Part shown: in pieces, positions 1 to 64,000 of the stretch
Layout of the letters: each line of letters opens with the position of its first letter
Numbering within the stretch: position 1 is the first letter of the stretch
Source: Sporosarcina sp. FSL K6-2383
GTDB taxonomy: Bacteria > Bacillota > Bacilli > Bacillales_A > Planococcaceae
Length of the DNA stretch: 64,000 nt
Assembly: GCF_038618305.1 (NCBI RefSeq)
Contig: NZ_CP152017.1
Coordinates: 3,323,001-3,387,000, forward strand
Reading direction: 5' to 3'
Notes under the pieces: model-generated
Seen by the model: only the letters and a program-made list of their open reading frames with translations
What the model was told of the DNA's origin: nothing
Databases searched by the model: none
Made by a program: the position numbers and the translations under genes

Positions 1-92
1 AATAATAATATTCTTTTGCCGCTCTTTGCTAAAAAATATCCTGCCGCCATCCCCATCGAACCAGCGCCAATTACAATTACATCATAATGCAT
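1..92 (-). CDS. FAD-dependent oxidoreductase, N-terminal fragment (SolA/sarcosine oxidase-like)
   Basis: Only the first 30 codons are in the window; the gene runs off the left edge. The start is the ATG at 92-90, preceded by a strong GGAGG-type ribosome site around 106-112. The peptide begins MHYDVIVIGAGSMG and continues with small residues and AGYFLAKSG. This is the dinucleotide-binding beta-alpha-beta fold (GxGxxG/A) at the N-terminus of FAD-dependent amino-acid oxidases. The GAGSMGMAAGYFLA wording is typical of N-methyltryptophan/sarcosine oxidases (SolA type). With so little sequence the substrate cannot be fixed. It may be a host gene just outside the accessory region. Confidence 0.7.
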   Translation of the reverse strand, partial: MHYDVIVIGAGSMGMAAGYFLAKSGKRILL

Positions 93-138
93 AGTACGTT
101 TCCTCCCTCGCAAATAAATATCCTACAACTAAATTTAT

Positions 139-276
139 CAATTACGCCTCGGCGTAATTGCGTTGGGATTTTGAATTGTGCACAGCACAAGTAGCTCCCT
201 TCAAAATCCCTAACATCCGCCGGAGGCTTAACTTGAATCAGCAGAGAGTTTAAAACTCCCTGCTGATTCAAGTTAA
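139..276. repeat. Dispersed hairpin repeat, family 1, copy A
   Basis: This copy lies just upstream of the oxidoreductase start. It begins with a perfect 10-bp palindrome (CAATTACGCC / GGCGTAATTG, 139-160). A GGGATTTTGA / TCAAAATCCC pair (165-174, 201-210) and a GACATCCGCCGGAGGC-like block follow. It ends with perfect 17-bp arms (228-244 and 260-276). Further copies are at 19713, 30283, 42809, 51646 and 54558, with fragments at 27714 and 53505. Confidence 0.85.
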
Positions 277-351
277 ATATTGGCTACTATTTTCTTATTT
301 TACCACTTAACCACTCTCGCTTATGTACAAATATGAATACCTAGAATCTGC

Positions 352-517
352 TTAATATAGAAGGTTCGACGAATTACGGTCATTCAACGTTTCACGTATT
401 TTTTTGATCAAAGTAAGATTCCAAGTTTTATCGGACGTATTGCCGTCCTCAAACTTAGCTAGTACAAGGATTCACTCAGGTGTCACACTCATTCCTAGCA
501 CAATCTGAATATAACGC
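352..517 (-). pseudogene. Degraded coding remnant of unknown family
   Basis: Read on the minus strand, one frame gives about 50 codons (RYIQIVLGMSVTPE, an in-frame stop, then ILVLAKFEDGNTSDKTWNL and a short tail ending at 352). The composition looks protein-like but the start and middle are broken. I do not recognise the family. The rest of 277-557 shows nothing else I can support. Confidence 0.25.
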
Positions 518-557
518 TAATCGAATTGAATTTTCGCTATATGTGGCCATAGAAAAA

Positions 558-598
558 CACCCCAAAAGTTAGATTTTGACTCTAACTTTTGGGATGCA
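558..598. mobile_element. IS3-family end remnant
   Basis: The 41 bp match the terminal sequence of the complete IS at 13764-15234, including the inner mirrored motif (CACCCCAAAAGTTAG ... CTAACTTTTGGGATGCA). The transposase genes are absent. The outer CA end abuts the duplicated ssrA-flank sequence at the same point where the right end of the complete IS abuts its copy. Confidence 0.7.
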
Positions 599-986
599 CT
601 TCACACCAAGGTTTTCAATGGGAGGTTACTCTTTCTGAGTAAACATCTTCACTTGTAATGACTTTGGTTAACCGCCCTTAAAGCGGAATGTAACTGAGAC
701 CAGCTGGACGCTTCCTAGACGTTCAGCTTTTCTTATTATATATTAATTTTACTACATTCATACCGAATCAACACATTTAGTGAAGAATACCAGGTTATAA
801 AAACAAATCAGGATTGTTTCAGAACCCGGTACCCTACTTGATACGACTGCATTTGCACCATATCTTAATATGGAAGTGGCGGGAGTCGAACCTGCCGCCC
901 AGAGGCTCTAACACTTAAGCGTCTACACGTGTAGATTGTCTATTAGGTTTTGCACATCAGTAGCCGGCAATCAGGGTGTCCTGTGT
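579..986. repeat. Left copy of ssrA-flank direct repeat
   Basis: About 400 bp align, with scattered substitutions and small indels, to 15215-15618. The shared part runs from the IS end through a stretch holding GGTTTTCAATGGG and TTAACCGCCCTTAAAGCGG into the tmRNA 3' domain. The match ends at TCCTGTGT, after which the sequences differ completely. The two copies bracket the accessory genes. Confidence 0.85.
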
Positions 987-1002
987 TTGTGGCGCTTCCA
1001 TA
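869..1002 (-). pseudogene. Truncated, diverged tmRNA (ssrA) 3' end
   Basis: On the minus strand this contains the tmRNA T-arm (TTCGACTCCCGCC), the CTTAAGTG-containing segment and the 3' acceptor strand, but no tag reading frame and no 5' domain. The T-stem has a mismatch that the real tmRNA lacks. A reversed copy of the acceptor end (GGCGCTTCCATA, 991-1002) lies at the far side, so the fragment is bracketed by a 12-bp inverted repeat with 869-880. It is most likely a non-functional remnant. The bases from 1003 to 1324 hold only AT-rich sequence and a weak imperfect hairpin near 1110-1134. Confidence 0.75.
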
Positions 1003-1324
1003 CCTATTTACTTTGCGATGTTATTCACAAGGGAGTATTACATATTAACGAACTTGGTTCAATTACCTTCTAAGGACGATTATATCATATGATTATAATT
1101 AAAAGAGAATCCTCAAAATAAGGACTCTCATTAAGTATATATTCATAGTTATGACTATAACAAACTTCTGTTGTGAGAAACATTGCTACAACGGATGCTG
1201 CGTTTTACAATGCAGAACGAGTTATAGAGCCGTTCACTCATATTTTTTTATAGATATACCACTTATCTTCACTTCTTAATAAGAACCACTATAAACCAAT
1301 TCAAACTTCTTGTGAAACCACACC

Positions 1325-2056
1325 TTAAGTGGTGCTTACTGTCTGCTTATAAGCCTCATATTGTTCTCCTAAGCCACGTAGTTTTTCTTCGAGGTACAAA
1401 CACAATTTTTTAGAAAACCTATTAAAATAAACAACATATCCCTCTATCTGCTTGTGAGTCATATTAGGAGTTTTATCTTGATGACTTATTTGATTTCTCA
1501 AATTTACGATGTTATTATAAATAACTTCAAAATTAATTACTTGGGAATTCTCTAGTAATGAATGTTCATTATCTGAATACAGAACAATTGTCTCAAACAC
1601 ATTACTTATTTCTATATTGCTAAACAATTTCCTCAATTCCCTCGCGCCGTGTTTCCCATAATTAAACTTATTAGATATATTCAATCCAACAAAAGTTGCT
1701 TCTTGCTCCTGCCATAATTCTGCTAATTCTTTTAAAACTTGAATACTCTTTTCCTCATTGTGAACATGTTCGATAGTCAAAGATAGTTCCTTTATCCTGG
1801 TAATAGAATGCCTTATTTTCAACTGTTCGGATATCAAAAGATTGGCTACATTCATAGAATTTATATTTTCAACATATTCTTCTACAATATCTTCCACAAA
1901 GACCTCAAATTTAGCCGTGAGAAGCAGCAATGCACTTTTATTTAAAGCTGCATATTCACTCTGCATATCTTCGCATATGCTTGCTAGTCCCATTAGTCTT
2001 CCCACTTCTTCCAAAGCTTTGTTAAATTTAGTAAAACTCTCGAGTTGATTCGGCAT
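1325..2056 (-). CDS. HEPN-domain protein (MAE_28990/MAE_18760-like)
   Basis: This is a 243-residue, helix-rich cytosolic protein. Near the C-terminus it has the R-x4-H signature of HEPN ribonucleases (R187 and H192 in LRNQISHQDK). The N-terminal half (SALLLLTAKFEVFVEDIVEE) resembles the RiboL-PSP/MAE_28990 HEPN group, which is often found next to DUF262 genes. It starts 4 bp after the stop of the DUF262 gene with its ribosome site (GAGGGTG) inside the end of that gene, so the two are one transcript. HEPN proteins in such pairs are usually RNA-cleaving toxins or effectors. That role here is inferred from the motif and the neighbour, and I cannot name a target. Confidence 0.7.
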   Translation of the reverse strand: MPNQLESFTKFNKALEEVGRLMGLASICEDMQSEYAALNKSALLLLTAKFEVFVEDIVEEYVENINSMNVANLLISEQLKIRHSITRIKELSLTIEHVHNEEKSIQVLKELAELWQEQEATFVGLNISNKFNYGKHGARELRKLFSNIEISNVFETIVLYSDNEHSLLENSQVINFEVIYNNIVNLRNQISHQDKTPNMTHKQIEGYVVYFNRFSKKLCLYLEEKLRGLGEQYEAYKQTVSTT

Positions 2057-2060
2057 TTTT

Positions 2061-3197
2061 TTACACCCTCATGACTTTATCTAAATGAGTTATCCATTCA
2101 TTTAATCTGTACTCTAAAACTTTAGTGTCAGATGTTCCTTGGGTAACAGACAGATTAAATCTTGGTTTATTTAATAGCTCTATATATAATGTTAATATTT
2201 CTGTTTTTTTTGCTTGAATTTCTTCAAATGTATACTGTTCAAAACTAATCATTATTACATCCATTATTGCTTTATTAATTTTTGTCTCAAAGCCATCATC
2301 ACTCAGCTTTCGGAATGCTTTATCTCCAAAAACTTCAAATACAGAATCAATCACTTTGTTAAACTTATCTTCAAGTTTTTGTATTATATCTATATTAAGG
2401 TTTTGATTACTTTCAAAATAAGAGTTTAAATATGTCTTTGTAGCACCTTTATAATTTCTGATTGAGTTTTTTTCGCTATCGAAATTCTCTGAAAATGAAA
2501 AATAACGCAATATCATTTCGCAATCTACCATTCTCTTGTGCGGCAATTTTAATCCTAACATATTTAAAAACTTTGGATTCTTAGCTAGATGCTTTAGTAA
2601 ATTATTTAAACTGCCTCTATATAAACAATTTCTTAGTTCTTGCTCGTTCAATTTTACAGAACCAGTGTTTAATCGCATAAAAATGTCATACTTAATTTCA
2701 GGATGCGAATCATTGAAAATTAAAATTACTCGTAGACTCCCATTATTTAATACTCTCTTAGCTTTTGGATTAAGGTCTTCATATTTTTCTCCATTTAATT
2801 CACTTAAGATTTTCAGACCACTTAACTTAAAATTATTTTCATAGAACCTCTTTAAAGCATTTAACCTTTGTAGTCCATCAACAATATTCCAACTACTATC
2901 TTCTTCTTCTGAGGCATAGATAACTGGTATAGGGATATTAAGCAATATAGACTCAATTAATAAAGAAGCCTTTTTATTATCCCATACATAATTGCGTTGA
3001 TATTCAGGATTTAAAATAATATCGTTTTCCCTAACCATTCTTACTAGGTCACCTACACTTTTATCATAAGCCTGTACCCTTAGCTTTCTCTGCTCAGTAG
3101 GTATTTCATTGATTTCCTCATCATCCTCTATCTCTACATCAATTATTTTATCCTCGAATTCTTCTGTCTCTTCACGAAAATATAGCAGTTCACTCAT
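2061..3197 (-). CDS. DUF262 (GmrS/ParB-like nuclease fold) protein
   Basis: The protein has 378 residues from the ATG at 3197, which has an AGGGGTG site 6 bp upstream; a GTG at 3206 overlaps that site. After an acidic N-terminal segment (about residues 9-33) comes the DUF262 domain. It shows PEYQRNYVW (64-72) and DGLQRLNAL (107-115), the conserved DGxQR motif of this ParB/Srx-like fold. DUF262 is the N-terminal part of GmrSD-type modification-dependent restriction enzymes and hydrolyses NTPs. The HNH-containing GmrD part (DUF1524) is absent. Instead a HEPN gene follows in the same operon, suggesting a two-gene defence or toxin module. The family call is firm and the role is inferred. Confidence 0.8.
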   Translation of the reverse strand: MSELLYFREETEEFEDKIIDVEIEDDEEINEIPTEQRKLRVQAYDKSVGDLVRMVRENDIILNPEYQRNYVWDNKKASLLIESILLNIPIPVIYASEEEDSSWNIVDGLQRLNALKRFYENNFKLSGLKILSELNGEKYEDLNPKAKRVLNNGSLRVILIFNDSHPEIKYDIFMRLNTGSVKLNEQELRNCLYRGSLNNLLKHLAKNPKFLNMLGLKLPHKRMVDCEMILRYFSFSENFDSEKNSIRNYKGATKTYLNSYFESNQNLNIDIIQKLEDKFNKVIDSVFEVFGDKAFRKLSDDGFETKINKAIMDVIMISFEQYTFEEIQAKKTEILTLYIELLNKPRFNLSVTQGTSDTKVLEYRLNEWITHLDKVMRV

Positions 3198-3538
3198 TTT
3201 ATACACCCCTATTTCATCTTTCTGTTAAGTTTACAATATATTCATTAAATTAATGCCTATTATACTATTAAACTGTATAATAAGTATAGGATTATAACCA
3301 TTTCCCATAATAACAGATAATAAAAGTTAAATATTCACTATTAAAGGCGAAATGAAAAAATTAATAGGCGAGGGTCTAATTAGTGGTCAATATGATATTT
3401 ATAAGTTCCTAAATACAAATCGTTATTAGGACATCCCTTGTTCAACTTAGGGGACAGGTTATTTCAACAAGAAGAATGAAAAGTTAGATTAAAATTTAAT
3501 TATATAACTAATCTAATTAACGAGAGGGACAAACCTAT
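3198..3538. other. Intergenic region between divergent genes
   Basis: This AT-rich stretch of 341 bp must contain the promoters of the DUF262 gene (leftward) and the split HEPN gene (rightward). A GAGAGGG ribosome site precedes the rightward ATG at 3539. I see no convincing hairpin, operator or small gene. Confidence 0.4.
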
Positions 3539-4365
3539 ATGAAATTTGAGGAACAACACCAAAACTATAAGACATATTCACACGAAGATTATAATATGAA
3601 TACATTCCCATTCTTTTTTATTTCTGACTTAAAGGGATTTATTCATTCTCAATTTATGAAGGAAGACCCTGATGAATCAAATGGTATTGCTTTAGAATTA
3701 CAACATAAACTTGCTGCCATAGCTAGTTTAGACCCGGCTTCCAATGGACCTTATGAGTATATATTCGATGAGATAATAAGTACGTTAAGAAAGTTGGAGA
3801 AGAAGGGCTTTACTAACTTAATGGATGGGCTTGCTTTAATATTGGCTTTTCTTAGATGTGACGTGGAATTTAATAATTTTTTTAAAGAAACAAGCATCGG
3901 ATATACCGCTACATTATCGAGCGGAGAGATTTTTTGGGAATTAAGAGAAGATGTAGATTCTTCAATAAAAAAATAGAGGAAGTCATTCCTTTAATACCTA
4001 ACGTTTACAAAGATACAATAGCAAGTTTGGAACATGCCATTAAACTATTTAATGATGCAGAAAATGATGAAAAATCACGAAAAAATGCTCTAAGGGAATG
4101 TATATCGGCTGTAGAAGGTTTTGTGAAATCAATAACAGGTACAAACGACATTAAAATAGCTGACCAACGAATATCTAAAGAAAAATATGCCCATCCAATA
4201 ATAACTCGTGATGCTTTAAAGGTATGGAATCATATAAATACCGACCTTCTAGATGTAAGGCATGGAAACAATGAATTTATATCAAAACTAGGTATTGAGG
4301 AAGTTACTTATTATATAGAGAGATTAGTTGCCTATATAAAATATCTAAATAGTAAAACTAATTAA
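3539..4365 (+). pseudogene. Split HEPN/Abi-like protein, one-base shift at an A7 run
   Basis: Two overlapping frames, 3539-3976 and a second frame ending at 4365, join into one protein of about 276 residues if the ribosome slips back one base at the seven A at 3966-3972. In the first frame the codons read ATA AAA AAA TAG, the A-AAA-AAA arrangement that supports -1 slippage. The spliced peptide reads SSIKKIEEVIP. The second half has a HEPN-like layout (RECISAVEGFVKSI then LLDVRHGNNEF), similar to the C-terminal domain of AbiJ-type abortive-infection proteins. The first half is not recognised. Loss of one A from an A8 run, a sequencing error and real frameshifting are all possible. Confidence 0.55.
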
Positions 4366-4523
4366 CCTTGTGCATTATTGTATCTAAAGTAACGGAAGCT
4401 TTAGATGAATAAGGAGCAGAAAAAAACCTCAAATAAAGATGTTTCTGCTTCCCTATAAATGTCTATTAATATAAGTAAAGTTCACCTCCCAACAATATTG
4501 GATATCATTTCCTCCTAGTGTAA

Positions 4524-4680
4524 TTAAATCACATTATCCTCTAAAAGTTTTTTCAATAATATCTCCTCTATATCCTTTAAATCTTCTGGATATAGCTCAA
4601 TAATTAGTATTTATTTTGCCCACAAATACTTAACTTCTTTAAAACCTTTCTCGAATTGCTCCCTATTTGATTGTTTTTAT
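4524..4680 (-). pseudogene. Coding remnant with internal stop
   Basis: On the minus strand one frame reads QFEKGFKEVKYLWAK, a stop, then IELYPEDLKDIEEILLKKLL and a final stop at 4524-4526. Stops also occur just upstream. It looks like the eroded C-terminal end of a charged helical protein. I do not recognise it. Apart from this, 4366-4686 shows nothing else. Confidence 0.25.
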
Positions 4681-4686
4681 TAAGTT

Positions 4687-5126
4687 CCTTTCCCGAGAAT
4701 GAGTATTGCAGACGGAATGAGCCAGTAAGTGCGGGAAAGGGAGCCAGCGATGATTACCGCCATGGGAATATAGCACTACTGCCATAGTTTTACCGTTGAA
4801 TGCCATGAAACTTACCACGCAATGCCACTGTATGTGCCAGTATGTGCAGACGCATATCAGCTGGGGAGAAAGTGCAGTTTCAGTACGACCTTAAGGCGGT
4901 ATGCGCTAGATAACGACTTGACATGGAGCCTCTACGGGCATGAGTCCCAAGCCAGGAAATCAGCAACACGTGCTGACTTGCCCCGCAAAGGCAATCATGC
5001 CCGCCTCTCCATGTAAAGTTGTAAGAAAAGGGATTGCTAACCTCCCCCAGTCGTTGTGTATCGGTGTCCATTCCCGGTTGAAGTGTATTTATAGTTGCTC
5101 AACGTTCAAGAAGACCGACACTTTCT
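4687..5126. ncRNA. Candidate large structured RNA, unknown class
   Basis: This GC-richer block in AT-rich DNA has at least nine nested complementary segments. A first hairpin pairs 4687-4695 with 4732-4740 (CCTTTCCCG/CGGGAAAGG). A second domain pairs 4744-4751 with 4856-4864. A third domain is closed by 4867-4874/5119-5126 (AGAAAGTG/CACTTTCT). Inside it are 4909-4918/5049-5062, 4921-4928/5007-5014 (ACATGGAG/CTCCATGT) and 4935-4943/4995-5003 (CGGGCATGA/TCATGCCCG). The last encloses two hairpins, 4960-4976 and 4978-4994. Another hairpin lies at 5075-5117. Frames across it are short and not protein-like. I could not match it to tmRNA, RNase P, group I or II introns, OLE or riboswitches from memory. 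The transcribed strand is unknown. Confidence 0.55.
4700..4725 (+). repeat. 26-bp inverted motif, left copy
   Basis: The 26 bases starting TGAGTATTGC and ending AATGAGCCAG recur in reverse orientation at 8302-8327 with 24 of 26 identical. Here the motif fills the loop of the first hairpin of the RNA candidate. The two copies bracket the polymerase/WYL/helix-turn-helix/zinc-ribbon genes. Confidence 0.6.
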
Positions 5127-5214
5127 AGCCAATCCTTCACTACTAGCACATGTTCTGTAAGCACCATGCCTTGCCGACTTAATATTCCCACTATCACGTA
5201 TCACATCGCTCCTC

Positions 5215-6474
5215 CTACCCTTTGTGTCCTCCAACCAACGTTGATCGTTTAATGGCTGTGCCTGCATCCGTTAATGAGATTGCTCGAAGTATCGCAGTAG
5301 AACCATATCGATTCCGAATGCGATCCATCACCTTTCCAACTTCTCTGCCACGCCAGTTATCCTGCTCAAACAAACTCAGCTGTATGGATTGCTCGTTTTC
5401 TAATTTTGTAATCGAGATCGACACCTGTCGTACTGATCGAGCATCATAGTTTTCGCTTAACAGTTCTTTACAAACTTCATAAATTTTCATCGTTTCGTTC
5501 GTCGCTTCACTAATAGTGCGAGAACGTTGAAAGCCCCCACCCAATGTATTTTTACTATACCCAATACCTAAACTTATTGTTCGCCCTGCTTTGGATGCAT
5601 CTCTCGCTCTTTTAGCAACATCCTCACACATTTCTAATACGACTGCCCTAACTTCGGCAATTGTTTTGTAGTCACGCATCAATATTTGGCTCTTGCCATA
5701 GCTAATCTGACCTTCTGGCATTTGTTCGTTTATTTTTGATAAGTCAATGCCCCAAGCGTGATGATACAACTGGTTGCCCATAATGCCGAATTTCTTTTCA
5801 AGCATTTCTAGCGAAGCGTGGGCAAGTTCCCCAACTGTAAATATCCCCAATGCGTTCAACGATTTTTCTGTTCGGCTTCCGATGCCCCACATTTGAGAGA
5901 GTGGGGACACTGGCCACAACTTCGTTTGTACGTCTTCAAATGTCCACTTGGCAAACCCTTTTTTCTTAGCTTCTAAATCAAGTGCCAATTTTGCTAGTAG
6001 CATGTTGGGACCCATCCCTGCCGTTGACGGTAAACCTAGCGTCTCATAGATTTCACTTTGGATTTCTCGAATGGTCTGTTCGGGATTTCCCCACAACCTT
6101 TCGGTACCTGTTAGGTCAATAAAAGATTCATCAATACTGTAGACGTGAATGGATTCTGTCGGGACGTATTTATGCAAAATTCTAGTGATAGACATCGAAA
6201 TCTCAAGAAAATATGCCATTTTCGGCTCGTATAGTCTAACCTCTGGATGTTTCGGGATTTCATACAGCCGATTTCCAGTTTTTATTTTGAATCGCTTTTT
6301 CATCGCTGGCGATGCTGCTAATACGACCGATCCTTTTTGTTGCAGGTTTCCAATAACCGCTATCGGAACAGTTCGTACATCCAAATTATACAAAGTAGCT
6401 ATACAACTTGCGTAAAAGCTCATCATGTCTATACAAGCGATTTGTCTGTTTGGGAATTTGCTGTAATCGAACAC
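5215..6474 (-). CDS. Y-family DNA polymerase, UvrX/ImpB type
   Basis: This 419-residue translesion polymerase has the palm-domain acidic residues D16 (ACIDMMSFYA) and D115-E116 (YSIDESFIDL). A helix-hairpin-helix-like thumb (WGIGSRTEKSLNALGI) and a C-terminal little-finger region ending in an SLFEQDNW-type clamp-binding segment follow. It matches the phage/plasmid UvrX branch rather than chromosomal DinB. It starts with GTG at 6474, sharing one base with the stop of the WYL gene, so the two are translationally coupled. The LexA-like box ahead of the WYL gene suggests damage induction. The family is certain, but activity is untested. Confidence 0.9.
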   Translation of the reverse strand: MFDYSKFPNRQIACIDMMSFYASCIATLYNLDVRTVPIAVIGNLQQKGSVVLAASPAMKKRFKIKTGNRLYEIPKHPEVRLYEPKMAYFLEISMSITRILHKYVPTESIHVYSIDESFIDLTGTERLWGNPEQTIREIQSEIYETLGLPSTAGMGPNMLLAKLALDLEAKKKGFAKWTFEDVQTKLWPVSPLSQMWGIGSRTEKSLNALGIFTVGELAHASLEMLEKKFGIMGNQLYHHAWGIDLSKINEQMPEGQISYGKSQILMRDYKTIAEVRAVVLEMCEDVAKRARDASKAGRTISLGIGYSKNTLGGGFQRSRTISEATNETMKIYEVCKELLSENYDARSVRQVSISITKLENEQSIQLSLFEQDNWRGREVGKVMDRIRNRYGSTAILRAISLTDAGTAIKRSTLVGGHKG

Positions 6475-6707
6475 TAAATAGCATCCCTTTCTTTGTTGAC
6501 GATAGGAACAAGAGCCAATATGTTTTCAATTAAAAAAGTACGTCTAGACTGCCGTAGATGACAATATGCTCGAAAAGAAACTTCACCAACTTGGATGACC
6601 ACTATCTTCCTTTTGCTGACTACACCGCTTTTATCGATATACATCATATCCAAGAGCGAACCACAATCCATTGACCTCGTTAACCGGTTAAGCACACCTG
6701 TTCTCAT
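6474..6707 (-). CDS. Small WYL-like domain protein
   Basis: This 77-residue protein has the pattern MMYIDKSGVVSKRKI ... FRAYCHLRQSRRTFLIENI. The pattern resembles the WYL ligand-binding fold (tyrosine near the strand end, Y-C-x-x-R, R-x-F). There is no DNA-binding domain, so it is a stand-alone WYL-like unit. Similar short genes precede uvrX-type polymerases in Bacillus phages and plasmids. The stop overlaps the polymerase start by one base. It may sense nucleic acid or ligand and modulate the polymerase, but that is conjecture. Confidence 0.65.
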   Translation of the reverse strand: MRTGVLNRLTRSMDCGSLLDMMYIDKSGVVSKRKIVVIQVGEVSFRAYCHLRQSRRTFLIENILALVPIVNKERDAI

Positions 6708-6725
6708 TCTTTTCTTCAGTATAAA

Positions 6726-6737
6726 GAATGTATGTTC
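6726..6737. promoter_or_regulatory. LexA/SOS-like box
   Basis: GAATGTATGTTC matches the Bacillus core GAACNNNNGTTC at all but one defined base and lies 19 bp upstream of the WYL-polymerase operon. That position fits SOS control of a translesion polymerase. Confidence 0.5.
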
Positions 6738-6752
6738 TTATCGCAATGTTTG

Positions 6753-7559
6753 TTAAAATAAAAGCTCATCTACCGACACATCATATTCCATAAAAATATC
6801 AGCAAACAACGCCTTATCAATCAAATTTCGGTATACGCCATCAAAATAACCAGCAATATTTCGAACCGTTTTGCGCTTTGTCGCTTGAACAGCAATATGA
6901 AGTGCTTGCATAGCTAATTGTTCGAGTAATTCTCCTTGGTGTGCGTGAATACTAAATTTCAACATGCGTAATGACTGTGCACGATAAATCCCGAACAATT
7001 GACGGGCTATGGAGCTGTCACCAATCGTCGTGGACAATAAATCTTTCATTCTTCCAAACAACGTAGTTGGTGTAGATATCGGCTCCGCAGGATACGTATC
7101 TGTAAGAGTATTGGTCTTTATGTTTTTAGTTTCAAAAGAAAATGATTCAGCATCGGGAACAACGTCGTCAGCCTTACTGTCACTAAGCTTGTCCACTGTT
7201 GCCGGCATGGTCAAAGTCGACTGGTCAACGAAGGGCAAAATAGTGTAAATGTTAGCACCAAGTCCGTTCGTAACGGGGCGAATATAATGGATACGTTCGA
7301 TGATGCCGAGGCTTTCCAATTTACGAATGGCACGGCGAACGGTTACGTTGGACTTGCCAATTTTGTCTGCCATCGTGTCGTGCTTTAAATGTGCAGCACC
7401 GTATTTCACGGAGTAACGACGAATCATATCAAGTACAGCACGATCTGTTGGATTCATCTCGCTCCAATTTTTGTTAACGTGACGGCGTGTTGCCTCGTCC
7501 ATATCTTGTGCATTTGTGAAATGTGCGTAGGCTTTTAAGTAAGTTGTCATGGTGGTCAT
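6753..7559 (-). CDS. Winged-helix protein, plasmid/phage replication type
   Basis: The protein has 268 residues. After about 30 residues comes a helix-turn-helix (LDMIRRYSVKYGAAHLKHDTMADKIGKSNVTVRRAIRKLESLGIIERI is the region at roughly 43-90, with KSNVTVRRAIRKLE as recognition helix). A basic segment (VQATKRKTVRNIAGYFDGVYRNLIDKA) sits near the C-terminus. This arrangement is common in plasmid and prophage helix-turn-helix proteins linked to replication. The start could be the ATG at 7559 or that at 7550, which has better spacing from the GGGG site. Its own gene precedes the WYL operon on the same strand. The domain is clear and the role is inferred. Confidence 0.6.
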   Translation of the reverse strand: MTTMTTYLKAYAHFTNAQDMDEATRRHVNKNWSEMNPTDRAVLDMIRRYSVKYGAAHLKHDTMADKIGKSNVTVRRAIRKLESLGIIERIHYIRPVTNGLGANIYTILPFVDQSTLTMPATVDKLSDSKADDVVPDAESFSFETKNIKTNTLTDTYPAEPISTPTTLFGRMKDLLSTTIGDSSIARQLFGIYRAQSLRMLKFSIHAHQGELLEQLAMQALHIAVQATKRKTVRNIAGYFDGVYRNLIDKALFADIFMEYDVSVDELLF

Positions 7560-7630
7560 GCCCCTTTTATTCTTTATATAGAGGGGAATGAGGAAATCGG
7601 ATACATATTTAAAAATATATTAAATAAAAG

Positions 7631-7660
7631 AAAAATCCTTCTGTGGAAGCAAGGATTTTA
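7631..7660. terminator. Hairpin with A/T flanks between divergent genes
   Basis: AAAATCCTT and AAGGATTTT form a 9-bp stem (about 7631-7639 and 7650-7658) with A/T-rich flanks on both sides. It lies between two divergent genes, so it may end antisense transcripts or a leader. I cannot assign it to either gene. Confidence 0.35.
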
Positions 7661-7811
7661 TCTAATGCATGTTTACTATCCTAAATAATTCTTTTCAATG
7701 CCCTTCCCCACTTTTTTTATGTGCATGTCTTTTTATCAGTATTTGTCGAAACATTTATAAAGGACTTTTTCCCTTCTCACCGAATTATGACTATAGAAGG
7801 AGGAGAACGCT

Positions 7812-8090
7812 ATGAAATGTATTAAATGCGGGATACAATTTAGCGAAGCCGACATTATGGTTATGGAAGAGCACGATTTACAGATTTGCGATTCATGCGA
7901 ATTGAAAACGGAACTCTTTTTAATTACTAACGCCGGGGTCAAATTCGCAGTTGAAGGGGAAAATCCAAATGAAGCTCTCCAAAATTGGGGACGCTTCGCA
8001 ATGAAGATGGGATTCATACATGAAGATGAACTTGCTACAATTCAGGTCGAACCACAAATAATCGAGCACGTTATTTTGGTACAAGACTAA
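7812..8090 (+). CDS. Small zinc-ribbon protein
   Basis: The protein has 92 residues and starts at an ATG 7 bp after a strong AGGAGGAG site. Two CxxC knuckles (C3-C6 in MKCIKCG and C26-C29 in ICDSCE) would bind one zinc ion. The rest contains a short alpha/beta part (ALQNWGRFAMKMGFIHED). It is followed by a good terminator, so it is a single-gene unit. I do not recognise a named family. It may be a regulator or adaptor of the mobile region. Confidence 0.6.
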   Translation: MKCIKCGIQFSEADIMVMEEHDLQICDSCELKTELFLITNAGVKFAVEGENPNEALQNWGRFAMKMGFIHEDELATIQVEPQIIEHVILVQD

Positions 8091-8227
8091 CATGCGCACC
8101 AAATATATCCAATAATGTTACATGATTTAAACTAATCTTCTTTAAAACAACTTTAGTGAACTTGTTCGTTGGGTAATGAAGTTATTCACAAACAATTAGA
8201 GAATAAAAGACTCAGATAAGGTAAACA

Positions 8228-8265
8228 GCCATTGGAACTTTAACATTCCAATGGCTATTTATTTT
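8228..8265 (+). terminator. Rho-independent terminator
   Basis: A perfect 10-bp stem, GCCATTGGAA (8228-8237) and TTCCAATGGC (8246-8255), is followed by TATTTATTTT. It closes the zinc-ribbon gene. Confidence 0.8.
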
Positions 8266-8267
8266 GT

Positions 8268-8340
8268 GCATTATTAGCAAGTGGCTCAAAACTCCACACA
8301 GCTGGCTCATTCTGTCCGCAATACTCACAAAGGCCTTACT
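8268..8340 (-). pseudogene. Short coding remnant containing the inverted motif
   Basis: On the minus strand one frame reads LCEYCGQNEPAVWSFEPLA and ends NNAQNK with a stop near 8268. A stop lies immediately upstream, so only the C-terminal tip of a gene remains. The CxxC-like EYCGQNEP motif is also encoded, as EYCRRNEP, by the plus-strand copy at 4700-4725. A second remnant, frame VTAMHEAGAGVAIIAKQ, lies near 8459-8560 on the minus strand. The rest of 8341-8663 shows nothing else. Confidence 0.3.
8302..8327 (-). repeat. 26-bp inverted motif, right copy
   Basis: This is the reverse complement of 4700-4725 with two mismatches. See the left copy. Confidence 0.6.
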
Positions 8341-8663
8341 GATTTCAGTATATATCAATTACTTATCAAGTCGAATCGTTCGTGAGCTACTTCAATTCGT
8401 GTGAGTGTATCAAGTCACCTCAATACAAGAACACACCTTTCCTTATTATCAGAGTATAACCAACAAACCTCGATAATTCGGATTTAAACTTTTATGATCA
8501 ATTTGTTTTGCAATTATAGCAACACCAGCACCAGCTTCATGCATAGCTGTTACTTGTGTTTTTCATAATGTATACGGTACAACCCCCTAACCATTTGTAA
8601 ATCGTCTTTCGATAAGCAAGGCTTTTCATAACTCGGGGTAAAAAAGAAGGCTCTCGCCCCCTT

Positions 8664-10142
8664 TTATTTTAGAATTAGTTTTAATTGTTTATTCTCTTTA
8701 CTGTATCCTTTTTTTTCATACTTTTCAGCAGGTAACATTTCATAATCACTATATTGAATTGAAATGTTACTTATTACAGGAGGAACATCTTTATCAAATG
8801 CCGATTTTAATCCATCAGATTGTAGTTGTAAAAGTATCTTATCTAATTCAACTTTAGAATGTTCATCTGAAGTATCACCATTAGAATATAAGCTTAAATT
8901 CGTTGGTAGATTATCCTTCAACTCAATTAATTCATCTATAGTAACTACATTTATGTTAGTAATCAATCCATATTTAGTAAATGGAGCTTTAGAAACTATA
9001 TTATTAATTTGAGTTCTAGCACGATCTAACGTCGCCAAATTATTCCAAACAAAATAATAATCTACTTTTCCAATTGTTTTATTCTTTAAAATAATTTCAT
9101 TTTCTTCAAGTTCCTTTTCAATAGCAATAATTAAACCAAAGTCATTAGAAACTAATTCAACATTTTTTTTAGTCTCATTTCTAAGTCTTTTTACAACTGC
9201 CTTTGGATATTTTAGCACTCTTAATTTATAGATGGATTCTTCTAAAATTGTTTTTAAACGTTCCTGGTATTGATAATAAGTTTCAATTTCTAACCACCTT
9301 TCTTCAACCAATTGCTTAGTTACAACTTCAAAAACTTTTTTGTAATCTGGGTTAGTATCAAATCCTAAATATCTACGATTCATTTTTTCAGCGGTAGCAA
9401 GGAAAACTCCTGTGCCAGCAAATGGATCAAATACAACATCATTTTCATCAGTTGAAAGTAAAATTAACCTTGCCATCATTTCTGGCGGGAACGGACAAGC
9501 ATGTCTAAACTCTTCTTCACCAAAATCTTTTTTACTTCCCCAACTACCTTGGGTTGGAATATAAAACTCCCAAATATTATCAGGCACTTTTCCTTGTGGA
9601 CCATATCTTTCAGGATAATCTATCCACCATTCTTTTAATTGTTCAGCGGATTTAATTCTATCAATATAATATTTATAATCTGTAGAATTTTCTTTAGTAA
9701 ACATTAAGACATACTCAAACACATTACGCATTTGACCTTTTCTAGACCAAGGCAACGTTTTTCCTTTATCCCAAATAATAGTATCTTGATGTATCCACCC
9801 AATACTTTCAAGCTCTCTTGCCATATCATCTGGCAATCTTACCATTTTCCCGTCACGTTTCATTGTGTCTACAATAACAAACATCGTAGCACTATCCTTA
9901 GAAATATGATGTACTCCTTCAAAAATCTTTCTTATATCCGCTAAATAAGCTTCATATTCTTGACCAAAGCCTGTTTGTTCTTTTACATCTCCATATTCTT
10001 TCATATCCCAATATGGCGGGGAAGTAACGATTAAATCAACAAATGGCTCATGATTAGAGAAGTATTCTTTTATAAATAATGAACTTTCGTTTATATATTC
10101 ATTTAATTTTCCCATATCTAATCCGTTAATATAATTTTGCAT
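8664..10142 (-). CDS. Type II DNA methyltransferase (beta-class, probably N4-cytosine)
   Basis: The protein has 492 residues from the ATG at 10142, which has a GGAGG site 9 bp upstream; the longer ATG at 10187 lies inside the operator palindrome. Motif IV is TSPPY (40-44), placing it among SPPY enzymes that methylate cytosine N4 or adenine N6. The AdoMet-binding motif I, DPFAGTG (239-245), comes after it, which is the beta order. About 200 extra C-terminal residues may help target recognition or be accessory. It is divergent from the C-protein and endonuclease genes, so it is the protective partner of that system. The likely site is GATC-centred, by analogy with the BglII/BstYI-like nuclease. 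Confidence 0.88.
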   Translation of the reverse strand: MQNYINGLDMGKLNEYINESSLFIKEYFSNHEPFVDLIVTSPPYWDMKEYGDVKEQTGFGQEYEAYLADIRKIFEGVHHISKDSATMFVIVDTMKRDGKMVRLPDDMARELESIGWIHQDTIIWDKGKTLPWSRKGQMRNVFEYVLMFTKENSTDYKYYIDRIKSAEQLKEWWIDYPERYGPQGKVPDNIWEFYIPTQGSWGSKKDFGEEEFRHACPFPPEMMARLILLSTDENDVVFDPFAGTGVFLATAEKMNRRYLGFDTNPDYKKVFEVVTKQLVEERWLEIETYYQYQERLKTILEESIYKLRVLKYPKAVVKRLRNETKKNVELVSNDFGLIIAIEKELEENEIILKNKTIGKVDYYFVWNNLATLDRARTQINNIVSKAPFTKYGLITNINVVTIDELIELKDNLPTNLSLYSNGDTSDEHSKVELDKILLQLQSDGLKSAFDKDVPPVISNISIQYSDYEMLPAEKYEKKGYSKENKQLKLILK

Positions 10143-10158
10143 TTTTAAGAAAACCTCC

Positions 10159-10181
10159 AAATGTGTGATTACCACACATTT
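10159..10181. promoter_or_regulatory. C-box-like operator palindrome
   Basis: Perfect 9-bp arms AAATGTGTG and CACACATTT are separated by 5 bp. The left arm directly abuts the methyltransferase ribosome site (10153-10158). The site lies between the divergent methyltransferase and C genes, the expected place for C-protein binding. Confidence 0.65.
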
Positions 10182-10241
10182 TAACATTATTTTTGTACTA
10201 CAATCAAGTAAATATAACTTTTAAAGTAAGGTGTTTTAAAT

Positions 10242-10481
10242 ATGACGAATATAAATAACCGTAATTTAATAGGTGGAAATCTAAAAAGAATTAGAAAAGA
10301 AAAGCATATCACACAAGACGAGCTCTCTGCACGATTACTTACTTCCGGGACTAATTTAGATAGACCTATGATATCAAAAATAGAAAATCTAACAAGAGAA
10401 GTAACCGATATTGAATTAGTAGCAATTGCAGAAATACTATCAATTTCAGTTCACGAGCTACTAAAAAAAGGGAATGACTAA
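10242..10481 (+). CDS. Controller (C) protein of the restriction-modification system, XRE family
   Basis: This is a 79-residue helix-turn-helix protein. GGNLKRIRKEKHITQDELSARL is the XRE core (about residues 11-32), with PMISKIENLTREVTD as the recognition region and IELVAIAEILSISVHELL at the end. The length and its place directly before the endonuclease gene fit C proteins, which delay nuclease production until DNA is methylated. The start has an AAGGTG site 7 bp upstream. It ends two bases before the endonuclease ATG, so the two are co-transcribed. The palindrome at 10159-10181 is its probable binding site. Confidence 0.85.
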   Translation: MTNINNRNLIGGNLKRIRKEKHITQDELSARLLTSGTNLDRPMISKIENLTREVTDIELVAIAEILSISVHELLKKGND

Positions 10482-10483
10482 TT

Positions 10484-11038
10484 ATGAAAATAGGTGCAGT
10501 GTATTCATTTAATAACGGAAAAGATATTATCGAAAACAACTACTCAAAGGAGCTTAAAGAAATCTATTGGGCTATCCAACAAATCGATGCTTCTAAGTAC
10601 AAGACAAAAATAAGTAAAGAAAAAACAAGTATCGGAAAAATATTATATAGCCCTACAGATTTAAATAAAGCATTAAAAAAGGTTTTAAACCCACTTGGAT
10701 GGGATAAATTAAAACACAATGCAATCTATGATCCTCCCCATCCAAAAATGTCAGTAACAAGGGCATTTCGAGAAATTGATTTCGTAAAAAATAAAGTAGG
10801 TGTCGAAGTTCAATTCGGAAAGTACGCTTTTATGGCTTATGACATTTGTAGTAAGATGCCGATTTTTCATCAACAAGGATATATTAATGTAGGAATTGAA
10901 ATTGTTCCAATGAAAACTTTTGCAGATGAAATGTCTACAGGTGTTTCTTATTTTGAACAAATTGTTTGGGACTTAGAAAACCGAGGAGTTTCTAATTTAG
11001 ATATTCCAGTATTAGTAATTGGTATAGATATGGATTAA
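10484..11038 (+). CDS. Type II restriction endonuclease, BglII/BstYI family
   Basis: The protein has 184 residues. The segment KVGVEVQFGKYAFMAYDI (around 106-123) carries the E-V-Q catalytic arrangement of BglII/BstYI-like nucleases. IFHQQGYINVGIEIVP and the C-terminal NLDIPVLVIGID also fit that family. Characterised members cut AGATCT or RGATCY. The exact site here is not determined. It is joined to the C gene and opposed to the methyltransferase, as in other C-controlled systems. The AIPR gene follows 51 bp downstream on the same strand. Confidence 0.82.
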   Translation: MKIGAVYSFNNGKDIIENNYSKELKEIYWAIQQIDASKYKTKISKEKTSIGKILYSPTDLNKALKKVLNPLGWDKLKHNAIYDPPHPKMSVTRAFREIDFVKNKVGVEVQFGKYAFMAYDICSKMPIFHQQGYINVGIEIVPMKTFADEMSTGVSYFEQIVWDLENRGVSNLDIPVLVIGIDMD

Positions 11039-11089
11039 CCCTGATTCATTATCTGATTTTCAATAATTTTTATAGGAAGTAGGATTATA

Positions 11090-12868
11090 ATGGCAACGAT
11101 ACACGATTATAAAATTTCTAGAGTAGCCAGTGAACGAATATTCGATTTAATATTCAAAGATTTACTCGATACTTCAACTATTAGTGAAGCTGATAAAGCT
11201 CGCTTAGGCTTTTATCATATCATAGTTGAGAATACTCTTGGTTTTAAAGCTCATATCTATAATTATGATGATGTTGAATTAAATGACGGTGTAATGACTA
11301 AAATTATTGACACAAACTACCTCGAGAAATTATATAATCCAGGTTATAAAATTGATGACTATGGTGTAGATGTTGTAAGTATTGAAGAACTATCTAGCTC
11401 TGAGGTTAATATTGATTTATTCAACTTTAAATACAGAGAATCTTTCAAACAAAATCATATATCAGACAAAGATATTTCTAGGAGTTCAAAGTTTCTTACT
11501 ATGTTACTTGGAGATGATGATTCCTTAGATGAATCCGAGAATATTTTAGTACATAAGATAATTAACTTATTAAAAAGTTATACAAAAAGTGACAGCAAAT
11601 ATAACTGTAATATTACTCTCCATATGGTTTCAAATGAAGCTTTTGGTTTACATGAAAATAGTTATGGATATATTGATCAACTTAAAAAATCATATGGTGT
11701 TGAAATTAACAGTATTACTTTAGATAATATTGCTAAATTCTATACTGAGAAAAAACAAACAAAATCAGCATCTTTTATTGTTGCTCAAGAAGATTTGATT
11801 TCATTCACTTTAGACCGGCAAACTTCTAACCAATCATTTATAGTTAAACTCCCTCTAAATGAGTTAATCCGAATAACTTGTGATCATCTAAGATTACCAC
11901 TTAATAAAAATCCGAATCTGGATGAGTGGAAAAGTGTTTTGAGTGTAGAACTCGATAGGTCTTTACTTTACGATAATGTTCGTGGCTATTTAGGTGATAC
12001 TGATTATAACAAAAATATCTTAAAAACTTTAAAAACTGCTCCAGAAAACTTCTTTTTATTCAATAATGGAATTACTTTAATTTCAGATAAAATAGAATCC
12101 AATAAGCTTTTCAACAAATTTGAAATAGCTCTTCAAGATTATCAAATAGTCAATGGTGGACAAACAATTTCCACAATTTTCGCATTTTTAAAACAGCTAT
12201 CTAAAGATAATGATTTTACTGATGAAGAAATTCACGAAGTGCTATCTCCATTATTTAACTCTCAAATATTAATAAGACTTTTCAAAGTACCTCAAGGCAG
12301 CAATTTAAAAAATTTAATAGCTGAGTACACAAATAGTCAAAATGCTATTTCAGCTTTAAATTTAAAATCTATTAGTACAATACAAATTAAAATTGAAGGT
12401 CATTTTAAACTTAATAATATTGTATATGCAAGAAAAGCAGGTGAAATTGGTAGCGATATTAAAAATCCTTTATTTAGAATCGCGATGGATGAATTAGCAC
12501 AAGTAATTTATTCCGCAAAAGGTAACCCTGAAAAAGTAAGTAGTCAAAAGAAAAAACTTTTTACAGATTATTATGATGATATTTTCCCTGAAGAAACTTT
12601 TGATTTAGATTATGCATATAAATTAGCTATGTCTTTTGAAAATATCAAACAAAAATATATTCAGTTACCTCAATATAAAAGAACCGATCAAAAAGTATTT
12701 TATATTATATACTTAATATCTCAATATGATTTAGATGTAATTAATGCTATAAATAAACTAGAAGAAGCTATACAAACTTACAATGTAAGTATACCAGACA
12801 ATCGAAAATTGATTCAGGTAAATTTCAGAAAACATTTAGATTCGTTAGTGTCTAGTCCTGTAGTTTAA
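11090..12868 (+). CDS. AIPR-family abortive-infection phage-resistance protein
   Basis: The protein has 592 residues. It shows the AIPR signature: DNVRGYLGDTDYNKNIL then FFLFNNGITLIS (about 300-340), QIVNGGQTISTIF (about 360-372) and LIAEYTNSQNAI further on. These proteins are found beside restriction-modification genes and are linked to phage resistance. Their biochemical activity is not settled. An AGGAAG site precedes the ATG. With only 51 bp after the endonuclease and a strong terminator behind it, it probably belongs to the same transcript, as a backup if restriction fails. That functional link is an inference. Confidence 0.85.
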   Translation: MATIHDYKISRVASERIFDLIFKDLLDTSTISEADKARLGFYHIIVENTLGFKAHIYNYDDVELNDGVMTKIIDTNYLEKLYNPGYKIDDYGVDVVSIEELSSSEVNIDLFNFKYRESFKQNHISDKDISRSSKFLTMLLGDDDSLDESENILVHKIINLLKSYTKSDSKYNCNITLHMVSNEAFGLHENSYGYIDQLKKSYGVEINSITLDNIAKFYTEKKQTKSASFIVAQEDLISFTLDRQTSNQSFIVKLPLNELIRITCDHLRLPLNKNPNLDEWKSVLSVELDRSLLYDNVRGYLGDTDYNKNILKTLKTAPENFFLFNNGITLISDKIESNKLFNKFEIALQDYQIVNGGQTISTIFAFLKQLSKDNDFTDEEIHEVLSPLFNSQILIRLFKVPQGSNLKNLIAEYTNSQNAISALNLKSISTIQIKIEGHFKLNNIVYARKAGEIGSDIKNPLFRIAMDELAQVIYSAKGNPEKVSSQKKKLFTDYYDDIFPEETFDLDYAYKLAMSFENIKQKYIQLPQYKRTDQKVFYIIYLISQYDLDVINAINKLEEAIQTYNVSIPDNRKLIQVNFRKHLDSLVSSPVV

Positions 12869-12880
12869 TATTAAATCCCC

Positions 12881-12925
12881 CAATAAAAGATGTAAATTAA
12901 AATGTTTACATCTTTTATTGTTACA
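12881..12925 (+). terminator. Strong rho-independent terminator
   Basis: Sixteen-base arms pair exactly (12881-12896 with 12905-12920), followed by T-rich sequence. It ends the C-endonuclease-AIPR transcript. Confidence 0.8.
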
Positions 12926-13046
12926 TTTATCTTATACAATAGGAATCACTTAAACTTTAGAAGTTACTTGAAAATCTTTAAAATATGTATTCCACTAATT
13001 ACGATAAGATGAAATTTCAAATAAAATTGAATAAAAATATGCGAAA

Positions 13047-13283
13047 GTGACACGCGTGCCATGTTTCAGATGGCTATATTCATATTCGTTAATCATTCGA
13101 ATCACTGAACGTATCCCATTCATAAAAGACCTAGTAAAATGCTTCGAGACAGACTTACGACTCAAGGTAGATTGCGGTTTTCTAGTTTTGGCTGGGATTC
13201 CATCGGAAGCTTCTTATTCATGCATGATTACATTGATTAGTGAATCAAGTGCGTTAGAAGTTGTTCAAGAGCGTCTTCTTTAA
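13047..13283 (+). pseudogene. Transposase N-terminal remnant (IS1182/IS4-like, DUF772)
   Basis: The frame contains LVKCFETDLRLKVDCGF and GIPSEASYSCMITLISE. These match the conserved N-terminal DUF772 region of IS1182/IS5-like transposases (x-LDCGF...VPSEASYSR). It stops after about 78 codons and the catalytic DDE part is missing. The flanking bases, 12926-13046 and 13284-13594, show no other supported gene. Confidence 0.55.
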
Positions 13284-13594
13284 TAAGAGGAAGCCAGTCA
13301 CTGAAACCCGTGAGTGTGGGAACACATGAATACGCCCCCTATTCATAAATAGACACGGCGTAAACTCACAATATATCAGTACCCTGGAAAAAGAACCACT
13401 GCATCTGACATTGTACACCACTTACCCGATATCATAAATCAGCCCAAAAGAAAAAATACTCAATTGGGTTTTAACTATCCAAAATCCTATGATTTTTTCC
13501 ATAAAAGAGCAGATAAAACATGATATACTAAGAACATCAGTTGCATAAAGCGTGTGGGCGGTGAGCACTCCCTTGAGAAAGGGGGTGTTTATAT

Positions 13595-13739
13595 ATGATG
13601 GTAACTTACGAGGCAATGAATATGCTATTTCAAGCTTTTATAGCATTTGCCGCAGGACGCGGCGAACTTTGGCTGCCTTCCCCTTATGGCAACGGCTATT
13701 ATTGCATTGATTGTCTTTCTTACCAACAAAAAGAAGTAA
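13595..13739 (+). pseudogene. Frameshifted holin-like type I toxin
   Basis: The ATG at 13595 follows an AAAGGGGGTG ribosome site and reads MMVTYEAMNMLFQAFIAF, the start of the Bacillales holin-like (BsrG/TxpA-type) toxins. After about 25 codons the frame is lost. The neighbouring frame continues with MATAIIALIVFLTNKKK and a stop at 13737-13739, which is the normal toxin tail. The sequence upstream of the start (GGCGGTGAGCACTCCC) is typical of these loci. The IS begins 24 bp after the stop and may have removed the antisense antitoxin region. Confidence 0.6.
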
Positions 13740-13811
13740 CCGCCCATTACCTTGACCGTGAAGTGCACCCCAAAAGTTAGAGTCAAATTCTAACTTTCGG
13801 GGTGTTTTGTT

Positions 13812-14381
13812 ATGGTTAAATATGCAGATGACTTTAAGGTGATGGTGGTGCAAGAATACCTTAGGGGAACGATAGGATATAAAAGTTTGGCAGAAAAACA
13901 TGGCATAAAATCAAAGAAACAAGTCATTGATTGGGTAAATGTATACAAGAAGTTCGGTGTGGAGGGATTATTTCGAAAGAAGAGACACGAGGTTTATTCT
14001 GTTCAATTCAAGCTAGATGCATTAAGCTTTATGAAAAGGACAGGCGCTTCGCAGGCAAAAACGGCACTTCACTTCGGATTGACGAACCCTTCGATGATCG
14101 GTGATTGGAATAAAAGATTCCTCGAAGGCGGTGCTGAAGCCCTGGACAATCCGAAAGGACGGCCAGTTATGTCTGATAAAGCGAAGAATATCAAGAGGGA
14201 CCAGAAGCCAACACAACAGGATGAAATGACACGTGAACAGAAATTAGAACGGGAAAATGAACTCCTCCGTTTGGAGGTGGAATACCTAAAAAAGTTACGA
14301 GCTTTTCAGATGGATTCGGACGGTTATCTCGAAAAGCACAAGCAGCGCTATCACTCGAACTCAAAGAAGAATTCCAACTAA
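13812..14381 (+). CDS. IS3-family transposase OrfA
   Basis: The protein has 189 residues with two helix-turn-helix units (residues about 20-50, YKSLAEKHGIKSKKQVIDWV, and about 70-105, QAKTALHFGLTNPSMIGDWN). A leucine-rich coiled coil (REQKLERENELLRLEVEYLKK) follows at about 140-160. It binds the IS ends. The slip sequence A-AAA-AAG lies at 14288-14294 in frame (CTA AAA AAG), allowing production of the OrfAB fusion. Confidence 0.9.
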   Translation: MVKYADDFKVMVVQEYLRGTIGYKSLAEKHGIKSKKQVIDWVNVYKKFGVEGLFRKKRHEVYSVQFKLDALSFMKRTGASQAKTALHFGLTNPSMIGDWNKRFLEGGAEALDNPKGRPVMSDKAKNIKRDQKPTQQDEMTREQKLERENELLRLEVEYLKKLRAFQMDSDGYLEKHKQRYHSNSKKNSN

Positions 14382-15208
14382 AGGATGTACTTCGGATTGT
14401 CGACATTCCTGAGTCTTCTTATCACTATCATGTAGCACAAATGAACCGGGAAAATCCGCACCAAGAGCTAGAGGAAAAGATCCAATCTATTTTTGATGAA
14501 CACAACGGAAATTATGGTTATCGTAGGATTCAACTAGAATTGAAGAACCGTGGCATCATAGTGAATCATAAAAAAGTGCAACGCATTATGCGAAAATTAG
14601 GATTGAAAGGCAATAAGTTCATCCGGAAATCACGTCGTTACAGTTCGTATAAGGGTACCATCGGTACAGTGGCGAAAAACCGTATTCACCGCCGGTTCAA
14701 TACTACAATCCCGTATCAGAAACTGACCACGGATATTACAGAATTCAAGTGTTCCGATGACCTAAAACTCTATCTTAGTCCAATTATGGATATGTATAAT
14801 GGAGAGATTCTTTCGTACGGTATCAGTGTGCGTCCAACGCTTGACTTTGTGATGAACCCTTTAGAGGAAGCCCTTCGCATCGTAAAGAACGCAAAGTATC
14901 GAACTACCATCCACTCAGATCAAGGTTGGCATTATCAGCACGGAAAATGGGTTGTAACCTTAAAAGAACACAAAGTGTTCCAGAGCATGTCCCGAAAGGG
15001 GAACTGTCTGGATAACTCTCCCATGGAGAACTTCTTCGGTTTACTGAAGCAAGAGATGTATTACGGCGAACCACTGCGCACGTACGAGGAACTAAAACGG
15101 GCAATTGAGACTTATATCCAGTATTACAACAACAAACGGATTAAACAGAAACTGGCTGGCATGAGTCCGGTTCAATACCGTCTTCACACCAGCCAACTAG
15201 TTGCGTAA
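14294..15208 (+). CDS. IS3-family transposase OrfB (catalytic part of OrfAB)
   Basis: The frame is one base back from OrfA and is open from the slip site at 14288-14294, so the active enzyme is a fusion. An internal ATG at 14441 is also available. The conserved HTH_21 region is HNGNYGYRRIQLEL. The DDE residues are all present: TTDITEF, TIHSDQGWHY and MENFFGLLKQE. The IS therefore looks intact and possibly active. Confidence 0.9.
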   Translation, partial: VTSFSDGFGRLSRKAQAALSLELKEEFQLKDVLRIVDIPESSYHYHVAQMNRENPHQELEEKIQSIFDEHNGNYGYRRIQLELKNRGIIVNHKKVQRIMRKLGLKGNKFIRKSRRYSSYKGTIGTVAKNRIHRRFNTTIPYQKLTTDITEFKCSDDLKLYLSPIMDMYNGEILSYGISVRPTLDFVMNPLEEALRIVKNAKYRTTIHSDQGWHYQHGKWVVTLKEHKVFQSMSRKGNCLDNSPMENFFGLLKQEMYYGEPLRTYEELKRAIETYIQYYNNKRIKQKLAGMSPVQYRLHTSQLVA

Positions 15209-15214
15209 TATAAA

Positions 15215-15618
15215 ACTCTAACTTTTAGGGGTCACATCACGCCGAGGTTTTCAATGGGGGTTACTCTTTTTGAGTAAACATCTTCACTTGTAATAACTTT
15301 GGTTAACCGCCCTTAAAGCGGAATGTAACTGAGATCAGCTGGACGTTTCCTAGACGTTCAGCTTTTCTTATTGTATGTTGATTTTACTACATTCATACAG
15401 GATGAACAGATGGAACTAAGAATTCCAGGCTCGACATCAAATTGTATTTGTTTCAGAACCTGGTATCTTACTCAACACGAACATATTTGCACCATATTAC
15501 TATGGAAGCGGCGGGAGTCGAACCCGCGTCCAAAGGCCCTAACACTTAAGCGTCTACGCGTGTAGATTGACTACTAGGTTTCGCGCATCAGTATGCCGGC
15601 AATCAGGGCGTCCTGTGT
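15215..15618. repeat. Right copy of ssrA-flank direct repeat
   Basis: This matches 579-986. It includes the IS right end, the ssrA downstream flank and about the last 118 bp of the tmRNA gene. The bases from 15235 to 15500 hold no gene; a hairpin-forming segment (GGTTAACCGCCCTTAAAGCGG area, then AGCTGGACG/CGTTCAGCTTTTCTTATT near 15338-15371) may be a rightward terminator. Confidence 0.85.
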
Positions 15619-15858
15619 GCTATTCTGCGAATCTCTTCCAACTGCCTCAGAAGGCAACAGTTGTCGTATCCCACTTAGAGTGAGCCCTGCAATGCTACAT
15701 GGGCGATAGAACTACAAGGCAGATTCAACAGCTTACGCTGCGAATGCTAGGTTGTTGTTTGTTTTGCCTGTTATTATAAGGTGTCGTTTCTGACGGAGCC
15801 GAACCCTCCGACGCGCAACTCAAGCTCAGACTACCCCTGTCGAATCCGTAACGCCCCC
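15501..15858 (-). rRNA. ssrA: Transfer-messenger RNA (tmRNA); listed here for want of a tmRNA type
   Basis: The 5' end reads GGGGGCGTTACGGATTCGAC and pairs with the 3' strand CGCTTCC as a seven-pair acceptor stem (two G-U). The 3' side has the T-arm GCGGGTTCGACTCCCGC. The final CCA is not encoded. The tag frame (15733-15768) starts at GGC and gives GKTNNNLAFAA followed by TAA, so the tag would be A-GKTNNNLAFAA. The RNA rescues stalled ribosomes together with SmpB, whose gene lies 94 bp upstream on the same strand. It is a non-coding RNA and not rRNA. Confidence 0.95.
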
Positions 15859-15952
15859 GTTATGAGGAGGTCAGGATGACCTTAATAGCGATGCTAAAAA
15901 AGGCTTCTGAACTAACTTACTGTACTCAGTATAGCGCATTTTCAGCTAAAAA

Positions 15953-16420
15953 TCAATCCCGTTGTCTATCCTTCAAGACCCGAGCCATTTCACGCTTAGC
16001 ATCTTTCTTCTTGAGGTCCTCACGTTTATCGTAATCTTTCTTACCCTTACCAACACCAATCAATACTTTTGCGAAGCCGTCTTTTAAATACATCTTCAAC
16101 GGCACAATCGCAACGCCTTGCTGTTTTGTTTCGACAAATAATTTGGCAATTTGTTTTTTATGCAGCAATAGTTTTCTTGAACGTGTTGGATCATGGTTGA
16201 ATTGGTTGCCGTGATCGTATGGACTAATATGCATATTGGAAATCCACGCTTCATTATCACGGATACGCACAAAGGCATCTCGTAACTGCACTTTACCGTT
16301 ACGGATTGACTTAATTTCCGTTCCTTGTAGCACAATACCCGCTTCAATCGTTTCCTCAATCGCAAAATCATGATTCGCTTTCTTATTAACCGCAACAACT
16401 TTCCCTTGGCCTTTCGCCAT
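15953..16420 (-). CDS. smpB: SsrA-binding protein SmpB
   Basis: The protein has 155 residues. [18 protein letters not shown] and [15 protein letters not shown] are the SmpB OB-fold signatures. [20 protein letters not shown] is the basic C-terminal tail that enters the mRNA channel. The ATG at 16420 is preferred: the AAGGGGTGA site lies just upstream and the GTG at 16429 overlaps it. It binds tmRNA and delivers it to stalled ribosomes. It follows rnr, which degrades the released non-stop mRNA, so the rnr-smpB-ssrA order is functional as well as conserved. Confidence 0.97.
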
Positions 16421-16448
16421 CTCTTTCACCCCTTAATCAAATGCCATC

Positions 16449-16560
16449 CTGTATAGGGTTGAAGTAATAATTCCTATGTACGAACCAGCGAAGGCGCCTA
16501 ACTGGGGTAGCCCAAGCGCCAAGCGTTGTTAGTAGGATTCTTTACTTCAACCTGTATAGG
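16449..16560. repeat. Dispersed hairpin repeat, family 2, copy 1
   Basis: Long imperfect arms (16449-16477 and 16533-16560, about 22 of 28 positions pairing) enclose an inner hairpin GGCGCC ... AAGCGCC. The core (CAGCGAAGGCGCC ... AGCGTTGTT ... GGATTCTT) recurs reversed at 56000-56069. It sits between rnr and smpB and could act as a processing or termination signal. Confidence 0.6.
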
Positions 16561-16561
16561 T

Positions 16562-18886
16562 TCATTTTCTCTTCTTAGGTTTAGCCTTACCTTTTTTCGC
16601 AACACTCTCATAAAACTTCTTCTTTTTATTATACGTGCCTGTCTTCTTTTTGTCTTTCGACTTATCGTCAGACTTACCGCCACCACGGCCCTTTTTCTCT
16701 GCGTGGATCACTTTCGGTGTTTCTCTACGTGCACGATGGAAGGATTGTTTCATGCCGACAATTTCAAAGTCGATCGCGGATTCTTCCGGCTTCACGGCAG
16801 CAACTTTCACTGTTACTTCATCACCTAAACGGAATTGCTTGCCCGTATGCTCGCCAATCATCATCATTTGTCTGTCGTCAAAACGATAATAATCATCCGT
16901 CATATAACTAACATGGACAAGTCCTTCGATTGTGTTCTCCAATTCAACAAACAATCCGAAGTTCGTAACCGATGAAATAACACCTTCGAATTCCTCGCCG
17001 ATTTTATCCAACATGAATTGCGCTTTTTTCAACGATTCCGTCTCACGTTCTGCTTCAACTGCACGACGCTCGCGCTCAGACGTATGATCCGCGATTTCAG
17101 GCAATCTGCCGCCCCACTCCGCAACCGTTTGTGGCGAAACATCTTTTTCAATTAAATACTTGCGTATCAATCGATGAACAATTAAGTCAGGATAACGACG
17201 AATTGGTGCTGTGAAATGTGTATAGAACTCCGTCGACAATCCGAAGTGACCTAGACTTTCATCTAAATACTTAGCCTGTTGCATGGAACGTAATAGCATC
17301 GTCGAAATGACCGTTTCCTCCGGCAAGCCCGCAATTGATTCAACAATTTCCTGCAAGGCACGTGGGTGTACTTTATTGCCTGTCCCCTTGACGACCACAC
17401 CAAAATTCGTTAAGAATTCGAAGAAGCGTTGCAGTTTCTCAGCTTTCGGATCTTCGTGAATACGGTATAGGAATGGCACTTGCTGCCAATGGAAATGCTC
17501 CGCAACTGTTTCATTCGCCGCAAGCATGAACTCCTCAATGAGGCGCTCTGACACGGTACGTTCCATAATGACAACGTCAGTCGGCCATCCTTTGTCGTCC
17601 ACCAAAATTTTTGATTCCTTGAAATCAAAATCGATAGCACCGCGGTCTACTCTCTTCTGCTTCAAAATAGCTGCTAGCTCCGCCATATGGTTGATCATTG
17701 GCACGACATTGGCGTACTTTGCACTCAGTTCTTCATCTTTTTCATCAATAATTTTATAAACTTCTGTATACGTCATGCGTTCTTTCGAGCGAATGACACT
17801 TTCGAAAATTTCATGATTCGTCACTTTACCATTGCGGTCAATTGTCATCACACAAGACAAGGTTAAACGATCCACACCTGGATTCAACGAACAGATCCCA
17901 TTTGATAGTTTATGTGGCAGCATCGGAATGACACGATCTGTCAAATAGACACTCGTCCCACGATCGAAAGCATTGTCATCCATCGGAGAGTTTTCCGTGA
18001 CATAATAACTGACATCTGAAATATGAACGGACAATACATACGACCCATCATCATTTTTGACAACAGAAATGGCATCATCCAAGTCCTTGGCATCCGCACC
18101 GTCAATCGTAATCGTCAATTCTTCTCTCAGGTCATGTCGGCCGATTAAATCCTTTTCCTGCACTTCATCTGGAATATTATTCGTTTGTTGCAGCACTTCT
18201 TCAGGAAATTCCACTTCAATGCCATGCTTATGAATAATAGAAATAATATCCACACCAGGATCATTTTTATGTCCTAGTATTTGCGTTACCATACCTGTCA
18301 TCGACTTTAATTCACTTGGCCAATCCGTTATTTCAACAACGACCTTATGCCCATCTACTGCATCCAGTGCGTCACCTTTGGCAATAAAAATATCCATTGG
18401 CAGTTTTTTATTGTCTGGAATAACAAAGCCGAAACCCTTGTTATGTTGATATGTGCCGACAACTGATGTTGTTTTTCGCTCTACGACTCGACTAATCGTA
18501 CCTTCACGGCGATCTCCCGACGTACCATTTGTGACACGCACCAGGACGATATCCCCGTTCATCGCGCCATTCACCTCATGCGGTGGAATGAAAATATCAT
18601 CCATTCCTTCCGTTTCAGGTGCGACGAAGCCAAAACCTTTCGCATGCCCGATAAATTTCCCACGCACTAGATTCATACGCTCAGGTACACCATAACGATT
18701 CGTTCTCGAACGAATAATTTGCCCTTTTTGTTCAAGATGAACGAGCATTTTAACAAGTTCCTTGAATTCCGCTGCTTGCTCAAAGCCCATTAACTCTTGG
18801 ATTTCCTGGACTGTTAATGGCTTGTATGACTCGTCTTTCATCAGGGACAGCAATTTTTGTTGCATATCTTGATCGAAATTATCCAT
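16562..18886 (-). CDS. rnr: Ribonuclease R
   Basis: This 774-residue 3'-5' exoribonuclease starts with an N-terminal helix-turn-helix ([11 protein letters not shown]). Two cold-shock domains ([20 protein letters not shown] and [19 protein letters not shown]) follow. The RNB catalytic domain has [14 protein letters not shown] with the metal-binding aspartates. An S1 domain ([17 protein letters not shown]) and a lysine-rich tail complete it. The ATG at 18886 has an AAGGAG site 8 bp upstream and is preferred over the GTG at 18895. It degrades structured RNA and works with tmRNA in trans-translation. Confidence 0.97.
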
Positions 18887-18932
18887 ATATCTCACTCCTT
18901 CATTTACCTAGCATTATCATTTGTTATATTTT

Positions 18933-19679
18933 TCACACATGCCAATCCAGTGATTCAAGAAATTCAAAAATATCTTCATGTAGTTGCACTTTTTCAGGCC
19001 CTAGCGTGATGACATGCCCAGATTGCTTGTACCATTTTAACTGTTTGTCGTCGGATTCTGTGTTATCGAAAATAACATTTGCTGAACCCGGATCGATAAC
19101 AGTATCCAATGATCCTTGCGTTACGAATAGTGGCGCATAGATGTGATCGATATGCTCGCGAACATCATAAACCAGTGCTCGCAGCTCCGCCAATGTTGGC
19201 ATGGACTGTTGCTGAAGGGCTTCTAATTCCTCTTCGATTTGCTGCTCATCTTTTCCTTCATACTTCTTGTATTCCCGCGCGTACGCTAGGACACCCTCGT
19301 ACATGATATCCGTCGTTTTCATCGTCATAGGCGCACACATTGTGACAATCCCCTTCACAGGCATGTTATACCCTAATTTCAACGAAAATACGCCACCAAG
19401 CGATAAACCTGCCACTGCAATCTCATCGTAGCCAGCCTCTTTTAATTGATTATACCCTGCGAGGACGTCTTGCCACCACTCAGCAGGTCCAGTTCGAATC
19501 AATTCCTCTGGAGGTACACCATGCCCTTTGTAATGAGGAGCGAGCGATGTATAGCCTTTCTTCTCCAGGAAGCGACCAAGCATCCGCACGTCCGCTGAAG
19601 TACCCGTGAATCCGTGCAATAGCAAAACTGCACGCTTGCCTGTTTCTATAAAAAATGGTTTTGGTTGAGATATTCGCAT
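18933..19679 (-). CDS. est: Carboxylesterase (Est30/YvaK family)
   Basis: This 248-residue alpha/beta hydrolase has the nucleophile elbow GLSLGG (S93), an oxyanion-side LLLHGFTG, an aspartate in [10 protein letters not shown] and a C-terminal histidine in [10 protein letters not shown]. No signal peptide is visible. The ATG at 19679 ([10 protein letters not shown]) has an AAAGGA site 9 bp upstream; the ATT-like start further out lacks one. In Bacillales this gene lies between secG and rnr, as here. It hydrolyses short-chain esters; the physiological substrate is unknown. Confidence 0.92.
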
Positions 19680-19712
19680 AATATGTATTCCTTTCTGTTG
19701 AACTTTTTCTAT

Positions 19713-19937
19713 CAATTATGCCTTGGCATAATTGCGTCCGGATTTTTTTCGAGCCCGCTCGAAAAGATCCCCTAAAAAATCCGTGACATCCGCAGGCCGA
19801 CAGGATGTCGGTCATGCAACCGTTGCCACAGGATGTGGCGTACTTAGGTTACCTTCCACTTTATCTAAGTTCAGCAGAGGTTTTCTGTAGCTGACGCTTC
19901 GCTTTCAGTACAAAAAGATTTGCTGAACTTAGATAAA
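19713..19937. repeat. Dispersed hairpin repeat, family 1, copy B
   Basis: It has the palindrome CAATTATGCC/GGCATAATTG (19713-19734), inner hairpins (GCCGACAGGATGTCGGTC and GCCACAGGATGTGGC) and 17-bp terminal arms (19860-19876 and 19921-19937). It lies between secG and est. The inner modules are shared only with copy C. Confidence 0.85.
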
Positions 19938-19970
19938 AAACGCCCGACCAGTCGGAAGGTCAGGCGTTCG
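19938..19970 (-). terminator. secG terminator
   Basis: AACGCC-GACC arms (19939-19949 and 19958-19968) form an 11-bp stem with one mismatch, followed on the minus strand by TTTTTTATC. It ends secG before the repeat. Confidence 0.75.
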
Positions 19971-19989
19971 TAGTTTATTCACATAAGTT

Positions 19990-20217
19990 TTAGAATTTCA
20001 TAATTAAAATGGCTAAGATAAACAATAAGATAGCCAGTATCAATGTCACCCGTTGAAGAACAAGATCAAGTCCACGCGCTTTTTGTTTCCCGAAAAGTTG
20101 TTCAGCTCCACCAGAGATGGCTCCTGAAAGACCCGCACTTTTTCCAGATTGTAATAATACGACAGCGATCATAGCTAGCGATACGATTACAAGTAGTACC
20201 ATCAATACTTCATGCAT
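19990..20217 (-). CDS. secG: Preprotein translocase subunit SecG
   Basis: The protein has 75 residues with two membrane segments (about 4-22 and 54-73) joined by a loop with the conserved [23 protein letters not shown]. It assists SecYEG translocation. A strong AGGAGGTGG site precedes the ATG. It lies between eno and est as in B. subtilis, with a terminator after it. Confidence 0.96.
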
Positions 20218-20328
20218 TTTGTTCCACCTCCTGATTAAAACTTACAACAAACTTCATTTTACCAAAAATAAGCTGTCGACACAACCTTTTGTTCTACAAT
20301 TCGTTTTTATGAATGAACAGCAGGGCTA

Positions 20329-20441
20329 TGCGGTAGTATTTAGTTGCTGAACGGTAGTAAATGTACCCTGAGCGGTAGTATTCACCCGCCGAACGGTAGT
20401 AACCGTACCCCGAGCGGTAGTAACACACTTTATGCGGTAGT
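20329..20441. repeat. 21-bp tandem motif, six units
   Basis: The core CGGTAGTA begins at 20331, 20352, 20373, 20394, 20415 and 20435. The spacing is 21, 21, 21, 21 and 20 bp. The base before the core alternates (GC, AC, GC, AC, GC, GC). The bases between are partly conserved (GTACCC, ACCCGCC). It lies between the eno terminator and secG. Confidence 0.85.
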
Positions 20442-20458
20442 TTCCCGATCCCCCAAAA

Positions 20459-20503
20459 AAACCCACCTGAGAGTCTCCTGCAGACTCCCGAAGTGGGATT
20501 TCC
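20459..20503 (-). terminator. eno (glycolytic operon) terminator
   Basis: On the minus strand CCCACTTCGGGAGTCTGC and the partly complementary AGACTCTCAGGTGGG form a long stem followed by TTTTTTT. It lies 8 bp after the eno stop. Confidence 0.85.
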
Positions 20504-20510
20504 ATCATAA

Positions 20511-21821
<1,311 letters not shown>

Positions 21822-23348
21822 TTAAAATAATGGTGTGCCGGTCATTTCTACCGGTTGTTCAAGCTCTAATAATTTTAGCATTGTTGGTGCAAGGTCTGCG
21901 AGTATACCGCCTTCACGTAGCACAATATCCGATTTTGTCACAATGACTGGCACCGGATTTGTCGTGTGTGCGGTCATTGGCGAACCTTCTAATGTCATGA
22001 CCTCATCGGCATTCCCATGATCGGCCGTAACAATTGCCATACCACCCTTCGCATGTAAAGCAGTAACGATTTTACCTAAACAAGTATCGACTGTTTCAAT
22101 CGCTTTAATCGTCGGCTCTAGCATTCCACTATGACCGACCATATCTGGGTTGGCAAAGTTCAAGAGTATCGCGTCATAACGATCCGCCTCAATGCCTTCA
22201 ATCAGTGCTTCTGTTACTTCAAAGGCACTCATTTCCGGCTTTAGATCGTAGGTTGCTACTTTCGGCGAAGCAATTAAAATCCGTTCTTCACCCGCAAACT
22301 TTTCTTCCCTACCGCCACTCATAAAGAAAGTGACGTGTGGGTATTTCTCAGTTTCTGCAATACGCAATTGTGTTAATCCATTATGGGCAATCACTTCACC
22401 TAGCGTATTCTCTAAGTTTTGACTGCTAAAGACAACATCCGCAGCAACTTCGTCACTATAATGTGTGAACGTGACAAACTTCAAATCTGCAAACTTATTA
22501 GCGCCTGTGTCAAAACCGTCAAACGTAGCGTCTGTAAACGTGCGAGATAGCTGAATCGCTCGGTCAGGACGGAAGTTAAAGAATACGACCGCATCCCCAT
22601 CCTCGACAGTTGCAACAGGTTTACCTAGCTCTTCGATAACGAATGGCACGACGAATTCATCATGGATACCACGCTCATACGACGCGAGCACGCCTGCAGT
22701 TGGCGTCGCCGCTGTTAAGGCTGTGCCGTCAACGATTGCATGATAGGCTTTCTCCACACGTTCCCAGCGCTTATCCCGATCCATCGCATAATAGCGACCC
22801 GAAATACTGGCAAACTTTCCAACGCCAATTTCCTGCATCACTGTTTCTGTTTTCTCGATATAATCAAGAGCCGTTTGTGGACCTACATCGCGTCCGTCCA
22901 AAAATGCATGAACAAACACTTTATCAATGCCATTCAACTTTGCAAGACGTAACAGCGCAAACAAATGCTCATAATGGCTATGTACGCCACCGTCAGATAG
23001 CAATCCCATGAGATGAAGTGCCGTACCGCGTTGCTTGGCATGGGCAATCGCACCTAAAAGTGCTTCTTTATCAAAGAAATCTGCTTCTCTAATGGATTTG
23101 TTAATACGTGTCAAACTTTGGTAGACAATACGACCAGCTCCAATATTGAGATGCCCTACTTCCGAGTTCCCCATTTGGCCTTCCGGAAGTCCTACCGCCT
23201 CTCCGCTAGCTGTTAACGTAGTATGCGGAAAGTTATTCCATAGGTGATCGTAATTTGGCTTTTTCGACAGCGCAACTGCATTACCTAGTTGTTCATCGCG
23301 TAGCCCAAATCCATCTAAAATAATTAGTGCGACCGGACTTTTACTCAT
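21822..23348 (-). CDS. gpmI: 2,3-bisphosphoglycerate-independent phosphoglycerate mutase
   Basis: The protein has 508 residues. The manganese phosphatase-like core has ILDGFG at the start, [14 protein letters not shown] with the phosphorylated serine, and TADHGNAD near the end. It interconverts 3- and 2-phosphoglycerate. The ATG at 23348 (MSKSPVALI) overlaps the end of tpiA by 8 bases, indicating translational coupling. The upstream in-frame ATG at 23363 lies deeper in tpiA and is unlikely. Activity of this enzyme type is pH- and Mn-dependent, relevant to sporulation. Confidence 0.97.
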
Positions 23349-24102
23349 GTGCTCCAGCCTCAACCAATTTTAAGAATGATGCTGGTTCAAGGCTTGCGCC
23401 ACCAACAAGTGCACCGTCAATATGCTCCATTGACAGAAGTTCTTCAATATTATCTGGCTTTACGCTACCACCGTATTGAATACGAATGCTTGCCGCCACT
23501 GTTTCACTGTATAGTTCGCTAACTGTTGCACGGATTGCGCCACATACTTCATTGGCATCTTGTGCAGTTGCTGTTTTCCCTGTACCGATTGCCCAGATTG
23601 GCTCATATGCGATAACCGCTTTTTCCGCTTGTGCCGCACTGATGCCTTCAAATGCTTTCTTCACTTGGGCAGCAACTAGCTCAACCGTTTGGCCTGCTTC
23701 GCGCTGTTCAAGTGTTTCACCCACACAAACAAGTGGTGTTAGGTTGTATTCGAATGCTGCATGGACTTTCAGATTGACGGACTCGTCTGTTTCATTGAAA
23801 TATTGACGACGCTCTGAGTGACCTAGAACGACGTAGCCAACATCAATGCCAACTAGCATCGCTGGGCTGATTTCTCCTGTAAATGCGCCTTCTTTCACAT
23901 CGGACATCGTCTGTGCGCCAATGCCTAAAGCTGAACCTTTTGTTAGCTGTGCCAACTCTGAAAGGTATAGAGATGGCGGACAAATAACAGCTTCCACGTT
24001 ATCCGAAACCGGAACCTTGCCTTTTACTTCCTCAACAAAGCTTCTTGCTTCCTCAACAGTTTTGTACATTTTCCAGTTACCCGCAATAATTCGTTTACGC
24101 AA
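23341..24102 (-). CDS. tpiA: Triosephosphate isomerase
   Basis: This 253-residue TIM barrel has AGNWKMYKT at the N-terminus, the catalytic histidine in VLGHSERR, the catalytic glutamate in [13 protein letters not shown] and the phosphate loop [11 protein letters not shown]. It converts glyceraldehyde-3-phosphate and dihydroxyacetone phosphate. It lies 15 bp after pgk and overlaps gpmI, in a tight operon. Confidence 0.98.
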
Positions 24103-24117
24103 AGCGATTCCCCCTCA

Positions 24118-25302
24118 TCAGTTATCGTTTAGTGCAGAAACACCCGGTAAGTCTTTACCCTCCATAAATTCAAGAGAAGCGCCTCCACCAGTCGAAATAT
24201 GATCCATTTTATCGGCAACGCCGAACTTTTCAACAGCTGCAGCTGAGTCGCCGCCACCAATGACTGTATAGCCTGCTGTGACTGCCATTGCTTGTGCAAC
24301 ACGTTTCGTGCCACCTGCAAATGGCTCTAACTCAAATACACCCATTGGGCCATTCCAAATGATCAATTTCGATTCTTCTATTACTTTTGCATACAATTCA
24401 GCTGTTTCAGTCCCAATATCGAGACCTTCCCAATCTGCAGGAATCGCATCATTTTTCACGACTTTCGTATTGGCATCTTTCGAAAAATCGTCTGCAATCG
24501 TCACATCTATCGGCAGATATAGCTTAACGCCGTTATCTTTTGCCTTTTGAATAAATGATTTTGCTAAGTCAATTTTATCTTCTTCAAGCAAAGACTTACC
24601 AATTTCATAGCCTTGCGCTTTCAAAAATGTGTAAGCCAAGCCGCCGCCAATAATCAAGTTGTCCACTTTGTCGAGCAAATGATTGATGACACCGATTTTG
24701 TCTTTCACTTTTGCTCCACCAATAATCGCTGTAAATGGACGCTCTGGCGTAGACAATGCTTTGCCAAGCACATCTAATTCTTTTTCAATTAACAAGCCTG
24801 ATACTGCCGGAATATAGTCCGCGATACCCGCAGTGGATGCATGTGCACGGTGTGCAGCACCAAATGCGTCGTTAACAAATACATCTGCAAGGTCTGCAAA
24901 GTTTTTCGCAAGGTCAGCATCATTCTTTTCTTCCCCAGCATGGAATCGAACATTTTCAAGAAGGACAATATCGCCATTTTTCATAGAAGCGATTGCTTGT
25001 TCAACTTCTTGTCCAATAGACGTATCTAATTTAAGAACTGGTTTACCAATTAGCTCGGCTAGTTTTTCGCCAGCTACAGTCAGGCGCATTTCTTCGTTCA
25101 CTTCGCCGTTTGGACGACCCAGGTGACTGGCAAGAATAACTTTTGCTCCTTGTTCTACCATGTATTCAATTGTTGGGATTGCTGCACGGATTCGTGTAAC
25201 ATCCGTTACTTGTCCATTTTCCATCGGTACATTGAAATCCACGCGGCAAAATACGCGTTGTCCTTCCAGTTGCATATCTTTCATCGTCTTTTTTGACTTC
25301 AT
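24118..25302 (-). CDS. pgk: Phosphoglycerate kinase
   Basis: The protein has 394 residues. The N-domain has [10 protein letters not shown] and SHLGRP; the C-domain has the nucleotide loop [13 protein letters not shown] and [11 protein letters not shown]. It makes ATP from 1,3-bisphosphoglycerate. A good GGAGGTGGG site precedes the ATG. The 130-bp gap from gap contains a terminator, so part of the cggR-gap message ends before pgk. Confidence 0.98.
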
Positions 25303-25332
25303 GAAACATGCCCACCTCCATATTATTTATCT

Positions 25333-25368
25333 CAAAAAAAGGAGGAACGGGGTAATCCCCCGCTCCTC
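25333..25368 (-). terminator. Terminator downstream of gap
   Basis: On the minus strand GGAG-CGGGG and CCCCG-TCC form a GC-rich stem followed by TTTTTTT. It lies between gap and pgk and could set the ratio of gap to the distal genes. Confidence 0.75.
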
Positions 25369-25435
25369 TTACCCAACTTTATTATAAGCGGTATCTATTT
25401 TATTGGCTATATTTATCAGCGAAAAGGTCAGCTGA

Positions 25436-26443
25436 TTATAGTCCTTTGCCGTGCATGTAAAGTGCAAGGTCGATACAACGAGCAGAGTAACCTGATTCGT
25501 TATCATACCAAGAAATAACTTTTACCATGTTGTCTGCAAGAACCATTGTTGACAAGCCATCGATTGTTGAAGATGCTGTGTTGCCGTTATAGTCTCTTGA
25601 AACAAGTGGCAATTCATTGTAAACAAGAACGCCAGCTAATTCGTTTTCAGATGCTTCTTTAAGAGCAGCATTTACTTCTTCTACTGTTACGTTTTGTTTA
25701 AGGTCAGCAACGAAGTCAACTAGTGAAACGTTTGGAGTTGGTACGCGAACTGCCATACCATCTAATTTACCTGCCAATGCTGGGATAACTTTTGTAACTG
25801 CTGATGCAGCACCAGTAGTTGTTGGAATCATGTTTTCAGCAGCTGCACGTGCACGACGGTAGTCGCTGTGTGGCAAGTCTAGGATTTTTTGGTCATTTGT
25901 ATAAGAGTGAACAGTTGTCATCATACCGCGCTCGATACCAAACTTGTCGTTCAATACTTTTACAATTGGAGCAAGACAGTTTGTCGTACATGATGCATTC
26001 GATACGATTTTATCATCTGCTGCATTGTATGTTTCGTGGTTAACACCCATAACAAGCATTGGAATATCGCCTTTTGCTGGTGCTGACAAGATAACACGCT
26101 TCGCACCTGCTTCAATGTGCTTGTTAAGTCCTTCGCGGTCTGTGAATACACCTGTTGAATCGATAACCACATCAATTCCAAGCTCTCCCCATGGAAGATC
26201 TGCAGGGTTTCTTTCAGCGTATACTTTAATATTTTTACCATTCACAACTAAGCTATTGCCTTCAGAGCTGATTTCCGCTTCGTTCACACCGTGTACAGAG
26301 TCATATTTAAGAAGATGAGCAAGCATTGCCGCATCCGTTAAATCGTTGATCGCAACGATTTCGATTTCCTCTTGTTGCAAAGCCTCGCGGAATACTTTAC
26401 GCCCAATACGTCCAAATCCGTTAATTGCAAGTTTCATAGCCAT
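25436..26443 (-). CDS. gap: Glyceraldehyde-3-phosphate dehydrogenase, NAD-type
   Basis: The protein has 335 residues. The NAD fold has INGFGRIGR, and the NDLTD turn favours NAD. The catalytic cysteine is in SNASCTTNCLAP and the histidine in TTVHSYTNDQ. The start has a GGAGGTAA site 8 bp away. It is the glycolytic GapA form, directly downstream of its repressor CggR. Confidence 0.98.
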   Translation of the reverse strand: MAMKLAINGFGRIGRKVFREALQQEEIEIVAINDLTDAAMLAHLLKYDSVHGVNEAEISSEGNSLVVNGKNIKVYAERNPADLPWGELGIDVVIDSTGVFTDREGLNKHIEAGAKRVILSAPAKGDIPMLVMGVNHETYNAADDKIVSNASCTTNCLAPIVKVLNDKFGIERGMMTTVHSYTNDQKILDLPHSDYRRARAAAENMIPTTTGAASAVTKVIPALAGKLDGMAVRVPTPNVSLVDFVADLKQNVTVEEVNAALKEASENELAGVLVYNELPLVSRDYNGNTASSTIDGLSTMVLADNMVKVISWYDNESGYSARCIDLALYMHGKGL

Positions 26444-26535
26444 AATAAATTACCTCCGAGTAGTTTTTTTATATTTTTTAAAACATTTATCCACTTTTAC
26501 CTATTCCCTAAAAAATGAAGCCTTAATCCTAAAAT

Positions 26536-27576
26536 TTATTTATTGATAAGCAGTTTCAGCATTTCATTTGCCGCACCTTCATCTGTAACTAAAATCGTTT
26601 GTTTCGGTGCGCTTGCCATATAAGCCAAGATGGCTTCTGCTTTGCTACTTCCACCAGCCACCGAAATGATAAGTGGAATCCGTTCCAAATGACTTGTCTG
26701 AATACCTACAGTACGCAGTCGATGAACGACGTTGCCATTTTTATCGAAATAGTAACCGAATGCCTCACCAATTGCTCCACTCTTTCGAAGCACTTGCTGC
26801 TCTTCTTCAGGTGTGTTACGCAGGACAGCCATCGTCTTTGCGTCACCAATTCCATGAAGAACACAATCTGTCGTTTCATAGAGGCTAAGCATCTTGACAA
26901 CAAATGGTTCATTGCGAAACGCTTTTTGTGCTTCTTCACTTAACGACTCAGGGTAATAAAACGTACTATACGTTCCCCCACATGCTTCAGCAAAGAAAGC
27001 TGCGATCACATTTGCCTGTAAGCCGATATCGTCTCCGACACCGCCTCGCGCAGCGATAAACAACTGATCCGTTGTGTCACTAAACTTTTCGATATGCTGG
27101 GGAATTGCTGCAATTGTGCTCCCACCCGTAACGGCTACAATCTTGCCATCTCCGATTTTAGAGCTGAATTGCTTTGCAGCCTCCATGCCCAATAAACTTT
27201 TAGCAGTAGAGTCTCCATCTATATCGCAATTTCCAGCAACAACCTTGACAGAACGAATGCCTAAAAACTCTGTTAACTTTTTGGCAAGCGATGCGCGACC
27301 CGACCAGTCTTCCATAACAGACTCAAGCGTTTGTAACACTGAGCTACCTTCAACTGTAATCGATGCACCTTCTTTCGCAACATGAATCAGATTCTGTGCT
27401 CGAAGAATATCCATCATTGTTCGTGTTTCTCGCTCGGAAAGACCAGCAATCTGACCGAGTGGACGCCTTCCGATAGGACCAGACATCTTAATAAGTTTCA
27501 ACATCCGGTATCTTTGTTGCATCAGTTCCATCATTTCAGGTACGAGTTTCCTTTGCGCTTCCATCATAGCGTTCAA
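26536..27576 (-). CDS. cggR: Central glycolytic genes regulator CggR
   Basis: This 346-residue SorC/DeoR-family repressor has an N-terminal winged helix (IGRRPLGQIAGLSERETRTMMDIL, about 35-60). A sugar-phosphate-binding domain follows with VAVTGGSTIAAIP and ISVAGGSSKAEAILAYM. It senses fructose-1,6-bisphosphate in relatives and represses the gap operon. Its own promoter carries a matching operator at 27599-27634, so it is autoregulated as in B. subtilis. Confidence 0.96.
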   Translation of the reverse strand: MNAMMEAQRKLVPEMMELMQQRYRMLKLIKMSGPIGRRPLGQIAGLSERETRTMMDILRAQNLIHVAKEGASITVEGSSVLQTLESVMEDWSGRASLAKKLTEFLGIRSVKVVAGNCDIDGDSTAKSLLGMEAAKQFSSKIGDGKIVAVTGGSTIAAIPQHIEKFSDTTDQLFIAARGGVGDDIGLQANVIAAFFAEACGGTYSTFYYPESLSEEAQKAFRNEPFVVKMLSLYETTDCVLHGIGDAKTMAVLRNTPEEEQQVLRKSGAIGEAFGYYFDKNGNVVHRLRTVGIQTSHLERIPLIISVAGGSSKAEAILAYMASAPKQTILVTDEGAANEMLKLLINK

Positions 27577-27598
27577 TTGTTCCTCCTTTCAGCCTCAA

Positions 27599-27634
27599 GG
27601 ACATATGCTGTCCCATAGAACTGAAAAATGTCCC
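27599..27634 (-). promoter_or_regulatory. CggR operator
   Basis: On the minus strand GGGACATTTTTCAG is followed by GGGACAGCATATGTCC, the two-box arrangement of the CggR operator known from B. subtilis. It lies between the promoter and the cggR ribosome site. Confidence 0.85.
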
Positions 27635-27665
27635 ACGTAGAACAAAAAAATATTTACAACCTAAT

Positions 27666-27695
27666 TGTATACCATCTTCTCTCATTAATCAACAA
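27666..27695 (-). promoter_or_regulatory. SigA-type promoter of cggR-gap operon
   Basis: TTGTTG (27690-27695) and TATACA (27666-27671) are separated by 18 bp on the minus strand. The operator starts about 30 bp downstream. Confidence 0.6.
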
Positions 27696-27713
27696 AAACA
27701 ATCTGTTTTCAGA

Positions 27714-27741
27714 ATTCGCCGGGGCTTTATCTGAATTCATA
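27714..27741. repeat. Family 1 repeat fragment (copy H)
   Basis: About 25 of 30 bases match the CCGCCGGAGGCTTTATCTGA part of copy C. It provides the last codons and stop of the neighbouring glutaredoxin-like gene. Confidence 0.5.
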
Positions 27742-27963
27742 TAAATTAATGATCTCTACATAGCCAATCGAACCGAACAATAATACGTCACCATCTTTTT
27801 CTAAGACCGGAATCATCAACATATATTTCTCATGGCTCTCATCATCCATTTCAATATTGACCTCATCCCACGTAAGTGGATAATCCTCTTGCACGAGTTT
27901 CATCATTGCCTTTGCTTCCTCACAAAGATGACAATTTGGTTTTGTATAGAATGTTACATGCAT
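27727..27963 (-). CDS. Glutaredoxin-like thiol protein
   Basis: The protein has 78 residues. MHVTFYTKPNCHLCEEAKAMM begins the thioredoxin fold with a CxxC (CHLC) site, and a cis-proline-like MIPVLEKDG follows. The ATG at 27963 has a GGGGTG site 7 bp away; the TTG 6 bp upstream is less likely. It probably reduces disulfides or transfers thiols in the cytosol. Its C-terminal few residues lie in a repeat fragment, so the natural end may have been replaced. Confidence 0.85.
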   Translation of the reverse strand: MHVTFYTKPNCHLCEEAKAMMKLVQEDYPLTWDEVNIEMDDESHEKYMLMIPVLEKDGDVLLFGSIGYVEIINLYEFR

Positions 27964-28024
27964 CGTCAAACACCCCAGGATATTCAGAATACCCCCAGTA
28001 TAATTGAAAAATGACTGATAGGCA

Positions 28025-28054
28025 CTACATATGTTTCACATCCACATTTGGCAT
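28025..28054 (-). CDS. Nine-codon reading frame with strong ribosome site
   Basis: The frame MPNVDVKHM starts at 28054, just after GCGGAGGTGAG. Such a good ribosome site without a longer gene suggests a remnant or a tiny leader. The rest of 27970-28265 shows nothing else I can support. Confidence 0.25.
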   Translation of the reverse strand: MPNVDVKHM

Positions 28055-28265
28055 GATACTCACCTCCGCTATTAATATGCACTGATAATGCATTTTCACT
28101 CTTGGAATTTATTACTAAATGAATCCATACAAAAAAGGCTACATAAATTATGCAACCTTACTTTTGATTTTCATTCACGATTTGATTATTTTCATTTGCA
28201 TTCAAATTAAGGTACTAAGAGACACTCCTGTTTGTCAGTACTCAAGTGTCAATAGGGTCCTCATC

Positions 28266-29303
28266 TTATCGTTCCTTCAAACGCGAGGTGTTCTTCAATT
28301 CCCGAATCGTCTGCGCCCCGATTCCGAACATTGCCATCTGAAGTTCCATTTCCCGGATTTCCATCACTTCAAGGACATCCTGCGGACTTTGGGTCGCTTC
28401 CTTCAGTATGGATCGACCGAATCCAACAAGGTCGGCACCCAATGCAATGGTCTTGGCACCATCTAGCCCCGTCCGCATCCCACCGCTGGCAATCAGAGGA
28501 CGATTCCCAATCTCTCTGCGAACTAACCTAATAGATTCAGCCGTCGGAATTCCCCATTCGCTGAATGCTTCGGCGGCAACACGCCGGATTGGATCTTTGG
28601 CGCGGAACTTCTCTACCTGACTCCAAGAAGTACCTCCCGCTCCGGCAACATCGATAAATGCAACACCAGCCTCACTTAAGCTTTTAGCTGTCTGACCATC
28701 GATTCCCCAACCGACTTCCTTGATTCCGACTGGAACCTCTAGCGTACTGCATAGTTGTTCAATCTTCCTTAATAACCCTTTAAAGTTTGTATCTCCCTTT
28801 TCCTGAATCACTTCCTGAATGCTGTTCAAATGAAGGACAAGCATATCCGCCTCAGTTATATCGATAATCTTCCTGCATTCCTCGACACTATATCCGTAAT
28901 TGAACTGAACAGCCCCCAGGTTTGCAATGATCGGAACACTCGGGGCGTACTTCCTCATTAAGAAAGAAGAAGGATGTCCATCACTATCGAGCAGCGCACG
29001 AGTGGATCCCAGCGCAAGCGCCCAGCCCCTTTCTTCAGCCGCTACTGCTAGGTTTCGGTTAATTGTCTCGGCAAGTGCCGTCCCGCCCGTCATGGAACTG
29101 ATAAGGAACGGCGTTTTGCATTCAAATCCGAGGAATTTCGTTTCAATGGAAATTTCATCAAATGCGATTTCGGGAAGTGCATTATGGATAAACGTAAACG
29201 ACTCTAATCCCGTGGTGATTGACTCCCCCGTAACCTTTTCGTTTAGCGTAATTTGAATATGATCCGATTTTCTTTGCTCGATTGAATTGGCCAACGCCAA
29301 CAC
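28266..29303 (-). CDS. fni: Isopentenyl-diphosphate delta-isomerase, type 2 (FMN-dependent)
   Basis: The protein has about 345 residues. R-K-S-D-H at the N-terminus, ISSMTGG, NLGAVQF, KEVGWGI, DVAGAGGTSW and IASGGMRTGLDGAKTIALGAD are the signature stretches of type 2 IDI. It interconverts IPP and DMAPP with FMN and Mg. The start is uncertain: GTG at 29303 or TTG codons just after it, near an AAAGG site. The squalene/phytoene synthase gene lies 69 bp upstream on the same strand, so both may feed a terpenoid route. Confidence 0.94.
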   Translation of the reverse strand: MLALANSIEQRKSDHIQITLNEKVTGESITTGLESFTFIHNALPEIAFDEISIETKFLGFECKTPFLISSMTGGTALAETINRNLAVAAEERGWALALGSTRALLDSDGHPSSFLMRKYAPSVPIIANLGAVQFNYGYSVEECRKIIDITEADMLVLHLNSIQEVIQEKGDTNFKGLLRKIEQLCSTLEVPVGIKEVGWGIDGQTAKSLSEAGVAFIDVAGAGGTSWSQVEKFRAKDPIRRVAAEAFSEWGIPTAESIRLVRREIGNRPLIASGGMRTGLDGAKTIALGADLVGFGRSILKEATQSPQDVLEVMEIREMELQMAMFGIGAQTIRELKNTSRLKER

Positions 29304-29372
29304 CTGCCTTTACCATCTAAATTCTAAGCAATTTCGCTGTTGTTCTTTGTTGCATACAGCAGATTACAAACT

Positions 29373-30185
29373 TTAATGGAGTTGAACTTCTTTCACCGTT
29401 TGTTCTACTTCTGCTCGTGATATTTTTTCACGTCCCTCTTTCATCGCTTTTAACGATTTATGAGCTAAGGCAAGCGGCAGTCGGCAAAATAATAAAATAG
29501 TTTTCTTACTGAGAGATTTCATATATTCATCTGCCTTTGCCAAGTTTTCATCTGCATACTCGAACAGTTCTGCACGACTCCAACCATCAGGAACAAAGCT
29601 TACACTACGTTCATCCAAATCTTCCTTCTCATTGCGCAAGATATTTACCGCCTGAAGCCCACGTCCATAACCAATTGCAAGTTCGCGGTCTGTTTGTGCT
29701 TCTCCATAATGCTCCCAGAGGTCCGACAGCATAACGCCAACAAGCCCTGCAACGTAATATGTATAATCATCCAAATCTTCACGGGTATGGATTTCCCAGT
29801 TTGCTTTTGCCCATTTTGCCATTCCAGTTGCCATTTCACACGCAGCATTCATCACGATTGGCAAAACATCTTTCGGACAAGCCTGTAGCCAATCTTCTAA
29901 ACGAAGTGAAACCTCAGGCATTTGATCTTTTGTCGATCCAAGGATTCTTAGATACGCTTCGTTATCAAATGGTTGTTTAAATAATTCACTTACTTGCATT
30001 AAAATTGTACTTTTTACATCATTGGTCAATTCTTCATGATCTTCTATTTCATCAATTGCCCGAAATACTAAATAAGCAGATGCAACCGAATGCTTTAACT
30101 CTTTCTGCAAAAAAGTAATCGGAATATAAAATGTACGACTCGTCTCTTTTAGTACACGCATTGCATCTTTCGGAAACATACTCAT
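29373..30185 (-). CDS. Squalene/phytoene synthase family protein
   Basis: This 270-residue all-helical prenyltransferase has the first aspartate-rich motif DEIED (45-49) and the second in NILRNEKEDLDERSVSFVP (about 180-198). These bind the diphosphates of two prenyl donors. The closest known reaction types are head-to-head condensation of FPP (C30 carotenoids or squalene) or GGPP. Which one applies cannot be read from the sequence. No desaturase gene is in the window. It lies next to a type 2 IDI. Confidence 0.88.
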   Translation of the reverse strand: MSMFPKDAMRVLKETSRTFYIPITFLQKELKHSVASAYLVFRAIDEIEDHEELTNDVKSTILMQVSELFKQPFDNEAYLRILGSTKDQMPEVSLRLEDWLQACPKDVLPIVMNAACEMATGMAKWAKANWEIHTREDLDDYTYYVAGLVGVMLSDLWEHYGEAQTDRELAIGYGRGLQAVNILRNEKEDLDERSVSFVPDGWSRAELFEYADENLAKADEYMKSLSKKTILLFCRLPLALAHKSLKAMKEGREKISRAEVEQTVKEVQLH

Positions 30186-30282
30186 TCGAATTCCGTACCT
30201 CCCTTTTCAATTTTGTCTATACTCATTATCGTAACTGAATTTTAAAAAATATACACTAAAAAAGAGAATAATATCGGATTAT

Positions 30283-30567
30283 CGATTACGCCTTGGCGTA
30301 ATTGCGTCGGGATTTTGAATTGAGCTTGAGGCCAGCACGATGCTGGTCATGCAACCGTGCCACAGGATGTGGCGGTCTTAGACTGCCTTCCTTGACTCCT
30401 TTCAAAATCCCTGACATCCGCCGGAGGCTTTATCTGAGTTCAGCCGGGGTTTGAACCCCCACTGCACAGTAAAACCATCACATTCATCCCACCACTTAAG
30501 GAAGTGGGGGTTTTCTGTAGCTGACGCTTCGCTTTCAGTACAAAAGCATTTGCTGAAATCAGATAAA
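30283..30567. repeat. Dispersed hairpin repeat, family 1, copy C
   Basis: This is the longest copy, with a palindrome (30283-30304), GGGATTTTGA/TCAAAATCCC, and hairpins CCAGCACGATGCTGG and GCCACAGGATGTGGC. Terminal arms lie at 30429-30444 and 30551-30567. The inner AGCTGACGCTTCGCTTTCAG block is shared with copy B. It lies upstream of the synthase gene and after clpP. The reading frame across it is not a gene. Confidence 0.85.
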
Positions 30568-30691
30568 TACCCGAGAATTGATAATAAGCGCTTCCAATGG
30601 ATAAATTCACTTTTTCCTAACCGATATAATTGTCTCCACAACACACCAATTACTAAAAACCACACTAAACTTTCTTCATATGTAAAAATAA

Positions 30692-30726
30692 TCTAAGAAA
30701 AGCCGATCCATTCAATGGATCGGCTT
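30692..30726 (-). terminator. clpP terminator
   Basis: Arms AAGCCGATCCATT and AATGGATCGGCTT (30700-30726) form a perfect stem, followed on the minus strand by TTTCTTAG. Confidence 0.85.
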
Positions 30727-30734
30727 CAACGTGA

Positions 30735-31334
30735 TTATTTTTTTTCTTTCATATCGCTATTTGAAATAATGTGGTCAATCAAACCGTATTCCTTTGCACG
30801 TTCTGCTGTCATAAAGTTATCGCGATCAGTGTCTCTTGCAAGAACTTCAATCGATTGTCCTGTACGCTCTGCAAGAATGCTGTTTAGCTTCTCACGAAGG
30901 AACAGAATACGCTTCGCTGCAATTTCAATTTCTGTCGCCTGGCCTTGTGCACCGCCAAGTGGCTGGTGAATCATCACTTCCGCATTTGGAAGAGAATATC
31001 GCTTACCTTTCGTACCAGCTGCAAGAAGGAAAGAACCCATTGAAGCAGCCATCCCGATACAAATTGTTTGTACATCAGGTTTGATGAACTGCATTGTATC
31101 GTAAATTGCCATCCCAGCTGTAATACTTCCGCCTGGGCTATTGATGTAAATCGAGATATCTTTTTCTGGATCTTCTGCTTCAAGGAATAAAAGCTGTGCG
31201 ACGATAGAGTTTGACACGTTGTCGTCAATTGCACTACCAAGCATAATAATTCTGTCTTTCAATAAACGGGAATAAATATCGTAAGCCCGCTCTCCACGAC
31301 TCGTCTGTTCAATTACTGTAGGTATTAGATTCAT
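30735..31334 (-). CDS. clpP: ATP-dependent Clp protease proteolytic subunit
   Basis: The protein has 199 residues. The triad serine is in [11 protein letters not shown], the histidine in [13 protein letters not shown], and an aspartate follows in RDNFMTA. It forms the 14-mer protease chamber used by ClpC/ClpX. The start has a GGAGGAAATGG site. A CtsR-type box overlaps its promoter, so it belongs to the heat-shock regulon. Confidence 0.98.
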
Positions 31335-31418
31335 TCCATTTCCTCCTTCAAGGTGGATAGTGTTGTCAGTCTGTTGAAACGCACTTCCGCTTCAACTGTA
31401 ATTTTATCATACATAGTA

Positions 31419-31436
31419 TGGTCAACAAAGGTCAAA
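31419..31436. promoter_or_regulatory. CtsR operator at clpP promoter
   Basis: GGTCAA-CAA-AGGTCAAA matches the tandem heptamer bound by CtsR. On the minus strand TTGACC and TATGAT, 18 bp apart, form a SigA-type promoter overlapping it. Confidence 0.8.
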
Positions 31437-31524
31437 TATAACGCTCCCAAAATAACTATTGCATTCGTCTAACCGCATTAGTATAATGGAGTTTGTCTGC
31501 TACAAGGCAGTTTATGAATAATGG

Positions 31525-31596
31525 GTCCTCGTGGTGCAATGGATAGCACGTAAGCCTCCGAAGCTTAAAATGTGGGTTCGACTCCCGCCGAGGGCA
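31525..31596 (+). tRNA. tRNA-Arg (anticodon CCG)
   Basis: The acceptor GTCCTCG (31525-31531) pairs with CGAGGGC (31589-31595). The D-stem is GTGC/GCAC, the anticodon loop CTCCGAA gives anticodon CCG for CGG codons, and the T-arm has GGGTTCGACTCCC. CCA is not encoded. It is a single gene with its own terminator. Confidence 0.95.
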
Positions 31597-31601
31597 TTCC
31601 C

Positions 31602-31637
31602 ACCCGTCATTGTGTATGCAATGACGGGTATTTTATT
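31602..31637 (+). terminator. tRNA-Arg terminator
   Basis: Arms ACCCGTCATTG (31602-31612) and CAATGACGGGT (31619-31629) are followed by ATTTTATT. Confidence 0.85.
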
Positions 31638-31683
31638 GCCCCAAAAAGCTTAGCCCTCAACTTCTCTCATTATTCATAATAAA

Positions 31684-31727
31684 AAACCGTCTCCAACTAT
31701 CAAATTACGATACGAAAACGGCTAGGT
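31684..31727 (-). terminator. Possible terminator after crh
   Basis: On the minus strand CCGTTTTC and GGAGACGG pair (with G-U) around a 17-base loop and are followed by TTTTTTATT. Confidence 0.45.
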
Positions 31728-31734
31728 TTGTTAT

Positions 31735-31992
31735 TTATTTTTCATTTTCAACAAGGACGGAAAGTGTACTTAACGCCTGTTCTTCGTCAATGCCTTCAGC
31801 AATGAGTGTAACCGATGTGCCTCGTGCGATTGCGAGACTCATTATCCCCATAATACTTTTCGCATTTACTTGCCGGTTTTCTTTCTTCAAAAACACATCT
31901 GATGTAAAACGATTTGCCTCCTGGACAAAAAGTGCTGCTTGCCTTGCTTGTAAACCTGATTTCAATTTCACTTCCACTGTTTGTTCTGCCAT
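31735..31992 (-). CDS. crh: Crh, catabolite-repression HPr-like protein
   Basis: This 85-residue HPr fold has glutamine at position 15 (SGLQARQAALF) in place of the histidine phosphorylated by enzyme I, so it cannot carry sugar phosphate. The regulatory serine 46 is kept (NAKSIMG), the site used by HPr kinase. That kinase gene (hprK) is also in the window. Crh-P is a corepressor for CcpA. It ends the yvcI-rapZ-yvcK-whiA-crh cluster, in the same order as B. subtilis. Confidence 0.95.
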   Translation of the reverse strand: MAEQTVEVKLKSGLQARQAALFVQEANRFTSDVFLKKENRQVNAKSIMGIMSLAIARGTSVTLIAEGIDEEQALSTLSVLVENEK

Positions 31993-32017
31993 GAATTCCC
32001 CAACTCCTGTCTATTTG

Positions 32018-32962
32018 TCAGCTTCCAATGCCCCCATTACGGAGATTTTCTGCAATTTCCTCTATTTTTCTTAAACGATGATTCACGCCTGACTTACTAA
32101 CCGTTCCACCTGAAACCAATTCGCCAAGCTCTTTCAATGTAATATCCTGATTGTCCACACGTAGTCTTGCAATTTCTTGTAATCTATCAGGCAATTGCCC
32201 TAAACCAATTGTACTCTCGATAAATTTTATGTTTTCAACTTGGCGCTGAGCAGCCCCAATTGTCTTATTCAAATTCGCAGTTTCACAATTGACAAGCCTG
32301 TTTACGCTATTTCGCATATCGCGAATGATTCGCACATCCTCAAATTTCATCAAGGAGACATGCGCTCCAACAATGCTTAGAAAGTCTGATATTTTCTCAG
32401 CTTCCTTCAAATAGGCAATATACCCTTTTTTGCGTTCAATCGACTTGCCATTAAGCTGATACTTATTCATCAATTCAACAAGTGCTTCACTATGCTCCTT
32501 GTAAATCGAAAAAATTTCAAGATGATAAGAGGATGTCTCAGGATTGTTAACCGAACCACCCGCTAGAAAGGCACCTCTTAAATATGCCCGCTGACAGCAT
32601 TTCTTTTTTACGATTGCCGGTGATATTTCATTTTTAAATTGAAAAGTGCCGGTCAAAATAAGTAAATCTTCTAGAAGCGGCTTTGCACCGTCTCTTATTC
32701 GGCAAATATACACATTATTTTTTTTCAAACGCATTTTTTTCCGCACAAGCAGTTCTACCTTATAGGGATACAAGCGTTTTAAATTTGAATACAAACGCCT
32801 CGCAATCGCGGCATTTTCAGTTTGCACATCAAGGCTTAGTTGTTTGTTTGAAAAGGACAGTGCACCATTCATTCTAATGAAAGCTGCTACCTCCGCCTTT
32901 ACACAACAATCATCCGCCTCAATTTGAGTCATTTCTTTCTTTGTCTCTGAAGCAAAAGACAT
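32018..32962 (-). CDS. whiA: WhiA, DNA-binding sporulation/division factor
   Basis: The protein has 314 residues. An N-terminal LAGLIDADG-like fold ([15 protein letters not shown]) precedes a C-terminal helix-turn-helix ([29 protein letters not shown]). It binds DNA and affects cell division and chromosome segregation in relatives. No homing nuclease activity is expected. It lies 26 bp before crh and 36 bp after yvcK. Confidence 0.96.
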
Positions 32963-32998
32963 GATTTTTCAAGTCCCCTTTCCCGGCGACGATCACGT

Positions 32999-33976
32999 CT
33001 AATCCGTTTTTATAGCACTATCTATATAATCCATGAGCAAATTAGCAACTTTATCAGAGTCATGCATCACATTTTTACCATTCACCAACGCTATATTCTT
33101 CACAATGACATCAGGGACAAGTCGTTGAATGTTCTCCAAATCGTTAATAACAGACCACGGTGGTTCCGTTTGCTCCTTCTTACCTAACAACACCGCAATG
33201 TCGGCGCCATTCAATAATACCGCATCTAGGAATGCTTCGCCTGCGTGATCATATAACGCTTGGACATGCTCTGAGGCAGTATAGCGATACGTTTCGCCTG
33301 CTTGCGTCGTCAAATTACCAATATATATTTTTTTCGCCTTACATGCTAGAACGGCTTCACGTATCGCTGGAACGAGTATTGTCGGTAAAATGCTTGTATA
33401 CAAACTACCTGGACCAAAAACAAGTAAGTCCGCACCCATTATCGTATCAACAGTTTCTGGGAGTGGCTCTGCTTCTTGGGGAGACATATACACCTTACGG
33501 ATTTTCCGACCATATACCGGAATTTTAGACTCTCCTGTTACGATTGTGCCATCTTCCAGTTCCGCATGCAATGTAATCCTTTGATTAGCAGCCGGTAACA
33601 CTTTTCCTTTAATATTCAACACGAAACTCATTTGCTCGATAGCACGGGCAAAATCACCTGTAATATCTGTCATCGCAGCTAGCATTAAATTGCCTAGTGA
33701 ATGCCCTTTCAAATCTTCCGAGGATGAAAAACGGTATTGAAACATCCTCTCGATAAGGGGTTCAACATCTGAAAGCGCTGCCAAGACCTGACGGATATCA
33801 CCCGGAGGGGGGATATCGTATTCGTCAAGAAGTCTACCCGAGCTTCCTCCATCATCAGCCACAGACACAACTGCCGTCAAGTCAATATGATGACTCTTTA
33901 GACCTCGTAACAGTGTAGACAATCCGGTTCCGCCACCGAAGGCAACTACTTTTTTCAATTTACCGGATCGAGACAT
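32999..33976 (-). CDS. yvcK: YvcK/CofD-like gluconeogenesis factor
   Basis: The protein has 325 residues. The N-terminal nucleotide loop is VVAFGGGTGLSTLLRGLK, followed by VSVADDGGSSGRL and GDIRQVLAALS. YvcK proteins bind UDP-GlcNAc and support growth on gluconeogenic carbon. The ATG at 33976 has an AAAGGAATG site; the longer start at 34000 lies inside rapZ. Confidence 0.94.
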   Translation of the reverse strand: MSRSGKLKKVVAFGGGTGLSTLLRGLKSHHIDLTAVVSVADDGGSSGRLLDEYDIPPPGDIRQVLAALSDVEPLIERMFQYRFSSSEDLKGHSLGNLMLAAMTDITGDFARAIEQMSFVLNIKGKVLPAANQRITLHAELEDGTIVTGESKIPVYGRKIRKVYMSPQEAEPLPETVDTIMGADLLVFGPGSLYTSILPTILVPAIREAVLACKAKKIYIGNLTTQAGETYRYTASEHVQALYDHAGEAFLDAVLLNGADIAVLLGKKEQTEPPWSVINDLENIQRLVPDVIVKNIALVNGKNVMHDSDKVANLLMDYIDSAIKTD

Positions 33977-33980
33977 GATG

Positions 33981-34871
33981 TCATTCCTTTCTCTTTTCAA
34001 TATCTCGATGCGTTATGAGAGTCCGGTATTCATCCTTAAATCTCGCTCCAAAAAATTCGGCTAGCGTGACTGAACGATGCTGCCCTCCTGTACAACCAAA
34101 CGCGACGACAGCTTGCGATTTGCCTTCATTTTTATACTGCGGAATTAAAAACTTAAACAAATCGGACAATTTTTCAATGAGTATTTGTGTATCGCTCCAC
34201 TTCAATACATAGTCGTACACATCTTTATCAAGCCCCGTTTGCACCTTTAACTCCTGAATATAAAATGGATTCGGCAGGAATCGTACATCAAATACGACGT
34301 CAGCATCTATTGGCATTCCATGCTTAAAGCCAAATGAGATAAAGTTTACAGTGAAACCAGCACCTTCTTTTGTAGAGAATTCAGCCATAATTTTTTCACG
34401 TAATGCTCTTGGCTTCAAGCTCGAGGTTTGATAAATAGAGCGTGCTCTTCCTTTCAATTCAGATAGCAAAAGGCGTTCTTTGCGAATACCTGTTAGCAGT
34501 AATCCACCTTCCGCTAAAGGATGCGAGCGTCTCGTTTCTTTATAGCGCCGGACAAGCGTCTCATCATCTGCATCAAGGAATAAGATACGTGAAGATACAC
34601 CTTCCATCCGTAGCAGATCATCGAGCGCGCCGATGAGCGAATCGAAAAGGTCGCCGCCCCGCGTATCCATAACAGCTGCGATACGTCTCATTCGATTTTC
34701 CGACTTCATCATAAGGTCAAGGAACATGACTAACAATTCCGGTGGCAAATTATCTATACAATAAAACCCAAGATCCTCGAAGCTTTGCATCGCTACTGTC
34801 TTACCTGCACCTGACATGCCTGTAATAATGACAATTTCTACATCGCTATTTGGTGTTTCTATTTCCGTCAT
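33981..34871 (-). CDS. rapZ: RapZ/YvcJ nucleotide-binding protein
   Basis: The protein has 296 residues. A Walker A motif GMSGAGKT lies near the N-terminus, and the conserved C-terminal [16 protein letters not shown] is typical. YvcJ hydrolyses GTP. In enterobacteria RapZ guides RNA decay of GlmS regulators. Here the role is unproven. It overlaps the Nudix gene by 4 bp. Confidence 0.95.
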
Positions 34872-35350
34872 CGTCCATCACCTTCCTTTGATCGTTGAAT
34901 TTCTTCTTTCAATAATTTAAAGTCTTCCGTGTAAGAAAAAGTACCATATTGCGTGCCATATTGCGTGACAGCAAACAGTAAATTTGTGCGATCCCCCTCC
35001 GCCATTGGAAGGGTTTGTAAACTCGCAACAGGATGCCATTCAAGCACCCCTTCTGCCGTTGTCTCAAAGGGAACCCCAATTAGATCACGTGCCATAAATG
35101 TATAGAGCATCCACTCATCCAAAACGCGCTGCCCAGCGTCATCCATCATAACCATTGTGTAAACGCCCTTTAAATGCGGCTCAACAGCTTCAGCACCTGT
35201 TTCTTCCATGAACTCCCTCATTGCAGACTCGTATACCGACTCGCCGGGGTCCATTTTTCCTCCTGGCGCTACATACCAATCCCGACGTGGTTTTTTTAAT
35301 AATAATACTTGACCGTCTTTCACAACGACTAAGTTTGCGATTTTTTGCAT
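34868..35350 (-). CDS. Nudix hydrolase (YvcI-like)
   Basis: The protein has 160 residues with a complete Nudix box ([20 protein letters not shown] followed by ETGA, about 31-54) for metal and pyrophosphate cleavage. The substrate is unknown; oxidised or non-canonical nucleotides are usual. It is the first gene of the rapZ-yvcK-whiA-crh transcript. Confidence 0.93.
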
Positions 35351-35415
35351 TTGTCTATCCTCACCTTTTTAAGCGCATACATTCATTATACAACGGATTC
35401 GAGATAAACAAAACG

Positions 35416-35462
35416 AAAAAGGAGGCCATCTACTAGGAAATTCTAGTAGATGGCCTTTTTTG
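35416..35462. terminator. Strong bidirectional-type hairpin after trxB
   Basis: Arms GGCCATCTACTAG (35424-35436) and CTAGTAGATGGCC (35443-35455) are perfect, with T-runs on both sides. It separates trxB from the Nudix operon. Confidence 0.8.
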
Positions 35463-35574
35463 TAAGTAGCTATATCAAAAGGGGGGTCAATTGATACTTC
35501 TAGTATACCTTTAAGATGTTGCATTCCTGTTACAACCATATTAAGGTTACGTTAAAATAAGTTACCCTAAAGTA

Positions 35575-36576
<1,002 letters not shown>

Positions 36577-36614
36577 CTAGCCTCGTTCAACTTTTCTGCT
36601 TGTTAAGTAGTCGA

Positions 36615-38138
36615 TTACGCATCAAAATGTGGCAGAAATTCGATTAATTCCTCCACATACTTCGTTAACGTTGGAACAGATATACCAAAGTCTTGCGCAA
36701 TTGCCTTTTTCGTAACACCCGAATAACGCGATGATTGGAACATATAATCGGCTGCAGCCGCAAGTGCAGCTGGATTACGGAACAGATAATAACGACTCAG
36801 TCCCGTTTCACAAAGTGTAAACCACATTTGGAAAAGATGTGTCGCTTGCTTATCCAACGGCCGATACTTGGCATAAAGCAAATCCGTCGTTTCAAGTGCC
36901 CTTAAAAACGATTTGTCAAAAGTCGTTGCTGGCATGAAATCATAATCGATTCCACTCGCCAAGAACAATTTCTCCAAATCACTTAATTTATCCACATCAA
37001 TATAAGAAGGATGTGAGATAATTTCCTGCTTATGACCTGACTTACCGAGCAAATAAAATCCAAACATCCGCTCACTTCTGTAACTATTTTGAATTTTGTC
37101 CAACAAAAACTCCCGATCCTGTTCAAGTGAATCGGCTTGAATATCTGATTGGACATCCTTCCACGGCTCATATCCAACCTTCGTCGGATCCATCTCCACT
37201 AATGTTGCATACGCTTCTCTTGCCACTTCCTCATGTCCGGAAAAGTAAGCACAATGCGATAACCAGAAATAATAGCCTGCATCTCCTTGAAAACCACGCT
37301 TTTGTAAACTTCGCAGCCAGTTATAAGCCTCTTTATGTCTACCTACAAGCGCAAATGTCGCTCCTAGCTTGTAACGATGTTCGAATTGATAAGGCTTAAT
37401 CTTCACTAACAAATCAACAAGCGACTCTAACTCTTCTTCTTTTTTTTCATAATAATAAAAGACCGCAAGATTGCAGAGAGCGTGTATATTCCCCTTGTTT
37501 TTACTTAAAATTTCATGTAACAACACACTAGCCTGCTCCGTTTTACCAACATAAAAATAAGCTAACGCCAGGTTATTGTAAGCTGCCCAAAACTCTGGGT
37601 AATCCACAATAATCGACTCAAGTAGTTCTACTGCTTCGTCAAACTTACCTGACTCCATAAGACTCCGTGCTTTTTCTTGAAGAAAATAGACTTCGCCATC
37701 AGGCATTTCATCTTCTTTATTAAAGGGTTCTTCTTGTTCTGCAAAGTCGATAATCTCCATCGATTCATCTGCAAACGGACCATCTGGATCGAGCTCTATA
37801 TACTTTTCCGCATACATTCTAGCATCACGCAACATCCCCAGATGCGCATGCACTTCCGCCAAATAGAAAATAATTTCCTCTTCAGATGGTGCTATTGTAT
37901 GTGCAGTCATCAGTAGTTCATGGGCTTCCTCAAAACGGCCTTCCTCCATGACGAGCACACCATATTGCATAAGAATATCGGAATCATTCGGACTCAATTC
38001 CGTGGCTCTTTTCAAATATCTATGCGCATCATCAAAACGGTCACGCTGCATCGCCTGAAGTGCTTTATTATAATAAAATTCACCGTCTGGAATGAACGAA
38101 ATAATTTTTTTATCCTGCATCTTACGCTGTTTGTCCAA
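36615..38138 (-). CDS. TPR-repeat protein (YvcD-like)
   Basis: The protein has 507 residues. Several tetratricopeptide units are visible (ALQAMQRDRFDDAHRYLKRA, ILMQYGVLVMEEGRFEEAHE, VELLESIIVDYPEFWAAYNN). The C-terminal 70 residues contain a helix-turn-helix-like IAQDFGISVPTLTKYVEEL. TPRs bind partner proteins. No enzyme domain is seen. It lies between trxB and yvoF as in B. subtilis. Its partner is unknown. Confidence 0.88.
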   Translation of the reverse strand: MDKQRKMQDKKIISFIPDGEFYYNKALQAMQRDRFDDAHRYLKRATELSPNDSDILMQYGVLVMEEGRFEEAHELLMTAHTIAPSEEEIIFYLAEVHAHLGMLRDARMYAEKYIELDPDGPFADESMEIIDFAEQEEPFNKEDEMPDGEVYFLQEKARSLMESGKFDEAVELLESIIVDYPEFWAAYNNLALAYFYVGKTEQASVLLHEILSKNKGNIHALCNLAVFYYYEKKEEELESLVDLLVKIKPYQFEHRYKLGATFALVGRHKEAYNWLRSLQKRGFQGDAGYYFWLSHCAYFSGHEEVAREAYATLVEMDPTKVGYEPWKDVQSDIQADSLEQDREFLLDKIQNSYRSERMFGFYLLGKSGHKQEIISHPSYIDVDKLSDLEKLFLASGIDYDFMPATTFDKSFLRALETTDLLYAKYRPLDKQATHLFQMWFTLCETGLSRYYLFRNPAALAAAADYMFQSSRYSGVTKKAIAQDFGISVPTLTKYVEELIEFLPHFDA

Positions 38139-38151
38139 TCATATTCCCCCG

Positions 38152-38186
38152 AAAAAATAAGAAGGAACGCGCTATACGTTCCTTCC
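38152..38186 (-). terminator. yvoF operon terminator
   Basis: Arms GAAGGAACG (38161-38169) and CGTTCCTTC (38177-38185) are followed on the minus strand by TTATTTTTTC. Confidence 0.85.
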
Positions 38187-38233
38187 CGTATTGTTGCCTA
38201 TTATAACATAACTTACACCAACGCAATTCTTTT

Positions 38234-38749
38234 TCAATTATTTTGCTGACGCTCTCTCATCTGTTCTTGTGTAAAGATGATAGCTACCGGATTTCCACCT
38301 GCAAAGACACCTGGTGGAATATCTCGGTTAACGAGAGATGCTGCAGAAATAATTGCCCCGTCACCAATTTCCACACCCGGAAGAATCGTCGTATTCGCTC
38401 CAATCAACACATTTTTGCCAATTACAACATCGCCAATACGATATTCATCGATCAAATATTCATGGGCAAGAATGGTTGTGTTAAAACCAATAATCGAGTT
38501 ATCTCCTACTTTAATTCGCTCTGGAAACATAACATCCGGCATGACCATGAGCGCAAATGAAGTTTTTTGTCCCACTTCCATTTTTAAAAATGTGCGAAAC
38601 AGAAAATTTTTCATCGGGATAAAGGGTGTATATCTAGACAATTGAATCACTGCAAAGTTTTTTGCCACCTTGAAAAACGATACTGTTTTGTAAATATGCC
38701 ACAGTGAGTTTGCTCCGCCTTTTGCCGGGTGCCGTTCAGTACGTCTCAA
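38234..38749 (-). CDS. yvoF: Hexapeptide-repeat acyltransferase (YvoF-like)
   Basis: The protein has 171 residues. Left-handed beta-helix repeats run through IKVGDNSIIGFNTTI, VIGKNVLIGANTTILPGVEIGDGAIISAASLV. The substrate is unknown. It is the last gene of the hprK-lgt-yvoD-ppaX-yvoF operon and starts inside the end of ppaX (4-bp overlap). Confidence 0.9.
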   Translation of the reverse strand: MRRTERHPAKGGANSLWHIYKTVSFFKVAKNFAVIQLSRYTPFIPMKNFLFRTFLKMEVGQKTSFALMVMPDVMFPERIKVGDNSIIGFNTTILAHEYLIDEYRIGDVVIGKNVLIGANTTILPGVEIGDGAIISAASLVNRDIPPGVFAGGNPVAIIFTQEQMRERQQNN

Positions 38750-39399
38750 ACCTCTTCACCTTTTACAATGCGTAATAAATCCGTAATATGCTGTAGCATA
38801 TAATCCGGTTGAAACGTCTGTAAAAACGCTTCTCCTTTTGCAGACCACGCCACACCCGCCGTACGGACCCCCGCATTTTTTCCACCCTCAATATCATGGT
38901 AATTATCACCGACCATGAGGGCTTCGTCCGCAGTAGCTCCCAGTCGTTCAAGCGCCAGTAAAATCGGCTCTGGATCTGGCTTCGTTTTTGTTACGTCATC
39001 CATTCCAATTACAGCGTCAAAGACATTATCTACCTCGAGGAGATCGAGTCCTTTGAAGAGCATATCATTTCTCTTCGTCGAGACGACTGCCATTTTCAAA
39101 CCCGCCGCCTTTAGCAACTTCAACGTTTCAGAGACACCGTCAAACTCACTGGCAAGTTCATCGTGCATCTTTCTATTCCATGCTCTATATTCAGCAATGA
39201 GTTCCTCTGTCCTGTCAGGATCAACCGAGTGGAACGTTTCATACAGCGTCGGCCCCAAAAATGGCAAAATATCTACCCGGTCATATTTCCCTGGATAACG
39301 ATTCCCAAGAACATATTCAAACGTCTGCATGATCAATTCATTCGTATCCATTAACGTTCCATCAAAATCAAATAACAATGTCGTAATTGGTTTAGCCAT
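38746..39399 (-). CDS. ppaX: Pyrophosphatase PpaX (HAD family)
   Basis: The protein has 217 residues. The HAD nucleophile motif is LLFDFDGTLMDTNE, with AVVSTKRND (motif II), KTKPDPEP (motif III lysine) and MVGDNYHDIEGGKNAG (motif IV). It hydrolyses pyrophosphate made by HPrK when it dephosphorylates serine-phosphorylated HPr, which explains the linkage to hprK. The ATG at 39399 matches the family length. Confidence 0.93.
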   Translation of the reverse strand: MAKPITTLLFDFDGTLMDTNELIMQTFEYVLGNRYPGKYDRVDILPFLGPTLYETFHSVDPDRTEELIAEYRAWNRKMHDELASEFDGVSETLKLLKAAGLKMAVVSTKRNDMLFKGLDLLEVDNVFDAVIGMDDVTKTKPDPEPILLALERLGATADEALMVGDNYHDIEGGKNAGVRTAGVAWSAKGEAFLQTFQPDYMLQHITDLLRIVKGEEV

Positions 39400-40336
39400 C
39401 TGCAACTGACACCTCTTTCTCTTTCTGTAATTCGGTCCGTTTCCAAACATACGCAATGATAATGGTCAAGACGAACGCCGTCACAATGCGGATTATCAGC
39501 AACGGAAGAATAGGAATACCTAGCGGCATAAAAATCAGCGTATCTTCAACAACTGCATGACAGGCTACAAGAAAAATGAACGCCAAAGTTGCATCCTTCT
39601 TACTAACGCCATCCTCTTGTACAGCTTGAATCATGACACCAGCCCCATAGGCAAGGCCGATCACTAATCCTGCCACAAGCGTCATAGATGCATTTGGTTG
39701 TACACCAATGACTTTCGTAAATGGTGCCAGCTTCTCCGAAAACTTTTGCAAGTAATTCCGATCTTTCAAAAATTGCACGATAATCATTAATGGAATGACG
39801 ATAAGTGCCAGTTGCAGCACACCAAAAGATGCTTTTTGGACACCCAGCAAGCCGATTTCTAACCAGCCATCGGGCAGTTCTGTCACTTTAGGGGCCATCC
39901 CATAACGTGCTGTTTCGCCTCCGCCTTGCCATAATAGATTAATGATAATACCCGAGAATGCTGCCAATCCAAAACGCACAACCAGTACAATCCACAGCTT
40001 CACGCCGACTTTCAGCGCAACACCCGTTTCGATAAACAAATTATGCGAAAATGACAGCATAGCAGCGATGATGAATACTTCCTTCACCGTCAATTCCAAC
40101 GATAGAATCCCTGCAATTCCTGCATATAAGTTGAGTGCGTTACCAAGCACTAACGGAATCGCAGCTTCTCCACTTAAACCGAATAACCCCATAATCGGTG
40201 CAATTAACTGAATAACCCAAGGCAAAACAGGTGTATGCTGTAAAATAACGACGAGGATAGTAATAGGGAATATAATTTTCCCTAATGTCCACGTTGTCCG
40301 TAACCCTGCTTTCAGACCATTTTGAAGCGTCCCCAT
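39392..40336 (-). CDS. yvoD: Nucleoside-recognition (Gate) domain membrane protein
   Basis: The protein has 314 residues with about eight membrane segments. It is the YvoD/SpmAB-like Gate family with long hydrophobic runs and conserved polar residues (TLVAGLVIGLAYGAG, ACHAVVEDTLIF). The transported substrate is unknown. It overlaps ppaX by 8 bp in the operon. Confidence 0.85.
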   Translation of the reverse strand: MGTLQNGLKAGLRTTWTLGKIIFPITILVVILQHTPVLPWVIQLIAPIMGLFGLSGEAAIPLVLGNALNLYAGIAGILSLELTVKEVFIIAAMLSFSHNLFIETGVALKVGVKLWIVLVVRFGLAAFSGIIINLLWQGGGETARYGMAPKVTELPDGWLEIGLLGVQKASFGVLQLALIVIPLMIIVQFLKDRNYLQKFSEKLAPFTKVIGVQPNASMTLVAGLVIGLAYGAGVMIQAVQEDGVSKKDATLAFIFLVACHAVVEDTLIFMPLGIPILPLLIIRIVTAFVLTIIIAYVWKRTELQKEKEVSVADG

Positions 40337-40350
40337 TTCGTAAACCCCTT

Positions 40351-41160
40351 TTATTTATCCTGATACGTCACTTTAACTTTTTGAACATAGCGTCTGACGA
40401 TAAAAATAGCGATTCCTAGTATAATCGTCACAACAGATACCAGTTGTGCAGCTCTCAGCTCACCAATCACATATAAACTATCTGTACGCATTCCTTCGAT
40501 AAAGAAACGTCCCGCTGAATACCAAACAAGGTAGAACAAAAACATTTCGCCCCGCTTCAAGCTCACTTTACGTAGTAGCAAAATAATAATAAGTCCAACG
40601 ATATTCCACATCGACTCATAGAGAAATGTCGGATGATAAGTGACGCCCTCGATGGTCATTTGATTCATAATCCAATCCGGAATAATTGTCGTTTCAAGGA
40701 ATTTGGCAGAAACAGGACCACCATGTGCTTCCTGATTCATAAAATTTCCCCAACGCCCAATAATTTGACCTATCAATAGTCCAGCCGCCGCAATATCAAC
40801 TGTTTTCCAAAATGAAATCCCACGACGTTTCGTATATATATATGCTGTCAAAAATGCACCAATGAGTGCACCATGAATGGCGATTCCACCCTGCCAAATT
40901 TGTATAATTTGCCCTGGATGGTCTTTATAATAATCCCATGAAAAAATAACGTAATAGATACGCGCAGATATAATTGAAATGGGAACTGCCCAGATAAGTA
41001 GATCCGTTAGAAAATCTGGATGCATTCCTCGTTTGACCATTTCTTTTTGAACGACGATAAATGCCAGTACGATACCAAGTGCTATTAAAATACCATACCA
41101 CCTGACTTCGATTGAGCCTAAAGAAAAGGCAACTGGGTTAATGGCTAGTAAATCAAACAT
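40351..41160 (-). CDS. lgt: Prolipoprotein diacylglyceryl transferase
   Basis: The protein has 269 residues with seven membrane segments. The signature GRWGNFMNQEAHGGP is present and a conserved catalytic histidine lies in GAIHGALIGAF-type sequence (GGIAIHGALIGA). It adds diacylglycerol to the lipobox cysteine. PrsA at 55050 is a probable client. It lies 3 bp after hprK. Confidence 0.96.
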   Translation of the reverse strand: MFDLLAINPVAFSLGSIEVRWYGILIALGIVLAFIVVQKEMVKRGMHPDFLTDLLIWAVPISIISARIYYVIFSWDYYKDHPGQIIQIWQGGIAIHGALIGAFLTAYIYTKRRGISFWKTVDIAAAGLLIGQIIGRWGNFMNQEAHGGPVSAKFLETTIIPDWIMNQMTIEGVTYHPTFLYESMWNIVGLIIILLLRKVSLKRGEMFLFYLVWYSAGRFFIEGMRTDSLYVIGELRAAQLVSVVTIILGIAIFIVRRYVQKVKVTYQDK

Positions 41161-41163
41161 AAA

Positions 41164-42114
41164 TTATTCTGCCCCTTCCACATTAGGCTGCTCTGGATTA
41201 TTGACAATGGCGCTATTCACTCTATTCGCGAATTCTTCTGCTGCATTAACTCCCAGTCTTTTCATCCGATAATCCATCGCAGCCACCTCAATAATAACAG
41301 ACAGATTTCGACCTGGACGTACCGGAACGGTTAGTTTCGTCAATTCCGAATCCATAATTTTCAACTTCTTCTCATCAATACCAAGTCGATCATAAATTTT
41401 AGTTGGATCCCAAATTTCTAAATCAACAACTATCAAAATCCGCTTGTCACTTTTAATGGCACTTGCACCAAATAGTGTCATCATATCAACGATTCCAACA
41501 CCACGGATTTCAAGCATATGTTCAAGCAACTTTGGTGGACTTCCAATGAGTACATTCTTCGCTACTTGTCTAATCTCCACAAGGTCATCCGCTACAAGTC
41601 GATGTCCTCTCTTAACAAGTTCAAGAGCTGTCTCACTTTTCCCGACACCACTACTACCTGTGATGAGTACGCCAATTCCATAGACATCGACAAGCACACC
41701 ATGGAGCGCCGTCATCGGTGCAAGTCTACCACCCAAAAAATTCGTCAGCATACCCGAGAAACGAGTCGTTGGAACATCCGTAAATAACAAAGGAACACCG
41801 TTCTCAGTAGCGGCATCTAACAATTCTACCGGTATTTCCATCTCATGTGCCACAATAATAGCTGGTGGTTTAGGTGAACAAAGCCTTTGCATTCGGTCTA
41901 GTCGTTCATCATCCGTCAATTTCTCAAAAAATGATAATTCTGTTTTACCAAGGAGTTGGATGCGTTCCGCCAAATAAAAATTAAAATAACCTGCCATCTC
42001 AAGGCCAGGTCTTGAAATATCACTCGTATGTATTGGTTGGTCAAGCCCAGATTCTCCAGCACTCAATTCTAGAAATAACGCTTCTTGAACATCTCTTACT
42101 GTTACAAAAGACAT
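41164..42114 (-). CDS. hprK: HPr kinase/phosphorylase
   Basis: The protein has 316 residues. The C-terminal kinase has Walker [20 protein letters not shown] and the signature [18 protein letters not shown]. It phosphorylates serine 46 of HPr and Crh in response to fructose-1,6-bisphosphate. It leads the lgt-yvoD-ppaX-yvoF operon. Confidence 0.97.
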
Positions 42115-42250
42115 AATAGTGCCCCCTTTTTCTATTTTTCAAACATCTATTCCCCATTTTAACATGCCCTTTTGGAAATGAAAAAATTTTGCACTACAGT
42201 AGTCCATTTTTCTCCTCTTTTTTCTATATAAAGGGTAAGGAGGGGAAGAT

Positions 42251-42808
42251 ATGATGAAAATAATGATTGATGCTGGCCATGGTCCGGAAACAGCAGGTAA
42301 ACGGTCGCCGGATGAAGTATTACGAGAATTTAGCTTCAATAACGCTGTTGCAAATCTTGTTAAACAATATCTTGTTAAAGAAGGGCTGACAGTCTTCTTC
42401 GCACACAATGAACACAAAGATGTCCCACTTTCTGAACGAACGAGTTATGCCAACAAAATGAATGTCGACGCGTTCATCTCCATCCATGCAAATGCCTATG
42501 GAACTAATTGGAATAGCGCAAATGGCATTGAGACTTACATTTATCCGACTGCCAGTAAAGGGTCTGTAGTGCTCGCCTCCCTAGTTCAACGATCACTCAT
42601 ATCGGCATGCAACCGAACAGATCGCGGTGTGAAAAAGGCTAACTTCGCTGTTTTACGCGAAACCCGAATGCCTGCCGTACTTATCGAATGCGGATTCATG
42701 ACGAATCGGCAGGAAGCTGCGTTATTGCTGAACCAAGCCTATCGACAGCAATGTGCCAGAGCAATTTCCTTTGCAATTACAGCATGGGTGTATCGGGGTA
42801 AAGTTTAA
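42251..42808 (+). CDS. N-acetylmuramoyl-L-alanine amidase (Amidase_3)
   Basis: The protein has 185 residues. The zinc-binding residues are in MIDAGHGPE (H), FSFNNAVAN (E-like) and ISIHANA (H), with the catalytic glutamate in VLIECGFMTN. There is no signal peptide, as in CwlC-type sporulation or phage-like amidases that act from inside the mother cell or after lysis. A strong AAGGAGGGG site precedes the ATG. A family 1 repeat begins right after the stop. Confidence 0.9.
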   Translation: MMKIMIDAGHGPETAGKRSPDEVLREFSFNNAVANLVKQYLVKEGLTVFFAHNEHKDVPLSERTSYANKMNVDAFISIHANAYGTNWNSANGIETYIYPTASKGSVVLASLVQRSLISACNRTDRGVKKANFAVLRETRMPAVLIECGFMTNRQEAALLLNQAYRQQCARAISFAITAWVYRGKV

Positions 42809-42930
42809 GACATCCGCCGGAGGCTTTATCTTCATTCAGCGGGTGTTTGGACATCCGCTGAACAAGGAAACAAAACAGCATTCATCTCTCCACATGGGGA
42901 GGTCGGAGTCTTCTGCTGAATGAAGATAAA
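42809..42930. repeat. Family 1 repeat, copy D (left part missing)
   Basis: It starts with GACATCCGCCGGAGGCTTTA directly after the amidase stop and ends with the arm TGCTGAATGAAGATAAA (42914-42930), matching CTTTATCTTCATTCAGC inside the left arm. The first palindrome is absent. It is followed by a strong terminator. Confidence 0.8.
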
Positions 42931-42934
42931 CAAA

Positions 42935-42978
42935 GACTGCCTCAACACCATCCAATGGTGTTGAGGCAGTCTCTTTTC
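42935..42978. terminator. Convergent-gene terminator
   Basis: Perfect 17-bp arms (42935-42951 and 42955-42971) have T-rich flanks. It separates the amidase (+) from the DUF4097 gene (-). Confidence 0.9.
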
Positions 42979-42983
42979 TAGGC

Positions 42984-44177
42984 TCACTTTTCTTGCTTTG
43001 CATTATAACAAACGAGAACAGATCCCGTTTTTGCTTCGCCATAAATGTGGAGTGGGCTTGTATTGCCTTCGACATCTTTTTTAAAACGAATGCTGCGTTG
43101 CAGCAATTGTTCTTGCTCAGCAGTACGGTTAATATCATCTAGCTGTAAATCGAGACGTCCCATATTCGAAGCAATTTCACCCGATAGGGCAACTCCACTC
43201 GGGATATAAATTTCAACTGACCCACTCATCGTTTTAGCATCGATTTTCTCCGCTTCTGGATCCGTCGTTGTGACAACTACATGCCCGTTCAACGAATGTG
43301 CTTCTACATCCTTCACAGCGCCGTCAATGTAAACACGACCATTCAACGTTTCTGCTTCGATGCTGTTCCCCTTCACATTATTTAATGCGATAGAACCATT
43401 GGCCGTTTCAAATTCACCATCTTTAAACGTCAATCCAGCAACTTCAATCTTCCCGTTAGCTGTTTTAATTCGCACTGTTTCTGCGATTGCATCTTTCATC
43501 TTGAATGAGCCGTTTAAGAGACGTGCAGATATTTTTGCGTACTCTTTTTTAGGTACAAATAATTCTACGTTTACTTGGATCATTTTCAAATCACTTGAAA
43601 TTCTAACTTTTCCTTCGTCATTGACGAATAATAATTTTTCCAGGAAATCAGCTTTCGCTTTTTCTTCTGAGTCTCCCGTATACGTTTTCACCGTGAATTC
43701 TGCGCGAATTTCATCTACTTCATCATGATGAATGGTCACTTTACCGTTATCAATATCAATAATCACTTCATCCACACCACTAGCTGGCTTTGTCTGTGCG
43801 TGATTGAATGTAATCGCGTTGCCAAAAGGCGAATCAAAATCAAAGGATTTCACTTTCTGGACAGCTGTTTGCATGAACTGCATGAAGCGCTCACCGACAT
43901 TGGAAAAATCCTTGCGTAAATCATCTAGAAATTCATCCATAGAAGGACCTTCATCTTCTTTTTGTTCAAATTCAAATTCCTGTTTCGCCGACTGCTGTTG
44001 ATCCGCTTGTTGTTCTTGTTTGAAAGACTCTTTTTTCTTTAGGGTTACTTCCTCTGTCTCACCTGGATTTGATGTTTCTTTGGATTGTCCCAGTGTTTCT
44101 AGAAGTGTTAGTGCCTCGTCTGTCGTGATCGTTCCGTTTTCTAGCATCGCTAAAATTCGTTGTCGTTCATTTTGCAT
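42984..44177 (-). CDS. yvlB: DUF4097 family protein (YvlB-like)
   Basis: The protein has 397 residues. The N-terminal helices (MQNERQRILAMLENGTITTDEALTLLE) are the SHOCT-like unit. A Q/E-rich linker follows (about 40-75). The C-terminal half is the repetitive beta-strand DUF4097 domain (DVEAHSLNGHVVVTTTDPE, TMSGSVEIYIPSG). In B. subtilis yvlB lies in a LiaRS-type cell-envelope stress context. No membrane anchor is seen here. The function is unproven. Confidence 0.88.
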   Translation of the reverse strand: MQNERQRILAMLENGTITTDEALTLLETLGQSKETSNPGETEEVTLKKKESFKQEQQADQQQSAKQEFEFEQKEDEGPSMDEFLDDLRKDFSNVGERFMQFMQTAVQKVKSFDFDSPFGNAITFNHAQTKPASGVDEVIIDIDNGKVTIHHDEVDEIRAEFTVKTYTGDSEEKAKADFLEKLLFVNDEGKVRISSDLKMIQVNVELFVPKKEYAKISARLLNGSFKMKDAIAETVRIKTANGKIEVAGLTFKDGEFETANGSIALNNVKGNSIEAETLNGRVYIDGAVKDVEAHSLNGHVVVTTTDPEAEKIDAKTMSGSVEIYIPSGVALSGEIASNMGRLDLQLDDINRTAEQEQLLQRSIRFKKDVEGNTSPLHIYGEAKTGSVLVCYNAKQEK

Positions 44178-44256
44178 CGTTGCGCCTCCTAGTATTATCG
44201 TAATACGGATTGCTCCGTTTTGTTATCTATATATACGACTGGCATCCAAAAAGGTT

Positions 44257-47124
44257 TCATCTTGATTCAGCAGCTTCAATTGCAACTGCCATTCGTTGAC
44301 GATCTCGTTCAAGTATTGGCTTTAAATAATATCCGGTATATGATTTGTCACTTTCTGCAACTTTTTCTGGTGTCCCCGTCGCAATAATTTGTCCTCCCTT
44401 ATCGCCGCCTTCAGGTCCAAGGTCGATAATATGATCGACTGTCTTAATGACGTCTAGGTTATGCTCGATAACGAGAACAGTATTGCCTGTATCGACAAGT
44501 CTTTGCAGGACAATCAAAAGCTTAGAGATATCATGTACATGCAGTCCTGTTGTCGGTTCATCGAGAATATAAAATGATTTACCATTCGAGCGTTTATGTA
44601 GCTCAGAAGCTAATTTCACACGCTGTGCTTCACCGCCCGATAAAGTTGTTGCAGGTTGTCCCAATTGGATGTAACCGAGTCCAACATCAACGATGGTCTG
44701 TAGTTTACGACTGATTTTCGGTATGTTTTCAAAAAAGACAAGTGCATCTTCAACAGTCATCCCTAATACTTCAGATATATTCTTGCCTTTGTAGAGTACT
44801 TCCAATGTTTCGCGATTATAGCGCTTGCCATGACATACTTCACAAGGGACATAGACATCCGGGAGGAAATGCATTTCAATTTTGATAATGCCATCTCCGC
44901 GACAAGCTTCACAGCGACCCCCTTTGACGTTAAAGCTAAAGCGTCCTTTTTTATACCCGCGTACCTTCGCTTCGTTTGTAGAAGCATAGACATCACGGAC
45001 ATCATCGAACATGCTCGTATATGTCGCCGGATTCGACCTTGGTGTGCGTCCGATTGGCGATTGGTCGATTTCAATTACTTTTTCTAGTTCTTCAAGGCCT
45101 TCAACAGATTTATGTTGACCCGCTTTTTGTTTAGAACGGTTCAGTTTCTGGGCAAGTACTTTGTAAAGAACTTCATTGATAAGCGTACTTTTCCCTGAAC
45201 CCGATACGCCCGTAACAGCAATGAACTGCCCAAGTGGAATATCAACATTAACATTTTTTAAATTATTTTCAGAAGCGCCTTTAATGGAGATTTTTCGCCC
45301 GTCTGCTTTACGGCGTTCAACAGGTAGTGGTATATACTTCTTACCACTCAAATATTGGCCCGTTAACGATTTCGGATCATTCATCACTTTGTCGGGGGTG
45401 CCAGCGGAAACAATCTCGCCGCCCGCAACACCAGCACCCGGTCCGATATCAATCAAATAATCAGCTGCCATCATCGTATCTTCATCATGTTCAACAACGA
45501 TGAGTGTATTGCCGATATCTCGCATGCTTTTCAATGTCTCGATGAGTCGATCATTGTCTCTTTGATGCAAGCCGATAGATGGTTCATCCAAAATATAGAG
45601 GACACCTGTTAACCGTGAACCAATTTGCGTAGCTAATCGAATACGTTGCGCTTCGCCGCCTGACAATGTACCTGACGCTCTAGATAAAGTTAAATAATCA
45701 AGTCCTACATTAATAAGGAAACCAAGTCGTTCATCAATTTCACGTAAAATCAGCTTGGCAATTTGAGCATCTTTTTCAGATAGTTGAAGATTTTTGAAAA
45801 ACTGATCCGCTTCAACAATTGACAACTCCGTGACCTTACCAATATGGACTCCAGCTACTTTTACAGCAAGCGTCTCTTCTTTTAAACGATAGCCCGCACA
45901 TGTCGGACAAGGGCGCTGCGCCATATACTTTTCCATTTGCTCACGAATATAATCGGAGGACGTTTCTTTAAAGCGACGTTCAATATTCGCTAAAACCCCT
46001 TCAAAATAAATATTGCTATCACGCGTGCCCCCAAATTCGTTCGTATAACGGAAGCGAATTTTTTCGTCTTGCGAGCCTTTTAATAGCTTATCCAATTCAT
46101 CGTTAGGCAATTCACTAACAGGTACGTCCATTGAAATGCCAAAATGATCAGCGACTGTTTTTAATAACTCAGGATAGTATTGAGAACTCGTCGGCTCCCA
46201 CGGTGCTATGGCGTGCTCACTTAACGTTCGTGACCAGTCAGGGATAATGAGGTCTGGATCGACTTCTTGCTTCGTTCCTAAGCCATCACAATCCTGACAA
46301 GCACCAAACGGACTATTAAACGAAAACATCCGCGGCTCCAGCTCACCTATTGAAAATCCACATAATGGACAAGCATGGTGCTCGCTAAACAGCAATTCTT
46401 CTCCGTCCATAACGTCGATGAGTACGGTACCTTCTGCTAGGCGTAACGCGGATTCAAGGGAGTCACTTAAACGGGCTGCGATATCTTCTTTCATCACAAT
46501 CCGATCAATGACTACTTCAATATTATGCTTTTTGTTTTTATTCAACTCAATATTGTCATCTAAATCGATAATTTCTCCATTGACGCGAATACGCACATAG
46601 CCTTGTTTTTTAATATCTTCAATAAGCTTCACATGTGTCCCTTTACGACCCGAAACGATTGGTGCAAGAACTTGAATACGAGAGCGCTCTGGCAATTGCA
46701 AAAGTCGATCAACCATTTGTTGAATTGTCTGCGAAGATATTTCCGTGCCATGAATTGGACAAATCGGTTTCCCTACACGTGCATACAGCAATCGAAGATA
46801 ATCATAAATTTCCGTTACTGTACCGACTGTAGAGCGCGGATTACGGCTAGTCGTTTTTTGGTCGATGGAAATCGCTGGCGATAAGCCTTCAATGACATCG
46901 ACATCTGGCTTGTCCATCTGACCTAAAAACTGGCGTGCATATGCCGACAATGATTCAACATATCTTCGCTGTCCCTCAGCATAAATAGTGTCAAATGCCA
47001 ATGAGGATTTCCCAGACCCTGACAAACCGGTCATCACGACAAGTTGGTCGCGCGGAATGGTAACGTCAATATTTTTCAGATTATGTGCTCTGGCACCTTG
47101 TATAACGATTTCATTATTTCTCAT
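44257..47124 (-). CDS. uvrA: Excinuclease ABC subunit A
   Basis: The protein has 955 residues. Two ABC ATPase cores are present: N-terminal [23 protein letters not shown] and C-terminal [18 protein letters not shown] (split Walker motifs), with [17 protein letters not shown] and [15 protein letters not shown] signatures. Zinc-finger cysteines are in HACPLCGFS and CEVCHGKRY. It recognises bulky lesions and loads UvrB. It follows uvrB with a 6-bp gap, so the two are coregulated. Confidence 0.98.
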
Positions 47125-47130
47125 AGTTCC

Positions 47131-49113
47131 TCACCTTTCAACCTTCAGTTCCAGAATCGTATCTCTTAGCTCCGCAGCCCGTTCGAAGTCAAGCGCTTTC
47201 GCTGCTTCTTTCATCTCTTTTTCTAACGTGGCAACAAGCGTTGTTTTTTCGTCCTTTGTCAGCTTCTTACCTTTTGTTACCTTGTCAAAATAAGATACGA
47301 CTTCTTCAGCTACTTGTGTTGCACGAATGACTTCACGAATTTCTTTTTTAATGGTCGTTGGTGTAATACCATGCTTGTCATTGTAAGTTTTTTGAATAGC
47401 TCGACGCCGATCCGTTTCATCAATCGCCTTCGTCATTGAGTCCGTCATTCGATCCGCGTACATGATGACATGACCGTTGGAGTTACGCGCCGCCCGACCA
47501 ATTGTCTGGATCAGCGCACGTTCAGAACGGAGGAAACCTTCCTTATCTGCATCAAGAATCGTCACAAGTGACACTTCCGGAATATCAATTCCTTCTCTTA
47601 GCAAGTTAATCCCGATAAGGACATCATAAGTACCCATACGCAACTCACGAATAATTTCGATACGCTCCAATGTCTTAATTTCCGAATGAAGGTACTGTAC
47701 TTTAATGCCAATATCCTTTAAATAATCGGTCAAATCCTCCGACATCTTCTTCGTCAATGTCGTGATGAGAACACGCTCATTTTTCTTCGTTCGTTCATTT
47801 ATTTCATCAATTAAGTCATCGATTTGTCCTTCAATCGGACGGACATCGATTGTCGGGTCAAGGAGCCCCGTTGGACGGATAATTTGCTCAATCATTTCAG
47901 GTGTATGCTCGATTTCATAAGGACCCGGGGTCGCCGAAACGTAAATGGCTTCTTTGACATGCCCCTCAAACTCCGTAAATGTCAGTGGTCGATTATCAAG
48001 CGCAGATGGTAATCGAAAACCGTGTTCCACAAGGACATTTTTACGCGCCTGGTCACCATTAAACATACCCCTAATTTGCGGTAACGACACATGACTTTCA
48101 TCGACAACGATTAGAAAATCGTCAGGGAAATAGTCAAGTAGCGTATATGGGGTCGCGCCAGCTGGACGTAATGTTAAATGACGCGAGTAGTTTTCAATGC
48201 CTGAACAAAAGCCCATTTCCCGCATCATTTCAAGATCATAGCGTGTCCGCTGTTCAAGGCGCTGTGCTTCTAATAGCTTGTCATTGCCACGTAATTCCTT
48301 CAATCGTTCTTCTAGTTCTGCTTCAATATTATCAATTGCTTGGACCATCTTTTCTTCACGTGTGACGAAGTGGGAGGCAGGGAAAATCGCAATATGATCA
48401 CGTTCACCAAGAATTTCTCCTGTGAGTGCGTCCACTTCACGAATTCGATCGATTTCATCACCAAAAAATTCAATACGCATACAATGCACATCACGAGATG
48501 CTGGGAAAATCTCCACAACATCGCCTCTAACACGGAATGTCCCGCGCGTGAAGCTAACATCATTTCGTTCATATTGGACATCGACAAATTTTCGTAGCAA
48601 TTCGTTGCGCCCGATTTCCATCCCTGTGCGTAATGACACGACGAGCTCGCGGTATTCCTCTGGTGAACCCAGGCCATAAATACAGGATACGGATGCAACG
48701 ATTAAAACATCATTACGCTCAAATAACGCAGATGTTGCGGAGTGCCGAAGCTTGTCAATTTCATCATTGATACTGGCATCTTTTTCGATAAATGTGTCCG
48801 TGTGTGGTACATAGGCTTCTGGTTGGTAGTAATCATAATAGCTGACGAAATACTCGACGGCATTGTCTGGGAAAAACTCTTTGAATTCACTATATAATTG
48901 ACCTGCTAACGTTTTGTTATGGGCGATGACGAGGGTAGGTTTATTGATTTCCTTCACGACATTCGATACCGTGAATGTTTTCCCTGTCCCAGTCGCACCA
49001 AGTAGTGTCTGGTGCTTTTCGCCTTTGTCAAGTCCTTCTAACAATTTAGCAATTGCATAAGGCTGATCGCCTTGAGGTGTATAAGGGGCTTGCAAGTTAA
49101 ATTTTCGAACCAT
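47131..49113 (-). CDS. uvrB: Excinuclease ABC subunit B
   Basis: The protein has 660 residues from the ATG at 49113 ([11 protein letters not shown]), with a GGGAGGG site upstream. Helicase motifs: [14 protein letters not shown] (Walker A), the beta-hairpin [19 protein letters not shown] (Walker B), QTIGRAARN (motif VI). A C-terminal UVR motif ([20 protein letters not shown]) contacts UvrC. A LexA box lies 70 bp upstream. Confidence 0.98.
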
Positions 49114-49183
49114 AGTGGTCATGCCCTCCCAATGAAGAATTAGTTTCATTTTATCACATCTGGTTAATTTTCACGAATAAAAA

Positions 49184-49197
49184 CGAACGTACGTTTT
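49184..49197. promoter_or_regulatory. LexA/SOS box upstream of uvrB
   Basis: CGAACGTACGTTTT matches the Bacillus consensus CGAACRNRYGTTYG at all but the last position. uvrBA is SOS-induced in B. subtilis. Confidence 0.85.
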
Positions 49198-49213
49198 TCG
49201 ACACAATAAAAAA

Positions 49214-49248
49214 ACGCCGCATGCTCAACTCCATGCGGCGTTTTTACT
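49214..49248 (-). terminator. Terminator after the IDEAL-domain gene
   Basis: Arms ACGCCGCATG (49214-49223) and CATGCGGCGT (49232-49241) with T-runs on both sides. It lies 10 bp after the gene stop. Confidence 0.8.
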
Positions 49249-49253
49249 CTTTT

Positions 49254-49499
49254 TCAATTAGCTTCTTCTAATTTTTTAAGGCTTTCTGTGTACTTTAGAA
49301 ATGCCTGTTCGTCACGACTGTCAAGCGAAAGATCAATCAATCCCATGAGTCGTTCCATTGTTTGTTGCCGGTGAATATGGTTTAGGAATAGGTCCATGTA
49401 AATGTCATTCAACAGTTTTTCCGCTTGGAGTGAAGAACTATTTTTCCCAACGGCTTTTAAAAACTCTGCATATGAATAATTATTTTCCATCTCACTCAC
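49254..49499 (-). CDS. IDEAL-domain protein
   Basis: The protein has 81 residues. LFLNHIHRQQTMERLMGLIDLSLDSRDEQAFLKYTE spans the IDEAL domain, here with IDLSLDSRDEQAF in place of the named residues. The domain is found in small Firmicutes proteins, including ComK-regulating ones, and probably mediates protein contacts. It is a single-gene unit with its own terminator. The partner is unknown. Confidence 0.8.
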   Translation of the reverse strand: MSEMENNYSYAEFLKAVGKNSSSLQAEKLLNDIYMDLFLNHIHRQQTMERLMGLIDLSLDSRDEQAFLKYTESLKKLEEAN

Positions 49500-49595
49500 C
49501 CCGATGCCTTTTATTTATTATATCTACTTTCCGGGGTAAGTTGCAAGGTTTTTGGGAATATTCTATTTTAATTTTATATACTGGGAAGAGGTCAA

Positions 49596-49633
49596 CAAAA
49601 AAAAGCCGCCCCAATCAATCATCGGAACGGCTT
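49596..49633 (-). terminator. ecsB terminator
   Basis: AAGCCG arms around 49603-49632 form a GC-rich stem followed on the minus strand by TTTTTTTT. Confidence 0.75.
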
Positions 49634-49636
49634 CCT

Positions 49637-50848
49637 TCAATCAAATTCTTTCTTTTCCCCCGTCAAACGGATTGTTGCTTCTGAAATGATAACAACGACT
49701 GCTCCTATCAAAAAAGGTGTTGTGGCTATTCCATAAAGTAACAGTGCAGTAACCGTAACGACTGTTGCCTGAATCCATTGTACTGAGCGAACCAGCCGCT
49801 TAATTGCTGCGGGACGTGTATCTTCTGTTTCAGGAAATAGCATATCCATCCGGAATTCATCTCCCGCACGCAACGCATGAATCAACTGCACCGCCGAAGC
49901 AAATGCTAGTGCTCCAGAAAAAACGAAGACAACAATTGGAAATGGAATGAATAATGCACCTAGCGCGGACAAAGCCGTCAGCCTTACCCACAGCCAAAAA
50001 ATATCATCCGTTCGGATAAACGTCCGTCTAATAAGGTATGCCTGTGGCACAGTTTGTCCAAATTTTGGTTTATCGAATAAGAAACCAATCCAGCCTCTTC
50101 GACTGACAGAGCCTTTTAAATGGGGAACATCCGTGAAATAGTTCGCAAAACGGTAAAATCGCATCATTCGATTCTGTTCTAGTTCGATAAAGTGATCATA
50201 TGGGAACGGTTTTTCTTTCTTCTGTTTCGCCCAATGAAAGCTATACAAGCCTAGTAATACAGCAATAACTGGGAGGAGCAGCATATTTCCAACAAGTCCA
50301 TTGAAAATGAATAGCCCTGCCAATACAAACCGAATCACCCGGTCTCCCCAAACATTTCTTCCCTCACGCGCATGCCGGAAATTATATTCAATGACAACAA
50401 ATCCCCGCTTAAGGAGTACCATTAGAATGGCAATAGCTACAAATTCTGTCCTTGTGCCTGTCCCCGTGGCAGCCAATAATGGCCAGGCGACAATATATAG
50501 TAGTAACGGTAAAGGCAACTGCGAGAAAAACGTCCAGCGCAACGATTGTGTAACATACATCTCGAGTTTATTTTCAAGAGGTAAAAAATAAACTGTATCC
50601 GCTGGCTTCAACAGCGTCACCGGTGCCGAAAAAACGAGTGCAGCCCCAAGTACAATAGCTGTCAGCAATGCCGCTGGAAAATCTGCTGGTACTTCTTTCA
50701 GCCATTCACTGTAGGCGTAGCCACCTGCTCCAATTGTAAAAACGAAAACAATAGCCAAATGACCTGTAAATACATACTTCAAATACTTTTGGAGTTCAGT
50801 TATATAATGGACGAACCGAGACCCCCATATTTCACGTAAATTATTCAT
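49637..50848 (-). CDS. ecsB: EcsB-type ABC transporter permease
   Basis: The protein has 403 residues with about ten hydrophobic segments grouped in pairs. It matches EcsB, which with EcsA exports or processes peptides and affects competence and secretion in B. subtilis. It overlaps the end of ecsA by 8 bp. There is no substrate evidence. Confidence 0.88.
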   Translation of the reverse strand: MNNLREIWGSRFVHYITELQKYLKYVFTGHLAIVFVFTIGAGGYAYSEWLKEVPADFPAALLTAIVLGAALVFSAPVTLLKPADTVYFLPLENKLEMYVTQSLRWTFFSQLPLPLLLYIVAWPLLAATGTGTRTEFVAIAILMVLLKRGFVVIEYNFRHAREGRNVWGDRVIRFVLAGLFIFNGLVGNMLLLPVIAVLLGLYSFHWAKQKKEKPFPYDHFIELEQNRMMRFYRFANYFTDVPHLKGSVSRRGWIGFLFDKPKFGQTVPQAYLIRRTFIRTDDIFWLWVRLTALSALGALFIPFPIVVFVFSGALAFASAVQLIHALRAGDEFRMDMLFPETEDTRPAAIKRLVRSVQWIQATVVTVTALLLYGIATTPFLIGAVVVIISEATIRLTGEKKEFD

Positions 50849-51581
50849 TGTCGGCTTCCTCTGTCATCGCAATATACAAATCATCCAACGATGCACCCGG
50901 GCGTCCGAACGCTTTTCGCAAATCGTCCATCGTTCCTTCTGCGCGCACCCGTCCGTCATGCAATAAGATAATTCTGTCGCAATACTTTTCCGCCGTTGAT
51001 AAAACATGCGTTGACATGAGAACTGAAGCTCCACTGTCTTTGCGTTCCGTCATCTGTTCAAGTAGTGACTTAATACCGATGGGGTCCAAACCTACGAATG
51101 GCTCGTCAATAATGTATAACGAAGGATTGACAAGGAATGCACACATAATCATTACTTTTTGCCGCATCCCTTTTGAAAAATGTGCCGGGAACCAGTTCAA
51201 ACGCTTTTCCATCCGAAATTCATGCAATAAGATTTCTGAACGCGCTTCAAATACTTCTTTGTCCACCCCATAGGCCATCGCTGTTAACTCCAGATGTTCG
51301 CGCAGTGTCAGCTCCTCGTAGAGAATTGGCGTTTCAGGAATATACGTGAACGCCTTGCGATAGGTTTCAGGGTCTTCACTAAATGTCACGCCATTGACAC
51401 GGATTTCGCCGCTATGTGGATTCATCAATCCAATAATATGTTTAATAGTCGTACTTTTACCGGCTCCATTTAGGCCGATTAAACCAACAAGCTCACCATT
51501 TCCAATGTTAAATGATAAATCATGCAGGACAGGTTTACGTGTATAGCCGCCAGTTACATCTTTCATATCTAAAATTGTCAT
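50841..51581 (-). CDS. ecsA: EcsA-type ABC transporter ATPase
   Basis: The protein has 246 residues from the ATG at 51581 (MTILDMKDV), with a GGGGGA site 7 bp upstream. Walker A is GLNGAGKSTTIKHIIG, signature HFSKGMRQKVMI and Walker B LYIIDEPFVGLDP. It powers EcsB. The gene lies back to back with hit, as in B. subtilis, separated by repeat E. Confidence 0.94.
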   Translation of the reverse strand: MTILDMKDVTGGYTRKPVLHDLSFNIGNGELVGLIGLNGAGKSTTIKHIIGLMNPHSGEIRVNGVTFSEDPETYRKAFTYIPETPILYEELTLREHLELTAMAYGVDKEVFEARSEILLHEFRMEKRLNWFPAHFSKGMRQKVMIMCAFLVNPSLYIIDEPFVGLDPIGIKSLLEQMTERKDSGASVLMSTHVLSTAEKYCDRIILLHDGRVRAEGTMDDLRKAFGRPGASLDDLYIAMTEEADNE

Positions 51582-51645
51582 GTCCATCCCCCATTCATCT
51601 TGCTCTAGTTTAACAAAAAATGTTTTAAAATGCTTTTCCACTCAT

Positions 51646-51789
51646 CTGCTGATTCAAGATCAATCACGCCTCGGCGTGATTGCGTCCGGATTTTTTTCGA
51701 GCTTGCTCGAAAAGCCCCCCCTAAAAATCCGTGACATCCGCCGGAGGCTTAACTTGAATCAGCAGAGGCCTTCTGCTGATTCAAGTTAA
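51646..51789. repeat. Family 1 repeat, copy E
   Basis: An extra arm (CTGCTGATTCAAGAT, 51647-51661) precedes the palindrome CAATCACGCC/GGCGTGATTG (51661-51682). 17-bp terminal arms lie at 51749-51765 and 51773-51789. It separates the divergent ecsA and hit genes, so their promoters must lie in or beside it. Confidence 0.85.
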
Positions 51790-51830
51790 ATTATGCTACA
51801 CTTGTCTCATTAATGAAAGGAAGTGCCAAA

Positions 51831-52265
51831 ATGACTGCATGTATTTTTTGTAAAATCATTGAAGGAACCATTCCGAGCATGAAAGTATATGAGGACGATC
51901 ATGTCTATGCCTTCATGGATATTATGCCCGCCTCGAAAGGACATGTCCTACTCGTTCCCAAAACACATTGTGAAAACATCTATGATATGACAGAACAGCA
52001 AGCGTCACAACTATTTGCGGTTGCACCTAAAATTGCTAATGCTATCCAAGCTGAATTCAATCCTAAAGGCATGAACCTACTACAAAACAATGGCGCTTTT
52101 GCCGGACAAGCCGTATTCCATTTCCACCTGCACTTTATCCCACGTTACGACGAAGCGGATGGCTTCAATTTGGCTGTTAAAACAAATGACACAGCCTATA
52201 CTGCTGAACAAATCACAGAATTTTCCGTAGGTATTCGTGGAAAACTAGGAATCCAAGCTTGCTAA
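51831..52265 (+). CDS. hit: HIT family hydrolase
   Basis: The protein has 144 residues. CIFCKIIEGTIPSMKVYEDD begins the zinc/nucleotide fold. The catalytic histidine triad is HFHLHFIPR. It cleaves nucleoside polyphosphates in relatives. The ATG at 51831 has an AAAGGAAGTG site; a longer start lies in poor context. Confidence 0.95.
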   Translation: MTACIFCKIIEGTIPSMKVYEDDHVYAFMDIMPASKGHVLLVPKTHCENIYDMTEQQASQLFAVAPKIANAIQAEFNPKGMNLLQNNGAFAGQAVFHFHLHFIPRYDEADGFNLAVKTNDTAYTAEQITEFSVGIRGKLGIQAC

Positions 52266-52294
52266 CTGACTGAATATAATGTATGATTCATAGT

Positions 52295-52336
52295 AAGTTT
52301 TTCGCTGTCGATCACGAGGATACGTCAGGAAAAACT
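52295..52336 (+). promoter_or_regulatory. Stem-loop in the trpP leader
   Basis: AGTTTTTCGCTG (52295-52306) pairs with CAGGAAAAACT (52326-52336), with one bulge. It lies just upstream of the TRAP triplets; in trp leaders a 5' stem-loop helps TRAP binding. The RNA role here is inferred. Confidence 0.55.
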
Positions 52337-52344
52337 CATAATAC

Positions 52345-52367
52345 TAGTCGAGTTGAGGAGAGATGAG
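52345..52367 (+). promoter_or_regulatory. TRAP-binding triplet array overlapping the trpP ribosome site
   Basis: Five (G/U)AG triplets at 52345, 52350, 52355, 52360 and 52365 are each separated by exactly two bases (TAG, GAG, GAG, GAG, GAG) and end two bases before the ATG at 52370. The GAGGAGAG part is also the ribosome site. Tryptophan-bound TRAP would block translation, as for B. subtilis trpP. Confidence 0.85.
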
Positions 52368-52369
52368 AA

Positions 52370-52918
52370 ATGAATACGAAAAATCTTGTGTTAATGGCGT
52401 TGTTGGTCGCGGTAGGTGCTGCATTGTATTTAATCATTCCAGGTTACGGTGAAGGTATGAAGCCCGATTTCATGCTAACGATGATGTTTATCGGTATATT
52501 ACTTTTCCCACAAACAAAGAATGTATTTTTACTAGCTGTCACAACGGGCGTGATATCTGGTCTATTCTCCAGTTTCCCTGGTGGTTTCGTCCCTAATATC
52601 GTTGACAAATTTGTCACTGCATTTGTGATTTATGCCCTTGTTATTACATTTAAAAAGTTCACTGGTAACATGATAGCTACAACTATCATGACTGGCATAG
52701 GAACTATTCTATCAGGTAGTATTTTCCTATCAGTTGCACTTTTTCTTCTTGGTGTAACAATCCCTGGATTTGCATCTCCTATGGTAGCTTTCACAACATT
52801 ATTCGTAGCCGTTGTCCTTCCGGCAATCGCTATGAATTGTATCGCATTTTTCATCATCTATCCGATTGTCAAAGGCTTGATGAAGCGAACTTCATTCAAA
52901 ACAGTATTATCCAATTAA
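52370..52918 (+). CDS. trpP: Tryptophan transporter TrpP (YhaG)
   Basis: This 182-residue membrane protein has about five to six hydrophobic segments, an N-terminal MNTKNLVLMALLVAVGAALY and GLFSSFPGGFVPNIVDKF typical of TrpP and its ECF S-component-like fold. It imports tryptophan. The leader has a stem-loop and a TRAP site, which supports the substrate. Followed by a terminator. Confidence 0.92.
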   Translation: MNTKNLVLMALLVAVGAALYLIIPGYGEGMKPDFMLTMMFIGILLFPQTKNVFLLAVTTGVISGLFSSFPGGFVPNIVDKFVTAFVIYALVITFKKFTGNMIATTIMTGIGTILSGSIFLSVALFLLGVTIPGFASPMVAFTTLFVAVVLPAIAMNCIAFFIIYPIVKGLMKRTSFKTVLSN

Positions 52919-52932
52919 TAGCCATCTACAAG

Positions 52933-52966
52933 CTTTCCGCAATTTACGCGGAAAGTTTTTTTATTT
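52933..52966 (+). terminator. trpP terminator
   Basis: Arms CTTTCCGC (52933-52940) and GCGGAAAG (52948-52955), followed by TTTTTTTATTTTT. Confidence 0.9.
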
Positions 52967-53091
52967 TTTACTACATCCTCCGGCAAGTTTCACTGATGAA
53001 AGTTTCAGTTCTGGATTGCCCAGATTGCGCTTCCATGTTTTAATAATGATATAAGATAAATACTATTCACTAAGAAAGGAGTGCCTTCCAA

Positions 53092-53454
53092 ATGAAAGCA
53101 TCTACATTTTTCCTCGGACTCGTGGCAGGCTCTGTTGCAGCCGCAGTAACCGTACTATATTCGGCTCCTCAATCGGGAAACGAACTGCGAAAAACCGTTA
53201 AAAACGCAACAACTGATATGAAAAGCAAATTTCAAGACGTCAAAGGCTGCGTCGATGATTTGAAGGATTCCATCGCCCACCTAACGAAGGAAGCCAAAGA
53301 AGCCATTCCAGTTGCAATTGACGGCATTAAAGGCTCTGTTGAACAATGGCAACAAGCAACTGAACCGAACAAGGAACGAATGGAAAAAGAAATTGCGGCT
53401 ATTCAAAAAGCACTTGAAGAGCTTGAACAATCACTTGCTGCACAACAAAAATGA
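53092..53454 (+). CDS. yhaH: YtxH/YhaH-like small stress protein
   Basis: The protein has 120 residues. One N-terminal hydrophobic segment (FFLGLVAGSVAAAVTVLYSAPQSG) is the YtxH motif. The rest is a charged coiled coil (about 35-118). It is probably membrane-attached. It occupies the yhaH position between trpP and scoC. The function is unknown. Confidence 0.82.
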   Translation: MKASTFFLGLVAGSVAAAVTVLYSAPQSGNELRKTVKNATTDMKSKFQDVKGCVDDLKDSIAHLTKEAKEAIPVAIDGIKGSVEQWQQATEPNKERMEKEIAAIQKALEELEQSLAAQQK

Positions 53455-53461
53455 TTCAACT

Positions 53462-53493
53462 GGTTATCCATATCTACTTGGATAACCTTTTTT
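53462..53493 (+). terminator. yhaH terminator
   Basis: Arms GGTTATCC (53462-53469) and GGATAACC (53480-53487), followed by TTTTTTATT. Confidence 0.9.
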
Positions 53494-53504
53494 ATTAATA
53501 AAAA

Positions 53505-53552
53505 ATCTGTGACATCCGGTCGGAATTCTGGTTCCATTTGAGCTCAGATAAA
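53505..53552. repeat. Family 1 repeat fragment (copy G)
   Basis: CTGTGACATCCGGTCGGA and GAGCTCAGATAAAA match the inner and end parts of the family with changes. The arms are missing. Confidence 0.5.
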
Positions 53553-53637
53553 AGTTTTTTTGCAATTCTTACTTTTCTCTTCTTTGCTTTCCTGCTATAA
53601 TAAAAGAAATGAAGCTAACTAGAAAGAAGGTGACTCT

Positions 53638-54237
53638 GTGCCAGAACAAAAGTTTTCCCAAAAGGACGCAATGATTTTCAGCCAACGCGTTGCACAAATG
53701 TCAAAAGCGCTTTGGAAAGCAGTCGAAAAAGATTGGCAGAATTGGATCAAACCTTATGATTTGAATATTAATGAGCACCATATTTTATGGATTTCATACC
53801 ATCTTCAGGCTGCCACAATTTCTGATATCGCTAAATTTGGAGTCATGCATGTCTCAACTGCATTTAACTTCTCGAAAAAACTAGAACAACGCGGATACTT
53901 AGTCTTCTACAAAAAAGATGAAGATCGACGTAATACATATGTTTCCGTAACAGCAGAAGGAGAGAGACTGCTCCTTGAAATGAATGATAATTATTTTAAC
54001 TCAGAACGAGATATTTTAGAGGGTTCGCTCCCTATTAAGGAGCTTTACGGGAAATTCCCTGAGTTTCTTGAAGTAAAATCCGTGATTCGTAATATTTACG
54101 GGGAAGATTTCATGGAGATTTTCGAACAAGGCTTTAAAAATCTTGAAAACTCGTTTGATAACCAACGAGAGGCGTCTCCAACGGATCAACAGAGAGAAAG
54201 TAACCCATCACTCTCTACTCCTTCCGATGAAAAATAA
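53638..54237 (+). CDS. scoC: ScoC/Hpr transition-state regulator (MarR family)
   Basis: The protein has 199 residues. The winged helix has [30 protein letters not shown] and [16 protein letters not shown]. It represses protease and sporulation genes in B. subtilis. The start is GTG at 53638 with an AGAAGGTGA site. The C-terminal 30 residues ([16 protein letters not shown]) are low-complexity. Confidence 0.93.
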
Positions 54238-54291
54238 TTTCTTTTCATACAGTCTTCTGCTATGATTACCTTGTTAAGTTGAAGGGGAGGA

Positions 54292-54483
54292 ATGGACTTG
54301 ATCCTTGTAATAACAATTCTGTTCTCATTATTTTACTTGTTCCAAATCAATAAGATGACATATGCGCTATGTGAATCACGGGAAATTCCCGAGGAGAAGC
54401 AGCCGAAGATCTATAAAACGGTTAACATTCTTGTCACCATTTTGATTTTATCTTTCTATGTCGAAATCCTATTGAATGTCTAA
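54292..54483 (+). CDS. Small membrane protein
   Basis: The protein has 63 residues with two hydrophobic segments (about 3-17 and 45-62) and a polar middle (ESREIPEEKQPKIYK). The ATG at 54292 is only 1-2 bases from the GGGAGG site, so the TTG at 54298 with better spacing may be the true start. I do not recognise the family. It lies between scoC and yjcZ/prsA. Confidence 0.55.
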   Translation: MDLILVITILFSLFYLFQINKMTYALCESREIPEEKQPKIYKTVNILVTILILSFYVEILLNV

Positions 54484-54498
54484 AAATAATGCATACAG

Positions 54499-54535
54499 AA
54501 AAGTCCATTCCCTTTTTCGGGAAATGGACTTTTTA
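54499..54535 (+). terminator. Terminator after the small membrane protein gene
   Basis: AAAGTCCATT and AATGGACTTT arms (54500-54532) are followed by T residues. Confidence 0.85.
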
Positions 54536-54557
54536 CATTGTTTAGGCCTCTTGGTAT

Positions 54558-54815
54558 CAATTACGCCCCGGCGTAATTGCGTCGGGATTTTGAATTGTGC
54601 ATATCTAAGTGCCTTAATTTCTGCAAAAAACGCAGAAACACGGCAAATCGAACCCTTTGCTGTTCAATTCACAATTAACTCTCCTCAAAATCCCTGACAT
54701 CCGCCGGAGGCTTAACTTGAATCAGCAGGGAGTTTGGACTCCCTCAGATTGAAATACTTTCTGGCTTTCATCCCGCCACTTATGGAAGTGGCGGACTTCT
54801 GCTGAATCATGTTAA
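54558..54815. repeat. Family 1 repeat, copy F
   Basis: It has the palindrome (54558-54579), GGGATTTTGAATTG with CAATTCACAATT/CAAAATCCC pairings, and terminal arms around 54712-54727 and 54799-54815. Its final TTAA overlaps the stop codon of the yjcZ-like gene. Confidence 0.85.
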
Positions 54816-54904
54816 TACAGGAAGGCTGCACCGACAATGATTAGTAAGATGAACAACACAACAATCAACGCGAAGCCCGAAGAACCTTGGTTATATCCGC
54901 TCAT
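54812..54904 (-). CDS. YjcZ-family sporulation protein
   Basis: The protein has 30 residues: MSGYNQGSSGFALIVVLFILLIIVGAAFLY. It has the small glycine-rich head and single membrane segment of the YjcZ family of mother-cell or spore proteins. An AGGGGGTG site precedes the ATG at 54904. The stop is supplied by the last bases of repeat F, and the gene lies just upstream of prsA on the opposite strand. Confidence 0.8.
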   Translation of the reverse strand: MSGYNQGSSGFALIVVLFILLIIVGAAFLY

Positions 54905-55049
54905 TGGAGCACCCCCTCTCTCTCTCTGTATCCTATGCATCACTTTTGTGCTGTTATAGGCAAATTCTCTGGGGGAACCTTTTTGTTTTCGATGCGTTTT
55001 TATGATATAGTGTCTACTGTTGCACATAAAAGTTAGGGGAGAATTTAAA

Positions 55050-55922
55050 ATGAAAAAAACTGTTTTGGCACTTACAATGGCCGCATCTGTTCTTGCACTT
55101 TCAGCATGTAGTGATAAAAATACCACTGATGAAGCAATTATCACTTCTAAAATTGGTGATATTACAAAAAATGAATTTTATGAAGAAATGAAAAGCGCAG
55201 GTGGCGAACAAGTCCTTCTACAAATGACTGTCGAGAAGGTACTTAACGATAAATATAGCGTTTCGGACCAAGACGTTGAAGATAAGTTTAAAGAAATTGA
55301 AGAACAGTATGGTGAAAGCCTTGACATGGTCCTTGCTCAACAAGGTCTAACAAAGGAAACCCTCAAAAAACAACTTCGATTTGAGCTGTTAAATAACAAA
55401 GCAGTTACTGAAGATATCGAAGTAACCGCTGAAGAAATTGCAAATCACGTAAAAGAACTCAACACCGAATTACATGTTAGACATATTTTAGTTGAAGATG
55501 AAGAAACAGCACTTGAAGTGACCAAAAAGCTTGAAGGCGGAGCAGACTTTTCCGATCTTGCAAAAGAATTTTCAACTGACCCAGGTTCTAAAGATAACGG
55601 TGGCGAATACGAATGGTTTGGTTTCGGCAAGATGGTTCCAGAATTTTGGACTGCTGCTTACAATTTAGAGCCTAGCCAAATTAGCGAGCCTGTACAATCA
55701 TCACACGGGTTTCACGTCATCGAAACACTTGGCAAGCGCGATGTTGAAAAAGATAAAGAAGCAAAAGTAGATGAAGACCAAATCCGTCAACAACTAGCTC
55801 TTGAAAAAGCGGGCGAAAACGCTGCCTTCGAAAAAGTTGCACAATTGATTAAAGAAGCAGATATTAAAGTAAAAGATACAGATTTAAAAGCTGTTTTAGA
55901 CATTTTCAAGGATAAAGAATAA
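55050..55922 (+). CDS. prsA: Foldase lipoprotein PrsA
   Basis: The protein has 290 residues from the ATG at 55050 with an AGGGGAG site. The signal peptide ends in lipobox LSAC (C20), so it is lipid-anchored outside the membrane. The parvulin domain is VRHILVEDEETALEV ... GGEYEWFGFGKMVPEF ... SSHGFHVIETL (about 135-225), flanked by chaperone helices. It folds secreted proteins. It ends at a shared terminator with yhaM. Confidence 0.96.
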   Translation: MKKTVLALTMAASVLALSACSDKNTTDEAIITSKIGDITKNEFYEEMKSAGGEQVLLQMTVEKVLNDKYSVSDQDVEDKFKEIEEQYGESLDMVLAQQGLTKETLKKQLRFELLNNKAVTEDIEVTAEEIANHVKELNTELHVRHILVEDEETALEVTKKLEGGADFSDLAKEFSTDPGSKDNGGEYEWFGFGKMVPEFWTAAYNLEPSQISEPVQSSHGFHVIETLGKRDVEKDKEAKVDEDQIRQQLALEKAGENAAFEKVAQLIKEADIKVKDTDLKAVLDIFKDKE

Positions 55923-55936
55923 TATTTTCCGCATAT

Positions 55937-55992
55937 AGAAAGGGCTATCCGGAAAGTCAGTGAAAACTGATTTCCTGGATAGCCCTTTCTTC
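55937..55992. terminator. Bidirectional terminator, prsA/yhaM side
   Basis: Arms AGAAAGGGCTATCC-GGAAA (55937-55955) and TTTCCTGGATAGCCCTTTCT (55971-55990) form a long stem with one or two mismatches and A/T flanks on both sides. Confidence 0.85.
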
Positions 55993-55999
55993 ATATCTA

Positions 56000-56069
56000 T
56001 TGAATAAAAGAATCTTCCGAACAACGCTCGGCGCTTGCGGATGCCTCCCGCTGTAAGGCGCCTTCGCTG
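56000..56069. repeat. Dispersed hairpin repeat, family 2, copy 2
   Basis: In reverse orientation this matches the core at 16480-16550 (CAGCGAAGGCGCC, AAGCGCC, AGCGTTGTT, GATTCTTT). Inner hairpins GGCGC/GCGCC and GCGG/CCGC are kept. The long outer arms are not clear here. Confidence 0.6.
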
Positions 56070-56109
56070 AAGAGTAGACAAAAACCACAAGTTTACTTTG
56101 TATTGATTG

Positions 56110-57048
56110 TTACTCAAAAGATGGTTTATAAAATGAACGATTATCAAGCGGGAAGATTCGCTCTGTGAATTCACCTGGCTCAGTTTTCCCTAGCGCACGA
56201 TCTAACATATTCATCTTCGCATCGATATTGTCGATGTAGTGAAGAATTTCCGCCTCTTTCAGCATCGGTCGTTTCGGGCTTCCCCATTCTTCCTTGCCGT
56301 GGTGAGACAATACCATATGTTGCAACAGCATGACTTCCTCACCTACGATTTCAAGTTCATCTGCCGCTTTCGATATTTCATTGACCATTATCGTAATATG
56401 ACCAAGGAGATTCCCTTCGATTGTATATTGCGTAGCGATTGGCCCAGACAGCTCAATGACTTTCCCAACGTCATGCAAAATGATGCCTGCATACAGCAAA
56501 TCCTTATTAAGTGACGGATACAGATCCGCCAATGCTTTTCCTAGTTTAAGCATTGATACGACATGATCAATAAGCCCTGACACATAATCATGATGATTTT
56601 TTGTCGCTGCCGGGTAAGTCATGAAAGCCGTCTGGTGCTTTTTCAATAAATGGCGGGTAATTCGTTGAATATGCGGATTTTGCATTTCAAAGAAATACTG
56701 CATTAATTCCTCATACAATACTTCCTTACTTTTAGCAGATGAAGGAACGAGGTCAGCAATTGTTATGCCTTCATCCTCTTTAATGGGACGGATGCTTTTA
56801 ATACGCAATTGATTTTTACCACGGTATTCATGTAATTCGCCACCTACTTTTACAATTGTCGCTGCAGCATACGTCTTTGCCAGCTCATCTGTTGTATCCC
56901 ACAGCTTTGCTTCAATATCACTACTCTTATCCTGCAAAATTAGTGTCATAAATGGGCTACCTTGCGTCGTAACTCCTTTTATAGATTGCTTGATAAGCAA
57001 ATAGATATCTAGCGGCTCTCCTACTTTATAATCTGTCAGCTTTTTCAT
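56110..57048 (-). CDS. yhaM: 3'-5' exoribonuclease YhaM
   Basis: The protein has 312 residues. The N-terminal OB fold ([19 protein letters not shown]) binds RNA. The HD domain has [25 protein letters not shown] and [17 protein letters not shown]. It degrades RNA with Mn or Co. The ATG overlaps the yhaN stop (TTATGA). Confidence 0.95.
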
Positions 57049-59945
57049 AAAATATTTACCTCCTGTTCGCTTCCGATGTCGGAAACGTTTACTATTGTTG
57101 CATCCTGCCAGCGTTCCGTCATTTCTTTATGGCAGGTGAAATAAATGAACTGGTGACGCTGTTGTAGTTGATTGAGTAATTCAATCATACGCGAAAGTCG
57201 CTGTCCGTCAAAGTGGACGAATGGATCATCCATAATCATTGGAAATGGTGCTGTCTCTAGTATAGAAGCAGCCAATGCCAAACGCAGTGCAATATAAGCC
57301 TGCTCCTTTGTCGCTTGACTTAGCTCTATAATCGGATAACGCATTCCATCGACAGCTACTACCTCGAAATAACCAGTCCCCGTCACAATTAGCGATTCAT
57401 ATCGCCCACCTGTTAGCTCACAAAATAATTTTTCTGCAACGGTAAGCACCTCTGGTAGCTTTTTTTCCTTCAATTCCACCATCGTCCGCCTAATAGCCTC
57501 GGCAATCGCTTTGCGCTTAGACCATTGTTTTGCAAGTTCAGCGAGCTCGGCCTTTTTCATTTCAAATAATTGAAGTTTGCGTCCATAGGTTTCATCCGTT
57601 AGTAAATGATTTGTTTTATGAACGAGGCTCGCTTGTTCATTGATGAGTTCCTTGAGTTTTTCATCGACTACCAACTGCGCGTTATCGTTGTCAGACAGCT
57701 GCGTTACTACATTCTCCTCAGTCATTCCTTCTGGCACTTCCATAGTTCCATGCACATTCAGTTGTAGCTGTGTATCATTCAACTGCTCAGTCAGTCTTCC
57801 AACTTCCTGCACGATATGATTTGCTGCGTAAAATGCTTCGACCGTTTCGACCCCTGCTTCAACGAGTAATTGCTGAATTCGGTCTTGTAGCCTATCCGCT
57901 AGCTCAGTTGCTTCACCTAACATGTCTTTCTTATGCTTAGTGTTCACTTGCCATGATTTGAAGCTTTCCGTTTGTTCCTTTAACTGCACAAATTCCCTTC
58001 TAAGCATCTCATATAATGCTGCTTGTGGCACGCTTTTTCGCAGTACTTTTTCAACTTCCTGCACACGAATGGAGATATTGTTTTGCGTTATTTTTTGTCC
58101 ACTATTAATTTCTTCGATTTCCCTCGTTACTTCTTGAATTTGGCGAATGGAGCGCAATAATTCTGGAATAATTTCAGCTGATGGCAAACGTTCAAAACCG
58201 TACTCTTGTAAAAATTGACCCAGCTGATTTTCCAACTGTCTTCTATCGTCATGACCGTTATCGAGCTCCTGTACAAAGACCTGATGCTTGCGTTCAAGCT
58301 CATCAAAAGTCTGCTGCAGCCCCTCTTTTTCCCGTCGAGCACCTGCAATACGTTCCATCAGCTGCTCCATTTGCTGTTCTTGCCCTTCATACAAGGCGAC
58401 GAGACGTTCCATCTCCTGCATTTTCAGTGCATCACCGGCTTGTGAGCCTTGACGCTTCCACAAAAATACACCAGCTAGCCCACAAACAGCTCCTAGTATG
58501 ATAATAAGCCATTCTTTTTGAATAAAACCAATGAGCATACACGCGATAGCTAACACAACTAGCAAGGTAGGCATAACAACTACATTGTTAGCCCGTTGCC
58601 GTCCCCCCATCGCCACATAAGCTTTCGCCTCCGCGAGCTGCTGGCGAATGGTAGGCCATTGCTGGACACGCTCCAATTCCTCCGGCGAAGCCGCTGTTTG
58701 TTGTAGGTCGTGGAGTTTTGTTTTAACTACAACTAAATCATTTTCCAGTTGTGCAAGCTGACGCTCTGAATAGCCGATTTGCTGTTCACATGCTGCGAGG
58801 TCGGCTAATAGACGATGGATCTCTTCCTCCTTCTGTAAGGAGACATTCGCTTGCAGAAGCCGTTGCTCTGCCCGTTCGCCCTGTACACCTAATCTCCCCA
58901 TCAAGCGGCTTTTCACATCCGTTAAACGCTTTAATTCATCTGTGGCAGACCTCATTGCCACACACCAACCATGCCACTCCGCCTCTTTTGCCAATAAAAT
59001 CTCACTATCCACCAAACGATTAGCCGCCTGCTGCTCCGGCATTGTTGCCGTTAACTGTGCCAGTTCTTCTGACAATCTCCGCTTTGTTGCATCCGCTTCC
59101 GTCCATTTATCAACCAGCGCCTCATAACGTCGGATACCGTCTACTGGAAAATCAGTTACATGCAATTGCACTAACTTTGCTTCAAGAGCCACTTTCTTCT
59201 GATGTAAAGGGAGAAGCTGTCGTGTAATCGCTAGCTGCCCTGCCTGTTGCTGAAGTGTTTCGCGTCGTGCATATAAATCCTTCGATTGCGTGTCGATTTC
59301 TTGCAGTCGTTGAATTGCTGGTGCATACTCTGCCACTTTCCCTTGGGCATCTTTTAACTCCATTTCCAGCTCACGCAGTTCCATCATCTTGACATTCATC
59401 TCTGGAATTTTCCCAGACTTTTTGAACAGCTCCGCCATCTCTTTGTCCATTCTTTTTTCAAGCTGCAATAAGGATTCTACACCCGTCGTCCCCGAGGCAA
59501 GCAGCGTTCGACTCAGCTCTTCCTCGTCCATCTTGTCGAAGCCTTGTAGCTGCAACAAGGAAAATGAAAAGATTGATTCAAACGATGCTCGATCATATTG
59601 GCGCAGCAATATACTAAGTTCTTGTTCGCCACCCGTTGTTCCGTCTTCAAAATGGACAGTGACATCACCAGCTGATTTCCCACGAACACGTTCAACGATA
59701 CATTTGCCGTATCTTTCATCTACTACATGCACTTGTCCGCCATACTTGCCGCCTGATTTTGGTTCATAGCGTAGCAAGGTACTATTTTTCTGCGGGAAGC
59801 CAAAAAGGATATGCAGGATGAATTGCTGGATTGTTGTTTTTCCAGCCTCATTCTTCCCATATAAAACCGTCATACCTAAGCCAAAATCGATTGCGGCATT
59901 GTCATGTTTGCCAAATCCATAAATGATTAGCTTATCAATTTTCAT
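57045..59945 (-). CDS. yhaN: SbcC-like ATPase YhaN (SbcE)
   Basis: The protein has 966 residues. Walker A is [14 protein letters not shown] near the N-terminus and Walker [14 protein letters not shown] near the end. Long coiled coils lie between, with two membrane segments in the middle ([18 protein letters not shown] and [17 protein letters not shown], about 470-505). It partners YhaO in DNA end processing in B. subtilis. The membrane segments separate it from ordinary SbcC. Confidence 0.92.
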
Positions 59946-59954
59946 TTCATCACC

Positions 59955-61166
59955 TCATTCCATTTCCGCCGCTATTAATGCCATTGCCGCTGCTTTAATC
60001 TCTTCTATGTCATCTACTTGTAAAATATCTAAGTACTTCACGCCTTGAGTATGCTGATATAGCTCCTTCAAAGCGTCCTTCCAGTCATTTTCCTGCCATC
60101 CGTCAATCATCCCGATAACCGATTGTCCAAGCGCTCCCTGAGCTGCTGTTAGAGTGGCTGACTGAACAAATGACAGCTTCTGCACCCAGATAAACGGCTC
60201 ACTGTCCCCCATCGCATCGCGTAACACATCTAACCATTCCTGCTCCATCGATTGCCGAAATAACTCCGAAGCCCTGACATCTATATCCACCATCAACAGC
60301 TCCACAATGCCTGCCCCAAACTGCGAATTGAAAGCCTCAAGTACATCTCGACAAGCGACCAGCCATTCATTAGCATGACTGATTCCTTTACACGATACTT
60401 CCAGACGTTCAAAAAAAAGCTCAGACGCAGGGATGAAATGAAGTGATGCACTCACTTTCGATAACTCCACTTCGTAAAAGCCTTTCACGCCGCGCTCATT
60501 ACGGTGTCGCCCTTGCAAATTTCCCGGGTACACAATTGGAGGGTGCTCATGTAACTGTCGCCGCAGATGGATATGGCCGAGCGCCCAATAATCGTAGTGC
60601 TTAGCTAGTAAATCACTTTTCGTAAACGGCGCATACACTGCATGTGTTTCATCTCCAGCCAAACTTCCATGAAGCATTCCGATATGAAATACATCCTGAT
60701 CCTGCGCCATCGGATACTCCTCTATCTTCCGCTCACGAATATGCCGCTCTTTATAGCTAAATCCATAGATTGACACAGCTTGTCCATTGACGCTGAATTG
60801 GGCTTCCTCCACCTGATCACGGAAAACATGGACATTCGGTGGTAGCGCAAAACGGGTCCATCTGCCAGCAAGATGATCATGATTACCATGTGAAATAAAT
60901 ACAGGTATGCCTACCTCGTTCAATTTTTCCATTCCTTCATGGAATTTCATTTGCGCGCGCAAACTTCGATCCTCACCATCGTAAATGTCTCCAGCAATTA
61001 GCACGAAATCCGGCTTTGTGTTGAGCGCGTGTTCAATCAGGTTGGTGAATGCCACAAACGTACTGTTCCGCAAGTCGTTCAACCGCTCCATTGGCAAGCC
61101 GGTCATACCTTTAAATGGGCTGTCTAAGTGCAAATCAGCCGTGTGAATAAATCGAATAGTCGACAA
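59955..61166 (-). CDS. yhaO: SbcD-like nuclease YhaO
   Basis: The protein has 403 residues. The metallophosphatase motifs are FIHTADLHLDSPFKG, LIAGDIYDGED, ISHGNHDHL and YWALGHIHLR. It acts with YhaN, 9 bp downstream, as a SbcCD-like pair. The start has a GGGAGGAATT site. Confidence 0.95.
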   Translation of the reverse strand: MSTIRFIHTADLHLDSPFKGMTGLPMERLNDLRNSTFVAFTNLIEHALNTKPDFVLIAGDIYDGEDRSLRAQMKFHEGMEKLNEVGIPVFISHGNHDHLAGRWTRFALPPNVHVFRDQVEEAQFSVNGQAVSIYGFSYKERHIRERKIEEYPMAQDQDVFHIGMLHGSLAGDETHAVYAPFTKSDLLAKHYDYWALGHIHLRRQLHEHPPIVYPGNLQGRHRNERGVKGFYEVELSKVSASLHFIPASELFFERLEVSCKGISHANEWLVACRDVLEAFNSQFGAGIVELLMVDIDVRASELFRQSMEQEWLDVLRDAMGDSEPFIWVQKLSFVQSATLTAAQGALGQSVIGMIDGWQENDWKDALKELYQHTQGVKYLDILQVDDIEEIKAAAMALIAAEME

Positions 61167-61244
61167 CTAGAATTCCTCCCCCACCCAACGAATACTTGTT
61201 CTTATTTTATCATAGTTAGTTATTTTCCGCACATAAAATAAAGC

Positions 61245-61280
61245 CTTATCGCATGAGATTTCATGTGCGATAAGACTTTA
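61245..61280 (-). terminator. yhaP terminator
   Basis: Arms CTTATCGCA (61245-61253) and TGCGATAAG (61266-61274) with T-rich minus-strand flank. Confidence 0.8.
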
Positions 61281-61289
61281 CCTTAAAAT

Positions 61290-62555
61290 TTATTCTTTCC
61301 CCAACTGAATGGCCTTCTTAATATCCTTCAACGACCTTGATGGACCATACATCAGAACACCGCCTCGGTAAACGCGTGCGCCAAACCAGCCGAGGATGAA
61401 AATCGTTACGAGTAAAATCGCGATGGATAACACGGGCTCCCACACAGGTAAATCAAGCATACCAACACGTAAGAACATGACGAGTGGTGCAAAAAACGGG
61501 AAGAAGGAAGCATATTTGATATACGCCATTTCTGGATTACCTAGACCTGTCGCCGCAATCATGAATGCTGCAACAATTAACAATGTCATTGGCATAATCA
61601 TTTGTTGCACGTCTTCTATTCGACTCACAAGCGAGCCTAATAAAGCCGCAAGCGTCGCATACAGGAAGTAGCCTAATAAAAAGAAGACGATGGCATAAAC
61701 GATTGTTCCAACATTCATATTTGAAAATCCAAAGACAGAGAAGAAACCATCTGCCATGTCAGTTGCGGACGTTTTCAACGCTATGAAGCCTGCAAGACCA
61801 AACAGCACCATTTGCAATAAACCAAGCGAGCCAATCCCCAACACTTTGGCAAACATATGCTTCGCGGGAGATACACTAGAAATCAAAATCTCCATGACAC
61901 GAGATGATTTTTCCGTCGCCACTTCTGTTGCGATCATGCTTGCATACATAATAACCGCAAAGTAAATGAGGAACATAAGCACATAGACAAGACCACGTGC
62001 CTGACTCAGCTCTTCTTCCGTTTTCGCTGACGGTGATACAGAATGTTGGTCAAACTGAATCGGCGTAAACAATGTCTGCACTTGCTCTCCCGACAGAGAT
62101 AATTCTTCTGCTTTCATTTCTGTTTGAATGGACTCTAGAGCTTCCTGTAGCATCATTGGAAGTGAGAATTCCATCGAGCTCATCGATGTATAGTTTGCTT
62201 GAATCGTATTGGTATCATCCAATTTCAGTGTCAAAAAGGAGTCGATTTCCCCTTCCTTCACTTGATCAGTCAGTGCTTCTTCTGATTCACTTGCTTTATC
62301 TACTTTCATATCCGAGCCACTTGCCTCAAACTGTGCAGTTAAACGCTCTATTAAAATACCACTCTCATCTATCACTTGTAGCACTTGAGCCGACTCATTG
62401 TCGCCACCCGTGATACTTTTTACACCATCAATAATTTTGCCCATATTGGCAAACAGAAAAACCGCACCCAACATAATAGCAGTTGTAATGATGAATGATT
62501 TCGTTTTCGCTTTTGTCACGAATGCCTGTTTAAAAATAATCATAAATTCACGCAT
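61290..62555 (-). CDS. NatB-like ABC transporter permease (YhaP)
   Basis: The protein has 421 residues. One N-terminal membrane segment (SFIITTAIMLGAVFLFANM), a large external loop (about 50-160) and six C-terminal membrane segments match the ABC-2 NatB type. The ATG at 62555 overlaps the ATPase stop by 8 bp. Na+ export is known for NatAB. The substrate of this pair is not shown. Confidence 0.9.
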   Translation of the reverse strand: MREFMIIFKQAFVTKAKTKSFIITTAIMLGAVFLFANMGKIIDGVKSITGGDNESAQVLQVIDESGILIERLTAQFEASGSDMKVDKASESEEALTDQVKEGEIDSFLTLKLDDTNTIQANYTSMSSMEFSLPMMLQEALESIQTEMKAEELSLSGEQVQTLFTPIQFDQHSVSPSAKTEEELSQARGLVYVLMFLIYFAVIMYASMIATEVATEKSSRVMEILISSVSPAKHMFAKVLGIGSLGLLQMVLFGLAGFIALKTSATDMADGFFSVFGFSNMNVGTIVYAIVFFLLGYFLYATLAALLGSLVSRIEDVQQMIMPMTLLIVAAFMIAATGLGNPEMAYIKYASFFPFFAPLVMFLRVGMLDLPVWEPVLSIAILLVTIFILGWFGARVYRGGVLMYGPSRSLKDIKKAIQLGKE

Positions 62556-63447
62556 GTTGTTTCCCCACCTTTTCGATGAAAATATCTTGCAGTGAAGGCT
62601 CTTCAATTTCAAAGTGACGGATTGGACCTGTTTGCAAAGCAGCTGTCAGTAGTTTGCTAGCGATTGCTTCTGCTTCTACTTGGTAAACCGCACCTTCTAC
62701 TGTTTTAGTGACGGACATAACACCCGAAATGGATGCAAGCTGCGACAAATCATTATCTGAATGAATACGAACATTATGCTTACTGAATGACCTTTTAACA
62801 TCCCGAAGCGAACCACTGACGATCTGTTTGCCCTTATCAATGATGCTTAACTGCTCGCATAATTCTTCCACATGATCCATGCGATGACTTGAAAATACAA
62901 TCGTGGCACCGTCATTCCGAAAATCTAAAATGGCTGCCTTCAACATTTCAACATTCACCGGATCAAGACCAGAAAACGGTTCGTCAAGAATGAGCAGTTG
63001 CGGCTTATGCAGAAGGGATGCAATCACTTGGATCTTCTGCTGATTCCCTTTCGATAGCTCTTCAATTTTTTTATTGGCATAATGCGGAACTTCAAAACGT
63101 TCGAGCCAGTTATGAAGCTCTTTTTTCGCATCTGATTTGCTCATGCCTCGTAGCTGTCCAAGAAATATAAGCTGGTCTTCCACTTTCATTTTCGGGTAAA
63201 GGCCACGCTCTTCTGGTAAATAACCGATTTCAGGACTCGTCGCATAAGAAATAGGTTTACCATTCCAAGTAACCCGCCCTTCATTCGCATTCAAAAGTCC
63301 AAGAATCATACGGAACGTCGTCGTCTTACCCGCCCCATTGGCACCAAGAAACCCGTACATCGTGCCATCCCCAACGGATAGCGTCAAATTATCAACGGCA
63401 GTAAAGTCGCCGAAGCGCTTTGTAACGTTTTCAAGTAATAAAGTCAT
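62548..63447 (-). CDS. NatA-like ABC transporter ATPase (YhaQ)
   Basis: The protein has 299 residues. Walker A is GANGAGKTTTFRMILG, signature ELSKGNQQKIQVIASL, Walker B LILDEPFSGLDPVN and an H-loop VFSSHRMDH. It pairs with the overlapping NatB-like permease. The ATG at 63447 has an AAAGGGG site. Confidence 0.94.
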   Translation of the reverse strand: MTLLLENVTKRFGDFTAVDNLTLSVGDGTMYGFLGANGAGKTTTFRMILGLLNANEGRVTWNGKPISYATSPEIGYLPEERGLYPKMKVEDQLIFLGQLRGMSKSDAKKELHNWLERFEVPHYANKKIEELSKGNQQKIQVIASLLHKPQLLILDEPFSGLDPVNVEMLKAAILDFRNDGATIVFSSHRMDHVEELCEQLSIIDKGKQIVSGSLRDVKRSFSKHNVRIHSDNDLSQLASISGVMSVTKTVEGAVYQVEAEAIASKLLTAALQTGPIRHFEIEEPSLQDIFIEKVGKQHA

Positions 63448-63510
63448 TTTGTTACCCCTTTCGTTTTTCACCCTTCTACATATACGTATCTAGTAAGCTG
63501 AAGTTTCATA

Positions 63511-63828
63511 TTAATTTCTTTTGTCTGCTATGGTAGCTCCAATTCCATAAGCTGTTATGGCAATTATATAAAGTGCAGTGAACAAAAAGAATGAAAGTCC
63601 AGGCCCTTCAAAAACAATGATAATCGACCAAGCAATTAAAATTGCCAATACCGTCACATTCCAAGACAGCGATTTTGCTTGCTCCTGAATCCTTTGATAG
63701 CGCTCGTCATAGCGACGTTCTTTCTTCCCTTTTTTCCATACGAAATACCAAACAAGTAATCCGATTCCAAGCCCCAACGGCAAACCTAGCATAAAATCTA
63801 GTAAGTGAAAATCCTCCCGCATCTTCAT
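63511..63828 (-). CDS. Small membrane protein paired with an XRE regulator
   Basis: The protein has 105 residues with three to four hydrophobic segments and a DERYQRIQEQAKSLSW motif, like the DUF2178/DUF3796 group. It starts inside the regulator stop (ATGA overlap). Such pairs often carry a membrane sensor and its regulator. The signal is unknown. Confidence 0.7.
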   Translation of the reverse strand: MKMREDFHLLDFMLGLPLGLGIGLLVWYFVWKKGKKERRYDERYQRIQEQAKSLSWNVTVLAILIAWSIIIVFEGPGLSFFLFTALYIIAITAYGIGATIADKRN

Positions 63829-64000
63829 TCCTCCTCCGGTGTAAAAATATCTTCAATGCGACAATTGAACAACTTCGCAAGTTTGAAGGCTAACGTCAGC
63901 GATGGATTATATCGACCTTTTTCAAGCGAGATAATCGTCTGCCGAGAAACTTCTAATTTCTCCGATAGATCATCTTGCGTCAACCCCATCTCTGTCCGCA
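63825..64000 (-). CDS. XRE-family regulator, C-terminal part
   Basis: It is open at the right edge. The frame reads MGLTQDDLSEKLEVSRQTII then LEKGRYNPSLTLAFKLAKLFNCRIEDIF, a helix-turn-helix of the short YozG/YvaO-like type. The start is outside the window. It overlaps the membrane protein gene by 4 bp. Confidence 0.85.
   Translation of the reverse strand, partial: RTEMGLTQDDLSEKLEVSRQTIISLEKGRYNPSLTLAFKLAKLFNCRIEDIFTPEEE

Follow-up and report, generated by a model that had tools for sequence, protein, structure and literature searches.

Results

The locus and its surroundings

The window analyzed here is a stretch of 64,000 nucleotides, and the block of interest lies at positions 4687-5126 within it. 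The GC content of this block is 0.46-0.52, compared with about 0.29 just upstream and 0.39-0.48 in the polymerase gene downstream (5215-6474, PF00817), so the contrast is chiefly with the left neighbor; an earlier note on this DNA had placed the block clearly above its neighbors in GC, which holds mainly on the left. Coding potential is poor, as had also been stated (three open reading frames of 62-64 amino acids overlap one another on both strands, with no convincing gene among them), and a search for a transposase reading frame within 4687-5126 found none. The translesion polymerase to which the note had drawn attention is a neighbor, nothing more, and its proximity is incidental.

Several other features of the window were annotated. 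The region 2061-12868 forms a defense-type neighborhood, with a GmrSD-like restriction gene (2061-3206), an N6/N4 DNA methylase (8664-10187) accompanied by a BglII-like endonuclease (10484-11038), and an AIPR abortive-infection protein (11090-12868). A tmRNA gene (15500-15858, minus strand), a tRNA-Arg(CCG) gene (31525-31596) and two Bacillaceae-1 RNAs (RF01690; 19797-19863 and 30332-30397, both on the minus strand) are also present. A hairpin on the minus strand at 4404-4457, after the open reading frame 3934-4365, matches a plastid 3'-UTR family at chance level (E = 0.69).

An IS21-type miniature element that has lost its right end

The block is a truncated miniature element (MITE) of the IS21 type, carrying a structured core of about 111 nt that is common to many unrelated mobile elements. 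Matches by blastn were found in 34 of 101 genomes (the source genome included) and in 10 plasmid records, and the source genome holds two further copies (71% identity over approximately 310 nt and 76% over approximately 126 nt). The long relatives have positions 4751-5062 of the window in common. In five loci (L046, L049, L053, L054 and L056) the sequence matching the left end is present again, inverted, at the opposite end, as a partner of 67-70 nt with 73-76% identity, indicating that 4751 is the outer end of an element with terminal inverted repeats (TIRs) of about 68 nt; copies of the right end also appeared in L051, L053 and L058 when the window was compared by blastn. The window copy itself has the left TIR only. 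The same end is found at 2960-3038 of locus L045, followed by IstB (3356-4108) and IstA (4108-5610), and in L058 the core stands between IstB and the right end. From the TIRs of the relatives, and from the sharing of this end with an IstA/IstB-encoding element, we conclude that the window copy, in which no transposase is encoded, belongs to the IS21-type miniature elements and has lost its right end (Table 1).

The earlier note had drawn the block as one RNA of about 440 nt, and little of the outer part of that drawing survives. Its first hairpin (4687-4740) falls outside the mobile element, to the left of the TIR, and its next domain (4744-4864) is largely the TIR itself; its closing helix (4867-4874/5119-5126) is unsupported, because no relative covers 5063-5126 and none of the relatives found matches the 3' strand of this helix. 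Homology in the relatives is confined to 4700-5062, mostly to 4751-5062 (within the left flank, the match of L052 starts at 4700 and pieces of 28-61 nt occur in three further genomes), and the fold of the whole block barely improves on shuffled sequence (z = -1.51, with 4 of 100 shuffles as good; reverse strand z = -2.29, 1 of 100).

Two further observations concern related loci. At L041 (G006:C40, 1-1320) a terminal-repeat copy at a contig end adjoins a gene that we take to encode a DUF3800 protein. Another core in the source genome (L057) lies about 530 nt from a gene (3695-4504) whose protein looks much like the HTH protein encoded at 6753-7559 of the window; judged from this resemblance, both core sites may derive from a single duplicated region.

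Table 1. Coordinates (window numbering) of the miniature element, its core and the helices of the core
Feature	Position	Strand	Remark
Flanking sequence with the first hairpin of the earlier note	4687-4750		Left of TIR start
IS21-type miniature element (MITE), right end lost	4751-5062		Stretch common to relatives
Left terminal inverted repeat, outer end TGATTACCGCC	4751-4817		Inverted partner in relatives
Conserved structured core	4913-5023	+	R1 score 122.8 bits (+), 36.1 bits (-)
Stem P1, 5' side, pairs with 5007-5021	4914-4928	+	G-A mismatch at 4920/5015
Internal-loop strand CCUCUA	4929-4934	+	CCUC near-invariant
Stem P2, 5' side, pairs with 4995-5003	4935-4943	+	Covariation
Hairpin P3 (4949-4951/4977-4979, 4960-4964/4972-4976)	4949-4979	+	Covariation
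Hairpin P4, second arm of three-way junction	4978-4994	+	GCC/GGC exchange
Stem P2, 3' side	4995-5003	+	Covariation
Stem P1, 3' side	5007-5021	+	Covariation

A covarying core of about 111 nucleotides

The core is the best conserved part of the element, and in many relatives it is the only part that matches. We collected 207 cores, which reduce to 171 distinct contexts (four were dropped for length before a second alignment was made) and to 137 non-redundant sequences. In an alignment of 32 cores, 88.1% of cells are paired and 20 of the 31 pairs have changed on both sides; none of 500 shuffles reached this level on any of five measures, and slid versions of the structure were only 29-40% paired. 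Broken down by helix, changes on both sides affect seven of 14 pairs in P1 (90.8% of cells paired), five of nine in P2 (91.6%) and all eight in P3 (78-81%), and loci L304 and L305 have an entirely different P2 sequence in which pairing is retained. Each letter of the CCUC internal loop is the same in 136 or 137 of the 137 non-redundant cores.

For P4, a complementary triplet 4-9 nt upstream is present in 82 of 136 cores (43.4 on average when triplets are re-dealt, with none of 500 trials reaching 82), and GCC/GGC and GGC/GCC swap among cores. The GGC/GCC alternation near the 3' side of P2 is due to this hairpin and not to a pseudoknot; a CCU/AGG pseudoknot joining the internal loop to the bases that precede the 3' side of P2 was considered and rejected, none of its three pairs having changed on both sides. 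Hairpins P3 and P4 overlap by two bases, so that their outermost pairs compete. Taken together, the covariation in P1, P2 and P3 and the exchange in P4 describe a core made up of P1, the internal loop, P2 and then a P3/P4 junction.

Both homology and covariation therefore back the inner part of the structure first drawn, namely its stacked helices and three-way junction (hairpins 4960-4976 and 4978-4994), and leave out its outer helices, the closing helix having no conserved 3' strand. No Rfam family matched the core, either when the window was scanned or when 4400-5300 and eight loci were rescanned at relaxed settings, and membership in GOLLD, ROOL, HEARO or other families was not found at the curated covariance-model cut-offs, in agreement with the earlier opinion that no known RNA class fits. 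The suggestion of a large RNA borne by mobile elements was right as to the mobile elements and as to covariation in some of the helices listed; the conserved unit, at about 111 nt, is not of the GOLLD or ROOL kind.

Distribution of the core

The core is multicopy and widespread in Bacillota. Covariance model R1 matches 70 of 299 genomes of the class, often in several copies, and 22 of 398 genomes of the phylum (the source genome being included in both counts). A scan of named genomes with a near-consensus pattern returned at least 120 stretches, and the 80 titles listed were all Bacilli. In 18 genomes picked for their richness in cores there are 107 cores, counted on the best strand. In an Aeromonas plasmid an IS3-family gene ends 23 nt from a core, and the pattern is present in one viral contig; a phage collection gave no blastn match to the block, and an E. 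coli genome collection gave no match. Among the 171 distinct contexts, 153 fall into 24 flank groups (of two or more members) with shared flanking DNA, indicating that the core nearly always lies within a larger repeated element.

Carrier transposons

The carriers belong to the IS3, IS256, IS110, IS30, IS21, ISL3 and ISLre2 families (by NCBIfam or Pfam models). In elements that encode a transposase, the core lies between the transposase stop codon and the element end. Clustered contexts in which the 3' end of a transposase faces the core number 21 for IS3, 20 for IS256, three for IS30 and two each for IS110, IS21 and IS1634-like genes (family names were assigned on cluster representatives), at distances of -4 to 248 nt, mostly 15-55; in the ISL3 locus L196 the stop codon is 85 nt from the core. 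At loci L012-L015 the ends of an IS256 element, read by eye, enclose gene and core together, and for IS256 we dropped the idea that insertion sequences merely target the core. The other open reading frames facing a core at up to 250 nt, of which 66 encode at least 120 amino acids, are mostly ordinary and differ from one another. Of their 119 families, the 25 listed include two amidohydrolase models, the only ones to recur, and a single ISL3 transposase.

In the 18 core-rich genomes, at least 48 transposase-domain matches have a core within 1 kb on their 3' side, accounting for 46 cores. These were chosen by eye with computed distances, and the family counts are lower bounds (19 rve, 18 IS256, seven IS110, three ISLre2 and one ISL3) to be set against totals of 113 IS256, 131 IS110, 141 ISL3 and at least 279 rve matches; most rve, IS110 and ISL3 matches have no core. 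The single ISL3 case (in G681) is a core inside a nested element that cuts the ISL3 gene and has ends of another group. Relative to the gene, the core is opposite in 17 and the same in two rve cases, the same in 16 and opposite in two IS256 cases, opposite in four and the same in three IS110 cases, and opposite in all three ISLre2 cases. A core on the 5' side of the gene was seen for IS110 in G214 (two copies) and for IS256 in G680 (one copy). Carrier families also include relatives lacking the core: in L215, an IS256 relative whose transposase is 69% identical, a hairpin and T-run resembling an intrinsic terminator take its place, and the IS256 loci L220 and L221 have neither core nor terminator-like hairpin.

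Copy-out/paste-in is a mode of transposition for which the accessible part of PMC9333248 lists the families IS1, IS3, IS21, IS30, IS256, IS110, ISLre2 and ISL3. The comparison covered seven of these eight families, all except IS1, and all seven include carriers of the core. We searched ISLre2 because it is on that list: 123 matches occur in 38 of 299 genomes of the class, and a core lies on the 3' side of three of them, all in G061. There the three cores, to which no transposase had until then been assigned, follow ISLre2-type genes by about 135-140 nt (PF06782 scores above its cut-off, and the NCBIfam ISLre2 model is the best match but below cut-off, the protein being partial), none of 30 ISLre2 loci fetched at one per genome has a core, and viral contigs searched for relatives of the G061 protein yielded none. 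With its hits confined to one genome, this success is a modest test of the link to copy-out/paste-in. On the cut-and-paste side the comparison covered PF01609, which we take to be the IS4/IS5-type transposase domain; in the 18 genomes it has 380 matches, and none of the 150 checked among those listed is within 1.5 kb of a core. One family missing from the list in the accessible part of PMC9333248, IS1634, does adjoin the core: in L027 its transposase ends 138 nt away, and in L071 a fragmentary relative of 117 amino acids lies at 107 nt.

Miniature elements that carry the core

Core-bearing MITEs measure about 200-250 bp and comprise little besides their ends and the core, with no transposase. 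One set of groups has the ends GGCTCTTCGC...GCGAGGAAGC, which we take to be of ISL3 type, with 8-bp target duplications recognized by eye in L081, L147 and L086; in others the ends are TG...CA, with IS21-like repeats. The MITE at L290 (about 245 nt, ends TGTAACCG...CGGTTACA, 5-bp duplication ATCGC) lies within an IS256 gene, and L291 is a related copy (76-81% identical) without the MITE. From loci L307-L320, those inspected were L311-L313 and L318-L320.

Core similarity in relation to host and transposon type

Between flank groups, mean core identity is 0.623 for other transposon types within one host family and 0.571 for one transposon type in other host families; none of 300 label shuffles gave a value as high as that for host, and all 300 did so for transposon type. 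In this test the types rest partly on element ends read by eye, and coded host families were kept apart from named ones. Core similarity that follows the host in this way fits either local exchange or fitting to a host factor. Counts of label changes on a tree (23 for host, 20 for transposon type) favor neither.

Discussion

A possible DNA hairpin for copying the circular intermediate

That unrelated mobile elements share the core hints at a common helper for their movement. Our preferred reading, held tentatively and with well short of even confidence, is that the core is a DNA hairpin that acts in cis when the circular intermediate of copy-out/paste-in transposition is made or copied, by analogy with plasmid replication. 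In copy-out/paste-in the two ends of the element are first linked through a single strand, after which the double-stranded circle has to be made by host replication. To our knowledge, how the host copies this strand-joined intermediate is poorly understood. The core would act in cis in the form of a folded single DNA strand, and this hairpin, if read by host proteins, would prime or organize the copying of the circle much as the single-strand origins of rolling-circle plasmids do. Such priming would matter most for circles of about 200 bp, which might otherwise seldom be primed, and elements would gain a module already fitted to the host from one another. It is somewhat doubtful, and offered as such, that a single cis-acting module has been exchanged within host lineages among at least seven transposase families owing to their having the same circular intermediate, which would make it the first known host-facing part common to copy-out/paste-in elements.

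In favor of a cis-acting DNA role are the retention of the core in MITEs that have no transposase and the flips of its orientation within IS256 and IS110, as DNA would allow. The match between the carrier families and the copy-out/paste-in list, the ISLre2 cores to which that list led, the lack of cores near the PF01609 matches checked and the closer likeness of cores within a host family also speak for this reading. The off-list family IS1634, the core-less relatives within carrier families, the nested element behind the ISL3 case of G681, the cores on the 5' side of genes, the undecided counts on the tree and the RNA-like fold count against it.

RNA module or passenger

The core could instead be an RNA module, transcribed at the 3' end of the transposase mRNA or from the opposite strand, that binds a host protein, or that stabilizes or ends transcripts and so insulates the element from host transcription; we regard this as rather doubtful, if deserving of serious attention. 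The three-way junction, the near-invariant CCUC loop and the strong covariation are what an RNA might be expected to have, the core sits just past transposase stops (medians of a few tens of nucleotides), and in IS256 L215 it is replaced by a terminator-like hairpin. The mismatch pairs bear on the strand. On the strand read here, P1 and P2 contain 30 G-U and 87 A-C cells (120 rows from two model alignments, one of at least 150 matches; 47 and 116 in the second alignment), so that the other strand would have 87 G-U and 30 A-C, as a minus-strand RNA would show. Part of the A-C excess, however, is driven by one recurrent C-A pair, found in 22 of 41 flank groups, and the excess may come from a constraint on the sequence of the 5' arm; 23 tRNAs used as a control have 35 G-U among 498 pairs, a one-sided control in that ARAGORN marks no A-C. 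A T-rich stretch soon after the core is barely more frequent than after shuffling (37 of 169 versus 24.9; other strand 31 of 169 versus 22.0, the first 8 nt being uncounted). An RNA reading also sits poorly with MITEs that keep the core in the absence of a transposase, and with an orientation to the transposase that flips between families as well as within two of them.

Unlikely, in our judgment, is that the core is an independent passenger, a tiny mobile or recombining unit spread by transposons without benefit to its carrier. The 24 flank groups do represent many unrelated carriers, core similarity tracks host more than transposon type, and the non-coding stretch past a stop codon would tolerate inserts. 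Yet no bare core was seen inserted with a duplication of its own (the one filled/empty pair examined shows a MITE, complete with ends of its own, as the insert), 153 of the 171 contexts share flanking DNA with another, and covariation over the long term requires selection on the fold. The single large ornate RNA of 440 nt deserves practically no credence: the fold drawn for it is possible and Rfam offers no match, but its homology spans about 4751-5062 at most, its outer helices are unconserved, its left part is a transposon end and its folding z-scores are weak. A group II intron was also considered and was not borne out.

If the reading of the core as a DNA hairpin in cis is true, a conserved hairpin in most copy-out/paste-in families would provide a handle on the host step, would explain MITEs reduced to ends plus hairpin, and would flag active elements throughout Bacillota. 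Should the mechanism prove wrong, there would still be a strongly covarying module, found across at least seven transposase families and absent from Rfam, to explain.

Comparison with known systems

The window block resembles IS21-family MITEs in its ends, its small size and its lack of a transposase, and differs from them in bearing the shared core and in having lost its right end. The attC sites of integrons are long imperfect hairpins in which structure is kept more than sequence, with conserved outer boxes ending in AAC and GTT. The outer pairs of the core, in contrast, vary (for example, alignment columns 5-7 and 124-126); identity with attC was rejected because outer boxes are not conserved among cores, and no integron integrase was seen as a neighbor of the core. 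Several RNAs are tied to insertion sequences, among them HEARO (the omega RNA of IscB), the bridge RNA of IS110 and the RNAs of IS605-orfB. Unlike these, the core has no Rfam match and spans many protein families, the bridge RNAs being set apart on these grounds.

A literature search by topic, and by consensus letters in an open library, found no prior description of the core. The accessible part of PMC11109978, a 2024 survey, counts 250 mobile/repeat sequence candidates (MRSC) and describes MRSC-65-2, the one motif with which the core was compared. As characterized there, MRSC motifs are like the core in being structured, covarying, multicopy and near transposase genes, and the authors are undecided between RNA and DNA. 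MRSC-65-2, one motif of the 250, is set apart by that paper's text: it is a single long stem with the repeat UYCCGG, whereas the core, with its three-way junction and CCUC loop, lacks a conserved repeat of this kind. The analogy that we propose is with the single-strand origins (sso/ssi) of rolling-circle replicons, which the accessible part of PMC5714925 presents as strand-folded sites where the host starts the second strand; the analogy is one of putative function and not of sequence, and the carriers of the core are transposons.
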